From positions 1-64,000 of the forward strand of contig JALOTA010000001.1 in NCBI GenBank assembly GCA_025458125.1: DNA of 64,000 bases, given 5' to 3'. The notes under the pieces were generated by a model. That model was not told the origin of the DNA. It worked only from the letters and a program-made list of their open reading frames with translations, and searched no databases. Source of the DNA: Hyphomicrobium sp. (lineage in GTDB: Bacteria > Pseudomonadota > Alphaproteobacteria > Rhizobiales > Hyphomicrobiaceae). Made by a program: the position numbers and the translations under genes. Shown here one piece after another: positions 1 through 64,000 of the stretch; the first letter of the stretch is position 1, and the number at the start of each line of letters is the position of its first letter.

Positions 1-2564
1 CAGCCCGCAACCTTGCCGACCTTGGAGATGTTGAACACCTGTAGCACTTCCGCATTGCCGAGGAAAACCTCGCGGATGGTCGGCGCGAGGAGCCCCGACA
101 TGGCGGCCTTCACGTCGTCGAGCAGGTCATAGATGATGTTGTAATAACGGATCTCTATGCCGGCAGCGTCAGCCGCCTGCTTTGCCTGCGCGTTGGCGCG
201 GACATTGAAGCCGATGACGACGGCTCTCGACGCAGCGCCGAGCGCAATGTCGGATTCGGTAATGCCGCCGACGCCCGAATGAACGATACGTGCCTCCACC
301 TCGTCGGTGCCGAGCTTCTTCAACGCCCCGCTGATCGCCTCGACAGAACCCTGCACGTCGCCCTTGATGAGAAGGTTGAACTCCTTCTTTCCGGCTTCCT
401 TGAGCTGCTGCATCATCTGCTCGAGCGTGCTCTTGGAACCGGCAGCTCCAAGCGTCTCGCGGCGCTTGCGAATACGATAGTCGGTGATTTCGCGGGCGCG
501 GGCTTCGTTTTCCACGACCGCAATCTGATCGCCGGCCTCCGGCGCGCTGTCGAAGCCGAGGATCTCGACGGGAACCGAAGGTCCGGCCTCGGCTATATTC
601 TGGCCCTTGTCGTTGATCAACGCGCGAACGCGGCCCCACGCCGTGCCTGCGACGACGATATCGCCGACATGCAGCGTACCGCGCTGAACGAGCGCCGTGC
701 CCACCGGACCTCGGCCGCGTTCGAGCTTGGCCTCGATGACAATGCCTTCCGCCGTGCGATCGGGGTTCGCCTTGAGGTCGAGCACTTCGGCCTGGAGATG
801 GATGGCTTCCAGGAGCTTGTCGAGGTTGGTCCGCTTCAGCGCCGAGACCGGCACTTCCAGCGTATCGCCGCCCATGCTCTCGACCACGACCTCATGACTG
901 AGGAGATCCGTCTTAACGCGATTGGGGTCTGCCTGAGGCTTGTCGACCTTGTTGATCGCAACGATAATCGGAACACCCGCGGCCTTGGCATGATTGATGG
1001 CTTCGACCGTCTGGGGCATGACGCCGTCGTCCGCCGCGACCACAAGCACGACGATATCCGTGACTTTCGCGCCGCGGGCACGCATCGCGGTGAACGCGGC
1101 GTGGCCCGGCGTATCGATGAACGTGATCCGGTCTCCTGACGGCAGGGCCACCTGGTAGGCACCGATGTGCTGGGTGATGCCGCCGGCCTCGCCGGAGACG
1201 ACGTTGGTCTGCCGGATGGCGTCGAGCAAGGATGTCTTGCCGTGGTCGACGTGGCCCATGATCGTCACGACGGGCGCACGAGCGCGCAATTTCTGATCGT
1301 CGTCCTTCTCACCGATAAAGCCGGTTTCAACGTCGGATTCCGACACTCGTTTGGCGGTGTGGCCGAATTCCTGAACGATGAGTTCCGCGGTATCGGCGTC
1401 GATCACGTCGGTGATCTTGTGCATCGCGCCCTGTTTCATCAGGAGCTTGATGAGATCGACGGCGCGTTCCGCCATGCGGTTCGACAGTTCCTGGATCGTA
1501 ATCGCTTCGGGGATGATGACTTCCCGCACGATCTTATCGCGAGGCTGCTGGACGCCCATAGCTTTGAGGCGCTCGCGCTCGCGCTTGCGCTTCAGAGAGG
1601 CAAGAGAACGCTCGCGCTGCTCCTGGTCGAACGCATTGTTGATCGTGAGCTTGACGCGCTCCTTCTGAGGCTCGGGAGCGGTCTTGACGGGAGTGCGAAC
1701 GATCTTGCCGCCGCGCTTGATGACGCGCGTTTCCTCGTCTTCCGTCATCTCCTCGCGAACGCGTGGCTCGGTTCGGATCTCCTTGCCCTTGGGCGGCTCG
1801 ATCGGTGCCCGCTCGGCGGCCGGGGCGGGACGTGCGACGGGAATATTGATTTCCTTCGGACGGCCGCCCTCGCGCGGCATGAAGGCCGTATTGTAGCCTT
1901 GGCCTGAAGGACGCGCTCCGGAGCGGCCCTCGTAGCGGCCGGCCGGCCGGGCGCTCTGCTCGGACCGCGGCGCAGGCATCTCGCGACGCGGGGGCGCCGT
2001 CTGGGCCGGAGCGGCCGGTGCACGCGTCTCGGCAGGCGCCGGGGCTGGCGCAGCCGCGGCGGGAGCCGCCGGCGCAGGGGCGGACGAAGCAGAGGGCGGC
2101 GTTGCGGCTGCGGGCGGCGGGGCCGGCGCCTCGACGACCTCGGCAGCGGCATCGGCCCGCCCGCGTTCGGCCTTCTGGGTTTCTTCGATTTCACTGAGGC
2201 GGCGGGCCTCGGCGAGCGCGCGCGCACGGGCATCGCGCTCCTCGGGGCGCAGGGTCCGGCCCGCTTCAGTGCGCTCGGTGGCGGAAGGGCGCGGCTCCGG
2301 CGCGGGAGTCTGGGGCGGTTTCACGGAAACCGGAGCGGGGGCCGCCGGTGCCGGCGCTTCGGACCCACCGAGCTTGCGCGTCTTGCGCTTCTCCACGATG
2401 ACCGGTTTGGACCGGCCATGGCTGAAGTTCTGCCTCACATGACCGGATTCGACAGTACGCTGCAGCGACAACGGCTTGCGCGTCCCTGCACCAGTTCCTC
2501 CCGGCCCTGTGGCACCGGCGGCGCCTGGGCGGGCTGTCTTGTCGGTCGTGTCCTTCGTGTCCAT
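1..2564 (-). CDS. infB: Translation initiation factor IF-2 (partial, C-terminus runs off window start)
   Basis: Read by eye on the minus strand from ATG at 2564 ([67 protein letters not shown]...), typical alphaproteobacterial IF-2 N-terminus with Ala/Pro/Arg-rich linker; adjacent to nusA/ylxR as expected. Not in the ORF track because it is open at the window edge. Confidence 0.93.
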
Positions 2565-2586
2565 TCCGTCTTTCCGCAAATATCCG

Positions 2587-2778
2587 TCAGGCGCCCGGAG
2601 CGTCGGGTTTGCCGAATTTCTCAACTAAGGCAGGCCGGTAGCGCTGAACGCGCCCGGCCTCGCTCAAGAATTTCTCGGTCGCTCCGCCCTGTGTGAGGGC
2701 AGCATGTACCACATTTGCCCTACCGATGGCCAAGCTCAATTGTTCGACCGTGAAAAGTGTCACGATACGGGGGTCCCG
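2587..2778 (-). other. Out-of-frame C-terminal continuation of the YlxR/L7Ae-like RNA-binding protein
   Basis: Minus-strand translation ...[62 protein letters not shown], matching the usual C-terminal ending of this family (LFT.EQL.LA.GR.NVVHAAL), in a frame different from 2760..3257. Confidence 0.75.
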
Positions 2779-3257
2779 GCCATTTGCCCGGCAGACCGCC
2801 GCTTGCGATCCAGCTTCTCCGCCCCCTGAGGCGAGGCATCCCGGGCGTGCAGCAGGGCAGCCACGGTTGCTTTTGCCAATAGCGCCTCGAGCTTGTCGAA
2901 ACCGGTTGTGACTAGTCCGGCCTTGTTGGCCAGCGAAAGCGCATCCAAGGCCCGGCGATCCAACAATGCGCCGACTTTCTCCTCGAGGTCGGCAGGCACC
3001 TTGACGTCGGCCTTCAGAGCCCGGCCGAAGACCTTGGTCCTGGCCGCTTCGGTTACCTTCGCAGCCTCAGCCGTCACCCAGACGCCCCGTCCGGGGAGTT
3101 TTCCGGCTGGATCGGGGTAGATCGTACCGTCCGGTCCGCGCACGAAGCGGATCAGTTCGTCCTTCGGTCGCTGCACCCGCGATAGGGCGCAGAGGCGAAG
3201 CGACGGATCGCCCGCTTCGTCTTGTTCAACATCGACTGGCCGGCTGCTGCGCGCCAA
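2760..3257 (-). CDS. ylxR: YlxR-family (DUF448) RNA-binding protein, apparently truncated by a frameshift
   Basis: RLCALSRVQRPKDELIRFVRGPDGTIYPDPAGKLPGRGVWVTAE = YlxR motif; lies between nusA and infB; C-terminal L7Ae-like part continues in another frame (2587..2778). Confidence 0.85.
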   Translation of the reverse strand: MARSSRPVDVEQDEAGDPSLRLCALSRVQRPKDELIRFVRGPDGTIYPDPAGKLPGRGVWVTAEAAKVTEAARTKVFGRALKADVKVPADLEEKVGALLDRRALDALSLANKAGLVTTGFDKLEALLAKATVAALLHARDASPQGAEKLDRKRRSAGQMAGTPVS

Positions 3258-3284
3258 TACCGTGAACCTCCCGCCGCAACATGA

Positions 3285-4925
3285 TCAAGCCTGGGTCGAG
3301 GCATCTTCGGCCTCGACCTCTTCGGCTTCGTCATCAGATGCCTCGGGCGCGGCCTCTTCGGCCGTGATCCAGCCGGCGAGTACGCGCGCCGACAAGATCA
3401 TGTCTTCGGCTTCCTTGCGCCCGATCTCGAAACCGTCGAGTACGCCCTTGTGGCGGACCGGCTCGCTGTCCTTTTCCTTCTTGCGCTCGGTCCAACCGAT
3501 CAGATCGTCGGTTGCGCAATCGGCGAGATCTTCCAGAGTTTTAATGCCGTGCTCGCCAAAAGCAACGAGCATGGCCGTCGTAACGCCCTGCACCTCTGCA
3601 AGATCGTCGGCCACTCCAAGCTCGCGCCGCTTTGCATCGCGCTCGGCTTCCTGCTGTTCCAGATATTCGCGCGCGCGGCCCTGGATCTGCTCGGCGGTCC
3701 CTTCGTCGAAACCTTCGATATTGGCGATTTCCGCCAGATCGACGTAGGCCACTTCCTCGACTGACGCGAAGCCCTCGGTCACTAGAAGCTGAGCAATGAC
3801 CTCGTCGACATTGAGAGAATCCATGAGCAACTGCGTGCGCTCGGCGAATTCCTTCTGGCGGCGCTCGCTTTCTTCCTGTTCGGTCAGGATGTCGATGTCC
3901 CAACCAGTCAACTGCGAAGCCAGCCGCACGTTCTGACCACGCCGGCCGATGGCAAGCGACAGCTGCGATTCTGGAACGACCACTTCGATTCGTGCGCTGT
4001 CTTCATCGAGCACGACCTTGGAGACTTCGGCCGGCGCGAGGGCGTTGACGATGAAACTGGCCGCGTCGGGATTCCACTGGATGATATCGACCTTCTCTCC
4101 CTGAAGCTCGTTGACCACCGCCTGGACACGAGCACCGCGCATGCCGACGCAGGCGCCCACGGGATCGATGGAGGAATCCTTGGAAACAACGGCGATCTTG
4201 GCGCGCGAGCCCGGGTCACGCGCGACAGACTTGATTTCGACGACACCGTCGTAGATTTCCGGCACTTCCTGGGCGAACAGACGGGCCATGAACTCCGGCC
4301 TTGCACGCGAGAGGAAGATCTGCGGTCCGCGCTGTTCACGGCGGACATCATAGATATAGGCGCGGACGCGATCGCCGTACTTCGGCGTTTCGCGCGGGAT
4401 CATCTCATCGCGGCGAATGATGCCTTCCGCACGGCCCAGGTCCACGATGACGTTGCCATACTCGGCGCGCTTGACCGTTCCGTTGATGATCTCGCCAACG
4501 CGGTCCTTGTATTCCGCGAACTGGCGGTCACGTTCGGCTTCGCGCACCTGCTGCACGATGACCTGCTTGGCGTTCTGAGCGGCGACGCGGCCGAACTCCA
4601 ACGGCGGCAGGGTTTCGGCAATCAGGTCTCCGACTTTGGCGTCCGGGTTGCGGCGCTGCGCATCGGCCAGACGGATCTCCGTCGCCTCGTTTTCCACGGT
4701 ATCGACCACGGCCAGAACCCGGGTCAGCCGGGTCTCACCCGTTTTCGGATCGATCTCGCAGCGGATGTCGTTCTCCGCTCCATAGCGCGACTTGGCCGCT
4801 TTCTGGATTGCGTTTTCCATTGCCTGCAGAACGATCTTTCGGTCGATCGATTTCTCGCGCGCCACTGCGTCTGCGATCTGCAGCAATTCGAGCCTGTTGG
4901 CGCTGATACCTGCGATGCCGGCCAT
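3285..4925 (-). CDS. nusA: Transcription termination/antitermination protein NusA
   Basis: 546 aa; S1/KH domain motifs (GACVGMRGARVQAVVNELQGEKVDIIQW; SLAIGRRGQNVRLASQLTGWDIDI), acidic C-terminus. Confidence 0.97.
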   Translation of the reverse strand: MAGIAGISANRLELLQIADAVAREKSIDRKIVLQAMENAIQKAAKSRYGAENDIRCEIDPKTGETRLTRVLAVVDTVENEATEIRLADAQRRNPDAKVGDLIAETLPPLEFGRVAAQNAKQVIVQQVREAERDRQFAEYKDRVGEIINGTVKRAEYGNVIVDLGRAEGIIRRDEMIPRETPKYGDRVRAYIYDVRREQRGPQIFLSRARPEFMARLFAQEVPEIYDGVVEIKSVARDPGSRAKIAVVSKDSSIDPVGACVGMRGARVQAVVNELQGEKVDIIQWNPDAASFIVNALAPAEVSKVVLDEDSARIEVVVPESQLSLAIGRRGQNVRLASQLTGWDIDILTEQEESERRQKEFAERTQLLMDSLNVDEVIAQLLVTEGFASVEEVAYVDLAEIANIEGFDEGTAEQIQGRAREYLEQQEAERDAKRRELGVADDLAEVQGVTTAMLVAFGEHGIKTLEDLADCATDDLIGWTERKKEKDSEPVRHKGVLDGFEIGRKEAEDMILSARVLAGWITAEEAAPEASDDEAEEVEAEDASTQA

Positions 4926-4927
4926 GC

Positions 4928-5533
4928 TCAGTTCTCCACCTCAAATTCGTCCGGCTCCGCACCATCGGCGAAACCGGATCGGCCTTGTTTCTTTGCGCGA
5001 GTGAGTGCCTCGCGGATCAAGTCGTCCGTCATTACAAGCCGGGCCTCCGATACGAGGCTCAGCGGAAATCCAATCGTCGTTGCCCCGACATCGGGAAGCT
5101 CAAGTTCAACCCGCACTTCGCCATCTTCGAAGCCTTCAAGCTTGCCCTGGAAGCGGCGGCGGCCATCTACGGCTTCGCGTAATTCGAGCTTCGCCAGGTG
5201 ACCGGCCCAATTCTCGAAATCCGACGCGCGCACGAGGGGGCGATCGATGCCTGGCGAGGAAATCTCGAGACGGTAGGCGTCGGAGATCAAATCGTGCGCG
5301 TCGAGCAGCGGTGACAGTTCGCGCGAGACCATTTCGCAATCGTCGATCGACATGGAGCCGTCCGGCCGCTCGGCCATGATCTGAACCGTCTGGCCGTCAC
5401 GTCCGGAAATCTTCACGCGGACAAGCCTGTAGCCGAGATTTTCAAGCACGGGTTCGACAAGGCCGGCCAGCGTTGCCGCCAAACCGGTTTCGTTGAAAAA
5501 CCTCTCGTCGCTTGTGCGTGTCTCGGCCTGCAT
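4928..5533 (-). CDS. rimP: Ribosome maturation factor RimP
   Basis: LEISSPGIDRPLVRASDFENWAGHLAKLELREAVDGRRRFQGKLEGFEDG; upstream of nusA. Listed ORF (to 5677) overextends across a terminator; MQAETRTSDERFF at 5533 is the likely start. Confidence 0.93.
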   Translation of the reverse strand: MQAETRTSDERFFNETGLAATLAGLVEPVLENLGYRLVRVKISGRDGQTVQIMAERPDGSMSIDDCEMVSRELSPLLDAHDLISDAYRLEISSPGIDRPLVRASDFENWAGHLAKLELREAVDGRRRFQGKLEGFEDGEVRVELELPDVGATTIGFPLSLVSEARLVMTDDLIREALTRAKKQGRSGFADGAEPDEFEVEN

Positions 5534-5583
5534 CCAGCTCTTGGCCCGGGTTCGTCGATAGCACCGCCCACGATCAATGACCC

Positions 5584-5620
5584 TAAAACAAAAAGAGCGG
5601 ACCCTTGCGGGCCCACTCTC
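5584..5620 (-). terminator. Rho-independent terminator downstream of trmB / upstream of rimP
   Basis: Minus strand GAGTGGGCCC-GCAA-GGGTCCGCTC followed by TTTTTGTTTT: 10-bp stem (two G-U pairs), GCAA tetraloop, U-tract. Confidence 0.85.
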
Positions 5621-5731
5621 AAGAGTTGAGATGATCATGAGCCCGATCAAAGTACGCAATGCGCTTGCATCTGGCAAGGCCGATCGCGCGCTTTTCCGGC
5701 GTTTACTAGAACTTTTTTGAATGGTCTGCGG

Positions 5732-6481
5732 TCAGGCCCGGATGAACGTCAGGAACATCGGCCGGCGGCCTTCCCGGATGGCCTTTGCCTCATAACGGGT
5801 GCCGGGCCAGTCCGGCCAAGGCGATCGCCAGTCGGCGGCGGTAGAGGCGGTCCAGCGGAACCCGGGGTGGGGGATCGCCGCCTCCAGAACGGTTCGAGCA
5901 TACGCATCGATATCGGTCGCAATTCGCAGTTCGGCGCCCGGCCTCATGACTTGCGCCAACCTGTCCAGAAAGGCTTTGGAAACCAGCCGGCGCTTGGCAT
6001 GGCGTGCCTTGGGCCAGGGATCGGGGAAGAGGATGAATACCCTGGCCAGCTGCAAGGGGGCCAACGCCCGCAATAGGGGCCGGACATCGTCCGGGTGCAG
6101 CCGGATATTGGTTAGTTTCTGCTCCTCGATGGCCGTTACGGCCTTGATGACCCCGTCTTCGAACGGCTCGCAGCCGATCAAACCTACATCGGGATGGCTC
6201 TTCGCCTGATGGATGAGGTGCTCGGCGCCGCCGAAGCCGACTTCAAGCCAGACTTCGCGGACCGGACCATCGAACGCGGCCGCAAGGGGGGCGTCCTCGA
6301 GCCGGGCAAGATCCAGACGCAACCGGGGCAGGCACTCCGTCATCAGGACCCGCTGACGCGGGCTCGGTTTGCGCCCACGCTTACGGCCGAACGACCGAAG
6401 GTCGGTCCCCGGGCGTTGCTGGTTGTCGCTTATCATCAACCTGACCGAACGATCGCGAACAAGACGGCCGCGGAAGGTCAT
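5732..6481 (-). CDS. trmB: tRNA (guanine-N(7)-)-methyltransferase TrmB
   Basis: EVGFGGAEHLIHQAK...IGCEPFEDGV...VFILFPDPWPKARHAKRRLV motif. Confidence 0.95.
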   Translation of the reverse strand: MTFRGRLVRDRSVRLMISDNQQRPGTDLRSFGRKRGRKPSPRQRVLMTECLPRLRLDLARLEDAPLAAAFDGPVREVWLEVGFGGAEHLIHQAKSHPDVGLIGCEPFEDGVIKAVTAIEEQKLTNIRLHPDDVRPLLRALAPLQLARVFILFPDPWPKARHAKRRLVSKAFLDRLAQVMRPGAELRIATDIDAYARTVLEAAIPHPGFRWTASTAADWRSPWPDWPGTRYEAKAIREGRRPMFLTFIRA

Positions 6482-6511
6482 CCCGCGGCCTTGTCACTTA
6501 TATCGGAGCGA

Positions 6512-7717
6512 TCAGACCGCGGCCTTGATCTTGGCTGCGAGATCGGTCCGCTCCCAGGAGAAGCCGCCATCTGCGTCCGGGGCCCGGCCGAAGTGCCCAT
6601 AGGCAGACGTGCGAGCGTAGACCGGCTTGTTCAAATCGAGTTGGGTACGAATGCCCCGCGGCGACAGATCCATGACCTGACCCAGCGCCTTTTCCAGGGC
6701 TGCTTCGTCCACCTTCCCCGTGCCATGCGTGTCGACGTAGATCGAAAGGGGACGGGCCACGCCGATGGCATAAGAGAGCTGAATGGTGCAACGGTCTGCC
6801 AAGCCGGCCGCGACCACGTTTTTCGACAAATAGCGGGCTGCGTAGGCCGCCGAGCGATCGACCTTCGTGGGATCCTTTCCGGAGAAAGCGCCTCCGCCAT
6901 GGGGGGCCATCCCGCCGTAAGTGTCGACGATGATCTTGCGGCCGGTCAGCCCCGTGTCGCCGTCGGGTCCGCCGATGAAGAACTTACCGGTCGGATTGAT
7001 GTGCCAGACGGTGTCCTTGGTGATCCAGCCGGCAGGCAGGGCCTTGTGCACGTAAGGTTCGATGATATCGCGCACCTGGTTGGACGAAAGATCCTCGACG
7101 ATGTGCTGATGGGACACAACAATTTGGGTCACGCCGACGGGCTTGCCGTCTTCGTAACGCACGGTCACCTGGCTCTTGCTGTCGGGGCCGAGCTTGGCCG
7201 CATCACCGATGCGGTTCTTACGGGCGTGGGCCAAGTCGTAGAGTATCTTGTGGCTGTAGTAGATTGGCGCCGGCATCAATTCTGGCGTGTCATTGCATGC
7301 GTAGCCGAACATGATGCCCTGGTCGCCCGCCCCTTCTTCCTTGTTGGTGGGCTGCTTGGCATCCACGCCCGCGGCGATGTCGGCGGACTGGCCGTGCAGA
7401 AGAACTTCGATGTTGCAGTTGGCCCAATGGAACCCGTCCTGCTCGTAGCCGATATCCCTGATGGCCTTGCGGGCGATATCTTGGATCATCGCGACCGTGA
7501 CCGACTTCGGCGTATTGGAATACTCGCCGGCGATGACGACACGCTGCGTGGTCGCAAGCGTTTCGCAGGCAGCGCGCACAGACCAGGGATCGAGCTTCGC
7601 GGCGAGGCTTTCGCGATAGAACGCGTCCACCACTTCATCCGAAATGCGGTCACAAACCTTGTCCGGGTGTCCCTCTGACACCGACTCGCTCGTGAATAGG
7701 AAAGACTTGCGTGCCAC
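6512..7717 (-). CDS. metK: S-adenosylmethionine synthase
   Basis: [73 protein letters not shown] open to 7792; GTG at 7717 gives the usual N-terminus. Confidence 0.97.
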
Positions 7718-7849
7718 AATGGCCCCCGTGGTTTTCTGCGCGGCTCGGGATGTCGCGCCAAGATCGGCGGCTGTGTTGCAGCCTTTGGACATGCGGTCAA
7801 GCGCAGCGAGCGCGCAGCCTCGCGTGCTCTCGCTTCTCAGACAAATTAC

Positions 7850-8386
7850 TTATTCGCCGCGGGGATTTACCGGCTCGTCCCCGGCGATCGAACGGACCAT
7901 GTCGACGATTGACCGGCGAACGCGCGGGTCTGTGATACGGGCAAAGGCTTTGTTGAGTTCGACGCTATCGCGGCTCGACAGGAAATCGGACACGTAGGAT
8001 TCGCCCCGATTATCCGCGAAACCCGGGGCTTGCGGCTGGCCCGACACGGCCGACGGGATATTCTCGTAGAAAAACTGGATCGGAACCCCGAGAACCTGCG
8101 CCAGGTCGAACAGGCGGCTCGCACCGATGCGGTTGACGCCCTTTTCGTATTTCTGGACCTGCTGGAACGTGAGCCCCAATTGCTCCCCGAGGCGCTCCTG
8201 GCTCATCCCGAGCAACATGCGGCGCATCTTCACGCGCTCGCCCACGTACCTGTCTATGGGGTTGGCCCGTCGCGAATTTCCGCGCTCATCGGCCTCGTCG
8301 GGCACCCCCGCTTCGTTTGATTTATCAATCACTTTCGATGGTCCTGGATGGTCGCCGAGGTCCGCCCTGGGATCAGGTGAGGGCAA
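7850..8386 (-). CDS. XRE-family helix-turn-helix transcriptional regulator
   Basis: VGERVKMRRMLLGMSQERLGEQLGLTFQQVQKYEKGVNRIGASRLFDLAQVLGVPIQFFYEN = HTH_XRE; located between metK and lnt. Confidence 0.9.
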   Translation of the reverse strand: MPSPDPRADLGDHPGPSKVIDKSNEAGVPDEADERGNSRRANPIDRYVGERVKMRRMLLGMSQERLGEQLGLTFQQVQKYEKGVNRIGASRLFDLAQVLGVPIQFFYENIPSAVSGQPQAPGFADNRGESYVSDFLSSRDSVELNKAFARITDPRVRRSIVDMVRSIAGDEPVNPRGE

Positions 8387-8416
8387 TTCCTACGTGCGTA
8401 GATCGGAACCGTCAAC

Positions 8417-10051
8417 CTAGGGCTGATTCCGGTGCAACCAAGCCGCCGCCAGAAGAAACAGAACGGCGTTTAGAACAAATAGGGTGTCTCCCCATCGGGC
8501 ATAGGGTGGCGGTGCAGCTGCCGCCGGGATCTCAGCATCGATCACGCCGCGGACATTCAGACCGAGCATCCCCGTCACCCGGCCATTGGCGTCGATCATG
8601 GCCGAGATGCCGTTATTGGCGGCCCGGATGACCGGCACCCCCTCCTCCACGGCACGGACCCGGGCCTGGAAGAGATGCTGGCGAGGGCCGGTCGTGTTGC
8701 CGAACCACCCGTCATTCGTGACGTTGACGATCAGCCCGGGGCGTTCCTGGTCCTGGACGACCGCGGCCGGGAAGATCGCTTCGTAGCAGATCAAGCCCGA
8801 GATGGGCGGGAGCCCCGGCAGATGAATGATGGGGCGCGGGATTGGGCCCGCAGCGAAGCCGCCGCGCAGTCTTGTCAGCTGCTGCAGCCCGACCGCCTCG
8901 AGAATGGATTGCATCGGCAGATACTCGCCAAACGGGACGAGGTGGATCTTGTCGTACACGGCGACCGGGCGGCCGTCGGGATCGATGGCCAAGAGGCTAT
9001 TGAAGGCTTTCGATGGATTGGGACCTGACCCATCCCGTTCCACCCTGAGGCCACCCGACAGCAAGACAGGCCCGCCATCCGGCAAGAGGTCGGCGATGGC
9101 GGTGAGGGCTTCAGGGTGTTCGAGCGGCCGGAATGGCATGGCCGCTTCGGGCCAGACCACGAGTGCTAATCCGTCCATGCCGTCTTCGTCGCCCGCAGCG
9201 TTCCGGCGCGTCAGATCGAGGTGGAGCCGGAAGATCTCACCCTGCTTGTCCGGCATCCACTTTTCGCGCTGCGGAATGCTCGGCTGGACGATGCGCACGC
9301 GCGGCGCGGCGCGGCCGTCAACTTCCGGCTTGGAGAGCGTCATCCACCCGTAGATCGCCGAAAGCACAATCGGAATACCGGCCAGCGCGAGACCAGGGCC
9401 GAAGGCGGAAAGCACCGTATCGCTGTCAGCAGCCTCACTCGCCAGGACGAGGGGCGCGGAGAAGATCAACACCGCCCATAGCGACAGGCCATAAATTCCA
9501 ATGAGGCCGGCCGACTGCATCTGTGCGTCGGTCGCGGTCAGCGCATAGCCCAGCACATTCCAGGGGAACCCCGTGAGGATATGACCGCGGAGCCATTCAG
9601 CCGATGCAAAGATCACTGCGGCAACAAGCAGTCCGGAAACACCCGGCCGCCAGAATTTCCGGCTGAGCACCGCAGCGACCGCAAAGAATAACGCCAATCC
9701 CGCCGGCAGCAGCGTCACGGCAAAAGGCAGGAGCCAGCCGAAGACTTCAGCCTCGACGAGAAACGCCTCGCCGATCCAGAACAGTCCCGCGAAGAAGAAT
9801 CCGAAACCGAACCACCAGCCGTCCTGGAAGGCCCGAACGACGTCCCCCCAACCGGCCGCATGGACGCCCTGCTGAGACGAAAGGGACCAGTATAAAACAG
9901 GAAATGTCAGGAAGAGGACCGGCCAGGCGAGAAACGGCGCAAACGCCAGAACGCTGATCATGCCGGCGAGCAGGAGGACGGCGGCTCGCCGCCAGCCAGA
10001 TGCCGTGCGCACACGCTCGCGTACCGTCTTGAGCCGCTCCAGGATCGTCAC
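8417..10051 (-). CDS. lnt: Apolipoprotein N-acyltransferase
   Basis: 544 aa, multiple TM segments then nitrilase domain (VVWPEAAMPF, KIHLVPFGEYLP, ICYEAIFP, NVTNDGWFGNTTGPRQH). Confidence 0.96.
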   Translation of the reverse strand: MTILERLKTVRERVRTASGWRRAAVLLLAGMISVLAFAPFLAWPVLFLTFPVLYWSLSSQQGVHAAGWGDVVRAFQDGWWFGFGFFFAGLFWIGEAFLVEAEVFGWLLPFAVTLLPAGLALFFAVAAVLSRKFWRPGVSGLLVAAVIFASAEWLRGHILTGFPWNVLGYALTATDAQMQSAGLIGIYGLSLWAVLIFSAPLVLASEAADSDTVLSAFGPGLALAGIPIVLSAIYGWMTLSKPEVDGRAAPRVRIVQPSIPQREKWMPDKQGEIFRLHLDLTRRNAAGDEDGMDGLALVVWPEAAMPFRPLEHPEALTAIADLLPDGGPVLLSGGLRVERDGSGPNPSKAFNSLLAIDPDGRPVAVYDKIHLVPFGEYLPMQSILEAVGLQQLTRLRGGFAAGPIPRPIIHLPGLPPISGLICYEAIFPAAVVQDQERPGLIVNVTNDGWFGNTTGPRQHLFQARVRAVEEGVPVIRAANNGISAMIDANGRVTGMLGLNVRGVIDAEIPAAAAPPPYARWGDTLFVLNAVLFLLAAAWLHRNQP

Positions 10052-11136
10052 GTCGAGTCCGCGGCCATTGTTTGGTTTTGCGACTGAGATCTAGGACGCA
10101 GGATCTTCAGACGCTTCACGCGACGGGGATCGGCTTCAAGAATTTCGAACTCGATGCCCGCCGGATGACGGATGATCTCGCCGCGACTCGGCACCCGTCC
10201 GACGATCTGAAACACCAGTCCGGCGAGCGTGTCGATGTCTTCTTCCTCGTCCTCGGTCAGAAGTTTGATGCCGACGAGCGTTTCCAGCTCGCTGACCGGC
10301 GTGCGGCCCGAGGCAATGGTCCCTAGCTTCGGGTCTTCGACGATGTGTTCGGCCTCGGCTTCATCGTGCTCGTCTTCGATGTCACCCACGATCTGCTCGA
10401 CGAGGTCCTCAATCGTGACAAGCCCATCGGTGCCGCCATACTCGTCGACGACGAGTGCCATATGCACGCGCGATGTCTGCATGCGGATGAGCAGGTTCAT
10501 GGCCGGCATCGAGGGAGGGACATAGAGTACGGGCCTGCGAATCCGCGTCGAGGAAATTGGCCGGGTCAGATCGATTTTCGACAGATCGGGCTTCTCCAGG
10601 TTTCCCGCAGCAATCCCTTCCACCTGCTGGCGAAGCGCCTTTGCCCGATCCTCGCCTTTCAGCCGCGGCTCCAGTAGCGGACGGCCTGCAGCCTCGGCCG
10701 ATAGCCAACGAAAAAGGTCCTTGATGTGTATCATCCCGCGCGGATCGTCGAGCGTCTCGTGATAGACGGGAATCCGTGAAATTCCGGCCTCTTCGAACAG
10801 CCGCACCACTTCGCCGATCGGTTCGCTTTCATCGATGGCGATGATGTCGGCGCGCGGAACCATGATGTCGTCGACGCGGCTGGCCCCGAACCGCAGAAGG
10901 CGAATGAGCATCTGACGCTCTTCGGCGCTGAAGTTCTGCTCGTCACCTCCCGCCTGCAGGGCATCCTCGAGCGTATCGCGCAGCGACGGTCCGTTATTGA
11001 GGCCAAGTCGCGTCAGCACCGCCGACAACCAGCCTTGAGGTGCGGCTTTGCGGTCTGTTTCGCCACTACTCTCGGGTGCCTTGACTGACTTTTCGTCGGT
11101 GGACATGTTTTTCCGGTTCGGTTCAACAAACATCAA
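10048..11136 (-). CDS. CBS-domain hemolysin/CorC (TlyC)-family protein
   Basis: VDDIMVPRADIIAIDESEPIGEVVRLFEEAGISRIPVYHETLDDPRGMIHIKDL; transporter-associated C-terminal domain VDEYGGTDGLVTIEDLVEQIVGDIEDEHD. Confidence 0.93.
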   Translation of the reverse strand: MMFVEPNRKNMSTDEKSVKAPESSGETDRKAAPQGWLSAVLTRLGLNNGPSLRDTLEDALQAGGDEQNFSAEERQMLIRLLRFGASRVDDIMVPRADIIAIDESEPIGEVVRLFEEAGISRIPVYHETLDDPRGMIHIKDLFRWLSAEAAGRPLLEPRLKGEDRAKALRQQVEGIAAGNLEKPDLSKIDLTRPISSTRIRRPVLYVPPSMPAMNLLIRMQTSRVHMALVVDEYGGTDGLVTIEDLVEQIVGDIEDEHDEAEAEHIVEDPKLGTIASGRTPVSELETLVGIKLLTEDEEEDIDTLAGLVFQIVGRVPSRGEIIRHPAGIEFEILEADPRRVKRLKILRPRSQSQNQTMAADST

Positions 11137-11690
11137 CGCGTGGCATCGGGAGCGGTCACGACGCCATCGCCATAGGGGTCCGCAATTCCCATCCGGTGCA
11201 GGATACCGGTCTCCAGACCTTCCATGATCTCGGCATCGGCAACGTTTTCGTGGTCGTATCCAAGTAGATGGAGAAGACCGTGGATCGTCAAATGCTGCAG
11301 ATGATCGGCGAAGGGGATGGATTTCTCGGCTGCTTCGCGCTCCACGGTCTCGCGGGCGATGATGATATCACCCAGAAAAGCCAGCGTTTGGCGCCGCGGA
11401 GAGGCCGGCGCCGGGAACGAAAGAACGTTCGTCGGCTTGTCCTTGCCCCGGTAACTCGCATTCAGTTCTTGAACGTGAGCATCGCTCGACAGCGCGATGC
11501 AGACCTCGGACGGGCGAGCGCGCGGCAACGGCTCGTGGGTTGCGAGCGCCGACGCGGCGTCGCGGATCAGCGCTTCCATCCGAGCCTGATCTTGCCAGCT
11601 GTCGTCTTCGAACACGACGTCGACCGATAGCCATAAGGGCTCCGCGCCTTGCGGCGCGCGACTTCGGGATGGTGAGTCGGCGGCGGGCAT
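11133..11690 (-). CDS. ybeY: Endoribonuclease YbeY
   Basis: HLTIHGLLHLLGYDHE zinc-binding motif; NASYRGKDKPTNVLSFP. Confidence 0.96.
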   Translation of the reverse strand: MPAADSPSRSRAPQGAEPLWLSVDVVFEDDSWQDQARMEALIRDAASALATHEPLPRARPSEVCIALSSDAHVQELNASYRGKDKPTNVLSFPAPASPRRQTLAFLGDIIIARETVEREAAEKSIPFADHLQHLTIHGLLHLLGYDHENVADAEIMEGLETGILHRMGIADPYGDGVVTAPDATR

Positions 11691-12703
11691 CAGAGGATCT
11701 TGCCGGCTGCGCGGTCGTAGGCTTCGACGATGCGAGCCACGAGATCGCGGCGCACGACGTCCGACTGGGTAAACTGCACCGTTTCGATACCTGGCACGCC
11801 CGACAGCAATTTCACGGCTTCGTCGAGGCCCGACTTGATGCCAGGCGGCAGGTCGATCTGGGATGGATCGCCCGTTATCACCATTTTCGAGTTTTCGCCC
11901 AGGCGGGTGAGAAACATTTTCATCTGCATGGGCGTGGTGTTCTGCGCTTCGTCCAGGATGACGAAGGCGTTTGCGAGCGTGCGGCCTCGCATAAAGGCGA
12001 GTGGCGCGATCTCGATGACACCCGATTCGATGTCCTTCTCGACTTTGTCGGGCGGCAGCACGTCATCCAGGGCATCGTACAAGGGGCGCAGATACGGATC
12101 GACCTTTTCACGCATGTCGCCGGGCAGGAAGCCGAGGCGCTCGCCAGCTTCGACGGCTGGACGCGACAGGATGATGCGCTCGACGATGCCGCGCTCCAGG
12201 CACTGCGCCGCATAGGCGACCGCCAGATAGGTCTTGCCCGTTCCCGCCGGACCGATGCCAAAGACGAGATCGGTTTTGTCGAGCGCACGGATATAGGTAC
12301 TCTGCGCAAGCGTGCGCGCCTTCACGACGCGGCGGCGCGTCGAGATCTGTGCCTGTCCATCGCTGGACGGTCCGATATTCTCCTGGCGGGCGTGGCGGAT
12401 TATGCCTTCGAACTCGCCAGCGCTGATGGTCTCTCCGCCGAGCGCGCGTTTATAAACCACTTCCAGCACCTCCCGGCCCAATTTGCAGGCGGAATCGGAA
12501 CCCTTCAAAATGACGACGTTGCCATGAGGGTGTGCTTCGATGCCAAGGCGATCTTCCAGCATCGCCAAATGAGCATCGAATTCGCCCAGGGCCCGCGTCA
12601 GTGCGCGATTGTCTTCGAAGGGGATGACGAGGCGCGCTTCGGCGGCCTGCGTCTTGGACGCTCGTCCGGCGCCCGGCACGGGTTGCCCGCGATATCCGGT
12701 CAA
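11690..12703 (-). CDS. PhoH family protein (PhoH-like ATPase)
   Basis: FGIGPAGTGKTYLAVAYA Walker A; FVILDEAQNTTPMQMKMFLTRLGENSKMVITGDPSQIDLP. Confidence 0.95.
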   Translation of the reverse strand: MTGYRGQPVPGAGRASKTQAAEARLVIPFEDNRALTRALGEFDAHLAMLEDRLGIEAHPHGNVVILKGSDSACKLGREVLEVVYKRALGGETISAGEFEGIIRHARQENIGPSSDGQAQISTRRRVVKARTLAQSTYIRALDKTDLVFGIGPAGTGKTYLAVAYAAQCLERGIVERIILSRPAVEAGERLGFLPGDMREKVDPYLRPLYDALDDVLPPDKVEKDIESGVIEIAPLAFMRGRTLANAFVILDEAQNTTPMQMKMFLTRLGENSKMVITGDPSQIDLPPGIKSGLDEAVKLLSGVPGIETVQFTQSDVVRRDLVARIVEAYDRAAGKIL

Positions 12704-12808
12704 ATACCATCTCCTGCGACGATTCGCGCCAGCAGTGCCTTTATCATAGGGCGTGCGGGGCCTAAATCAACGAACAGGGCTCGTCTGGGTGTTGCAAAAA
12801 CCGCGATA

Positions 12809-14158
12809 TCAGGCGGCAATGACGCCCGAAAGACTGCCAGGGCCGTGCGCACGGATGGCGACGGGCCTGATCTGGCCGAGAAGGTTCAAATCGGCTTCGG
12901 CCTGGACGAGCTGGAGATAGGGCGACCGGCCAACAAGGATTCCGGCATTCCGGCCCGTGCGTTCAAACAGCACCGGCATGGTCTGCCCCACCGTTCCAGC
13001 GTTGAAGCGGTCCTGCTGGTTCGTGAGAAGGTACTGCAGCCGGGTCAACCGCTCCGACTTCAGAGCATCGGGGACCTGATCTTCCATGTTCGCGGCCGGC
13101 GTTCCGGGGCGGGGCGAATATTTGAACGAGTAGGATTGCGCGAAGCCTATCTGCCTGACGAGGTCGAGGGTCTCCTCGAAATCGGCGTCCGTCTCGCCAG
13201 GAAAGCCGACGATCATGTCGGTGGAGAGTGCGATGTCGGGGCGGGCCGCGCGAATTTTTTCGATAAGGCGGAAATACTCCTCGGCCGTATGCTTGCGGTT
13301 CATTGCGGCAAGGATGCGGCTCGAGCCCGATTGAACCGGCAGATGCAGATAGGGCATCAGCTTCGGTTCTTCCGCATGGGCGGCGATCAGATCGTCACTC
13401 ATGTTGCGCGGGTGGCTGGTGGTGTAGCGAATGCGCTCCAGCCCGTCGATCCGGGCAAGCCGCCGAATAAGTGCGGCAAGGGAAGTTTCGCCGCCGGTTT
13501 CATCACTGCCGTGATAGGCGTTGACGTTCTGCCCGAGCAGCGTGAGCTCGCGGACCCCGCCCTCGACGAGCGCCCGCGCTTCTTTCTCCACGTCTACGAC
13601 GGCGCGTGAATATTCCATGCCCCGCGTATAGGGCACGACGCAGAAGGTGCAGAATTTATCGCAGCCTTCCTGGATGGTCAGGAACGCGGTAGCTGAACGC
13701 ACCTGTCTCTTGGGTTCGAGGTGGTCGAATTTTTCCTCGTCGGGAAACGCGGTCTCGACGATACGCTGTCCCGTTGCCCGGCTCTGCCTCAAGAGTTCCG
13801 GCAGGCGATGATAGCTTTGCGGACCGATGACCAGATCGACGACCGGTGCACGGCGGGAAATCTCTGCGCCTTCCGCCTGCGCGACGCATCCCGCGACGGT
13901 GACCATGGTGTCCTTGCCTTCACGGAGTCGGCGCTCTTTGGCCTCTCGAATGCGGCCGAGGTCGGAATAGACTTTCTCGACGGCCTTTTCCCGGATGTGG
14001 CAGGTGTTCAGGACGACGAGGTCGGCATCCTCGACTTGCCCCGTTTCCGAATAGCCGTCCGCAACGAGCGCCTCGCTCATGCGCTCGCTGTCATAAACAT
14101 TCATCTGGCAGCCGAACGTTTTTATGAAGACTTTCTTGGCTGCGGTCTCGGCCGTCAT
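12809..14158 (-). CDS. miaB: tRNA-2-methylthio-N6-dimethylallyladenosine synthase MiaB
   Basis: [36 protein letters not shown] radical-SAM CxxxCxxC; TRAM domain C-terminus. Confidence 0.96.
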
Positions 14159-14337
14159 GGACCGGTCTCCGACATGGCTGCGGACGAAACTACAAAATAG
14201 AGCAGAAGCAAGATCAAACCCGTTAATGCCTCGCTCGATGCTCGTGAACACGACGCATTCGCGCAGCGGCGCTTTTGCAGTGCAGCATTTTTGACCGCCC
14301 GTGTCGAGTGGGGTGCTGCCGGCATCATATTTTTGCG

Positions 14338-15210
14338 TTACCGGAAGTCGCCGGACGAGGTTTTCGGAAGCGGCGTTCGGCGCGCAACGGACCGCGCCGC
14401 GAGTTGCACGGGCTCAGCCGGCGAGCGTCCCCTCAGGATACGCACCAGATCCTCGCGAATGGCCGCTTCGGTTTTCTCGGCCAGTTCCTTCCGGCCGGAG
14501 TAGCCGCTCAGAGAGACGGGGGGGCCGATCCGCACCACGACATCCAGCGGCCCGGCTTTCAACAGTTCCCAGGCATGGGCCTGCATTTCCATATCTCCGT
14601 ACCATCCGACGAGCGGGCGGTCGGCGCGGCCGAGCGGAACACCGTGGAGGCGGGAATAGGCCAGCGTCACAGTTTGGACCAAGACAGCGCTGTTGCCGGC
14701 ATCGGTTTTTCCGGGAACGGCTGCCGCAGCGAACAAAGCGGATCGAAACGGCAGGACACGGTTCCCATCGCTCGATGTGCCCTCCGCGAACAGAACGAGT
14801 GTGTCGCCTTCCGCCAGACGCTGGGCCATCTCACCCGCCGTGTCCCCGACGGCGATCCGGCGCGTACGATCGACGAACACGGTCCGTTGCAACCGCGCCA
14901 GCGCCGACACAAACGGCCAACGCGCCACTTCCGTCTTGGCCACGAACGACAGTGGTGCGACGGCCGAGAGGACGGGAATGTCGAGCCACGAGGTGTGATT
15001 GGAAACAAGCAGGACCGGAGCGTTGCGCGCAATCGAACCTTCGACATGAATACGAACGCCGAGGATGCGGCAGACTTTGCGGTGATACCAGTGCGGAAAC
15101 CGGCGTGCCGCCGGCTTCGAGACGCGCAAGAGGAGCGCCTGGACCGGCATCAGAGGCAGCGTCAGACCCAGGAAGCCTGCAAGGACGCCTGCGGCTCGGA
15201 CGCGGCTCAT
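14338..15210 (-). CDS. 1-acyl-sn-glycerol-3-phosphate acyltransferase (PlsC/OlsA-like)
   Basis: [12 protein letters not shown] (HX4D) and [21 protein letters not shown]. Confidence 0.9.
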
Positions 15211-15217
15211 GGCAGGT

Positions 15218-15709
15218 TCATGCCGTCAGCGCCCGCGCCATCGTCACAGCATCGACGGGCGCGCTGCCGGGACGCGTATAGTAGGCTTTACGAACGCCGG
15301 CGGGCACGAAACCGAGCTTGCTGTAGAGATGCAGGGCGGCGGCATTGTCGGTTGCGACTTCCAGATATACGCGCCGTACCTCGGCCCGGCCGACGGCACG
15401 CATGAGCCCTTCGGCCAGAAGCTTTCCGACGCCATGTTTCCGGTACGCGGGATCAACGCCTACCGTCAGGATCTCGGATTCATCGGCGGCAATCTGACCG
15501 ATGATAAAGCCGATTACCTCGGTGGGAACGGCGAGGGTCGCCACGAACGCGGTGGCCGCCGGATGATCGAGCAGGCCATGCACCGACTTTTCATCCCAGG
15601 CGGGAGAGAAAATCCTGGAGTGGACCCGAGCGATGTCAGCGGCGCGTTCCGGCCCCGCCCATAGAAGGCTGACGCGCTTTCCGTCGATCATGATTCCGGG
15701 ACCCATCAT
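15218..15709 (-). CDS. rimI: Ribosomal-protein-alanine N-acetyltransferase RimI (GNAT)
   Basis: ILTVGVDPAYRKHGVGKLLAEGLM..RVYLEVATDNAAALHLYSKLGF; next to tsaB. Confidence 0.9.
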   Translation of the reverse strand: MMGPGIMIDGKRVSLLWAGPERAADIARVHSRIFSPAWDEKSVHGLLDHPAATAFVATLAVPTEVIGFIIGQIAADESEILTVGVDPAYRKHGVGKLLAEGLMRAVGRAEVRRVYLEVATDNAAALHLYSKLGFVPAGVRKAYYTRPGSAPVDAVTMARALTA

Positions 15710-16407
15710 GCTCCAACCCTCGGCAGCGTCTTGTCTTCCTGCGGCTTGGCATCTGGAGGGCGGAGATAGAGTGGTTCGATCGCCCCTGTCACCGGTTCGG
15801 TTTTGGAAGCCCGCGCGATCGCCGCCGCCATATCAGGGAATTGCACGCCGGGCTGCACGCGCGCCTGGCCTCCTGCTCTGTCGATGGCGAGCGCCAAGGT
15901 ATCCGCGGCCGTGCCCACGGCAACCACCGGCCGGCCGCGCGCCATCGATGCCAAGTTATCCAGGGAGAGCGCGTGCGGAGGTTTCACGCTGTGCCGCTGG
16001 GCTCCTTCGAACAGTTCCACGTAAGCCTCTCCGCGATGCGCGTCGACGGCAACAGCGATATCTTCGCCAGTCAGCGGCGTGATGACGGGAGATAGCGCAA
16101 TAGCCTGAAGACTGGAGAACGATACCACGGGTATGTTTCGAGCAAGCTTCAATGCCCGCGCGGCAGCGATCCCGATCCGCGTGCCTGTAAACGAACCGGG
16201 CCCTGCCGTGATGGCGATCCGGTCAATCTCATCGATGCGAAGTTCGATCTGATCCAGCAGTTCGCTAATCAGCGGTATCAGACGTTCGGCGTGCCCGGTC
16301 GTCATCGGCTCGCAGCGCAAGGCAACGCGGCCGCCCTGCACGCCCAAGCCCCGGCCGGCCGCGACGGTCAAAGCGGGAAAGCACGTGTCGAAACCCAGGA
16401 TGTTCAT
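15706..16407 (-). CDS. tsaB: tRNA threonylcarbamoyladenosine biosynthesis protein TsaB
   Basis: MNILGFDTCF..., HAERLIPLISELL, ITAGPGSFTGTRIGIAAARALK. Confidence 0.93.
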   Translation of the reverse strand: MNILGFDTCFPALTVAAGRGLGVQGGRVALRCEPMTTGHAERLIPLISELLDQIELRIDEIDRIAITAGPGSFTGTRIGIAAARALKLARNIPVVSFSSLQAIALSPVITPLTGEDIAVAVDAHRGEAYVELFEGAQRHSVKPPHALSLDNLASMARGRPVVAVGTAADTLALAIDRAGGQARVQPGVQFPDMAAAIARASKTEPVTGAIEPLYLRPPDAKPQEDKTLPRVGA

Positions 16408-16482
16408 GACGTGGCAGACTACACGCTGTCTCGGCGGCTTCGCCAGTGCAAAACACCGGCGGAAGACCGGTCTGCATCGGCC

Positions 16483-17073
16483 CTACTCTATTCGGGCGAT
16501 TTCGTCGAAAGTGAATCGAGGAGACCGCGGATAAAGGCCCTTGGGATCGCCGTAGCCAAGGTTCACGAGGATATTCGACTTGATGTCGGTGCCGGGGAAG
16601 AACGCCGCGTCGACGCCGGCATTATCGAAACCCGACATGGGACCACAATCAAGGCCGAGGGCCCGCGCCGTAAGGATGAAATAGCCGGCCTGCAGCGAGC
16701 CGTTGCGGAACGCGGAAACCTTGATGAACTCGTCGTTGCCCGCAAACCAGCTTCTCGCGTCGGCATGCGGGAAGAGCTTGGGCAGGTGATCGTAGAACTT
16801 GAGATCGTGGCCGATGATGGCGGTGACCGGGGCGGCCATCGTCTTCTCGACGTTTCCCTCCATGAGAAGCGGCTTGAGCTTGGCCTTCGCTTCCGGGGAC
16901 TTCACGAATACGATCCGCGCCGGGCTCATGTTCGCGCTCGTCGGCGCCCAGCGCATCAGTTCGACCAGTTCGCGAAGAACACCGTCAGGCACATCCGCTT
17001 GCTGCCACGCATTGTGGGTGCGGGCTTCCGTGAACAGCGTCGCCAGCGAGGAAGAATCGATTCGAGAGGCCAT
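16483..17073 (-). CDS. Nitroreductase-family protein, RutE/malonic semialdehyde reductase-like
   Basis: [28 protein letters not shown]...; [29 protein letters not shown]. Confidence 0.85.
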
Positions 17074-17147
17074 GCCGGGATTTCCTTATCCAAATCTGCG
17101 CCCGTGAGTTCCCCAAAGCGGACGGCGCTGTGGTCCTGAACCGCGAC

Positions 17148-17178
17148 AAAAACCCCGCGGCACGGCCACGGGGTTTTT
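17148..17178. terminator. Bidirectional rho-independent terminator
   Basis: AAAAACCCCG-cggcacggcca-CGGGGTTTTT, perfect inverted arms with A/T tracts on both strands. Confidence 0.88.
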
Positions 17179-17212
17179 CAGCAACCGGGGGTGTTTCACC
17201 TATTACGCCCGA

Positions 17213-17761
17213 TCAGGCGGCCTGGACTTCCTGAACCTCCGGGCAAAAATGCTTGAGCAGGTTCTCGATGCCGTGGCGCAAAGTCGCCGTCGAGCTGGGG
17301 CAACCCGAACAGGCCCCGCGCATGTGCAGATAGACAACGCCGTCGCGGAAACCGGCGAACGTGATGTCGCCGCCGTCCTGGGCAACAGCCGGACGAACGC
17401 GGGTCTCCAGAAGATCCTTGATCGTCGCGACCACTTCCGCGTCGGCCGGATCGAACGTTTCCTGGCCTTCGTCGTTGGCGGCGTCGGCTGCCGCAGCGCC
17501 CGACATGTAGTGCTCCATGATCGCACCCAGGACCATGGGCTTCAGGTGCTGCCACTCCGCATCATTTTTCGTCACGGAAATGAAGTCCGCTCCAAGGAAC
17601 ACGCCGCTGACGCCTGCGATCTCAAACAGACGGCGGGCGAGCGGCGATGCCTCAGCCTCGCCTCTCGACCGGTACTCGGCGGTACCGCCCGCCAGGACCG
17701 GCTTGCCAGGAATGAACTTCAGCGTGACCGGGTTGGGCGTCGCTTCAGTTTGAATGAACAT
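17213..17761 (-). CDS. NifU-family Fe-S cluster scaffold (Nfu type)
   Basis: MFIQTEATPNPVTLKFIPGKPVL; C-terminal HMRGACSGCPSSTATLRHGIENLLK (CxxC). Confidence 0.94.
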   Translation of the reverse strand: MFIQTEATPNPVTLKFIPGKPVLAGGTAEYRSRGEAEASPLARRLFEIAGVSGVFLGADFISVTKNDAEWQHLKPMVLGAIMEHYMSGAAAADAANDEGQETFDPADAEVVATIKDLLETRVRPAVAQDGGDITFAGFRDGVVYLHMRGACSGCPSSTATLRHGIENLLKHFCPEVQEVQAA

Positions 17762-17900
17762 AAAGTCCTCGAACGGCTGCCCGGCTGGAAACCAGCCGGA
17801 TTGTTAGCTTAGAATTGTTCCAAATATAGTGGCTCAGTCAGGAAAAGTCGAGGGGACGCTGCGCCGCAAAATAGTCGGTTCGGATACCTGATCATCGGGT

Positions 17901-18410
17901 TCATGCGAGCGTCAAAATATCCTCCAGAGCCAGATTGCCCGGCACGATCGTGATCGGGATCGGGAAAGAGCCAGCGGCGCGGCCCGCCGCGAGAGACGAT
18001 ACCAGCGGTCCCGGCCCCTTCGGATCGGTGGCCGCACCCAGGACCAGGATGGCGATGTCCTCGTCCTCCTCGATAACCTTCAATAGCTCCTCGGGCTTCG
18101 ACCCTTCGCGGACGACCTCTTCAACCGGAATGTTCTCGAACCCGACATTGTGCAACTTGCGCCTGAAAAGACGGAACAGGGCGCGGGCTTTGTTGGTCTC
18201 TTCTTCGAGCTGTACCTGCCGGACGCCGACCCAGTGCTGGAATTCCTGGGGCTCGATCACGTAAAGCATGACGAGGATGCCGGATGAGCGCAGGATCCGG
18301 CTCGCGGCATAATAGAGGGCGCTCTCGACCTCCTGGCTCTCGTCGACGACGAGGAGGAACTTGCGGGCATGGCCCGCTTCGAAGGAGCGGCGTTTCGTTG
18401 TCGTCGGCAT
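17901..18410 (-). CDS. Universal stress protein (UspA) family
   Basis: KFLLVVDESQEVESALYYAASRILRSSGILVMLYVIEP...ILVLGAATDPKGPGPLVSSL; likely start MPTTTKRRSF at 18410. Confidence 0.85.
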   Translation of the reverse strand: MPTTTKRRSFEAGHARKFLLVVDESQEVESALYYAASRILRSSGILVMLYVIEPQEFQHWVGVRQVQLEEETNKARALFRLFRRKLHNVGFENIPVEEVVREGSKPEELLKVIEEDEDIAILVLGAATDPKGPGPLVSSLAAGRAAGSFPIPITIVPGNLALEDILTLA

Positions 18411-18509
18411 GCTCGGGATGCTGCCATGACGTGCGGACGAAGGGAATAGACAGTCGCGATTTCGGCACCGCACTCCCAACAGACGGGCGTGCACGCCGCG
18501 ATGGGAGAC

Positions 18510-19547
18510 TTAAGCGCGCAGCAGACCGACGATATCTTTCACCTCGTCCATGATCGGCGTCGCGATGGCGCGGGCACGGCGCGTTCCATCCGCGAGAACG
18601 CTATCGATATAACCCGGATCGGCGGACAGGCGCTTGGCCTCGGCCCCGATGCGTCCCATCGTCTGCGTTGCAACTTCAGCCAGCGCTTTCTTGAAAATCG
18701 AGAATTGCTGACCGCCGAATTCGCCCAGCACCTGCGGCACATTCTGTCCGGTCAGCGCGGCATAGATGCCGACGAGGTTTTCCGCCTCGGGCCGGCCGGC
18801 GAACCCTGCCTGTTCCGAGGGAAGCGGCTCGGGGTCCGTCTTTGCCTTCTGGATCTTTCGGGCAACCGTGTCGGCATCGTCCGTTATGTTGATCCGCGAC
18901 AGGTCGGACGGGTCCGACTTCGACATCTTCTTCGTGCCGTCGCGCAAACTCATGACGCGGGTCGCGGGCCCGGTGATGACCGGGTCAGGCTGCGGGAAGA
19001 AATTACCGTCCGCGTAGCCTTGCGCGACGATCTCTTTGCGAAAGTCGTTGTTGAACTTCTGCGCAATGTCGCGGGCAAGCTCCAGGTGCTGCTTCTGGTC
19101 TTCACCGACAGGGACGTGCGTGGCGCGATAGGCAAGAATGTCGGCTGCCATGAGGTTGGGGTAGGCATAGAGGCCGACCGACGCGTTCTCGCGATCCTTG
19201 CCCGCCTTCTCCTTGAATTGCGTCATGCGGTTCAGCCAGCCCAGCCGGGCGACACAGTTGAACACCCAGGCGAGTTCGGCGTGTTCGGGAACCTGGCTCT
19301 GGTTGAAGAGAATGCTCTTCTTCGGGTCCAGACCCGCGGCGATGTAAGCCGCAGTGACGCCGCGGATGGCGGCGCGCAGTTCGGCTGGATCCTGCCAGAC
19401 GGTGATGGCGTGCAGATCCACCACGCAGTAGATGCACTCGTGTTCGTCCTGCATCCGAATCCAGTTCACCATTGCTCCCAGGTAATTGCCCAGGTGCAGG
19501 CTGCCCGTCGGCTGCATTCCAGAAAACACGCGTGTCTTGAAAGCCAT
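18510..19547 (-). CDS. trpS: Tryptophanyl-tRNA synthetase
   Basis: [31 protein letters not shown] (KMSKS). Confidence 0.97.
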
Positions 19548-19609
19548 GGATCTTGTCCCTCGAACCGGCGCGGGTTATGGCCCGTGCCGCGCGGAGAGGC
19601 AAGGGGCCG

Positions 19610-21187
19610 CTAGCGCCGTTTCACGGCGGAGCGAAGCTGGGACAGGGTCGCCGCGCCTGTGAGCTGGGTTGCTCCGAAATAGGCGACGAACCCGGCGCCT
19701 ACCAGGACGCCAAGTGCCGAGAACCGGACGAAAAGCCCCTGAGACCGGTTCAGCCAGGGATCGAGCGCATACGCGGTGGCCGCCAAAACCAGGCCCATGA
19801 CGACCGCCGAGATCAGGATGCGCGGCAGCGCCCGTCTCAAGCGGGCATCAGCCTCGAAATGACCGTGCGTCCTAAGCCCCCGGTACAGGAGAAGGGCATT
19901 CATCCAGCCGCCGAGGGTCGTCGCCACGGCGATCCCGAGATGCGGCATCCAGCCAAGACGACGGAACAGAAAGAACAGAGCGACGGACCCCAGTGTGTTG
20001 GCGGTCAGGCTCCAGGCCGCATACCGCATCGGTGTCTTCGTGTCTTGCCGGGCAAAAAACGCCGGGGAGAAGACCTTGATCAGTACGAAGCCGGGCAGTC
20101 CGATGGCGAAGATGCGAAGAGCCTCCGCGGTGTAAGGGGTGTCTTCGGCGGTAAACGCGCCCCGCTCGAACAGCACGCGCACGATTTCCGTCGGGATCAC
20201 GAACAGCGCCACGGCGGCGGGCAGCGTGAGCAGCATTGCAAACTCGAGCGATCGGTTCTGGCTGTCCATGACGGCGGCATGATTGCCGGCGCGAAGATAG
20301 CGCGAAACGTCGGGAAGCAGGACGACACCGATCGCAATGCCGACGATTGCGAGCGGCAATTCATAGAGCCGATCCGCGTAATAAAGGTGCGAGACGGCAC
20401 CATCCTGCATGGAGGCGATCACCGTTCCAATCGCAATATTGACCTGCGTGATGCCGCCGGCGACCACGCCTGGGATGCCGAGCGCTACCAGCTTCTTCAT
20501 CTCAGGCGACCAGCGCGGGCGTCCGAGGCGAAGGGTCAAGCCGTTCCGCTTAAGGCCCCACATCAGCAGCGCCAGCTGGAGAATACCGGCGACGAAAACA
20601 CCCCATGCCTGGATGTATCCGGCGGCCGGATCCGCGTTGAACCCCAGCCACACGGACAGCAGCATCGCGGCCGTCAGCACAAGATTGAGCGCGATGGAAA
20701 CGGACGAGCTTTCGACAAACTTCCCGACGGTATTGAGAACGCCCGACATGAGCGCGACGAGCGACATGCACAGGAGATAGGGGAAGGTGATCTGGGTGAG
20801 CCGGACGGCCAGATCGAACTTATCGGGTGTATCCGAATAGCCGGGCGCCAGGAGGTACATCAGCCACGGCATCGCCAGCATGGCGGCAGCCGACAGGATG
20901 ATGAGGATGAAGGTAAGACCGGACATCGCCTCGGATGCAAACGAGCGGGCTGCTGCAGCGCCCTCACCTTCATACTTGGAGGCAAAAAGCGGGACGAAGG
21001 CGGAATTGAAGGCGCCTTCGCCGAAGAGGCGTCGGAAGAGGTTCGGGAAGCGGAACGCGACATAGAAGGCGTCGGCAACGGGGCCTGTTCCAAGAACAGC
21101 CGCAGCCAGGATGTCGCGCAGGAAGCCGAGGACGCGGCTCAACAGCGTCAGGCCGCCGACGGTGAAAAACGAGCGGTAGAGTTTCAT
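19610..21187 (-). CDS. murJ: Murein biosynthesis integral membrane protein MurJ (MviN)
   Basis: 525 aa polytopic; LSRVLGFLRDILAAAVLGTGPVADAFYVAFRFPNLFRRLFGEGAFNSAFVPLF. Confidence 0.97.
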   Translation of the reverse strand: MKLYRSFFTVGGLTLLSRVLGFLRDILAAAVLGTGPVADAFYVAFRFPNLFRRLFGEGAFNSAFVPLFASKYEGEGAAAARSFASEAMSGLTFILIILSAAAMLAMPWLMYLLAPGYSDTPDKFDLAVRLTQITFPYLLCMSLVALMSGVLNTVGKFVESSSVSIALNLVLTAAMLLSVWLGFNADPAAGYIQAWGVFVAGILQLALLMWGLKRNGLTLRLGRPRWSPEMKKLVALGIPGVVAGGITQVNIAIGTVIASMQDGAVSHLYYADRLYELPLAIVGIAIGVVLLPDVSRYLRAGNHAAVMDSQNRSLEFAMLLTLPAAVALFVIPTEIVRVLFERGAFTAEDTPYTAEALRIFAIGLPGFVLIKVFSPAFFARQDTKTPMRYAAWSLTANTLGSVALFFLFRRLGWMPHLGIAVATTLGGWMNALLLYRGLRTHGHFEADARLRRALPRILISAVVMGLVLAATAYALDPWLNRSQGLFVRFSALGVLVGAGFVAYFGATQLTGAATLSQLRSAVKRR

Positions 21188-23961
21188 GTGCGCGCCACCG
21201 TCGCCGGCGAGCCTCCTGTTGCCGAAAGTGCTGCCGTCAAACGTTGCGCGATCGTCTTCTTGCGGCTTTCGCTGTCGATTTTCTTGCCGGTCAGGTCCGT
21301 GACGTAGAAGACGTCTACGGCTTTCTCACCGAATGTTGTGATGTGAGCAGAGGCGATGTCCAGGGAGAGGTCGGAGATGGTGCTCGTGAGGTCGTACAGC
21401 AGTCCAGTGCGATCCCGGCCCGCGACTTCGATGACGGTGAATCGATCGGACAGCTGGTTGTTGATGATCACATCCGGTGTGACCGTGAAGGCTTCAAGGC
21501 GGTTGGCTGCGGACGTGCGCTTGTCCAACAATGATTTGAGGCGCACTTCTCCGCGCAAAAGGCGGTCGATGGTCGTTTCGATCCTCTTGGCCCGGCGCAG
21601 TTCGTCTTCATCTTCGGTGAAGGCACGCGCCAGCAGAAACGTGTCCAGAGCGAAGCCGTCGCGGGTGGTTGTGATATGTGCGCCGACGATGTTCGCGCCG
21701 TTGGCAGCGCAGGCCCCGGCAAACAGTGCCAGAAGCCGCGCGTGGTTCGGTGCGAATACCGTCAATTCCGTGATGGCCGTGAACTGGTCGGTGATGGCAT
21801 CGGTGATGAGCTTACGCCCCTCCAGTTCGGCCCTGCGGACAAGACGCGCATGCGTTGCCTGCTTCGACGTCTCGGTCCGCAACCAGTAGTCGGGATAGTG
21901 CCGGTCGATGAACCGTTCGACATCGGCCCGTGGCCAATCGGCCAATGCCGCTGCCAGTTGCTCCTTTGCGTCTTCAATGCGGTGGCGCCGTTCGATCTGT
22001 GTATGGCCGCCCGCCACCAACGGTTCCGTCTCGTGGTAAAGCGTGCGGATCAGCTGTCCTTTCCAGCCGTTCCACACACCTGGACCGACGGCGCGAATAT
22101 CGGCGACGGTTAGCAGCGTCAGAAGTTTCAAGCGCTCCGGGCTTTGCACGACCTTGGCGAAATCCTGAGCGGTTTTCGGGTCGGAGAGGTCGCGGCTCTG
22201 GGCAATGTTGCTCATCGTCAGATGCTGCTCGATGAGCCAGACCACGGTTTCAGCTTCGGCCGACGACAGACCGAGCCTCGGGCATAGCCGGCGGGCGATC
22301 TCTCCGCCCAGGATCGAATGATCCTCGGGCCTGCCCTTGCCGATGTCATGCAGAAACGCGGCGACGTAAAGCACGCGGCGGTTCTGTATCGACTTGATGA
22401 TCTGGCTGGAAAGCGGCAGCTCGTCCACGCTTCCGCCATGCTCGATTTCAGAGAGTTCACCGACCGTGCGAAGCAAGTGCTCGTCGACCGTGTAGTGGTG
22501 GTACATGTTGAACTGCATCATCGCCACGACATGCCCGAACTCTGGGATGAACCGGCCCAGAACCCCGGCCTCGTTCATGCGGCGCAGCGTAGCTTCCGGA
22601 TTTGTCTTGGCAGCAAGCAGACTGAGAAAGATGCGATTGGCTTCCGGATCGTTACGCAGGCGGTCGTCGATGAGTCGCAAAGATTGGCGAAGCAGGCGAA
22701 TAGCATCGGGATGGAGATGCGCGTTGGTGAGTTCAGCCTGAGCGAAAAAGCGGATCAGGTTGACAGGGTCGCGCTTGAAGACGTCGGGGCCTGCGACGTT
22801 GAGGCGATCGTTCTCGATACGGAAGTCCGTGAGCTGGCGAACCTGCCTGCGCATCTTCCATCCGGCGATGATGCCGGGTAAGCCGGGTGTCGTCTTGGCC
22901 TGTTGCATCTCGAGCGCGGCGCAAAGGATCGCCGTCAGGTCGCCGACGTTCTTCGTGACCAGGAAGTAGTGCTTCATGAAGCGTTCGACGGCGCGCTGTC
23001 CGGATTTGCTGCGATAGCCGAGCCGCTCGGCCATGAGCGGCTGCAGTTCGAAGGTCAGGCGTTCCTCGGCGCGCCCGGTCAGGAAATGCAGGTGGCAGCG
23101 CACGGACCACAAGAAGTCCTCAGAGCGGCGGAACGTCGAGTATTCTTCCGGTGTGAAGATTTTCTCTTCGATCGTTTCGGGGCCGACTTCCTTGCCGTAG
23201 AGGTATTTCGACAGCCAGTGCAGCGTGTGCAGGTCGCGCAGGCCGCCTTTGCCGTCCTTCACGTTGGGCTCGACCTTGTAGCGGCTCTCGCCCGCCCGGC
23301 GGTACCGCTCGTCGCGCTCGGCCATCTTGCTGTCGATGAAGAGGCGAGCCGTTCCGGCGAAAACCTCGCGCCTCAAACGGTCCGTCAGTTCGGCAAAGAG
23401 TTGCGCGTCTCCGTGGATGAGCCAGATGTCGAGCAAAGCCGTTCGGATGGTCATGTCCTGATGGGCCATCTTAAGGCACTGATCGACTGTTCGCGTAGCG
23501 TGGCCGACTTTGAATCCGAGGTCCCACAGCAGATACAGCATGTATTCGGCGACGCTCTCCCCCCAGGGCGTCTGCTTGTAGGGCAGCAGGAACAGGATAT
23601 CGATGTCGGAGCCCGGGGCGAGTAGGCCACGCCCGTAGCCGCCGGTCGCGACGATAGCCATGCGCTCCGCGTCGGACGGGTTGGTGGCCCGGTAGACGTG
23701 GGCCGCCGTGTAGTCGAACAACAGAGCAATCAGTTCGTCCTGGAAGCGCGCCAGCCCGTGAGCGCACTTGCGGCCCTTGCCGTCCGCCTCCAACTGCTCG
23801 CGCGCCTGCCTGCGGGCATCCTTGACGAGCGCCTTGCAGCGCTCCAGCACGGCGTTGCGGGCCTCGGCGGGTGTTCCGTGGGCATTGAAAATCGCCGTCA
23901 ATTCGACCCGCAATGCCTTGGGGTCGAAGTACGGCGCGGCAGGGAAATACGATGTATCCAT
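21184..23961 (-). CDS. glnD: [Protein-PII] uridylyltransferase
   Basis: 925 aa; GGYGRGLLAPGSDIDILFL nucleotidyltransferase motif, HD domain (LHDIGKGRPEDHS), two ACT domains. Confidence 0.97.
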   Translation of the reverse strand: MDTSYFPAAPYFDPKALRVELTAIFNAHGTPAEARNAVLERCKALVKDARRQAREQLEADGKGRKCAHGLARFQDELIALLFDYTAAHVYRATNPSDAERMAIVATGGYGRGLLAPGSDIDILFLLPYKQTPWGESVAEYMLYLLWDLGFKVGHATRTVDQCLKMAHQDMTIRTALLDIWLIHGDAQLFAELTDRLRREVFAGTARLFIDSKMAERDERYRRAGESRYKVEPNVKDGKGGLRDLHTLHWLSKYLYGKEVGPETIEEKIFTPEEYSTFRRSEDFLWSVRCHLHFLTGRAEERLTFELQPLMAERLGYRSKSGQRAVERFMKHYFLVTKNVGDLTAILCAALEMQQAKTTPGLPGIIAGWKMRRQVRQLTDFRIENDRLNVAGPDVFKRDPVNLIRFFAQAELTNAHLHPDAIRLLRQSLRLIDDRLRNDPEANRIFLSLLAAKTNPEATLRRMNEAGVLGRFIPEFGHVVAMMQFNMYHHYTVDEHLLRTVGELSEIEHGGSVDELPLSSQIIKSIQNRRVLYVAAFLHDIGKGRPEDHSILGGEIARRLCPRLGLSSAEAETVVWLIEQHLTMSNIAQSRDLSDPKTAQDFAKVVQSPERLKLLTLLTVADIRAVGPGVWNGWKGQLIRTLYHETEPLVAGGHTQIERRHRIEDAKEQLAAALADWPRADVERFIDRHYPDYWLRTETSKQATHARLVRRAELEGRKLITDAITDQFTAITELTVFAPNHARLLALFAGACAANGANIVGAHITTTRDGFALDTFLLARAFTEDEDELRRAKRIETTIDRLLRGEVRLKSLLDKRTSAANRLEAFTVTPDVIINNQLSDRFTVIEVAGRDRTGLLYDLTSTISDLSLDIASAHITTFGEKAVDVFYVTDLTGKKIDSESRKKTIAQRLTAALSATGGSPATVART

Positions 23962-24113
23962 AGGCTAGTGTCGATAAGCCCTCAAAGGCGCCGTACTCAA
24001 GAGATGAAAATCTCAAGGAGGTGCAACCTAGCTGCTTTGCGTGACCGGGGGGAGGCGTAGCGGCCCATCGCCGTTCGATAAATCAGGAGATTTCCTATCA
24101 TCATGTCTGTCGG

Positions 24114-24650
24114 ATGCCTGCCTCGAATAGCGGTGGTTGCGTGCGGACCGGTCTGACCGTTACGACACTTCGACCGGTCGGTCAGGGCGACCTGGACCAG
24201 ATTCGCCTTTGGTTGCGCCAACCGGAGGTCGAGGCGTGGTGGGGGCCTGTCTCGGCCACATCGGCTGAGGTCCAGATAGCCATTCAGTCGCCGTCCGCGC
24301 TTTGCCGGATCATAGAAGTGGACGGGTTGGCGGTGGGTTACTGCCACGCGATCGACGCCCAAATCTGGGGCGATCATCTCCCCGAGGAACTCCAGCCCGG
24401 CACATGGGAACTCGACGTCTTCATCGCGTCGGCCGATCACCGGGGCCGGGGGATTGGACTCAACGCATTGAAATTGCTGAAATCTGAGGTGTTTTCGACG
24501 ACGCTGGCTCCCGCGGTGTGCATCTTTGCGTCGATCCGCAACGAAGCCGTTGTCCGGGCCTATGAAAAGGCCGGATTCCGATGGCAATCCGTCTGGACGG
24601 GAACCGCCTCCGGCCCAAGCTGGTTCATGGTCGCCGCGCGGCCCCGCTGA
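24114..24650 (+). CDS. GNAT-family N-acetyltransferase (AAC(6')-like fold)
   Basis: VFIASADHRGRGIGLNALKLLKSEVF...FASIRNEAVVRAYEKAGFRW. Confidence 0.8.
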   Translation: MPASNSGGCVRTGLTVTTLRPVGQGDLDQIRLWLRQPEVEAWWGPVSATSAEVQIAIQSPSALCRIIEVDGLAVGYCHAIDAQIWGDHLPEELQPGTWELDVFIASADHRGRGIGLNALKLLKSEVFSTTLAPAVCIFASIRNEAVVRAYEKAGFRWQSVWTGTASGPSWFMVAARPR

Positions 24651-24723
24651 GCGGCGAGTCGCGGGGGCAGAAAAAAGGCGCCGAGCCAGCCTCATGCGGT
24701 CAACTGCGAACCCTGCCGCCGCC

Positions 24724-25146
24724 TCAGCCCAGCAGGTCGCGCAGGAAGGGGATCAAAGGGAGGTCGGCCGGCGGCATCGGGTAGTCTGCCAGCCTCGACG
24801 CCCGTACCCATTTCACGCGCTGGCCTTCGCGCGGAGAAATGTCGCCGTCCCAGTTGCGGCACAGGTACAACGGCATCATCAGATGAAACGCCTCGTAGGT
24901 GTGGCTCGCGAAGGTGAACGGCGCGAGGCAGGTGAGGCAGACTTCGATGTCGAGTTCTTCCTTGAGTTCGCGCACCAGCGCTTCCTCCGGCGTTTCACCC
25001 GGCGCAAGTTTGCCGCCTGGAAACTCCCACAGGCCGGCGAGTGACTTTCCCTGCGGCCGCTCGGAAATGAGGACACGGTTGTCTACGTCGATCAGCGCAG
25101 CGGCCACGACGATGAGAACGGGCCGGTCCGGCGGGGCATCTACCAT
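24724..25146 (-). CDS. mutT: MutT/NUDIX 8-oxo-dGTP diphosphatase
   Basis: LWEFPGGKLAPGETPEEALVRELKEEL = Nudix box; start likely MVDAPPD at 25146. Confidence 0.92.
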   Translation of the reverse strand: MVDAPPDRPVLIVVAAALIDVDNRVLISERPQGKSLAGLWEFPGGKLAPGETPEEALVRELKEELDIEVCLTCLAPFTFASHTYEAFHLMMPLYLCRNWDGDISPREGQRVKWVRASRLADYPMPPADLPLIPFLRDLLG

Positions 25147-25802
25147 CAACGGCGCACCAGCTTCCACGCCGTTTCGCTGAGCGCGGTCAGCCCCCGTTTT
25201 CTAAGATTTGCACTCGACGCCAGTCCGTCCCGCTTTTCGAGCAGTGCGATGCGGAATCCCGATCCGAATAACTCCTCGACCCTATCCGCAGGAATGGGAA
25301 ATGGTGGCCCGTCCATCTCCGAAGGATCGTAATCGAGTGTGACCAGTAACACGGGCACGTCGGCGGGCGTGAGTTCTGCAAGCTTCTCCGCGTAGGCCTG
25401 CTGCATCACGCGCGGCATCGCGACCAGCGCGGCGCGGTCAAATACACCGCCGATGCGGCGGGTGACGGCGGGGTCGAGCGCAAGATGATCGCCGCACCAC
25501 AGCTCGAACGGACCCGCGCGATTGACTGTAAACGCTCCTTCCACGACCGCCGCCGGGGCGCGGGTGCGTTCGGCAAAAAACTGGTCCACCGCCAGAGCAG
25601 CCAGTTCCGTCCCGATGATCGTATGGCCCTGATCGGCGAGCCAGACCATGTCGTTGCTCTTGCCGCAGAGCGGCACCAGAACCGGCGCCCCGTGGGGCAC
25701 ACCGAGAGCCGGCCAGTGGCGCAGCAGAAAATCGTGCGCGACCGCCTGATGGAATCCGGTGTCGGCTTGTTCCCAACGATCGAGCCAGAAGGCGTGGTCC
25801 AT
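25146..25802 (-). CDS. tpm: Thiopurine S-methyltransferase family
   Basis: FWLDRWEQADTGFHQ...VLVPLCGKSNDMVWLADQGHTIIGTELA...GGVFDRAALVAMP. Confidence 0.92.
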   Translation of the reverse strand: MDHAFWLDRWEQADTGFHQAVAHDFLLRHWPALGVPHGAPVLVPLCGKSNDMVWLADQGHTIIGTELAALAVDQFFAERTRAPAAVVEGAFTVNRAGPFELWCGDHLALDPAVTRRIGGVFDRAALVAMPRVMQQAYAEKLAELTPADVPVLLVTLDYDPSEMDGPPFPIPADRVEELFGSGFRIALLEKRDGLASSANLRKRGLTALSETAWKLVRR

Positions 25803-25812
25803 GGCGTGCCTT

Positions 25813-27060
25813 CTAGCTGCGATAATCAGCGTTGATCGAGACGTAGTCGTGGGTCAGGTCGCAGGTCCACACGGTCGCACTCTTGTCGCCGACGCCAGCA
25901 TCGATGCGGATCGTGATTTCGCTGTTCTTCATGTACTTGGCGACAGCGGTTTCCTCGTATTCCTCGGCCCGCTCGCCGTTTCGGGCCACGCAGTGATCGC
26001 CGAACCAGATCGCCAGTTGATCGCGGTCCGCCGCTTCGCCCGACTTGCCGACCGCCATGACGACGCGACCCCAGTTCGGGTCTTCACCGGCGATCGCGGT
26101 TTTCAAGATGGGGGAATTGGCACAGGAGAGAGCGATCTTGCGGGCGGCAGCCTCAGATTCCGCGCCATCGACCGTAAACGTCACAAACTTGGAGATGCCC
26201 TCTCCGTCCTTCGCCACCTGGATGGCGAGGTCGCGCATGAGATCACACAGTGCATCGCTGAAGTCCTTCAGCCTTTTCGATTTGGCCTTGGTGACCGGCT
26301 TCTGCCCGCGGGTCTCGGCGGCACCTGTCGCGAAGATAAGACATGTATCGGACGTCGAAGTGTCGCCGTCGATCGTCATGGAATTGAAAGTCGTCTTGAC
26401 GTGCTCATCGAGCAGGTCTTGAAGCGCTCCGGCCGAGATTGCAGCATCGGTGAAGATAAAGCAGAGCATGGTTGCCATGTCGGGGGCGATCATCCCAGCA
26501 CCCTTGCAGAAGCCGTTGATGGTCACGTCCGTATCCCCAATCCGGGCGGTGCGCGTTGCAAGTTTGGGATAGGTGTCGGTCGTCATGATCGCCCGGGCGG
26601 CTGGCTCAAACGCGTCGGGAACAGCCTTGGCCGCCAGATCGCCCAGCAGATCCGTGAATTTCGCGGCGTCGAGCGGTTCTCCGATCACGCCGGTCGAGGC
26701 AATATAAATGTCCCTGTCCTTGCAGCCGACGGCGGCGGCAGCGGCTTCCGCCGTCGCCTCGACCGCGGCGCGGCCCTTCATTCCAGTGAAAGCATTCGCG
26801 TTGCCGGAATTGACGACCAGAACGCGCGCCATGCCGTGCTTCAGGCTTCTGCGGCACCACAGGACGGGCGCGGAACATGTTTTCGACTGGGTGAGAACAC
26901 CGGCAGCAGCCGTACCTTCATCCATCACCGCGACCAGAAGATCCGTGCGGTTACTATAGCGGATACCGGCTTCAGCGGTCGCAAACCGGACACCCTGAAT
27001 CGGTGGCAGTACCGGCAGCCTGGCCGGAGCAAAGGGAGATTCTTTCGCGACTTTCGCCAT
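25813..27060 (-). CDS. argJ: Bifunctional glutamate N-acetyltransferase/amino-acid acetyltransferase ArgJ
   Basis: [33 protein letters not shown] (autoproteolytic motif normally KGxGMIxPNMATML). Confidence 0.95.
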
Positions 27061-27132
27061 GGGGCACCGGGAAATGAAGACCAGTTCGACAGCCCCTTCC
27101 AAATGGAACGAGCGCACTTCTAGAAAGCAATC

Positions 27133-27156
27133 AGGCCGCTTGTATGCAAGCGGCCT
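27133..27156 (-). terminator. Stem-loop downstream of PPIase gene (probable terminator, weak U-tract)
   Basis: Perfect 10-bp inverted repeat AGGCCGCTTG-tatg-CAAGCGGCCT in the gap between the PPIase stop and argJ start. Confidence 0.55.
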
Positions 27157-27190
27157 AATCAAGATTCAGCAAGGCTTGTCCTGAAAACCT

Positions 27191-28159
27191 TTATTTCGGG
27201 GCTTCCGTAGCGGCCTTGCCCGCAGCCGCTGCGGCGGCATCTTCGATCTGTTTCTTCATTGCAGCCTGCGCTTCCGCCTGCTTCTTGGCGTCTTCTTCGG
27301 CCATTTTCTTGATCTCGGGATCGACATAGTCGATCTTCGCCTTGCCGCGCAGCTCCGTCGCAATATTTTGCGCCTTGGATTGGACCATTGATCCGATGAG
27401 GCGATCCTTCACCTCGTCAAACGACGGCGGGGGCTTCTGCCGGCGATCTTCGACCTTTATGACGTGCCAGCCGAATTGGCTCTGAACAGGCTTGGAGACC
27501 TGTCCGACCTGCAAAATGAAAGCGGCTTCCTCGAATTGCGGCACCATCTGGCCTCGACCAAAATAGCCGAGCATTCCACCCTGGGTCTTGGAACCCGCAT
27601 CACCCGAATTTTCCTTGGCCAGCTGCGCGAAGTCTTCGCCCGCCTCGATGCGCACGATCAGCTTCTTGGCCTCATCCTCGCTTCCCACAAGAATATGGCG
27701 GGCCTGAATTTCTTCTTCAGGCTTCAACTGCTTGACCTTGTCTTCGTAGATCGCGCGAGCGGCTTCCACTCCGATCGACGATTTGACGGTCTTCTCAAAG
27801 TAGGCGTCGCGCAGAGCCCGTTGGCGCCAGAAGGCCATGCGCTTCTCGAAGTCCGGGCCAGTCCCGAGTTTCTCAGCTTCGGCAGCTTCCGCGAACAGCT
27901 GGTTTTCGATCATGAATTCGACCAGGACGCGGCGGCGGGTACTCTCGGGAAGGTTTCCGAGTTCGTTGCCGATCTCCGCTTCAGCGAGCGCCAGATCCGC
28001 TTCCGAAATCGCGTGGCCATTGACGGTCGCAACGATCTTATCGTCTGCCCGTGCGGCGACAGTAGCAGCGCCAAAGACAACGAGGCTAACTGCAACCGCA
28101 TGAAATACTTGAGAAACCTTCACCTGGATTGTCCTTCTCAGCGCGAAATCAACGATCAC
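27191..28159 (-). CDS. Periplasmic parvulin-type peptidyl-prolyl cis-trans isomerase
   Basis: Signal-peptide-like N-terminus; QARHILVGSEDEAKKLIVRIEAGEDFAQLAKENSGDAGSKTQGGMLGYFGRGQMVPQFEEAAF = rotamase domain; divergent from secA. Confidence 0.92.
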   Translation of the reverse strand: MIVDFALRRTIQVKVSQVFHAVAVSLVVFGAATVAARADDKIVATVNGHAISEADLALAEAEIGNELGNLPESTRRRVLVEFMIENQLFAEAAEAEKLGTGPDFEKRMAFWRQRALRDAYFEKTVKSSIGVEAARAIYEDKVKQLKPEEEIQARHILVGSEDEAKKLIVRIEAGEDFAQLAKENSGDAGSKTQGGMLGYFGRGQMVPQFEEAAFILQVGQVSKPVQSQFGWHVIKVEDRRQKPPPSFDEVKDRLIGSMVQSKAQNIATELRGKAKIDYVDPEIKKMAEEDAKKQAEAQAAMKKQIEDAAAAAAGKAATEAPK

Positions 28160-28170
28160 CGCACGACAAC

Positions 28171-28190
28171 GGGGCGCGGCGGCCGCCGCG
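28171..28190. repeat. 20-bp perfect palindrome in the PPIase-secA intergenic region
   Basis: GGCGCGGCGGCCGCCGCGCC is its own reverse complement. Confidence 0.85.
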
Positions 28191-28305
28191 CCTGACGAAT
28201 AACGGCGCCTGGATAGCCCGGAGGCTAACGAGTGCCAAGTTAAGTTTTAGAGATGAGACGGAAAACCGGCTCGGACAATGTTCGCACATGGGGTCCCGTG
28301 GCGCG

Positions 28306-28334
28306 TTGACAATTAATAGGGGCGCTCCTTATGT
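28306..28334 (+). promoter_or_regulatory. Candidate sigma70-like promoter for secA
   Basis: TTGACA (28306-28311) - 17 bp - TTATGT (28329-28334). Confidence 0.4.
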
Positions 28335-28506
28335 CTCGCCGGTGAACTGGAGAGACGTGCTCGCGCCCGCTCTCCCGCCCGAGCTGTCTCCGCACGACGT
28401 ATCAGATTGTGATCGTCGGCTCTTTGCCCGGTGCGGGTGAAGTGCGCCGGTTGCCCGTTACTTTCCGGAGAGCGCAACGCTCAGACTTCTTGAGGACATA
28501 GACTTC

Positions 28507-31470
28507 ATGCTGTCCATCAGCTCATTTGCCGCGAAGATTTTCGGCACGTCCAACGATCGCAAGGTCAAGGGGTACCGAAGCCGTGTGCAGGAGATCAACG
28601 CGCTCGAACCAGAACTCGTCAAACTCAGCGACGAGGAGCTCCGCGCGCGAACCGACATGTTCCGAGAGCAGTACAAAAACGGTGCGTCTCTCGACGACCT
28701 TCTGGTTCCTGCTTTCGCCACGGTTCGCGAGGCCGCGAAGCGCGCGCTCGGACAGCGCCATTTCGACGTGCAGCTGATCGGCGGCATGGTGCTTCACGAC
28801 GGAAATATTTCCGAAATGAAGACCGGCGAAGGCAAGACGCTCGTCGCCACGGCGCCCGTCTATCTCAATGCCATTGCCGGCGATGGCGTGCATGTCGTGA
28901 CTGTCAACGACTATCTCGCCCGCCGCGACGCCGAATGGATGGGACAGGTCTATCGTTTTCTGGGGCTCGACGTCGGCGTCATCGTGCATGGTCTCGACGA
29001 TGCGCAGCGGAAGGCCGCATACGACGCCGACGTCACATATGCGACGAACAATGAACTCGGCTTCGACTATCTCCGCGACAATATGAAGATGCGCAAGGAC
29101 GACATGGTTCAGCGCGGCCATGCGTTCGCGATCGTCGACGAGGTCGATAGCATTCTGGTCGACGAGGCCCGCACGCCGCTCATCATTTCCGGTCCGCTCG
29201 ACGACAAGGCTGAACTCTATAATGCCGTCGATGCCCTGATCCCAAAGCTTGTCGCAGAAGATTTCGAACTCGACGAAAAGCAGCGCCAGGTTTCGCTGAC
29301 CGAGAGCGGTAACGAGCGCATGGAGCAGTTGCTTTCGGAAGCAGGTCTTCTGCGCGAAGGCTCACTCTACGACGTGGAAAACGTTACGATCGTCCACCAC
29401 GTGAACCAGGCTCTCAAGGCTCACAAGCTGTTCCAGCGCGACAAGGACTACATCGTCAAGGGCGGCGAAGTCATCATCATCGATGAATTCACCGGACGCA
29501 TGATGCCCGGCCGCCGTTATTCGGAAGGACTGCATCAGGCGCTGGAAGCAAAAGAGCGGGTGGAAATCCAGCCGGAGAACCAGACGCTGGCGTCGATCAC
29601 CTTCCAGAACTATTTCCGTCTTTACGACAAGCTGGCCGGCATGACCGGCACGGCCTCGACCGAAGCGCAGGAATTCGCCGACATCTACGGGCTCGACGTC
29701 ATCGAAATTCCTACGAACCTTCCTGTTTCGCGCGTCGATGAGGATGACGAAATCTATCGCACGCAGAAAGAGAAGCTGGATGCCATCGTCGCGACGATCG
29801 CAGATTCGCACCGCCGGCAGCAGCCTTGCCTCGTAGGCACGACCTCGATCGAGAAATCGGAACAGCTTTCGGGTCTGCTCAAGGACAAGAAGTACATCGC
29901 CGACCTCGGCAAGCGTCTCAAGGAGCAGGCACAGCGCTTTACGAGCGCCAAAGAATCCGATGTGAAGGCCTACTTCGAGGATATCGGCAACTATCTCTCC
30001 GACGAGGCGGCGAAGGCCAAATCAGGCGATCCCATTCCGCATCAGGTTCTGAACGCCCGGTTTCACGAGCAGGAAGCCTCGATCGTCGCGCAGGCCGGCG
30101 TTCCCGGCGCCGTTACGATTGCAACGAACATGGCCGGCCGCGGCACGGACATCCAGCTCGGCGGTAACGTGGATTACCGGCTGCGTGACTGGGTGAAGGC
30201 CGAGAAGGATGCCGGTAAAGAGCCGGCCGAAGACGCAATCGCGGCGCAGCGGGAGAAGATCGGCGCGGACGTCTCCGAAAAGAAGAGGGTCGCGCTCGAC
30301 GCCGGCGGACTGTTCGTCATCGGCACCGAGCGGCACGAGAGCAGGCGCATCGATAATCAGCTTCGCGGCCGTTCGGGCCGACAGGGCGACCCGGGGCGCT
30401 CGAAATTCTATCTCGCTCTCGACGACGACCTGATGCGTATTTTCGGGTCCGACAAGATGGACAGCATCCTGAAGACGCTCGGTTTGCAGGAAGGCGAGGC
30501 CATCACGCACCCGTGGATGAACAAGTCACTGGAGATGGCGCAGAAGAAAGTTGAAGCGCGCAACTTCGACATTCGCAAGCAGATCCTGAAATACGATGAC
30601 GTGATGAACGATCAGCGCAAGGTCATCTTTGACCAGCGTATCGACATCATGGCGGAAGACGATGTTTCTGCGACGGTGAAGGAGCTGCGCCATCAGGTCG
30701 TGCAGGACCTCGTCTCGAAATACATCCCGGAGAAAGCCTACGCCGAGCAGTGGGACACCAAGACACTGTCTGCCGCTGTCACCAGCATCTTCGATCTGGA
30801 ACTTCCGGTCACGGAGTGGGCGGCAGAGGAAGGAATCGCCGATCAAGAGATCCAGGAGCGGCTTCTGGAGGCCGTCGACAAGCGCGCGGCGGAGAAGGAG
30901 GCGGAACTCGGGACGGAGCTCTATCGTCAGATCGAGAAGGAAGTCCTCTTGCGTACGCTCGACGGGCTCTGGCGCGAACATATCGTCTCGCTGGAGCATC
31001 TGCGGCAGGTGATCGGGTTCCGCGCCTACGGTCAGCGCGACCCGCTGAACGAATACAAGAGCGAAGCGTTCACGCTGTTCGAGTCACTTCTGGCGCGGCT
31101 GCGCGAGGCGGTGACAGGGCAGCTGATGAACGTGGCTCTGGTACCGGCCGACCAGCAGCCCATGCTGCAGCCGGTCGAATTGCCGCCCATGGAAGCGCAC
31201 CATATCGATGCCACGACGGGGCGCGACGAGTTCGCCGAGATGCCAGTCGAACTGCGTGAAGAATTGCGCATGGCCGATCGCGCCATCGCCGCTCGGGGAC
31301 GCGGTGCGCCGGCCGAAGCTCTACCCAAGCGGATGCCCTTGCAGACGCGCCGGAGCGACGCGGATTTCGACGCCTCTTCTCCTGCGACGTGGGGCAAAGT
31401 CTCGCGCAACGCCCTGTGCCCCTGCGGCTCCGGCAAGAAGTACAAGCAGTGCCACGGGAAACTGGACTGA
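28507..31470 (+). CDS. secA: Preprotein translocase ATPase subunit SecA
   Basis: 987 aa; [34 protein letters not shown]-terminal SEC-C zinc motif [14 protein letters not shown]. Confidence 0.98.
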
Positions 31471-32039
31471 TCCGTTTTCTGCAGGGTTCTTCTGTTTAAT
31501 CGCCGATGGACGGTAACACCTTGTTCTAACTTGGCTTTGCCGTCCTTCTTGGTCCATGCGAAGGACCGTCGACTACTGCAGGCCGATAATTGTACGTATA
31601 CCGATCGTCCGTGTGATAGGACGTGTGGGTTATCGTGATATTGCCCGACAGCTCGGCCGGGGCGTTCCAGTCGCGCCGTCACGACAAGCGCGGACATCCG
31701 ATCACTTGAACCCGGTCAGCCCCCCGAGCAGCTGACGCAAAGCGATCCATACGCACGGTCGAGGTCGCAGGGAACCTATGGAGCGATGCAAAGCCGTCGT
31801 CCACGCATGCCATTGGGATGAATCGCGACTGACCATGGCAGAGCTGATCCGTTAGGCGCTTGACCGAAGGATGCCGAGCGATAGTGGACACTCTTGACTT
31901 GCAGGCCGCGCCTGCAGTTTCCATTACTCCGCAGAGAAATCGTACGTGAATGGATAACATTCTTGATAGGCATCGGAATTGGAGTCCCATAGCGGGCTCA
32001 GCACACCATCTGCCCTTTTGGTGACCAGAAAAATCAGAC

Positions 32040-32900
32040 ATGAACTCGGATGCCATCGTACCTTTCGTTGTGATGAAGTGGAGCCGCGGAACGAACTCGA
32101 GCCCGGGCAAGTCGTTCTCCGCCGAGCACGTCAATAACATCCATGCCATGCTGGCCAATACTCAGGCTGAGCCCTTTGAGCTTTTCTGCATCACGGATGA
32201 CGCCGCCGGCTTGTCGACTTTCATCAGGGCTATCCCACTCCCCGATGCAGTCAAGACTCTCATCGGACAGCACGGGCATCAATTTGCCAAGCTGTTTCTC
32301 CACTCCCGTTCACTTCGGGATGACATCGGAAGGGACTTCATTTTCTGCGATCTGGACGTCGCCATTCTTGGTGATTTGACGACAGTATATCGCCGAAACA
32401 AGTCCGATCTGCTGATCATGGCCGGGAAGGACTCGGATGCCGTTGCAGCCATTGAGAATATCAATGGAGGAAAATATCCAAAATCGCTCGATCTGGCACT
32501 GCTCCTGAAATGCTTGATGGTTTCTCCCCAGCTGGCCTTGAGGTTTCTGCGGATTGCCGGGAGGCGCCGGTCGCGGTTCAACAGCAGTTTCATGATCATC
32601 TCCCACCCGCGATCAACCGATCTCTGGTTAGATTTCAATCCAGGGCAAGCCGTGGCTCAAATCGCAGAGCACCATCTTATGGGCAGCGACCAGGCATGGA
32701 TTCAGCTGGCCGCAAAGGGCAGCATAGGTACTGTCGGTCAAGAGGATGGTTTCTGGTATAAGGGGGAAGTAGACCGGTACGTCAAAGCTCACAAGAAGAT
32801 GCCGCCGAATTTGCGGATGATCATTTTCCCCGGCGCCAACAACAAACCTTGGCTGGATTCATCCCGGAAAATGGAATGGGTCCGAAAAGTCTACCCCTGA
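32040..32900 (+). CDS. Putative glycosyltransferase-like protein
   Basis: 286 aa ORF with FIFCDLDVAILGDLTTVYR (DxD-type motif) and HHLMGSDQAWIQLAAKG, reminiscent of glycosyltransferases with nucleotide-sugar binding; clustered with GT/FkbM genes. Confidence 0.6.
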   Translation: MNSDAIVPFVVMKWSRGTNSSPGKSFSAEHVNNIHAMLANTQAEPFELFCITDDAAGLSTFIRAIPLPDAVKTLIGQHGHQFAKLFLHSRSLRDDIGRDFIFCDLDVAILGDLTTVYRRNKSDLLIMAGKDSDAVAAIENINGGKYPKSLDLALLLKCLMVSPQLALRFLRIAGRRRSRFNSSFMIISHPRSTDLWLDFNPGQAVAQIAEHHLMGSDQAWIQLAAKGSIGTVGQEDGFWYKGEVDRYVKAHKKMPPNLRMIIFPGANNKPWLDSSRKMEWVRKVYP

Positions 32901-32916
32901 GTTGATCGTCAGGGGT
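32893..32916. terminator. Inverted repeat between convergent genes, containing both stop codons
   Basis: ACCCCTGA-gttgatcg-TCAGGGGT; 8-bp perfect arms. Confidence 0.5.
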
Positions 32917-33733
32917 GACCGGATATCGACGAGGGCCCTACGCGCATAGCAAGAACATCCTTGCCCTTCGGGACCAGGAAATAGCCTAATCCTGTAAGGT
33001 GGCCGGCAACCGTCAGGGCCTTTTCCGGTGACAGGTGCTTCTGCTCGTACAAGATCAGGGCCGGCTGCGTCTCAGAGATCCGGCACGCGTCAATCACCGC
33101 ATCGTCATTGCCTTCTGCGTCGATCTGCAAGACATCAATTTGGGCAGGCCACCCCACGGTCTCCAACAGTTGCGGCAAGACGAAGGTATCTACTTCAAAA
33201 CTATCCAGACAACTTTCGGGCGGAACTCCTGGAAGATGCCTTTCAAGCCAACTCACCACGTGCTGCTTATTGCTGGACGTTACACCGGTAGGCGCACGGT
33301 ATGGAGGCCATCCGGATGCATACGATGGCTGGACCCGAGGCCAGTATTCCTCTTTGATCGCATACAGTTTCAATTTGTTCTGCGAACCTATCGCGCAGTT
33401 CTTTACGACCGCATTGGGATGGAATGCGTAGTTTTGTTCGAGAATTGGGATCAGGGGTGGCTGCGGCTCGATCAACAGAACCTTGGTACGCAAGCGAATT
33501 TGGTTATCAGCTGTCAAAATCGGATAAAGTGGATCGCCAAATTTTCCGTCGTTTGCACCAACTACGGCAATCGAAAGCAGGCCATCCCGCCGCAAACAGG
33601 CGGCGATGGCGCGTTCGTATGTCCAATGGGTAATTTGATTGTCCACCAGCTGAGCTGCGGTTCCATGCCGACCAAATTTCCAAATTGAAGAAGAGAAAAC
33701 CTGTGACCAAGGCATGGGGCTGAGCCCTTTCAT
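32909..33733 (-). CDS. FkbM-family methyltransferase-like protein
   Basis: SIAVVGANDGKFGDPLYPIL...VLLIEPQPPLIPILEQNYAFHPNAVVKNCAIG...IDVLQIDAEGNDDAVID. Confidence 0.75.
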   Translation of the reverse strand: MKGLSPMPWSQVFSSSIWKFGRHGTAAQLVDNQITHWTYERAIAACLRRDGLLSIAVVGANDGKFGDPLYPILTADNQIRLRTKVLLIEPQPPLIPILEQNYAFHPNAVVKNCAIGSQNKLKLYAIKEEYWPRVQPSYASGWPPYRAPTGVTSSNKQHVVSWLERHLPGVPPESCLDSFEVDTFVLPQLLETVGWPAQIDVLQIDAEGNDDAVIDACRISETQPALILYEQKHLSPEKALTVAGHLTGLGYFLVPKGKDVLAMRVGPSSISGHP

Positions 33734-33776
33734 CGTATCTCGCCGGGACGTGTGAAAGTTATAGTGACGACGTCGC

Positions 33777-34427
33777 TCACCACCAGTCGAGTACGACGTG
33801 CGGGTAGGGCTGGCACCGGCGGACGAGTTTCATCGTCGCCTCGCGCAGCGCCGGGATCTGTTTCTCGTGGGTCTCCACGAAAATCGATTGAAACCGGTCG
33901 ACGAGATTCATGTCCAGCAGGTGATTGAGCATCGCGACCTCCGCGCCCTCGATATCGATCTTCAGGATCGCCACGTTGCGACCGAGGAGCGTGACAAAAT
34001 CTGCAAGATCGACCTGATCGACGTGTACGAATTCACCGGTGACGTTCTTCTTGCCGGCGACCGTTGATGAGCCCATTGAAACCGCTCCGCCATCGGCGCA
34101 GCGAGCCCCCCTGAAGAGCTTGAGCGGCTCGTTTCCCGTGCCGACGGCGGCGTTGTGCAGGATGACGGACTCCGATCCAGCAACGTTCGACTGCAGGGCA
34201 GCGAAGGCGTCGGGATCGGGTTCGAATGCGTGTACGACCGCGCCGCTTTGGGCCATTTGCAGTGTCATCGTGCCGATGTTCGCGCCGCAATCGATGCAAA
34301 TATCCCCGGGCTTGAGAGCCGCGAGCGCTGCCTCGAACCGCGCCTGCGCGGCGCGCTTGCGCGCGTTGCGCGATCTCCGGCGCAATTTGTACCATAGATA
34401 GACCCGGGCCTCGCCAAGCAGCGTCAT
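33777..34427 (-). CDS. FkbM-family methyltransferase
   Basis: DICIDCGANIGTMTLQMAQSGAVVHAFEPDPDAFAALQSNV...VAILKIDIEGAEVAMLNHLLD. Confidence 0.88.
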   Translation of the reverse strand: MTLLGEARVYLWYKLRRRSRNARKRAAQARFEAALAALKPGDICIDCGANIGTMTLQMAQSGAVVHAFEPDPDAFAALQSNVAGSESVILHNAAVGTGNEPLKLFRGARCADGGAVSMGSSTVAGKKNVTGEFVHVDQVDLADFVTLLGRNVAILKIDIEGAEVAMLNHLLDMNLVDRFQSIFVETHEKQIPALREATMKLVRRCQPYPHVVLDWW

Positions 34428-35419
34428 GGGGCACCTCCGAGCCGCGCCATGCGCTGCTTCAATTCCGGGACGAAGCGCAGAATAGTCTCGTCGCGGGCGG
34501 TCCGCAGTTCATAGGATTTCAGCCGGCGCTCTATATAGTTCTCGTTCAGCTTCCCGTTCTGGCTCACGCGCCCCTTGGCGATGCGTGTTTCGATCTCCTC
34601 AAGTGACCGCGTGAAGTAGTGGTTGAGGCGCAGCTTCTCACTCACGACGAAGGCCGGTTCCGTGACGTTGTGATGAGCGGTCGCGATACCGTTTTCGTTG
34701 AACGCGATCATGCCTTGCGTTCGCAGCGGGAAAAGGTGCGAACCCATGGCCGAGACCTCAAGGGGATCGGCGATCGACTTGTAACGCAGGAGCGAACGCT
34801 GCGACGCGAGTAGGGGGTGCGGCGCACATTCGTTGTAATTTTCGATGACGAGGCCGCTGGGTCGCTTGGCGTGACCGCTGGGGCCGAAGTTTGTCCAAGG
34901 CACCGCGACTGACGGAAGGTGCGATAGCTCCGCGAGAACATCGGGCAGCTTTTTTCCGGCCGGCGAAAACAGGAATTCGTCCACATCGATAAACGCCATG
35001 CGCCAAAGTCTTGGCCCGAAATTGCACAGCGCATGAGCGTAAGCGAGCGCCTGGATGCTGAAGACATGTTCATCGGCGATGAGGAATGTCCGCCACGGGA
35101 TAATCGTGCAGTTCGCTCCGGCAGAGTATTTACGGGCCACTTCGACCGTGTCGTCGGTCGAACCGTTGTCATAGATGATGACGTCGGTCGCCCCTTGCAG
35201 GATGTGGAACTGCAGCCATTCGCCGATGTACTCGCGCTCGTTCTTGACGATGCACACGATGCCGAGCGTCTGGGCGCGATCGCCCGAAGCGGCGAGATCG
35301 GGAAGCCTGCGACCGCTCAGGTTGCTATCGCCGGCGGCCGCATGCACTTTTGCGGTCAGCGATTTGCGCAGCCGCAGCAGTTTGGATTGCAGCTTTCGAG
35401 CCGACTCTCGGACGCTCAT
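34424..35419 (-). CDS. Glycosyltransferase family 2/92-like protein
   Basis: GIVCIVKNEREYIGEWLQFHILQGATDVIIYDNGSTDDTVEV...WRMAFIDVDEFLFSP; likely start MSVRESARKLQ at 35419. Confidence 0.85.
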   Translation of the reverse strand: MSVRESARKLQSKLLRLRKSLTAKVHAAAGDSNLSGRRLPDLAASGDRAQTLGIVCIVKNEREYIGEWLQFHILQGATDVIIYDNGSTDDTVEVARKYSAGANCTIIPWRTFLIADEHVFSIQALAYAHALCNFGPRLWRMAFIDVDEFLFSPAGKKLPDVLAELSHLPSVAVPWTNFGPSGHAKRPSGLVIENYNECAPHPLLASQRSLLRYKSIADPLEVSAMGSHLFPLRTQGMIAFNENGIATAHHNVTEPAFVVSEKLRLNHYFTRSLEEIETRIAKGRVSQNGKLNENYIERRLKSYELRTARDETILRFVPELKQRMARLGGAP

Positions 35420-35426
35420 CTTCGGC

Positions 35427-35984
35427 TTATTTGGCCCCGTGTTTTCCAGCAATACGGTCGGATAGAGCGAGGAGAACGCTCGAAACGACAAAGACAAGGT
35501 GAATGATCACAAGCCAGAAGAGGGACTTTTCCATCTCCGGCGTGATGGTCTTCAACGCCATGAACGACTTCAACAGGTGGATCGCGGAAATCGCCACGAT
35601 GGACGATAGCAGCTTCAGCTTGAGTGCGCTGAAATCTATCGTCCCCATCCACTCCGGCCAATCGCGGTGACCGCTGTGATCGATCTTCGAGACAAAGTTT
35701 TCGTACCCGGAGAAGATCACGATGATGAGCAGGGAACCCATCAGCGCCAGATCAACCAACGCCAGGACACCCAGGATGACATCCGACTCGGTCGCCGTGA
35801 ATGCATGGGTGGCGAGGTGGAAGAACTCGGCCATGAACGTGAAAAGCACGACGACGATCGACAGTGCGAGGCCGAGATAGAATGGTGCGAGCAGCCAGCG
35901 GCTGGCAAAGATCGCATTTTCTAGAAACTGTTCGGCCTTCGTAGCCGGGGCAGTCCGCGCCGGCTTTTCGTTCTCCACCATCAC
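35427..35984 (-). CDS. YqhA/UPF0114-family membrane protein
   Basis: ENAIFASRWLLAPFYLGLALSIVVVLFTFMAEFFH...LALMGSLLIIVIFSGYENFVSKID; several TM helices. Confidence 0.9.
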   Translation of the reverse strand: MMVENEKPARTAPATKAEQFLENAIFASRWLLAPFYLGLALSIVVVLFTFMAEFFHLATHAFTATESDVILGVLALVDLALMGSLLIIVIFSGYENFVSKIDHSGHRDWPEWMGTIDFSALKLKLLSSIVAISAIHLLKSFMALKTITPEMEKSLFWLVIIHLVFVVSSVLLALSDRIAGKHGAK

Positions 35985-36065
35985 AAAGATCCCCAGGATA
36001 GAAATTCCGCGTTCTGGGTTCTATGGCATGCAGACGCCGACCCGCAAGCACTAGCTCATGCGGAA

Positions 36066-37316
36066 TTACCTCGGGCGGATCTGGGGAGACTTGCGCAAAC
36101 GAACGTCGGCCACCTTCGCGGGCCTACCGGTCCTCAGCGCGACGAATTTCCGGCAACTGGGTCTCGCCAAATTGCACGGCGGCTGTCCCGCCAATCGCGG
36201 GCGAACCGATGCCCGAGCCGGAACCGGCTTCAGGTTGGGCAACAGTTCGAACATCTCCGCTGGAACTCGCGCGGTCTGTTCCAATGCTTCCGGTTGTGAC
36301 AGGATCGATGGCTCCTGCCCCGGCGGTGACGGTTGCGGGATCGGATTTGCGATCGGGACAAGCTGAGCGGACGGGGCCAATGAGCGAAGGGCGGCGGCCG
36401 TCGCGCCGCACACGGCTAAAGGGTTTTCGGCGCCCACCTCCCACGGGCTTGCTTGCTCGATGTTGTAGCGGTTGGAACAGACACTGACTCGCGGTGGCTG
36501 CCGCGTTTTCTCGAAACTGTCGTAGCCTTCTTTCAGATTGGACCAGAAACCCGCCCACTCACTGGTCGCGTGTTTGGCAAGATTGTCCCCGGTCATCCGA
36601 AAAGGAAAGACGTGCGCCGGGATATGGCGCTGTCCACCGCGCAGAGCCGCAGCCGCGAGATCGTAAATCTCTCCAATGACCGGATTGGTCATGGCAAAAC
36701 AGCCTACGGAAGAGCAGCCACCATGGACGAGGATGTAGGATCCGGAGCGGCCCATCGCCTGGTCGAATGCGTTCGGGAAACCAAGATTCAACGAGCGGGG
36801 CCAGCGGCCGACATGATGCAACTGTCGCGAGGTAATGGTGTAGAAGCCCTCAGGTGTCTGCTTGTCACCCTCGCGCTGCTTGGGGCCCAGCGTTCCCGAC
36901 CAATGGCAGATCGGGTAGGTGGCGAAGTGTTCGAAGCGGCCATTCTTCTCCAGCCAGACTTCGAGCTCCGACTCCGATTTGAAAATGCGGATAAACATCT
37001 GAGCGCCGTTGGCGAAGCCCTTCTCGGCAAGCCGCTCGGCGGTTTTGGCGACATCCGGAGTTCCCGGCAGCGGCAGGCGGCCGGTGGCAGCCGCACGCTG
37101 GCGCTCCACCCGGTCCGGCGCCGCGTCCTTCAATTCGATGGAAAGGGCCTCGGCACGGGAAGCCGCGACCGCGACGCCGAGAGCGATTCCTGAAATCAAG
37201 ACCCAGCGGCTGAGTTTGCGAGTGAAAGGCAACGGACTTCTCACCAGACGTCGAGTTTCAACTCCAGGGGCTAACCTAGACAATCGGGGGCGCTGCTGGC
37301 AACCGCCACAGCTCAC
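36066..37316 (-). CDS. L,D-transpeptidase/YafK-like (YkuD) family protein, paralogue 1
   Basis: MFIRIFKSESELEVWLEKNGRFEHFATYPICHWSGTLGPK...PEGFYTI...NLGFPNAFDQAMGRSGSYILVHGGCSSVGCFAMTN. Confidence 0.9.
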   Translation of the reverse strand: MSCGGCQQRPRLSRLAPGVETRRLVRSPLPFTRKLSRWVLISGIALGVAVAASRAEALSIELKDAAPDRVERQRAAATGRLPLPGTPDVAKTAERLAEKGFANGAQMFIRIFKSESELEVWLEKNGRFEHFATYPICHWSGTLGPKQREGDKQTPEGFYTITSRQLHHVGRWPRSLNLGFPNAFDQAMGRSGSYILVHGGCSSVGCFAMTNPVIGEIYDLAAAALRGGQRHIPAHVFPFRMTGDNLAKHATSEWAGFWSNLKEGYDSFEKTRQPPRVSVCSNRYNIEQASPWEVGAENPLAVCGATAAALRSLAPSAQLVPIANPIPQPSPPGQEPSILSQPEALEQTARVPAEMFELLPNLKPVPARASVRPRLAGQPPCNLARPSCRKFVALRTGRPAKVADVRLRKSPQIRPR

Positions 37317-37356
37317 TTCTCAGGTCACAGTTGCTCCCTTGCCGTTCCTTATCGCC

Positions 37357-38247
37357 TTACCTCGACGCAGCGGCGGAGCTGGGGTTGGGACACGCAGTCG
37401 AGACGGGTCCGGTAATGTCACGCGTGGAGGCGCCTGCCACAAAAGCGTAACGATCGCCACAGACGCCGACCGCCGGGGGCAGCCTGTCCTTTTCGAAAAG
37501 ATCGTAGCCGGCCCTGAGATCAGCCCAGAACGGTGCCCAGCGCTCATTCCGGTACCCGCGCAAGTTCTGCTCCGTCATGCGAAACGGGTAGACCTGGACC
37601 TGAAACCGCTTCTGTCCGGCATCGAACGCGCGCGTGACGATCGTCCACATTTCGTCGATGACGGCATTGGTCATGGCGTAACAGCCGATCGAACCGCAGC
37701 CGCCGTGCACCATCAGAAAAGAGCCACTTCGTCCGAGAGCACGATCATAAGCGTTCGGGAAGCCCAGATTGAAGGAACGATGCCAGCGGCTATTGGGATT
37801 GAGGGCCGTTCGATCCACAGAATAGAAGCCCTCCGGCGACTGCCGGTCGCCGGTCAATAGTTTCGGTCCGAGCCGGCCCGACCACTTGCAGATCGGATAG
37901 ACGGCGAAGAGCTCATAGCGTCCATCCTTCAGCATGAAGAGCTCGAGTTCAAACTCGCGCTTGAAAATCCGCATCATGATCGGATTTCCCAGCGCGACGC
38001 CTTTTGCCTGCAGGCGCTCGGGCAGCCGTTCCAGATCCGGCGTGCCGGGCATAGGTTGCCCTGAGGATGCAAGTCCGACGCGGTAGTGGCGCTGAAGCGC
38101 GATCATGTACCCGTCACGGATCGGCGGCGGCAGCGCGAAGAATATCCCTGCCGCCACGACGGGAACAGCCAATAGGATGAGAGCCGACAGACTCCGTCGC
38201 CGCCGCTTTGCCATTTCGGCTTCAGCCACGCTGCCACTCCTGCGCAC
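37357..38247 (-). CDS. L,D-transpeptidase/YafK-like (YkuD) family protein, paralogue 2
   Basis: MMRIFKREFELELFMLKDGRYELFAVYPICKWSGRLGPK...PEGFYSV...NLGFPNAYDRALGRSGSFLMVHGGCGSIGCYAMTN. Confidence 0.9.
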   Translation of the reverse strand: MRRSGSVAEAEMAKRRRRSLSALILLAVPVVAAGIFFALPPPIRDGYMIALQRHYRVGLASSGQPMPGTPDLERLPERLQAKGVALGNPIMMRIFKREFELELFMLKDGRYELFAVYPICKWSGRLGPKLLTGDRQSPEGFYSVDRTALNPNSRWHRSFNLGFPNAYDRALGRSGSFLMVHGGCGSIGCYAMTNAVIDEMWTIVTRAFDAGQKRFQVQVYPFRMTEQNLRGYRNERWAPFWADLRAGYDLFEKDRLPPAVGVCGDRYAFVAGASTRDITGPVSTACPNPSSAAASR

Positions 38248-38279
38248 GCTGAGACGTTACGATAAAGAGATAGCGCCGG

Positions 38280-39410
38280 TCACGGCGCATTCAAACCAAG
38301 CGCGGTCGGAACCTCGTAGGGCTTTTTCCTGGATGTCCGCTTTACGGGTTGCGGGTCCGCCGCCAGATGCGAAGCCGCTGGCATCGTGGTTGCGGCGGGC
38401 GGCGCTTCCTTTATGGCACCCGTTGCGCCGGCCGTCGAAGCCTTGACGGGCTTGGGAGCGGGCGCTTCCCCGTCGGACCATGCGAGCGCGGTTGTTTCGC
38501 GGGCTTTTTGACCAGGAACGATCGTGCCCTGCTGAGCGGCGATCTGCTGATCGAGAAGGTTCGGAACGAAGGGCGCCAGTTGCTGCTTCTGGAAGCGCGG
38601 ACACGGACCCTCCGGATCGATGGATCCGGTTGCCGGCAACGAGACGCCGACAACGTATCTGCGCTCGCAGACGGCGACTGTCGGCGGCACACGGTAGGCT
38701 TCGAAATAGTCATAGCCGGGCTTGATCATCGCCCAGAATGCATAGTTCTTGTTGCCCTTGAAGCGCGCGAGCTTTTCATTGGTCATGCGGAACGGAAATG
38801 CATGGACGGCGAACGCGGGTTGGCCGTTCTTGAAAGCTTCGCGGGCGAGGGCATAGATCTCTTCGGCGAGTGCATCGGTCATGGCATAGCAGCCCGCCGA
38901 TTTGCACTTGCCATGGATCATCAGGAATTCGCCGGTGCGATCGTTGGCGCGGTCGTATGCGTTCGGAAAGCCGAGGTTGAAGGCCACGTGATAGTCGGAG
39001 TCGGGCTTCATCTGTTTGGGCGCCACCGCATAGAACCCCTCCGGGGCCTGCTTGTCGCCGATCTTCAGTTTCGGCCCGAGTTCACCCGACCAGTTGCAGA
39101 TCGGGTAGGTCTTGAAGTGATAGTAGCGTCCGTCTTCGCGCGCCTTCCACACTTCCAGTTCGGATTCTTCCTTGAACACACGGACATAGATCGGCATGCC
39201 GGCCTGCATGCCCTTCTTGCCGATCAGGTCCAGGGTCTCCTTCGGAAGCGGCTGTTCGGCGGGGATCAGCTCAGGCGCGCTGCCGCAACCCGCGAGCAGC
39301 AATGCCGCAGCCATGAGCCCTGATCTGAGCAAGTTTCCTTGCCTCACATCCCCACCTTGTTCGGCCTTCTTGGCCACACCGATATCCCGGTCCGGGAACC
39401 GAATCACCAT
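38280..39410 (-). CDS. L,D-transpeptidase/YafK-like (YkuD) family lipoprotein, paralogue 3
   Basis: Lipobox LLLAGC|GSAPE; YVRVFKEESELEVWKAREDGRYYHFKTYPICNWSGELGPK...PEGFYAV...NLGFPNAYDRANDRTGEFLMIHGKCKSAGCYAMTD. Confidence 0.9.
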   Translation of the reverse strand: MVIRFPDRDIGVAKKAEQGGDVRQGNLLRSGLMAAALLLAGCGSAPELIPAEQPLPKETLDLIGKKGMQAGMPIYVRVFKEESELEVWKAREDGRYYHFKTYPICNWSGELGPKLKIGDKQAPEGFYAVAPKQMKPDSDYHVAFNLGFPNAYDRANDRTGEFLMIHGKCKSAGCYAMTDALAEEIYALAREAFKNGQPAFAVHAFPFRMTNEKLARFKGNKNYAFWAMIKPGYDYFEAYRVPPTVAVCERRYVVGVSLPATGSIDPEGPCPRFQKQQLAPFVPNLLDQQIAAQQGTIVPGQKARETTALAWSDGEAPAPKPVKASTAGATGAIKEAPPAATTMPAASHLAADPQPVKRTSRKKPYEVPTALGLNAP

Positions 39411-39589
39411 CCGTCCAGGAAGGTAAATAAGTCCCTAACGGAAAGCGTGTTTATCCGCGCAAGCCGTTTTCCCGCCGCCTACACCAGCGCATCAGGCGAT
39501 GGGAATGCGGCGTGGATGAGGCGTGAGAAACAAGCTTTAACAACGGGTTGGATTATAATTGTTGCTCGATTGGGCGGCTGACCGCCGTT

Positions 39590-40579
39590 TCACAGTGAGC
39601 GGCCGATCTCCAGGAACCGGTCCTGACGCTGGCGGCGGATTTCCGAGGGACTCTTACCATCGAATTCCGCCAGGGCTTTGGCCAGAGCGTCGCCGACCCG
39701 CTTCATCATCAGCGGGCGGTCGCGGTGTGCCCCGCCTACGGGCTCTCTCACAACCGTGTCGATGACCCCGAGGGCTTCGAGATCCTGCGCCGTGATTTTC
39801 ATGCTGGTCGCCGCATCGATGGCCTTGGAGCTGTCGCGCCAGAGGATCGAGGCGGCAGCCTCGGGCGACGCGACGGTATAGATCGAATGCTCCAGCATCA
39901 GAATACGGTTCGCGGTGGCGATCGCGACGGCCCCGCCCGAGCCGCCTTCGCCGATGATGACCGCAATCAGCGGAACCCCGATGGCGAGACACTTGTCGGT
40001 GGACCGGGCAATGGCTTCCGCCTGTCCGCGCTGTTCGGCGTCAACGCCCGGATAGGCGCCGGCCGTGTCACACAGCGAAACAACAGGGATCTGGAAACGT
40101 TCCGCCATGTCCATCAGGCGGACCGCCTTCCTGTAGCCCTCTGGCTTGGCCATGCCGAAGTTGTGACGCAGGCGGCTTTCCGTATCCGACCCTTTTTCAT
40201 GGCCAATGACCATGACAGATCGCCCGCGAAATGTGCCGAGGCCACCGACGATGGCTTCATCCTCGCCGAAGTAGCGGTCGCCGGCGAGGGGCGTGAAATC
40301 GTTGATGAGATCGGCCACATAGTCCAGGCAATGCGGGCGCTCGGGGTGGCGGGCAACTTCCGTCTTCTGCCAGGGCGTGAGCTTGGCATAGGTTTCGGCA
40401 AGCGCCGCGTGCGCCTTCTGTTCGAGCTTCTTGATTTCGTCGGCGATGTTGACCGCCGTGTCCGAACCTTCGAGCGCGCGCAATTCCTGCACCTTGCGCT
40501 CGAGTTCTGCGATGGGCGTCTCGAACTTCAGGTAAGTGCGGACGATGGTCGGTGCCGGACGCTCGTTCGTCGTGTCCAC
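39590..40579 (-). CDS. accA: Acetyl-CoA carboxylase carboxyltransferase subunit alpha
   Basis: FETPIAELERKVQELRAL...GEGGSGGAVAIATANRILMLEHSIYTVASPEAAASILWRDSSKA. Confidence 0.97.
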   Translation of the reverse strand: MDTTNERPAPTIVRTYLKFETPIAELERKVQELRALEGSDTAVNIADEIKKLEQKAHAALAETYAKLTPWQKTEVARHPERPHCLDYVADLINDFTPLAGDRYFGEDEAIVGGLGTFRGRSVMVIGHEKGSDTESRLRHNFGMAKPEGYRKAVRLMDMAERFQIPVVSLCDTAGAYPGVDAEQRGQAEAIARSTDKCLAIGVPLIAVIIGEGGSGGAVAIATANRILMLEHSIYTVASPEAAASILWRDSSKAIDAATSMKITAQDLEALGVIDTVVREPVGGAHRDRPLMMKRVGDALAKALAEFDGKSPSEIRRQRQDRFLEIGRSL

Positions 40580-40742
40580 TTCTTCAAGCCTCGCTGCGAA
40601 CCGGGGCTCAGTCAGACCAGCGCCCCCCAGTAATCAAGATTGCGCCGGACGATGCGCGCGGCGTCACATGGCTGTCAAGGCGCAGGGAAGGCGCATGTGG
40701 CGCCGTTACCCGCTTATCCCACAAAGGATTTTGCTTTTTCCT

Positions 40743-42146
40743 TCAACGCTGTCGCGGCTCGCGGACGGGCAGCATCAGGAGAATGCCGGCGATCAGGAAA
40801 AGCGCGATCGTGGCCATGCCGAGCCGCTGGCTGCCCGACAGGAGGGTGACCGTCGCGACGATGAAGGGGGCGAGAAACGCGGTGACCTTCCCGGAAAATG
40901 CGAAAAGGCCGAAATAGCGGGCAATCTGATCGGGCGGCGCGAGGCGAGCCAGAAGCGAACGGCTTGCCGCCTGTACCGGGGCGGCGGCGAGACCCACCAC
41001 GATTGCGAAGGCCAGGAAGACCTGTTCGCCGGTGGACGAGAACGGTGACGACCCAGGTTCCTTCGGCGCGACATCGATCGAGAAAAGGATCGTCGATTTC
41101 GTCACCGATAGAATGCCTAGAGCGCCGATCAGGAGACAGGCGAGCGAGACGAGGATTACGGTCCTGGCGCCGGCACGATCGTCGAAAAAACCACCGATGA
41201 CCGCACCGGCCATTCCGGTCGCCGTCAGGATAATTCCGAACAGACCGAGTTCGAGCGCACTCCAGCCGAACACCGCCGTTCCGTAAATGCCGCCAAACGC
41301 AAAGATGGCCGAAAGGCCGTCGGAGTAGATCATCCGAGCCACCAGAAACAGCAGCATGTCGCGCTGCCGTGGCAATTCTTTGAGCGTGCTCCAGAGTTGG
41401 CGCGCCGCAGATGCGCGGACTTCGCTCGTCGAAGGCCCCGCCGGCTTTGCATCGGGTACGAACATGAAGAATGGCGCAACGAACACGACGAACCAGACGG
41501 CCGCAATCGGGCCGACCAGCCTGTCGGCTTGATGCGATCCGGGATCGAGATCGAAGATCGGGACGAGCCCGAACAGCGTTTTGCCGGTAGCCGGATTGGC
41601 CACCACCAGACCTGCGACGAGAGCGAGGCTGAGAAGGCCGCCGAGATAACCGACGCCCCAGCCGATTCCGGACAGGCGGCCGAGAGCGGACGGCGGAACC
41701 AGGCTTGGCATCATGCTGTTGACAACGACCGAGGAGAATTCGGCGGCTGCCGTGGCGACGACAAAAGCGAAAATGACGAGTGCGATCGTACCTGCCGGGG
41801 CAGCCGGAATGGCCAGCCAGAGGGTTGCAAGGCCGGCCACGAGGAGCAGCGAAAAGAGCGCGATCCAGATCTTGCGACGGCGGGTTCCGTCGGCAACCGC
41901 TCCGACGAAGGGGCTGCCAGCTGCAACGAGAACACTGGCTGCGGCGGCACCATAACCCCAGATCGTCTGCCCGAGCGCGACGTCTCCGACGACATGGCTG
42001 GCGAAGTAAGGAGCGAACAGGAACGTCAGAACGAGCGTGTAATAGGGCTGGGTCGCAAAGTCGTAGAGGGTCCACGACACGAGGGCGCGCAGCGGGGCCC
42101 GTTCTACTGCGTGGGCCGGTCGCGCCTGAGCGTCCATTTCGGTCAT
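40743..42146 (-). CDS. MFS transporter, UMF1/Atg22-like
   Basis: SWTLYDFATQPYYTLVLTFLFAPYFASHVVGD; ~12 TM segments. Confidence 0.88.
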   Translation of the reverse strand: MTEMDAQARPAHAVERAPLRALVSWTLYDFATQPYYTLVLTFLFAPYFASHVVGDVALGQTIWGYGAAAASVLVAAGSPFVGAVADGTRRRKIWIALFSLLLVAGLATLWLAIPAAPAGTIALVIFAFVVATAAAEFSSVVVNSMMPSLVPPSALGRLSGIGWGVGYLGGLLSLALVAGLVVANPATGKTLFGLVPIFDLDPGSHQADRLVGPIAAVWFVVFVAPFFMFVPDAKPAGPSTSEVRASAARQLWSTLKELPRQRDMLLFLVARMIYSDGLSAIFAFGGIYGTAVFGWSALELGLFGIILTATGMAGAVIGGFFDDRAGARTVILVSLACLLIGALGILSVTKSTILFSIDVAPKEPGSSPFSSTGEQVFLAFAIVVGLAAAPVQAASRSLLARLAPPDQIARYFGLFAFSGKVTAFLAPFIVATVTLLSGSQRLGMATIALFLIAGILLMLPVREPRQR

Positions 42147-42169
42147 CGAGCCGCCGCCTGCGGTGCCGT

Positions 42170-42787
42170 CTAATCGATGATGATCAAATGATTGGGCAGT
42201 TCGTTGGGATCGCGCGATCCGGGAGGGACGTGTTCTGCCAGCAGCACGCCGACCCGATCGACCGCTTCCACGAACCCGTCGCCGGAGCGGCCTTCGGTCA
42301 GCCGCGAGGTGAGTTTATCGACGATCGACTGCCATGTGCCTTTCGGGACGGCTTTATCGATGCCGGTGTCGGCAATGATCTCGGCGAAGCGTTCCGCCAC
42401 AGAGACGTAGATCAAGACGCCCGTGCGCCCGGCGGTCGAGTGAAGGTTCTGAACCAAGAACTGTTCGACTGCGCGGCGATGGGCACGGTCGCGCTTCACA
42501 CTCGATGGCACGAGCGCATATCGGATCCGGCGCGGCAGGGTCAGCATCAGCACCGCGAGGAAGACGCCAAGCTGCAGTAGATAGATCCATTGCACCGGCC
42601 ACCACGTGAAATAAATGAACGGCCACGGCACGATCAGCGCAATCAGCGAAGCCCAGAGAAATGGAACGTGGAGATAACTGGCGCTCTCAGCGGTGAGAAC
42701 GGTAACGATTTCCCCGGACGTTCTCCTTTCGGCGTTTTCGATCGCTTCCGCGATCCTTTGCCTATCTTCATCCGAGATGAAGGCCAT
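42170..42787 (-). CDS. TPM-domain membrane protein (DUF5130/YgcG-like)
   Basis: MAFISDEDRQRIAEAIENAERRTSGEIVTVLTAESASY...TGVLIYVSVAERFAEIIADTGIDKAV; ORF open to 43045 but that overlaps the upstream TPM gene. Confidence 0.82.
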   Translation of the reverse strand: MAFISDEDRQRIAEAIENAERRTSGEIVTVLTAESASYLHVPFLWASLIALIVPWPFIYFTWWPVQWIYLLQLGVFLAVLMLTLPRRIRYALVPSSVKRDRAHRRAVEQFLVQNLHSTAGRTGVLIYVSVAERFAEIIADTGIDKAVPKGTWQSIVDKLTSRLTEGRSGDGFVEAVDRVGVLLAEHVPPGSRDPNELPNHLIIID

Positions 42788-42804
42788 CACCGTACTCCCT
42801 TCCA

Positions 42805-43590
42805 TCACCAACTGCCGGATGCACCGCCGCCGCCGAACGATCCTCCGCCGCCCGACCAGCCACCTCCGGAGCCACCGCTCCAGTTGCCCGAGCCACCTGG
42901 CAGGATGATGATACCGTCGTTGCCGAAGCGCCGGCTGCGTCTGCGACGGGCGGATGGCGGCAACTGACGGGCCTGCTGGTTCTGCTGGTAGATCGAATAG
43001 GCCACAATGGCGATCCAGAGCACGATGATCACGATTGCCAGCCAATCGGTTTCAGGCGCCTGATGCATTCCACGGGCGCGCTGCTTGACGGCTTCCGCAT
43101 CGCCCAGCAGGACATCGTTGATATCGCGCACGCCGGCCCGGATTCCATCCGCGAAATCTCCCCGCCTGAAGCCCGGCAAGATCGCATTTTCAATAATGAT
43201 GCGGCTCATTGCGTCAGTGAGAAGCGGCTCAAGTCTTCTACCGACCTCAATGCGGACCTTGCGCTCGTTGGGGGCAACGATCAGCAGAACGCCGTTGTCC
43301 TTGCCGGCCTGCCCGATGCCCCATTGACGACCCAACCTGACGCCGAAGTCCTCGATCGGAAATCCCTGCAAAGACTTCAGAGTGACCACGACCAACTGGT
43401 CGGAGGACTTTTCTTCGAGCGATTGAAGCGCCGCCGTCAATTCCGCTTCATCCGCCGGTGTCAGAAGGTTCGCTTCATCGACAATCCGGCCGGTCAGTGC
43501 TGGGAACACGGGGTCGGCGGCCTCAGCGACACGAAAGTCGCTGACGAGCATCGCAAAAACGAGTGCCAGCACTGCCAGAAGCGCGCGCAA
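42805..43590 (-). CDS. TPM-domain protein (YgcG family) with Gly-rich C-terminus
   Basis: Signal peptide, FPALTGRIVDEANLLTPADEAELTAALQSLEEKSSDQLVVVTLKSLQG; C-terminal GGSGGGWSGGGGSFGGGGASGSW. Confidence 0.92.
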   Translation of the reverse strand: MRALLAVLALVFAMLVSDFRVAEAADPVFPALTGRIVDEANLLTPADEAELTAALQSLEEKSSDQLVVVTLKSLQGFPIEDFGVRLGRQWGIGQAGKDNGVLLIVAPNERKVRIEVGRRLEPLLTDAMSRIIIENAILPGFRRGDFADGIRAGVRDINDVLLGDAEAVKQRARGMHQAPETDWLAIVIIVLWIAIVAYSIYQQNQQARQLPPSARRRRSRRFGNDGIIILPGGSGNWSGGSGGGWSGGGGSFGGGGASGSW

Positions 43591-43627
43591 AGGTCGTTAC
43601 TCCTTCGAGGGGCGGGGAGCGCGGCTC

Positions 43628-43654
43628 CCTCTTCCCGCTTTTCACGGGAAGAGG
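43628..43654. repeat. Intercistronic palindromic stem-loop (10-bp arms) between lemA and TPM genes
   Basis: CCTCTTCCCG-cttttca-CGGGAAGAGG. Confidence 0.7.
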
Positions 43655-43665
43655 TCTGAACCGAC

Positions 43666-44289
43666 TTACTTACCCGTGCCGAAGTCGACCCTGGGGGCCT
43701 TCTGGTCTTCTGCCGGGATGTCGAAGGTCGCCATCTCCGTCTTGTCGGGATAGACGAACGCGCGCCACCAGCGGCCGGGGATCGTCGTGATCTCGGTATT
43801 GTACTGGCGCACGGCCTGTATGTAGTCGCTGCGCGCGATGCGGATCCGGTTCTCGATGCCTTCGAGCTGGCTCTGAAGCGCCAAGAAGTTCTGACCGGAT
43901 TTTATGTCGGGATAGCGCTCGACGACGGCCAGCAGCCGGCCGAGTGCGCCGCCGAGCTGAGTTTGGGCATCCTGGAAGTTTTTCATGGCTTCCGGATTGG
44001 TCAGGATATCAGCAGGGACCTGGACGCTGGTAGCCTTCGCACGGGCTTCCACGACCTCGGTCAGAACGCTGCGTTCCTGCTCGGCAAAGCCTTTCACCGT
44101 CTCGACCAGATTGGGGACCAGATCGGCGCGGGATTTATATGTGTTCAGGACCTCCGACCAGGCGGCCTTGGCGTTCTGTTCGAACGTGGGGATGTTGTTG
44201 ACGCCACAACCAGCCAGCGGAAGCGTTATGGCGAATATGTAGCCCAGAGCCAGCCAACGGCTGGGCCGCGCGATCGAAGAAACGCTCAT
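43666..44289 (-). CDS. LemA family lipoprotein-like protein
   Basis: ITLPLAGCGVNNIPTFEQNAKAAWSEVLNTYKSRADLVPNLVETVKGFAEQERSVLTEVVEARAKA. Confidence 0.94.
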   Translation of the reverse strand: MSVSSIARPSRWLALGYIFAITLPLAGCGVNNIPTFEQNAKAAWSEVLNTYKSRADLVPNLVETVKGFAEQERSVLTEVVEARAKATSVQVPADILTNPEAMKNFQDAQTQLGGALGRLLAVVERYPDIKSGQNFLALQSQLEGIENRIRIARSDYIQAVRQYNTEITTIPGRWWRAFVYPDKTEMATFDIPAEDQKAPRVDFGTGK

Positions 44290-44443
44290 GGCACAAAGCC
44301 TCTCTGTGTAATGCAGATTACTTCCTCTTAGCCGCCGGCCGCCACAAAGCAAGGCCCAAGCGAGAGTTAACTCGGCGGCCGCCGCTTTACCTTGATTGCG
44401 AGCGGAACTTCGGGAGGGCGTGGCCCTGCTCTAGCCTACGGCA

Positions 44444-45202
44444 ATGTTTCACGTGGAGTGGCGCGAGATGGCGGGCGGCGGATTCCGGGCGACGGCGATA
44501 GCGTCTGCTTTCGCGGCAGCTGTTTCAATGGGCGGACCTGCGTCGGCCTGGGACGACTGCCGCGGCGACGCCGTGGCGTGCTACGAGCGGGTTCGCCTGC
44601 CCGACGTCTATGAAACCGTCGAGCGGCCGGTTGTCGTGAGGCCAGCGACGGAGCGCGTGGTGCATCTTCCGCCGGTCATCGGCACGCAAGTGCATCGCGA
44701 GGTGGTGCTGCCGGGACGCGTGCATAGCGTGCCGGTCGCGCCCGTTTACGGCACGTTCGTGCGCCGGGAGATGATCGAACCAGGAACGGTGGCCTACCGG
44801 ATGACGCCACCTGTCGTGGAGCGCGTCGAGGAGACCGTCGTCGTGCGGCCCGGCCGGTCGCGGTGGATCTACAAACGCGACCGGTACGGCCGCGAGATCA
44901 AATGTCTGGTAAGGACACAGCCGGTGACCCGCATCGTAGCTCGTGACGTATTGGTCGATCCGGGGCGGCGGGTCGCCGTGTTCACGCCGCCGGTCTATGC
45001 GGACGTTCCTCGGCCGGTCCTGCTCCGGCCCGCCGGTGTGCAGAACTTTTATGAACCTCCGGTGACGCGCTTCGTTGCGCGGCCGGTCATCCTGAGGCCG
45101 GCTGAAACCCGTGTGATCGTCGAGCCGCCCGTCTATCGAATGACGCGGAGCACAGTGCGCGTTCGTTCCGGCGGCACGGCATGGCAGCCGATCAACCGAT
45201 AG
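44444..45202 (+). CDS. Secreted repeat protein of unknown function (eight ~23-residue repeats)
   Basis: Signal-peptide-like N-terminus ending ..GGPASA|WDD; tandem units such as YETVERPVVVRPATERVVHLPPV, IGTQVHREVVLPGRVHSVPVAPV, YGTFVRREMIEPGTVAYRMTPPV, YADVPRPVLLRPAGVQNFYEPPV, TRFVARPVILRPAETRVIVEPPV. Confidence 0.85.
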   Translation: MFHVEWREMAGGGFRATAIASAFAAAVSMGGPASAWDDCRGDAVACYERVRLPDVYETVERPVVVRPATERVVHLPPVIGTQVHREVVLPGRVHSVPVAPVYGTFVRREMIEPGTVAYRMTPPVVERVEETVVVRPGRSRWIYKRDRYGREIKCLVRTQPVTRIVARDVLVDPGRRVAVFTPPVYADVPRPVLLRPAGVQNFYEPPVTRFVARPVILRPAETRVIVEPPVYRMTRSTVRVRSGGTAWQPINR

Positions 45203-45336
45203 CGAACTGAAATGATCCCCCGGCGCGTCCGTTCACCGTCCCCGAGACTGCCACAATCCCCGCGCAGATGTGAAAAAGGGGAGGCGCGGCCATCCTGGCT
45301 TGTTTCGCCGGGACGCTTGGAATTGGGGGTTCGTGC

Positions 45337-46194
45337 GTGATGCCGCGCAATACTATTGCGGTGATGAATACCAAGGGTGGTGTCGGTAAATCGACGCTCG
45401 TGCTGGCGCTTGCCGAGACATTGTCCTGCTATCACGGCAAGAACGTTCTGGTGATCGATAGCGATGCGCAGGCCAGCGTATCGAGCATGCTGACGTCGGT
45501 CGGAAACTTGCACGGCATGCAAACGGAGGGCCTGACGCTCGTCGACTATCTGGTTGGCCGGGTGCTGCATGGCGGCACGCCGGACTGGTCTCGCGTGGTG
45601 ATCCGCGACGTCGGCGACGTCGATGATGCGCGGACCGTTTTCCTCGTACCCAGCGATATGCAGCTCACTCTCTTCGAACGGGAGGTGTCGAAGGAGCAAT
45701 TGCATGGCCGGTTGAGGGCCGCGATTTCTCAGCTTCTGCAGGAAGTACGCAGCGTTTTCGACGTCGTCCTCATCGATTGCCCGCCGGGACTTTCGGTGTT
45801 GACGGAAAGCTGGCTGCGCGAGGCGGATTTCCACATTTCACCGACCAAGGCCGATTACGTCTCAGTCTGCGGGCTTGATGTTTTCAGGCGGTTCAAGGCG
45901 CTCAACCCGGAAATGGGGTTTGCGGAGAACCTTGGTGTGATCGTCAACATGTACGACGTGACCTCCGCCATGGAAGCCGAGTACTTCAATTGGCTTATGG
46001 AGAACCCCGAGAACAAATGCTTTTCCGGCGTGGTTCCCCGCGCCCAATCGCTTCAGGATGCGGCCCGTTTCCGCACCCAGGACCGGTCATACTTCGCAAA
46101 ATATCCCGGCCACGTCGGAGCGGCCGTGCGCGCACTGACCGATGAACTGCTGCAACGCATGGCCGAACAGCAAAGCGCTGCGACAGCGGCGTAA
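45337..46194 (+). CDS. ParA/MinD-family ATPase (orphan)
   Basis: VMNTKGGVGKSTLVLALAETL deviant Walker A, VLVIDSDAQASVSSML, VVLIDCPPGLSVLTESWLREADF. Confidence 0.92.
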   Translation: MMPRNTIAVMNTKGGVGKSTLVLALAETLSCYHGKNVLVIDSDAQASVSSMLTSVGNLHGMQTEGLTLVDYLVGRVLHGGTPDWSRVVIRDVGDVDDARTVFLVPSDMQLTLFEREVSKEQLHGRLRAAISQLLQEVRSVFDVVLIDCPPGLSVLTESWLREADFHISPTKADYVSVCGLDVFRRFKALNPEMGFAENLGVIVNMYDVTSAMEAEYFNWLMENPENKCFSGVVPRAQSLQDAARFRTQDRSYFAKYPGHVGAAVRALTDELLQRMAEQQSAATAA

Positions 46195-46230
46195 ACGCCC
46201 GAACGAGCTGAATCATTCCAGAGGGTCAAA

Positions 46231-46305
46231 TGGAGCGGGCGAAGGGGATCGAACCCTCGACCCTCACGTTGGCAACGTGATGCTCTACCGCTGAGCTACA
46301 CCCGC
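46231..46305 (-). tRNA. tRNA-Gly (anticodon GCC), CCA encoded
   Basis: Minus strand GCGGGTG TA GCTC AGCGGTA GAGC A TCACG TTGCCAA CGTGA TGGTC GAGGG TTCGATC CCCTT CGCCCGC TCCA folds as a cloverleaf. Confidence 0.97.
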
Positions 46306-46421
46306 AATCCATTCGAAAGCCGCTTCTCTGAGCGGCCCCGCCCGCCCACACGAGACGGCCGGAACGTGGAGGCAGGCGGATAACAGGCCGCTCCCGGCCC
46401 GTCAACTGGAAACGATTTACC

Positions 46422-47000
46422 GTGACTGCTGTTGCCCGCCCGGCCCGGCCGGACTACCACCCGGACAGGAATCCAGCGTTCAGCCACCGAGCCCGCACTT
46501 TGAACCCGCCGCAGCGCCAGCGCCTCATGGAACGGCTCACGGAACTTGGCATTCAGAGCCAAACCACCGATCACCGCCCCGTCTTCACCGTCGAGGAAAG
46601 CGGTGAGTTGTATGAGAGAATACAGGGGGCGCACACGAAAAACCTGTTCCTGCAGGATGCCAAGGGGCAACTCTTCCTGATCATCGCCCACCACCACACG
46701 CTGGTGAGCCTGAAGCGGCTGCCGCCGGTTCTCGGATCGGCACGGCTGAGTTTCGGCAAGGCGGAATTGCTGCTGGAGGTTCTTGGCGTAAAGCCCGGCT
46801 CGGTTACGGCGTTTGCCTTGATGAACGACGTGGCGCACCGGGTCCGGCCGGTGATCGACCAGACCCTCATGACTTTCGACGTCATCAACCTGCATCCCAT
46901 GGAAAATACGGCGACGACGAGCATTGCACGGGAGGACCTTTTGCGGTTCATTCGCGCCTCAGGTCACAGCCCGCAAATTGCGACGCTCACCCTCGACTGA
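46422..47000 (+). CDS. YbaK/ProX-like prolyl-tRNA editing/deacylase domain protein
   Basis: AHTKNLFLQDAKGQLFLIIAHHHTLVSLKRLPPVLGSARLSFGKAELLLEVLGVKPGSVTAFALMND. Confidence 0.9.
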   Translation: MTAVARPARPDYHPDRNPAFSHRARTLNPPQRQRLMERLTELGIQSQTTDHRPVFTVEESGELYERIQGAHTKNLFLQDAKGQLFLIIAHHHTLVSLKRLPPVLGSARLSFGKAELLLEVLGVKPGSVTAFALMNDVAHRVRPVIDQTLMTFDVINLHPMENTATTSIAREDLLRFIRASGHSPQIATLTLD

Positions 47001-47092
47001 GGCCCTGGGCGACCACATATGAAGAAACGATGCGGGTCGGCCGGCGCCTTCCAAGGGTGCCGCGGCCAAGGGTCCAAGGAGATCAGCACGAC

Positions 47093-48004
47093 ATGGAAAT
47101 TCGTTCGGCGAATGTTTCGGCTTCCGACATCGTCAAGGATACGACCACCGCGAACTTCATGAAGGACGTCATCGAGGCGTCGCGCAGCGTGCTGGTGCTC
47201 GTCGATTTCTGGGCCAACTGGTGCGGGCCGTGCAAACAGCTGGGGCCCGTGCTCGAAAAAGTCGTCAAGAGCTATGGCGGCACCGTGCGGCTGGTCAAAC
47301 TCGATACCGACGCCCATCCGTCGATCGCGGCTCAGCTGCGGGTACAGTCGCTGCCGACGGTCTATGCCTTCCGTGATGGCCGGCCGCTCGACGGGTTCGT
47401 CGGCGTGCAACCGGAGAGCATGTTGAGGCAGTTCATCGACAGACTGCTCGGAGATGGCGAGGGTGGAGAGGCGGCCCCTGGCCTCGCTGACATCCTGGCG
47501 GCTGCCGAGGAAGCGCTGGAGGCCGGCGACCTTCAGGGTGCTGCGGATGCCTTTTCGGCGGTGCTGCAGGAAGACCAGGGGAATGCAGACGCCTTGGCCG
47601 GATTGGCGCGCTGCTACGTGAAGTCGGGCGATACCGAGCGCGCCCAGCAGATGCTGGCCCTCGTCCCACCGGACAAAGAGACGAACGCTGCCGTGCTCGC
47701 CGTGAAGGCGGCGCTCGAACTGTCGGCCAAAGCGGCGGGATCCGGCGAGACGTCGGCGCTCGAGGAGCGCATCGCAAAAGACCCTGCCGATCACCAAGCG
47801 CGATATGACCTCGCCGTGGCGCTGGCAGCGTCAGGGAATAAGGGCGAGGCGCTCGAACACCTGCTGACGATCGTGCGCCGAAACCGGACGTGGAACGACG
47901 AAGCCGCGCGAAAGCAGCTCGTGCAATTGTTCGAGGTCTGGGGACCGAAGGACGAGTCGACCATCGAGGGCCGCAAGCGGCTGTCATCGATACTTTTCGC
48001 GTAA
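47093..48004 (+). CDS. Thioredoxin-TPR protein (CnoX/YbbN-like)
   Basis: VLVDFWANWCGPCKQLGPVLEKVV then C-terminal TPR-like region LADILAAAEEALEAGDLQGAADAFSAVLQEDQGNADALAGLARCYV. Confidence 0.93.
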   Translation: MEIRSANVSASDIVKDTTTANFMKDVIEASRSVLVLVDFWANWCGPCKQLGPVLEKVVKSYGGTVRLVKLDTDAHPSIAAQLRVQSLPTVYAFRDGRPLDGFVGVQPESMLRQFIDRLLGDGEGGEAAPGLADILAAAEEALEAGDLQGAADAFSAVLQEDQGNADALAGLARCYVKSGDTERAQQMLALVPPDKETNAAVLAVKAALELSAKAAGSGETSALEERIAKDPADHQARYDLAVALAASGNKGEALEHLLTIVRRNRTWNDEAARKQLVQLFEVWGPKDESTIEGRKRLSSILFA

Positions 48005-48010
48005 GCCCTC

Positions 48011-48718
48011 TTGCCCCGGAAGGTCACGAACTTGGGCTGGATCAGTCAGTATCAGAGACCGCAGGATTTGCCGCAGAGCCTGCCTCTGTTCCCGTTGCGT
48101 GGAACCATTCTTCTTCCACGCGCCACTCTGCCGCTCAACATCTTCGAGCCGCGATATCTCGCCATGCTCGACGATACGCTGTCCGGTTCACGGCTCATCG
48201 GCATCATCCAGCCGGCCCGGGCAGGCACCACGATCGAAGCTGAAAGTCCGCACGGCAAGTCGGCCCCATTGCGGTCGGTCGGCTGCGCAGGCCGTGTTTC
48301 GACCTATCAGGAACTCGACGACGGGCGACTTGCGATCTCTCTGACCGGCATCTGCCGTTTCGACGTCATGTCCGAGGCCACGACTCCGACCGACTATCGC
48401 GTCGCCAGCGTCGGTTATGACCGGTTCGCACTGGATCTGACTGAGGGCCTTGGAGAAAGCGACGTGGATCGCGCAGGTCTCCTGCGAGTTCTGAGAACTT
48501 ATCTCGATCAGAATCGCCTCGATACGGATTGGGTCGCGATCGAGCAAGCGTCCAGCGAAAGTCTCGTGAATGCGCTTTCGATCATGGCACCATACGGGGC
48601 CGAAGAAAAACAGGCATTGCTGGAAGCGCGCGACTTGAAATCGAGAGCCGAAGTTCTCGTAGCGCTGGCCGAGATGGAGATCGCCGCAAGTGGCGGATCG
48701 GGTGGAACCATCCAATGA
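48011..48718 (+). CDS. Lon N-terminal (LON substrate-binding) domain protein
   Basis: [45 protein letters not shown]. Confidence 0.92.
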
Positions 48719-48945
48719 CTGCAGAAGACCCAAAATCGCGGGCCACTTCGGGACCGCAGCTCGATCCGAGGCTGCTCGAGGTACTGGTGTGTCCATTAAC
48801 CAAGTGCACGCTGGTCTATCGTGCGGAAAAACAGGAACTATTCAGCCGCAAAGCGGGTTTGGCCTTCCCGATACGCAACGGAGTTCCGCTCATGACGGTT
48901 GAAGCCGCGCGGCAACTTTCAGACGAAGAGATTGCGATGCTTTAA
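48715..48945 (+). CDS. Trm112/UPF0434 family protein
   Basis: [45 protein letters not shown]; starts in ATGA overlap with the upstream gene. Confidence 0.92.
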
Positions 48946-49083
48946 GCATATAGACTTAGTACGTTACGGAGATTGTCTGGTTTCCGGTCAATTTACCTTG
49001 TTGTTTCAGGCTCTCTTAAATCTCACGGCTTAGCACCCATCAAAGCGCGCATTGATGCTCGCGTCGTGTAGAGGTGCAGTAGC

Positions 49084-50841
49084 GTGGACGAAGCTGGAGA
49101 TAAACTTCGGCAAGTCGGCGAGGATAAACACTCGCCTGGCGGCCCCTCGCAGCTCGCGAAGGTCGCTTCGTTTTTCACGGGCGTCGCCTCCCGTTTGAAG
49201 CCGCCGCAGCCGAACTCAGACAACGATACCGACAGCCGCTCGCCCGGTCTCGCAGAACCGGTGCCTGACAGCGCGCAACCTTATCGCGATCTGCTCGACG
49301 CGCAGGCCTGCCTCATCGTCCGCCGGGACGGGAAGGGGCGCATCATCTTCGCCAACCGTTCCTATCTCGCTGCGTTCGGCCTCAGTGAAGACGATCCCGC
49401 AGGCCGTTCTATTGCGCCGCGCGTACTGGCGCAGGAAATCCGCGGTCTCGGATTGCGCACCGTCGAGCTCGTCGAAACGGTCAAAGGGCCGCGCTGGATC
49501 GAATGGGAAGAGAACGAGCGGCTGGTTGCCGGCGGCGTTCTCGAAACGCAGCGTATCGGCCGCGACATCACGGAAGAGCGGCAGTCGGCAGATGAACTGC
49601 GGCAGGCGCGAGACGATGCCATTGCGGCCAACCAAGCGAAGTCGCGCTTCCTGGCGATCATGAGCCACGAAATTCGCACGCCCATGAACGGCATTCTTGG
49701 AATGACCGACCTGCTTCTCGAAGGGCCGCTGACGCCCGAGCAGGAAACCCACGCCCGCATCATCGCCCAATCGGCCCGGGCACTGATGAGCCTTATCGAC
49801 GAGATCCTCGATTTCTCTCGCATCGAAGCCGGAAAGCTGGAACTGACCGAAGCGCCCTTCTCGATCGAGGAGACGATCGAGGGCTGCATTGCGCTGATGG
49901 AGCCGAAGGCCGCCGACAAGAAAATCAGGCTCACATCGCACCTGGAAGGCGAGCCCCCGCCGCCGCTGTGCGGCGATGAATCGCGCGTGCGCCAGATCCT
50001 GCTCAACCTTCTTTCCAATGCCATCAAGTTCACCGACCAGGGCCGTGTCGCCGTTACCCTCAACACGACGCCCGCAGATGGGGACGAAGGGCCGGTTCGG
50101 GTTCGCCTTTCCGTCGCCGATACCGGCATCGGACTGACGGCCCAAGAATGCGATGCCGTGTTCGGCGAATTCGAACGCGCCGATTCCGCCGTGCGCCGCC
50201 ATGATGGCGGGACGGGCCTTGGACTTGCCATCGCTCGCCGGATCGCACGCGCCATGAAGGGCGATCTAACTGTCGTGTCGGAGCCGGGGCGCGGCTCGAC
50301 ATTCCATGCCGATCTCGTGCTCGACCGGGCCTGCCCGAATGCCGCGGCCTTGCGAGAAGCGCTCGAACTGTCATCGGCCGCCGAGAAGTCCATGGCCGGA
50401 TCGGCCGCAACCAAGCACGCGAGCCGCGTCCTTCTCGTCGAGGACAATGCCGTCAATGCCCTGCTGGCAACCCGATTGCTGGAGCGCGAGGGGTGTGTGG
50501 TCGTTCGGGCCCGAACGGGGGACGAAGCCGTATCCGCAGTGACCCGCAGTTTCGGCGGGCTGGATGCGCCTTTCGATCTCATCCTGATGGATATCTATAT
50601 GCCGTGCCTCGATGGCATAGACGCCACCCGCGCCATCAGGCGGGCTGCCGCCTCGACGAAGTCCGAACTCGTTCATCTGCCCCCGATCGTCGCGGTTACC
50701 GCGAATGCGTTCGAGGAAGACCGCCAGCGATATCTCGCCGCGGGCATGGACGACTATCTGGCCAAGCCATTCGATGCGCGGGCGCTGAGAGCGGTGCTCA
50801 AGCGTTGGATCAGCGCCAAAGAGCGGCTTCCCGCAGCCTGA
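49084..50841 (+). CDS. PAS-containing hybrid sensor histidine kinase/response regulator (no obvious TM)
   Basis: FLAIMSHEIRTPMNGILGMTDLLLEG (H box), GDESRVRQILLNLLSNAIKFT (N box), GTGLGLAIARRIARAM, receiver RVLLVEDNAVNALLATRLLEREGC...DLILMDIYMPCLDGI. Confidence 0.94.
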   Translation: MDEAGDKLRQVGEDKHSPGGPSQLAKVASFFTGVASRLKPPQPNSDNDTDSRSPGLAEPVPDSAQPYRDLLDAQACLIVRRDGKGRIIFANRSYLAAFGLSEDDPAGRSIAPRVLAQEIRGLGLRTVELVETVKGPRWIEWEENERLVAGGVLETQRIGRDITEERQSADELRQARDDAIAANQAKSRFLAIMSHEIRTPMNGILGMTDLLLEGPLTPEQETHARIIAQSARALMSLIDEILDFSRIEAGKLELTEAPFSIEETIEGCIALMEPKAADKKIRLTSHLEGEPPPPLCGDESRVRQILLNLLSNAIKFTDQGRVAVTLNTTPADGDEGPVRVRLSVADTGIGLTAQECDAVFGEFERADSAVRRHDGGTGLGLAIARRIARAMKGDLTVVSEPGRGSTFHADLVLDRACPNAAALREALELSSAAEKSMAGSAATKHASRVLLVEDNAVNALLATRLLEREGCVVVRARTGDEAVSAVTRSFGGLDAPFDLILMDIYMPCLDGIDATRAIRRAAASTKSELVHLPPIVAVTANAFEEDRQRYLAAGMDDYLAKPFDARALRAVLKRWISAKERLPAA

Positions 50842-50963
50842 TCACGGCGGCTGATGGCCCCGAAATATGTCGCAAAATCGTCTCGGAATCGTGTCACACG
50901 CTGGGTTAGCGGCCCACGTGCCGCATGAGATCTGCCCGCCGCCCGAGGCGCTGGAGAAGGCAT

Positions 50964-51959
50964 ATGACTGAGGGCCAGAGCCCGACCGGCCGAAGAACGC
51001 GAATTTCGAAGCTGACGGCCCTTCCGCCGGGTCTCCTGGCCAGACGTATGCTGAACGTGAAGGGGCTCAAAAACGCCGCCCAGGCCAAGGCGCTGTCGTT
51101 CGTCCGGACGCCTCAGCCCAAGGTCTATGGCCGCCTGGGAGACCTCGAAGTGCGGCTGGCTGCCGGCCGGCCGGACATTCTTCAGGCGCAGAGGCTGCGT
51201 TACGAAGTATTCTACGAAGAAATGTCGGCCCGTCCGAATCCGGTCGCGGCCATGCGGCGCCTCGACCAGGACGCCTACGATGCCATCTGCGACCACCTTC
51301 TGGTGGTCGATACGTCTGCGGGCCCGCACGGGCGGGAACGCTGGGCACACCGGCGGCGCCCGCGAGTCGTCGGGACCTACCGGCTCTTGCGGCAGGACAT
51401 CGCCGCCCGGTCGCTCGGTTTCTACACACAAAGCGAATACGACATCGCACCGCTGGTGCGCGCGAAGTCACCCGATTGCCGCTTCCTCGAACTGGGACGG
51501 TCGTGTGTCCTCAAGCCGTACCGGTCCAAGCGATCCGTCGAGCTCCTTTGGCACGGCTTGTGGACCTACGTGCGGGAACATCGCGTCGACGTCATGATCG
51601 GTTGCGCGAGTTTCGAGGGCACCGATCCCAAGGCGCATGCCATGGCGCTTTCGTATCTGCATCACTTCGCCCGGGCGCCGGACGACTGGCTCTGCCCGGC
51701 TCATCCCCACCTTCATCAGCGCATGGATCTTCTTCTCCGCGAGCAGGTCGATCTCAAACAGGCGCTGAAGGCGATGCCGCCGCTCATCAAGGGCTACCTG
51801 CGGCTCGGCGCATTCGTCGGTGACGGCGCAGTCATCGACCGGCAGTTCGGGACGACGGACGTGCTGATCATCCTGCCGGTCGCCAAGATCGATCCGCGCT
51901 ACTTCGAGCATTTCGGAGCTCCCGACGAGTTGAAGAGCCGTCTTTCCCCTGCCGACTGA
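50964..51959 (+). CDS. olsB: L-ornithine N(alpha)-acyltransferase OlsB-like
   Basis: LEVRLAAGRPDILQAQRLRYEVFYEEMSA...VVGTYRLLRQDIA...GFYTQSEYDI...FLELGRSCVLKPYRSKRSVELLWHGL; RBS ggagaagg before ATG at 50964. Confidence 0.88.
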   Translation: MTEGQSPTGRRTRISKLTALPPGLLARRMLNVKGLKNAAQAKALSFVRTPQPKVYGRLGDLEVRLAAGRPDILQAQRLRYEVFYEEMSARPNPVAAMRRLDQDAYDAICDHLLVVDTSAGPHGRERWAHRRRPRVVGTYRLLRQDIAARSLGFYTQSEYDIAPLVRAKSPDCRFLELGRSCVLKPYRSKRSVELLWHGLWTYVREHRVDVMIGCASFEGTDPKAHAMALSYLHHFARAPDDWLCPAHPHLHQRMDLLLREQVDLKQALKAMPPLIKGYLRLGAFVGDGAVIDRQFGTTDVLIILPVAKIDPRYFEHFGAPDELKSRLSPAD

Positions 51960-52046
51960 ATTCCGCCATCCCCGGTGCCCCGGTGGTTGCTGCACCGGCC
52001 GCGCCCGACTATGGTCTCGCGATCATCCTCAATATTCGCGTGACGC

Positions 52047-52418
52047 ATGACCGAAGTCAGCACGACGACACTTCCGCGGCTCGTTTCGTTCAAGGAGCCA
52101 CTCCCGGAAGGCGAGACCTACCGGCCCCCGGCAGACCGTATTCTGTCCGGCGATCCCGAGCAGACGGCCTGGGAACTCTTCACCAGCGCCGACGGCCGGT
52201 TCCACTCGGGAATATGGGAGTCGAAGCCCGGCAAATGGCGCTGCGTCTTCACGGAAAGCGAGTTCTGCCACATCCTGTCGGGGGTCCTCGTCGTCACAGG
52301 TGACGATGGGCAGACGGCGACATACCGCGCCGGTGACGCGTTCCTTTCGCCGGCCGGATTCACAGGGACCTGGGACGTCGTCGAGACGGTCCGCAAACAG
52401 TTCGCATTCTACGAGTAA
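52047..52418 (+). CDS. Cupin-domain protein
   Basis: FHSGIWESKPGKWRCVFTESEFCHILSGVLVVTGDDGQTATYRAGDAFLSPAGFTGTWDVVETVRKQF. Confidence 0.88.
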   Translation: MTEVSTTTLPRLVSFKEPLPEGETYRPPADRILSGDPEQTAWELFTSADGRFHSGIWESKPGKWRCVFTESEFCHILSGVLVVTGDDGQTATYRAGDAFLSPAGFTGTWDVVETVRKQFAFYE

Positions 52419-52433
52419 GGGACAGATCATCTC

Positions 52434-53444
52434 ATGAAGGCCGTCGTCGCCCGCAAGCCGTCGAAGCTCGATACGCTGGAAGTGGTAGAGCTGGCCGATC
52501 CCGGAGCGCCAGGACCCGGCGAAATCCGCGTGAGGTTGCACGCTAATTCGCTCAACTATCACGACTACGCGGTCGCGAATGGAGCCATTCCCGCCGACGA
52601 CAGTCGGATATTGATGTCCGATGGCGCGGGAGTGGTGGAAGCGGTTGGCGCAGGCGTCAGCGGATATGCCGCCGGCGATCATGTCGTGTCGCTCTTCTTT
52701 CCCTACTGGCAGGACGGAATACCGCCTCACGGTAACTTCAGCCACGTTCCCGGCGACGGAATCGACGGCTACGCACGCGAAATCGTCGTGACACCGGCGC
52801 ACTGGTTCACCCACGCACCCAAGGGCTGGTCGCACGGCGATGCGGCGACGCTTCCGTGCGCGGCTCTGACGGCGTGGCGGGCTCTCGTCGTCGACGGTCA
52901 ACTCAAGGCCGGCGATAGCGTGCTGATCCTGGGCACCGGCGGCGTCGCCGTCTTCGCCTTGCAGTTCGCAAAGATGTTCGGTGCGACGGCGATCATCACA
53001 TCGTCTTCCGACGCCAAGCTCGCGAAGGCGAAGTCGCTCGGCGCCGACCATACGATCAATTACAAGTTGGAGCCCCGGTGGGGCGAAGCCGTCCGGGAAA
53101 TCACCGGCGGGCGCGGCGTCGACCATGTCCTTGAGATCGGTGGGCCTGGAACACTGCCGCAGTCGATCGTCGCGGCCCGGGTGGGCGGCCACGTCTCACT
53201 GATCGGAATCCTGACGGGCGTGGCCGGGAACGTGCCCACACTCCTGATGATGGCCAAGCAGATCAAGCTCCAGGGCATCATCGTGGGCAGCCGCAGACAT
53301 CAGCTCGAAATGATTCGCGCGTTCGACGCCAATCCGTCCGTGCGACCCGTCATCGACCGGACGTTCCCGCTCGCAGATCTCGCCGACGCATTCCGATACG
53401 AGGAAGGCGCGACGCACTTCGGCAAGATCTGCACCGAGATGTAA
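52434..53444 (+). CDS. Zinc-type alcohol dehydrogenase/quinone oxidoreductase-like (MDR) protein
   Basis: GDSVLILGTGGVAVFALQFAKMFGATAIITSSSDAKLAKAKSLGADHTINY. Confidence 0.92.
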   Translation: MKAVVARKPSKLDTLEVVELADPGAPGPGEIRVRLHANSLNYHDYAVANGAIPADDSRILMSDGAGVVEAVGAGVSGYAAGDHVVSLFFPYWQDGIPPHGNFSHVPGDGIDGYAREIVVTPAHWFTHAPKGWSHGDAATLPCAALTAWRALVVDGQLKAGDSVLILGTGGVAVFALQFAKMFGATAIITSSSDAKLAKAKSLGADHTINYKLEPRWGEAVREITGGRGVDHVLEIGGPGTLPQSIVAARVGGHVSLIGILTGVAGNVPTLLMMAKQIKLQGIIVGSRRHQLEMIRAFDANPSVRPVIDRTFPLADLADAFRYEEGATHFGKICTEM

Positions 53445-53448
53445 CGGC

Positions 53449-55719
53449 TCAGGAGCTGAGGTCGTAGGCCGCGAGAGCCGCCATATTGACGATGTCGGAA
53501 TCCTTGGCGCCGAGCGTGCAGATCTGGACGGAATGCTCAAGACCGACGAGCAGCGGGCCGATGACCGTTGCGCCGCCAAGCTCCTTCAGCAGCTTCGTCG
53601 ATATCGACGCGGCATGGAATGCCGGCATGATGAGGATGTTTGCCGTGTCGGTGAGCCGGCAGAAGGGATACAGCTTCATGAGGTCGACATTCAGCGCCAC
53701 GTCGGCCGCCATGTCGCCGTCATACTCGAAATCGACCTGACGTTCGTCGAGTATCCGGACGGCTTCCCGCACCACGTCCGAGCGCTCGCCGCGCGGCTGT
53801 CCGAACGTAGAGTAGGCCAGCATGGCAACCCTCGGCTCGAGGCCGAAGTTGCGCGCCGCCTTCGCCGCTTCGACCGCGATATTGGCCAGCTGTTCCGGCG
53901 TCGGCATATCGTGAACGCTGGTGTCTGCGATGAGCACGGCGCGGCCTCTGCACAGCGCCAGCGAAACGCCGATGATGTTGCGCCCCGGCTCGGCATCCAT
54001 GACGCGGCGAACGTCCTGGAACACACTCGTCCAATTGCGCGTGACGCCTGAAATCATCGCATCGGCGTGGCCGTGGACGACCATCAGGGCCGCGAAAACG
54101 TTGCGCTCGTTGCGCACGAGCCGCTCGCAATCCCGCTTCAAGTATCCGCGCCGCTGAAGCCTCTGATACAGGAAATCGGCAAATTCTTCCGCGTGGATCG
54201 ACTGGGTTGTGTCGATGACCTCAAACTCGGCGCGCATAGGAATGCCGAGTTCCTGAAAGCGCCGTTTTACGAGGTCCCTTGGACCTACCAGAATGGGCGT
54301 GCCGAAGCCCTGCGCATAATAGGTGTTGGCGGCACGAACGACCGCGGGATCGTCGCCTTCGGCGAAGATCACCCGCCTGGGTTCCTGGCGCACGGTATCG
54401 AAGGTGGCCTGCAACCAACCGGTGACCGGATCGAGCCGGCCCTTCAGGCGCGCGACGTACGCCTCCATGTCGACGATCGGACGGCGCGCAACGCCGCTCT
54501 CCATCGCGGCCTGTGCGACGGCCGGCGGAACGTGGCTGATCAGCCGAGGATCGAACGGCGCCGGGATGATGTATTCGGGTCCAAACGTGGGACGGCGGCC
54601 GTGGAAGGCGGCGGCGACCTGATCCGGCACCTCCTGGCGCGCGAGTTCGGCCAGCGCCTTCGTCGCTGCGATCTTCATGGCCTCGTTGATGGTTCGGGCC
54701 TGGACGTCGAGAGCGCCGCGAAAAATGAATGGGAAGCCGAGGACGTTGTTGACCTGATTGGGGTAGTCGGACCGGCCCGTCGCCATGATCGCATCCGAAC
54801 GCACGGCCGCGACTTCTTCCGGCGTGATCTCGGGATCAGGATTGGCCATGGCGAAAATGATGGGCTTTTCGGCCATCGAGCGGACCATGTCCTGCGTGAC
54901 GGCACCCTTGGCCGACAGCCCGAAGAACGCATCGGCGCCTTCGAGCGCTTCAGCCAGCGTCCTGGCCTTGGTTTTGGCGGCGTACGCCGATTTCCACTGA
55001 TTCATACCCTCCTTGCGGCCCTGGTATATGACGCCCTTGGTATCGCAGAAGATGACATTCTTCTTCGGCATCCCGAGTGCCGCGAGCAGCTCGAGGCAGG
55101 CGATGCCAGCCGCTCCCGCGCCATTGACCACGAGCTTGAAATCGTCGATCGAGCGGCCGGTCAATTCGAGTGCATTCAGGAGACCAGCGGCGGCGATGAT
55201 CGCGGTTCCGTGCTGGTCATCATGAAACACCGGGATGTCGAGCAGTTCCTTCAGCCGCTCTTCGATGATGAAGCAGTCCGGAGCCTTGATGTCTTCCAGG
55301 TTGATGCCGCCGAAAGTCGGGCCGAGATAGCGCACGCAGTTGATGAAGGCGTCGACATCGGCGGTGTCGACGAGCAGGTCGGTGGCATCGATATCGGCAA
55401 AGCGCTTGAACAACGCGCCCTTGCCTTCCATGACCGGCTTGGAGGCTAGAGCACCGAGATTGCCAAGTCCCAGGATCGCCGTGCCGTTCGAGACGACCGC
55501 AACGAGGTTGCCCTTGTTGGTGTAGTCGTAGGCCAGAGATGGGTTTTCGGCGATGGCTTCCACCGGAACCGCGACACCGGGAGAATAGGCCAGCGACAGG
55601 TCGCGCTGCGTGGCAAGAGGCTTCGTCGGGGTGATTTCGAGTTTGCCCGGCTTACCTTGCGCGTGAAATTGCAGTGCCTCCTGAGAGGTGATGCGAGCAG
55701 GCGCGTTTTTGTGAGCCAT
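53449..55719 (-). CDS. maeB: NADP-dependent malic enzyme (malic + phosphotransacetylase-like domains)
   Basis: 756 aa; LAYSPGVAVP, KNVIFCDTKGVIYQGR, PTA-like C-terminal domain ending MPAFHAASISTKLLKELGGATVIGPLLVGLEHSVQI. Confidence 0.95.
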   Translation of the reverse strand: MAHKNAPARITSQEALQFHAQGKPGKLEITPTKPLATQRDLSLAYSPGVAVPVEAIAENPSLAYDYTNKGNLVAVVSNGTAILGLGNLGALASKPVMEGKGALFKRFADIDATDLLVDTADVDAFINCVRYLGPTFGGINLEDIKAPDCFIIEERLKELLDIPVFHDDQHGTAIIAAAGLLNALELTGRSIDDFKLVVNGAGAAGIACLELLAALGMPKKNVIFCDTKGVIYQGRKEGMNQWKSAYAAKTKARTLAEALEGADAFFGLSAKGAVTQDMVRSMAEKPIIFAMANPDPEITPEEVAAVRSDAIMATGRSDYPNQVNNVLGFPFIFRGALDVQARTINEAMKIAATKALAELARQEVPDQVAAAFHGRRPTFGPEYIIPAPFDPRLISHVPPAVAQAAMESGVARRPIVDMEAYVARLKGRLDPVTGWLQATFDTVRQEPRRVIFAEGDDPAVVRAANTYYAQGFGTPILVGPRDLVKRRFQELGIPMRAEFEVIDTTQSIHAEEFADFLYQRLQRRGYLKRDCERLVRNERNVFAALMVVHGHADAMISGVTRNWTSVFQDVRRVMDAEPGRNIIGVSLALCRGRAVLIADTSVHDMPTPEQLANIAVEAAKAARNFGLEPRVAMLAYSTFGQPRGERSDVVREAVRILDERQVDFEYDGDMAADVALNVDLMKLYPFCRLTDTANILIMPAFHAASISTKLLKELGGATVIGPLLVGLEHSVQICTLGAKDSDIVNMAALAAYDLSS

Positions 55720-55949
55720 CCGAGTGCTTCTTTCTTGCGCTGCCGGCCGCCGAAAGGTGGGCCGGGCAAAGCTTCCGTGGGGTCCGGACCGCCCGCCGGG
55801 CGGGGGCGCACCGTAGGCTCTCGCGGCAAAATTCTCAACGCGGCCCGTCTGCTACTTTCGGTTTATGATCCTGGGCGGCGGCCCTGCCCGCCCTAGCCCC
55901 TGATCCTGCAAGCCGCTATGTCTCTTCCTGAAAAGTTGCAGGGGTGGGC

Positions 55950-58775
55950 ATGGCCGCACGGCGCAAGAGCGGGCAGACGGACGAGGGAACGGCGGGTGAC
56001 GGTGCGGAGGCGGCGCCGGCGGAGGCAATCGTGACCGGCCCGACGCCGGCGACAGCGGACGCGACGCCGTCGATGGCCCAGTTCCTCGAGATCAAAACAG
56101 CCAATCCGGACAGTCTGCTGTGGTACCGGATGGGCGACTTCTACGAACTCTTCTTCGAAGACGCCGTGGTCGCTTCCGCCGCACTCGGGATCGTACTGAC
56201 GAAGCGTGGCCGGCATCAGGGCGTCGATATTCCCATGTGCGGCGTACCGGTTCATCGTGCCGACGAATATCTGCAGCGGCTCATCAGGCAGGGCTACCGG
56301 GTTGCCGTCTGCGAACAGCTCGAAGATCCGGCCGAGGCGCGCAAGCGGGGATCGAAGGCGGTTGTCCGGCGCGATGTCGTTCGTCTCGTGACGCCGGGAA
56401 CGTTGACGGAGGATACGCTCCTCGACGCGAAGGCGCGCAACTACCTGACGGCCCTCGCCCGGGTGCCCGGAGGCGGCGAGACCAACCCGCTCGACCGTCC
56501 GGTCCGGTATGCGCTGGCTTCACTCGATATCTCGACCGGGGAGCTGGAAATCGGAGAAGCCTCCGGACCGGACCTGCCCGGCGAACTGGTCAGGCTCTCA
56601 CCCGGCGAGATCATTGCGACCGATGCGCTGGCGGCCGAGGACGATCTGAAGCGCTGGTTTGGTGTGGCCGGCTCGGCCGTCACCCCCGTCCCTCCCGCCT
56701 CCTTCGACAGCATTTCAGGCGAACGTGCGCTGAAAGCGCAGCTGGGGGTCGCCGACCTCGGCGCATTCGGTTCTTTTTCGCGGACGGAATTGGCGGCCGT
56801 AGGCGCGCTCCTGCGCTATGTCGATCTTACTCAGATCGGCAAACGCCCCGTGATCCGGCCGCCCAAGCGGACAGGCGATGCGGGCGTGCTCCTGATCGAT
56901 GCCGCCAGCCGGAGCAGCCTGGAACTCACGCGTTCATCGTCCGGAGACAAGAGCGGCAGCCTGCTCGCCGCGATCGATCGCACGGTGACCGCGGCTGGAG
57001 CGCGCGAACTGGCCAACCGTCTCGCCAGCCCGCTACGGGACGTTGCGATCATCGACCGGCGCCTTGATGCCGTGTCGTTCCTGGTGGCGGATGCGCAACT
57101 ACGTGACAACCTGCGCGAGCGCCTGCGCGGCGCGCCCGACATCGCACGGGCGGTATCGCGTCTGGCTTTCGGACGTGGCGGGCCAAGAGACCTCGGAGCC
57201 TTGCGGGATGGGCTGGCCGCAGCATCGGCGTGCGCTCGCCTGTTGAGACAGGCCGGCGCTGCACTCGGCCTGCCGCCCGAACTCGAGCGCGTGACTCAAG
57301 AGCTCGGCGGCGCCAATCCGAAACTTTTCGATGCTCTCCGTTCGGCGCTCGCCGAAGAACTGCCACATCTGAAACGCGAGGGCGGCTTCGTCCGTGCAGG
57401 ATATTCAGAAGCACTCGATGCGGCGCGGCAGATGCGCGACGACAGCCGGCAGGTGATCGCCGGCCTGGAGGGGACCTATATCGAACTGACCGGCATCAAG
57501 ACGCTCAAAGTCCGGCACAACAACATTCTCGGCTACTTCATAGAAGTCACCGCATTGAACGCGAAGGCTTTGACTGTCCCGCCGCTTAGCGACGTTTTCC
57601 GGCATCGGCAAAGCATGGCGAATGCGATGCGGTTTACGACGCTGGAACTGGCCGAGATCGAGGGGCGGATCGCTTCGGCAGGAGAACGCGCCCTTGCATT
57701 GGAGGAGGAAATTTTCCAGGCGCTTGCGGCGGCCGTTTCCGCCGACGAGCGCGCATTGACCAGTGTTGCCGGAGCTCTGGCGGAGATCGATCATCTTGCT
57801 GCACTCGCGGAGCTTGCCGTCTCGGAGAACTATTCACGGCCGGAGATCAGCGACAGCCGGAACTTCGAAATCCTTGGTGGGCGGCATCCCGTTGTCGAAC
57901 TGGCGTTGAAGCAGTCGAAGTCCGGCGCTTTCATTGAAAACGACTGCATCCTAGGGGAGATCGCGGAACGCCCGTCTGGTTTCGACGAAAAGACAAACGC
58001 CCGGATCTGGCTGGTGACGGGGCCGAACATGGCCGGAAAGTCGACCTTCCTGCGTCAGAACGCGTTGTTTGCCGTTCTGGCCCAGATGGGTTCGTTCGTT
58101 CCGGCCCGCTCGGCGCGCATTGGCGTCTTGGACCGGCTTTTTTCACGGGTCGGTGCTTCGGATGATCTCGCGCGCGGCCGCTCGACCTTCATGGTGGAGA
58201 TGGTGGAGACTGCCGGCATTCTCAATCAGGCAACGGATCGCTCTCTCGTCATTCTCGACGAGATCGGACGTGGAACCGCAACCTTCGATGGACTGTCCAT
58301 CGCTTGGGCAACCGTGGAATTTCTGCACGAGGTTTCCAAGTGCCGCGCGTTGTTTGCGACGCACTACCATGAATTGACCGCCCTGGCCGGCCGCATGGCC
58401 GATGTCGGGAACGTCACCATGGAGGTCAAGGAATGGCATGACGAGATCGTGTTCCTGCACAAGGTCCGGCCCGGCGCGGCCGATCGCTCCTATGGCATTC
58501 AAGTGGCCAAGCTCGCCGGCTTGCCTCCAACGGTCGTCGAGCGCGCCCGGGAAGTTCTCGATCTTCTTGAAAAGAACGACCGTCGCGAGACGGGATCGGG
58601 GAAAGCCCTGGACGAGCTGCCGTTGTTCGCAGCCGCGCGTCCGAAAAGCATTTCGCCGAAGTCCGGCCCGTCGCCCGTCGAAGATGCATTGGCGAAAATC
58701 AATCCCGATGAACTGACGCCCAAGGCGGCACTGGAAGCCCTTTACGCGCTGAAGAAGCTCACGACGCCTCTGTAG
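55950..58775 (+). CDS. mutS: DNA mismatch repair protein MutS
   Basis: [81 protein letters not shown]. Confidence 0.98.
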
Positions 58776-58778
58776 CTG

Positions 58779-60368
58779 TCAATGCCGGAAATGGCGCATT
58801 CCCGTGAACACCATTGCAAGATTGCGCTCGTCGGCCGCCTTGATGACTTCTTCGTCGCGCATCGAGCCGCCGGGTTGAATGAAGGCTGTTGCTCCGGCCT
58901 CGGCAGCAGTGATCAATCCGTCGGCGAAGGGAAAGAAAGCGTCAGAAGCCACGACCGAACCTGAAAGTTCCAAGCCCGCCTGCTTTGCCTTCTCCACCGC
59001 GATGCGGGTCGAATTTACGCGGCTCATCTGACCGGCGCCAATCCCGATGGTGGCCAGACCGCGCACGTAGACTACGGCGTTCGACTTGACGAACTTCGCC
59101 ACTTTCATCGCGAACACCATATCCGCCATCTCTGAAGCGGACGGCGCGCGCCGGGTCACGACGGCAAGTTTTTGCGTCAGGCCTTGATCGGCCTCCTGCA
59201 CCAGAAGTCCGCCGTTCACCTTCTTGAATTCGCGGCGGGGTCCGTGGGCAGCGGACCAGGGTCCCGTGACGAGCAGGCGCACATTCTTTTTGCGGGCCAC
59301 GGCTTCGACGGCGTCGGGTGCGGCATCCGGGGCCACGATCACTTCGACGAACTGCCGCGATACGATCAACTCGGCCGTCTCCGCGTCGAGACTGCGATTG
59401 AAGGCGATGATCCCGCCGAAGGCCGATTCGGTGTCGGTGAGATAAGCGAGTTCGTAAGCGTCTTTCAGCGTAGCGGCGACCGCGACCCCGCATGGGTTGG
59501 CGTGCTTGACGATAACGCAGGCAGGCTCGGCGGGATCGAATTCTTTCACGCATTCCAGCGCAGCGTCCGTGTCGGCGATGTTGTTGTAGGACAGCTCCTT
59601 GCCGCCAAGCTGGCGGGCGGAAGACACGGTTCCTCCGGGTCCGCCGATCTCACGGTAGAACGCGGCCGACTGGTGAGGGTTTTCGCCGTAGCGAAGATCG
59701 AGCGCCTTGGTGAGCTGCATCGTGTAGGTGCTCGGGAACGCGCTTGCCGGACGGCCTGCCGGGTCCGGATCGGCCGTGAGCCAGTTTGAAATGGCGCCAT
59801 CGTAGGCCGCCGTTCGTGCCAAGGCCCGGGCCGCCATGCCTCTGCGGAACAGCAGCGTCGTGCCGCCGGCATTGGCCGCGAGTTCCCGGCGCAGCGCGTC
59901 GTAGTCTTCCGGCTCGACGACCACCGCAACGCCCGCATGGTTCTTAGCCGCCGCGCGGATCATCGCCGGCCCGCCGATGTCGATATTCTCGACACACTCG
60001 TCGTAGGTGCCGCCTTTGGAAAGCGTCGCTTCGAACGGGTAGAGATTGACCACCAGAAGATCGATCGGCGCGATGCCGTGCGTCCTTGCAGACTGCTCGT
60101 GTTCCTCATTGCCGCGGATCGAAAGCAAGCCGCCATGAACTTTCGGATGCAAGGTCTTGAGCCGGCCATCCATCATTTCCGGGAATCCGGTATGATCCGC
60201 CACGTCGATGACCGTCAGGCCCGCCGCCTTCAACGCCGCCGCCGTCCCGCCGGTGGACAGGATTTCGACGCCTCTTTCAGACAGATCCCGCGCGAGATCG
60301 ATGAGGCCCGTCTTGTCTGACACGGAGATGAGAGCCCGGCGGATTGCAATGATGGGTTCGATCGTCAA
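58779..60368 (-). CDS. purH: Bifunctional AICAR formyltransferase/IMP cyclohydrolase
   Basis: [35 protein letters not shown]...; C-terminal [35 protein letters not shown]. Confidence 0.97.
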
Positions 60369-60471
60369 GGTCAGCGTCCTTTCGCCTATTCCGGCAGCGC
60401 CTTAGCACGGTCCGCGGCCGGCCGGTACCCGTGATCATGGGCTATAAAGTGGGGCATCCGCCAGGTTCGGC

Positions 60472-62169
60472 TCAGGCGCGGATGGCCAGCTGCCACCGGA
60501 CGGTCGTGTCGCCGAACGTCGCGCCCCGAAGAACGAACTGCAGCGCGCGGCGCGGACCGGAACTGTCGGCGAAAAACGTGCCTTCCTCGATCGTGAGTGC
60601 GGCGCCTTCAGCGGTGAATTCCCAGATCTGGCCCTCGGGGGTCACGACCTCCGCCGCACCGGATGCGTGGCTGAGCCTGCAAGAGACATCGGGGTGGAGA
60701 TGGAAGTGAATGGCGAAAGGCAGATCGACTTCAAGACGGAGCGCCTCGTTGAGCCCGCCCAGGCGATCCTCTCCGCGCACAACAGACCCGGAGGCGCTGA
60801 GCACGAGTTTGCGATGGTGGAGCAGTCCGTACCGGTCGTGATAGCCATCGTGCAGCGCAGTCCAGACGGCATCTCCACTGGCATCCTCGATTTGGCTTTC
60901 GACCCGTGGCGGGCCGTGCACGGGAGCGCCACCAAGCAAAGCTTCGAGCCCCTTGTGACGAACGAGTTTCGCGGACGAAGCTTCGTTCACGACAAGAGTA
61001 TTGTGTGATGCTGTGGCTCGCGACTGGGCGCGCCATTCCTGATCGGCGGGTACCGGCGATCCGCCATTGACGAAGATGAGCCGCGGTCCCGCGCTCATCT
61101 CGAAGGAAAGACATCCGGCATGGGCTTCGGCCGCGAACTCGATCGGCGGGGACGCACCGGCATCTGCGATGACTGTCGTAGCGCCACGATTGAGCTGGAT
61201 GTAGCCCGACGCACGGGCGGCAGCGAGCGGAGTTGCGAACAGGTCGTCATAGGCGAGGACCGTTGCCAGGCCTGCCGGCGAGGCAACGGATACCCCGTTG
61301 AATCGCGCAAGCCTTCCATCGCCCATGCGCATGTAGCGCAGGAATGCGACCGCATCGGTTAGCGCCCGCATCAGGGGCGGCGGCGGCTTGCGGCCTCGTG
61401 CGGCGAAGCATTGGCGGGCCGGAAGAAGATCGAGCAAGATCTCCACAAGCACCGCGGGATTGCGGCTGACGTGGCCGCCATCGTCGAGTATCTGCGACTC
61501 TATTTCCGCAGCGAACAGTTTTTCCGTCTCATTGAGCTGCCGCTCGTGTCCGGACACGCAAAGATACGAGAGCATGAGCGCTGTCAGTGCGAGAAGGCGC
61601 GGATAACCTTCGGGACTATCCCGCCACGACGCAGCGAGCCTTATGATCTGCGTGCCTAGGCTCGTGGTGATCGCGTCGTAGGTTGCGACGTCCGCTTCAT
61701 CGAGCAAAAGGTTGGCGTGGCTGAGCCAGGAAGACACACGGCGTCCCAGGACTGCCGGCTCCCAGGCAAGCCCGGCGCCATTCTGCTGTGTCGTCCATTC
61801 GACCGCTAGCCTGCGGGCGAACTCGCGCGCTTCTGGATCGGTGCAGGCTTCAAGATGACGAAGCCACCCGAATCCGTGCAGCGCACGCTCCCAGGCCGGG
61901 TTTGGCGGCCGGATCGCAAACGGCGATCGTCCCCCCAGCGACGCGCCGATTCCGGCGAGACCCATCTGGTTCATCTTCAATTCTGGCCAGAAGCTCGGGT
62001 CGGCGTTGCGCAAGGTCTGCGGAACGATCAGAAGATTGCCGAGGCTGGCGGATCCGAAGCGCCAGCGCAAAAGCGGTGAAAACTGCAAGCGGGCCATCGA
62101 CGCGCGCTGAGATCGCTTGGCGGAAATCACCGCGATCCGCGTTCTTTCGGCCAGACTGAGACCCGCCAT
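60472..62169 (-). CDS. Heparinase II/III family protein
   Basis: 565 aa; WERALHGFGWLRHLEA, QLNRGATTVIADAGASPP, heparinase-type C-terminal beta domain ASHNTLVVNEASSAKL. Confidence 0.88.
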   Translation of the reverse strand: MAGLSLAERTRIAVISAKRSQRASMARLQFSPLLRWRFGSASLGNLLIVPQTLRNADPSFWPELKMNQMGLAGIGASLGGRSPFAIRPPNPAWERALHGFGWLRHLEACTDPEAREFARRLAVEWTTQQNGAGLAWEPAVLGRRVSSWLSHANLLLDEADVATYDAITTSLGTQIIRLAASWRDSPEGYPRLLALTALMLSYLCVSGHERQLNETEKLFAAEIESQILDDGGHVSRNPAVLVEILLDLLPARQCFAARGRKPPPPLMRALTDAVAFLRYMRMGDGRLARFNGVSVASPAGLATVLAYDDLFATPLAAARASGYIQLNRGATTVIADAGASPPIEFAAEAHAGCLSFEMSAGPRLIFVNGGSPVPADQEWRAQSRATASHNTLVVNEASSAKLVRHKGLEALLGGAPVHGPPRVESQIEDASGDAVWTALHDGYHDRYGLLHHRKLVLSASGSVVRGEDRLGGLNEALRLEVDLPFAIHFHLHPDVSCRLSHASGAAEVVTPEGQIWEFTAEGAALTIEEGTFFADSSGPRRALQFVLRGATFGDTTVRWQLAIRA

Positions 62170-62295
62170 CGGCCGACCGCCTCCAAAAACGCCCGCGCCG
62201 CCTTCTTACGGCAGCCTGGTTCAAGGGTCGGTAGCGCAGCGCCGGGCCTCTGGCAAGGCAAGGCCAGCACCTAGTTGTGCGTAGCTCCGGGATGC

Positions 62296-63732
62296 CTACA
62301 TCTCGCGCCGGACAAGGCGCGAGGCGTAAAACCCGTCCAATCCCAAGCCACTCTCATGGCCGGGAAAGCGATGACAGGGCAAGGTGCGAAGATCCCCGTC
62401 CGGCGTCACGGCGCCGGAGATTCCGCCGATCTCGTCCGGCGTCACCGGATCGCGAACAAAGCCACTGTTGGCTGCCAGGAATCGAGCGATCTGCCGCTCT
62501 CCTTCCTCCGGTTCCAGCGAACACGTGCAGTAGACGAGCGTGCCGCCCGTCCGGACGAATTGCGCGGCTTTCTGAAGGAGCCGCGCCTGCAGATCGACGA
62601 GCTTGTCGAAACCTTTCGACTGACGGACATGCAGGATGTCGGGGTGACGGCGAATAGTGCCGGTGGCCGAGCAAGGCGCGTCGAGCAATACGGCATCGAA
62701 CGGCGCGGCCGGTTGCCAGGTCAGCACGTCGGCGGTGACGCAATCGGCATCCAGTCCGAGGCGGTCCAGGTTCTCCCTGACACGACGCATGCGCGCGGCC
62801 GACACATCGACAGCGGTTACGTTCGCGCCGGTCACGGCGAGTTCCGCCGTCTTGCCGCCCGGGGCCGCGCACAGGTCTGCAACGCGCTGACCGGCTTGCG
62901 CACGGAGCAGCCGTGCCGGCAGTGCGGCAGCCGCATCCTGGACCCACCACATTCCTTCCGTGAAGCCGGGCAGATCCGTGACGCGGCCGGCCTGGAGAAT
63001 GCGAACTGTTCCGGTCGGCAACGCCACGCCCTGGAGTTTCGCCGCCCATTCCTCCGGGTCGCCGCGAACGGTCAGATCGAGGGGTGGCTCTTCCAGAGAT
63101 GCAGCCGCGATGAGGCGCGCGCGTTCTTGACCAAATGTCGTCTCCCATCCTTGCAGGAGCCAGCCGGGGACGTTCAGGGCGACCGGATCGAGTCCCTCCA
63201 AGGCGCTGCGGCCACGATCGGCGATGCGTCGCAAAACAGCGTTGACGAGTTTATCGAAGCGGCGGGCGTTCGGGTCGGATTTGCATTGCTCGACGGCTAG
63301 TCCGATCGCGGCATGGGGCGGCGTATCGAGAAAGAGCAGTTGCGCAGCGCCCGCGAGCAGGATCTGCCAGACCCAGCCCTGTGGCTCGGGTAGCGGCTTT
63401 TGCAGGTGTGAACCGACCACGTGCGCCAGTTCCCCATGCCGGCGCAGAACAGTCGCGACGAGCAAGCGCGCAAAAGCCCGATCGCGCGGTTCCACGTTCG
63501 CTCGCTCCGGTTTCGAGAAGGCTTCAGCAAAAGCTTCTTCGAAGAACGTGCCGCGCTTCATGACGCGCCAGAGGGTCTCGACAGCGGCCTGACGCGCTTC
63601 GAATCCCGGCGGCCTCGGCTGCGGTTTTCCAGGGGCTGCCTTGTTAACCGGTCTGCGCCCCCTCGGGGGACCCGATGTGCCTGAACGGGGCGAAGCGGAG
63701 CGGGGATCGCGCGGCGGGCGGCTGGACGTCAT
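62296..63732 (-). CDS. RsmB/NOP-family rRNA cytosine-C5 methyltransferase
   Basis: VADLCAAPGGKTAELA, VLLDAPCSATGTIRRHPDI, LVYCTCSLEPEEGE. Confidence 0.95.
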   Translation of the reverse strand: MTSSRPPRDPRSASPRSGTSGPPRGRRPVNKAAPGKPQPRPPGFEARQAAVETLWRVMKRGTFFEEAFAEAFSKPERANVEPRDRAFARLLVATVLRRHGELAHVVGSHLQKPLPEPQGWVWQILLAGAAQLLFLDTPPHAAIGLAVEQCKSDPNARRFDKLVNAVLRRIADRGRSALEGLDPVALNVPGWLLQGWETTFGQERARLIAAASLEEPPLDLTVRGDPEEWAAKLQGVALPTGTVRILQAGRVTDLPGFTEGMWWVQDAAAALPARLLRAQAGQRVADLCAAPGGKTAELAVTGANVTAVDVSAARMRRVRENLDRLGLDADCVTADVLTWQPAAPFDAVLLDAPCSATGTIRRHPDILHVRQSKGFDKLVDLQARLLQKAAQFVRTGGTLVYCTCSLEPEEGERQIARFLAANSGFVRDPVTPDEIGGISGAVTPDGDLRTLPCHRFPGHESGLGLDGFYASRLVRREM

Positions 63733-63795
63733 CGGACATGGCTAAGGCTGCAGTGAACCGGGGTCAATGGCGAATGATCACGTTCGGCGTGTGCC

Positions 63796-64000
63796 TCAGC
63801 CCCACGGCCCGCGAGATTGTCCGTCCCGCGCCCACGGACCGGCGGCTCCGGGTTCCTGCGCCGCATTGCCGAATGCGCCGCCACCGCCATCCAGCCCTTC
63901 ATCAAAGCCGGTAGTCGTCTGACCCATTTCGACCGCCAGTTCCTTCAGCGCGCGAACGCGGTTCTCGACGTTGGGATGGGTAGAGAACAAGTTGTCGACG
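63796..64000 (-). CDS. htpX: Protease HtpX, C-terminal fragment (continues beyond window end)
   Basis: Reads VDNLFSTHPNVENRVRALKELAVEMG...; (L)FSTHP..E.RV..L is the HtpX C-terminal signature; next to rsmB/heparinase/purH. Confidence 0.8.
   Translation of the reverse strand, partial: VDNLFSTHPNVENRVRALKELAVEMGQTTTGFDEGLDGGGGAFGNAAQEPGAAGPWARDGQSRGPWG

Follow-up and report, generated by a model that had tools for sequence, protein, structure and literature searches.

The arms of SMC and Rad50-type proteins are antiparallel coiled coils made of helical heptads, with both termini at the base and a central tip. In the charge-zipper hairpins TatA and TisB, both of them membrane helices, two segments are held to each other by complementary charges arranged as a ladder. 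A tandem-repeat protein normally lengthens by gaining a unit at any place. Anchor proteins with an OmpA-like (PF00691) or PG_binding_1 (PF01471) domain form a further point of comparison, given that a repeat domain related to the one described here is found N-terminal to these domains, in some cases together with a lipobox. The protein of this locus comes from a 64,000-nucleotide stretch of Hyphomicrobium sp. DNA, the whole of which is called the window below; it has no Pfam match, and so neither of the two anchor domains, and consists of the repeat domain only, which no library model covers. The explanation that best fits its family as a whole, to which we give a probability of roughly 0.75, is that it is exported and forms a very long two-stranded antiparallel beta-hairpin.

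Coding Sequence and Locus

The translation of the open reading frame at 44444-45202 (forward strand) agrees with its description in the first-pass annotation, and residues are numbered here from that frame. The true start is probably not the codon at 44444 but the ATG at 44468, residue 9, which is favored by a GGAG nine bases upstream, by the starts of the orthologues L002-L009 at the equivalent codon, and by an in-frame TAG just 5' of that codon in two of them, L002 and L004. This start leaves a Sec-type signal, MAGGGFRATAIASAFAAAVSMGGPASA, read by eye, which supports the earlier proposal that the protein is exported. A lipobox is absent from the window protein (...GGPASA-WDDC, with no L-x-G/A-C, also by eye), and its computed pI of 10.6 marks it as basic. 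The sequence TGTTTCACGTGGAG at 44445-44458 resembles half a parS site and is conserved 5' of the likely start, being found also in L002 and L003 (near 2239), with TGTTTGACGTGGAG as its counterpart in L004; it includes the Shine-Dalgarno GGAG, and the next gene is ParA-like.

Orthologues in the genus and in several genera of its taxonomic family are placed between LemA-TPM-TPM and the ParA-like gene (table 1). The LemA gene adjoins the repeat gene in L070-L073, L076, L078, and L150, and the ParA/MipZ-like gene does so in L070-L073 and L075-L078; the gene of L078, which encodes 14+14 units, occupies the same syntenic position as the 4+4 gene of the window. Judged from sequence, the conserved neighbors LemA and TPM point to no mechanism, and an Rfam search of the locus gave no match.

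Table 1. Features of the Repeat Gene and Its Neighborhood (Window Coordinates)
Feature	Position	Strand	Basis
Likely true coding sequence, 244 aa	44468..45202	+	GGAG at 44455-44458; orthologue starts; upstream TAG
Signal peptide, residues 9-35	44468..44548	+	Basic n-region, hydrophobic stretch, A-S-A end; by eye
Cysteine pair C39, C46	44558..44581	+	Comparison with relatives
Arm A: units 1-4, residues 56-141, to conserved Trp141	44609..44866	+	Unit parsing
Central insert, predicted tip beta-hairpin Trp141-Val156, conserved Cys154, turn about Y148-G149	44864..44911	+	AF2 strands 103-110 and 116-123 (mature numbering); covariation register i+j=56-58
Arm B: units 5-8, residues 162-252	44927..45199	+	Unit parsing
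Glu130, position 7 of unit 4	44831..44833	+	One clear salt-bridge partner here, with Arg167 (predicted)
Arg167, position 7 of unit 5	44942..44944	+	Partner of Glu130 (predicted)
LemA-family gene, divergent neighbor, conserved synteny	43666..44352	-	PF04011 E=1.5e-48
ParA/MipZ-like ATPase gene, downstream, conserved synteny	45337..46194	+	AAA_31 E=1.5e-28
Pair of TPM-domain genes, side by side and next to LemA; conserved along with the repeat gene within the family	42170-43590	-	

Repeat Units and the Central Insert

Residues 56-252 can be cut into units of 23, 23, 23, 37, 23, 23, 23, and 22 aa, which recovers the eight consecutive units read from residue 56 onward in the first-pass annotation, with the 14-aa insert in unit 4; a looped unit model likewise finds eight units, spaced by 23, 23, 23, 37, 23, 23, and 23 residues. 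BLOSUM62 autocorrelation over the same residues is highest at lag 23 (z 8.6), next at lag 46 (z 6.4), and third at lag 60 (z 4.9), which equals 23+37, whereas 2000 shuffles gave z values of at most 4.8 at any lag; at period 23 the self-similarity is above that of every shuffle. Together with the all-beta AF2 model described below, these cuts bear out the view of a beta-rich protein made almost entirely of 23-aa repeats. The 14-aa insertion had been rightly noticed, and it is not an incidental feature: this conserved Trp...Cys insert (14 aa in the window protein, about 20 in relatives of the PG_binding types) is the center of the domain and its putative tip, and parts the repeats into two arms, which in the window protein have equal unit numbers, 4+4.

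An Unnamed and Widespread Family

Searches of Pfam, NCBIfam, and PDB sequences gave no match over the repeat domain, in keeping, for the first two, with the initial impression that no named family is involved. Scans of viral collections gave no useful relative, a plasmid collection gave one partial Methylobacterium match that carries no annotation, and no paper or experiment on the family was found in the open-access literature, which was queried with repeat motif strings as well. Measured against these libraries and papers, this looks like an unnamed, widespread family. A tblastn comparison of the window protein with L021, a Saprospiraceae record, gave E=4e-7 over residues 46-251, and profile A1, which was built without the PG_binding types, matches those types at E down to 3e-38; by its end-to-end sequence homology to relatives outside the genus, the window protein belongs to an unnamed family of 23-aa repeats in mirrored arms.

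By profile search, members occur in 67 of the 298 genomes from the window's order, in 47 of 399 from its phylum, and in 9 of 198 from the phylum to which L021 belongs. The repeat is thus not confined to the Hyphomicrobiales, the frame in which it was first considered, but occurs across the Pseudomonadota and in Bacteroidota, and its copy number, about which the annotation had asked, ranges from arms of 2+2 to arms of 14+14 units. Clean units, when pooled, read roughly [VQ]YxT[VR]TERVLV[RK]PA....VV[IV]PA. Beyond the window's order, many relatives have PG_binding_1 at their end (C-terminal PF01471 in L023, L025, L026, L030, and L031) or, in the Bacteroidota, OmpA (C-terminal PF00691 in L021), and several begin with a lipobox. 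By eye, the Bacteroidota members L099 and L100 (12+12) carry an OmpA-like domain within arm B, between units 7 and 8, and PG_binding-like sequence also at the C-terminus. In three short Bradyrhizobium-like relatives (L067-L069) the insert is missing, the units number three, and each end carries several cysteines.

Arms of Equal Length

The automatic parser assigned equal arms to 71 members, at sizes of 2+2, 3+3, 4+4, 5+5, 6+6, 7+7, 9+9, 11+11, and 14+14, among which 4+4 is the commonest, and unequal arms to 15. Two of the unequal parses (L128 and L145) are cut by contig ends, one (L091) is interrupted by a stop, and those of L049, L064, L098, L099, L100, L131, and L155-L157 are parser errors, with arms that are equal when parsed by hand (11+11 in L098, 12+12 in L099 and L100, 3+3 in L064 and L155-L157; the last unit of L131 is degenerate). 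Truly unequal arms are found in three members, L079 (10+6), L140 (12+9), and L141 (9+11), the units of which are nearly identical, as after a recent expansion. The genome of L079 (G551) encodes two family genes in tandem, 4+4 and 10+6; units of the long arm are almost identical, and the 10+6 gene is a candidate intermediate of arm expansion. Among lineages with more than eight units, chosen by hand and with arm counts that come partly from hand parsing, 8 of 11 show the symmetry (P about 8e-9 were the insert placed at random).

Both arms have also changed together within two genera, as read from their genes: g454 has two members of 7+7 and two of 9+9, plus the 9+11 member, and g29 has one of 9+9 and two of 11+11. 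In most long members the units resemble those of their own arm more (24/24 in L099, 10/10 in L138, 21/22 in L011), and the arms therefore grew separately, yet to the same count; in L078 and L146 likeness within and between arms does not differ. Whole-arm duplication as the source of the symmetry is rejected on this ground, the test being weak for L078 and L146. It is scarcely credible that equal arms were merely inherited, from a 4+4 ancestor or through duplication of a whole arm, with no structural pairing behind them: the prevalence of 4+4 would suit such an origin, but lengths from 2 to 14 have changed in step, even inside a genus, units usually resemble their own arm, and the charge pairing presented below is mirrored. 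In L050/L133 (G357), a 6+6 form, extra Cys-containing inserts follow units 3 and 9, symmetrically about the central insert.

Mirrored Charges and Covariation between the Arms

When units are counted outward from the insert, position 7 of a unit and position 7 of its mirrored counterpart carry opposite charges in 122 cases and like charges in 8, against 344 opposite and 215 like in nonmirrored pairs (odds ratio 9.5, p=9e-15); neighboring units are opposite only in about 62-64%. An open scan over every pair of positions and every relation ranks the mirrored 7-7 pair first (2.9e-23), and third comes the pair 19-17 of the adjacent half-segment, as the same register predicts. Simple p-values of this kind are inflated by sequence kinship, and the control least affected is a permutation of arm-B units within each protein, in which the observed charge value was reached in 0 of 20000 trials; this rejects per-protein composition as the cause of the pairing. 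The ladder can be read in a single chain in L078, where arm A carries KHEREKREREKTEK and arm B QEREVEEREREQRH. The window copy shows it weakly: one of its four position-7 pairs is opposite (E130-R167), R107-R190 is like, and in the other two one partner is uncharged or His.

For 53 nonredundant members, mutual information across the arms peaks on the neighboring antidiagonals i+j = 54-58; the band i+j=56-58 reaches a score of 9.0, whereas the background does not exceed 3.4 and none of 200 re-paired controls exceeds 4.1. The band spans the whole arm and is stable to other thresholds, alphabets, and unit numbers. Homogenization of units as the cause of this covariation is rejected, since the signal is absent from antidiagonals shifted by 23 and persists when homologous positions are left out.

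These patterns bear on the one-directional solenoid or PPII rod that had been suggested at first, against which the equal arms, the charge pairing across arms, and the AF2 strand pattern all speak. Close to that idea is a compact beta-solenoid or meander built of two-strand coils, one per 23-aa unit, that would stack on their neighbors, and 23 residues with two Pro turns would indeed suit such a coil, as would the opposite charges at positions 17 and 19 within a unit; we consider it highly unlikely, given that it does not predict equal arms, that position-7 pairing is strong only in mirrored units, that covariation is cross-arm with weak antidiagonals in pooled units, and that the AF2 strands are mirrored. 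Fainter still is the case for a trimeric fiber shaft with one unit per layer, like the triple beta-spirals of adenovirus and phage: such shafts are typically built of short beta repeats with Pro and a variable copy number, but the central insert with its equal arms and the antiparallel mirrored charges would be left without a reason, and no fiber was matched in the PDB by sequence or fold.

Predicted Structure, Register, and Cysteines

For the mature window protein an AF2 model was made from two sequences only, with pairing read from DSSP boundaries; the model is of modest quality (pLDDT 71.5, pTM 0.31). It is all-beta, and its strand boundaries are mirrored around residue 113 with sums of 225-226, both for the outer strands (20-31/195-206, 34-54/172-192, 57-63/163-169) and for the inner ones (66-75/150-160, 89-100/126-136, 103-110/116-123). 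The antiparallel register given by these boundaries is the same as that from covariation; in it, the Pro-Ala motifs of two facing units come to lie across from one another, and the tip is centered on the Tyr-Gly turn. Since the period, 23, is odd, the ribbon can be continuous only with a bulge or kink in each unit. A model of one arm alone was unusable (pLDDT 35). Foldseek searches with the AF2 model gave no significant match; among the weak ones (E at least 0.17, TM about 0.1) are several pore proteins whose stems are long hairpins.

For the most part the cysteines are consistent with both ends meeting. C46, which precedes a Tyr, is the N-cap cysteine present in nearly all relatives, and by spacing the N-cap Cys faces the C-terminal Cys of the PG_binding and OmpA types either exactly or with an offset of one residue at most; in some lineages that have neither domain (L046, L063, L065) the offset between these two cysteines is about 4-5 residues. 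Where the C-terminal Cys is lacking, as in the window protein, a further Cys (here C39) usually precedes the N-cap. The insert Cys is missing only where the N-cap and C-terminal Cys are both kept.

Equal arms, charge pairing, and covariation would fit equally well an antiparallel homodimer, in which each chain is a straight rod, arm A of one pairs with arm B of the other about a two-fold axis at the insert, and disulfides join N-cap to C-terminal Cys between chains and insert Cys to insert Cys. This arrangement would also use up the odd number of cysteines, three, found in many members. We nevertheless think it unlikely, because in the AF2 prediction the insert forms a local hairpin (pLDDT about 83) and the strands are mirrored within one chain, and because the insert is short and varies in length, as expected of a hairpin loop.

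Discussion

In the proposed hairpin, units 1-4 would form one arm and units 5-8 the other, with the Trp...Cys insert as the tip and the N- and C-termini together at the base. Unit k counted from the tip would pair with unit k of the opposite arm, position 7 to 7 and 18 to 18, so that the two Pro-Ala kinks (13/14 and 22/23) would face each other across the arms, and at the level of the family the mirrored position-7 residues would form a ladder of opposite charges. Length would be altered by rungs, one unit being gained or lost in each arm, which would keep the counts matched. The requirement that an added unit be matched on the other arm would account for the equal arms, the compensated changes within genera, and the mirrored charge swaps.

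The fold, a very long two-stranded hairpin whose tip is the insert and whose base holds both termini, is in our judgment very probably right, whereas a role as an envelope spike stands at about even odds. We infer the actual fold, the monomeric state of the hairpin, the disulfide at its base, and the spike role alike. The family is placed in the envelope by its export signal and by the lipoboxes and peptidoglycan-binding domains of relatives; where PG_binding_1, OmpA, or a lipobox is present, a peptidoglycan or membrane anchor would lie at the base, from which the hairpin would project. If the chain is a hairpin, both termini, and with them the anchor, would be at the base and the tip would project, as in a spike rather than a spacer. 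In the clade of the window organism there is no anchor, and a rod of the periplasm or surface, either free or anchored in another way, is the probable form of the protein.

On balance, we lean toward regarding the family as a new architectural class of giant beta-hairpins, with arms of matching numbers of 23-residue units and a mirrored charge ladder, a reading that takes in growth rung by rung and use as envelope spikes in Pseudomonadota and Bacteroidota. Such hairpins would have 2 to 14 rungs, and a straight ribbon of 14 rungs would measure at most about 100 nm. Both a fold and a rule of repeat evolution would then be legible from sequence alone. The result would be a simple rod, open to testing and presumably tunable in length, and a structural handle on many envelope proteins that are nameless by domain over most of their length.

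The long two-stranded hairpins of the pore proteins lysenin, aerolysin, and protective antigen resemble the proposed fold, and pore proteins appear among the weak Foldseek matches; their stems have no repeats, however, and the family has no pore-forming domain, so that they are not members of it. As in TatA and TisB, complementary charges would join two segments, although here the charges would lie between beta strands of an exported protein. Arms of matched length, a base that holds both termini, a central tip, and a length set by repeated units would be shared with the SMC/Rad50-type arms; the likeness is one of analogy only, as the family would build its arms from beta strands in 23-residue units, is exported, and has no sequence relation to them.
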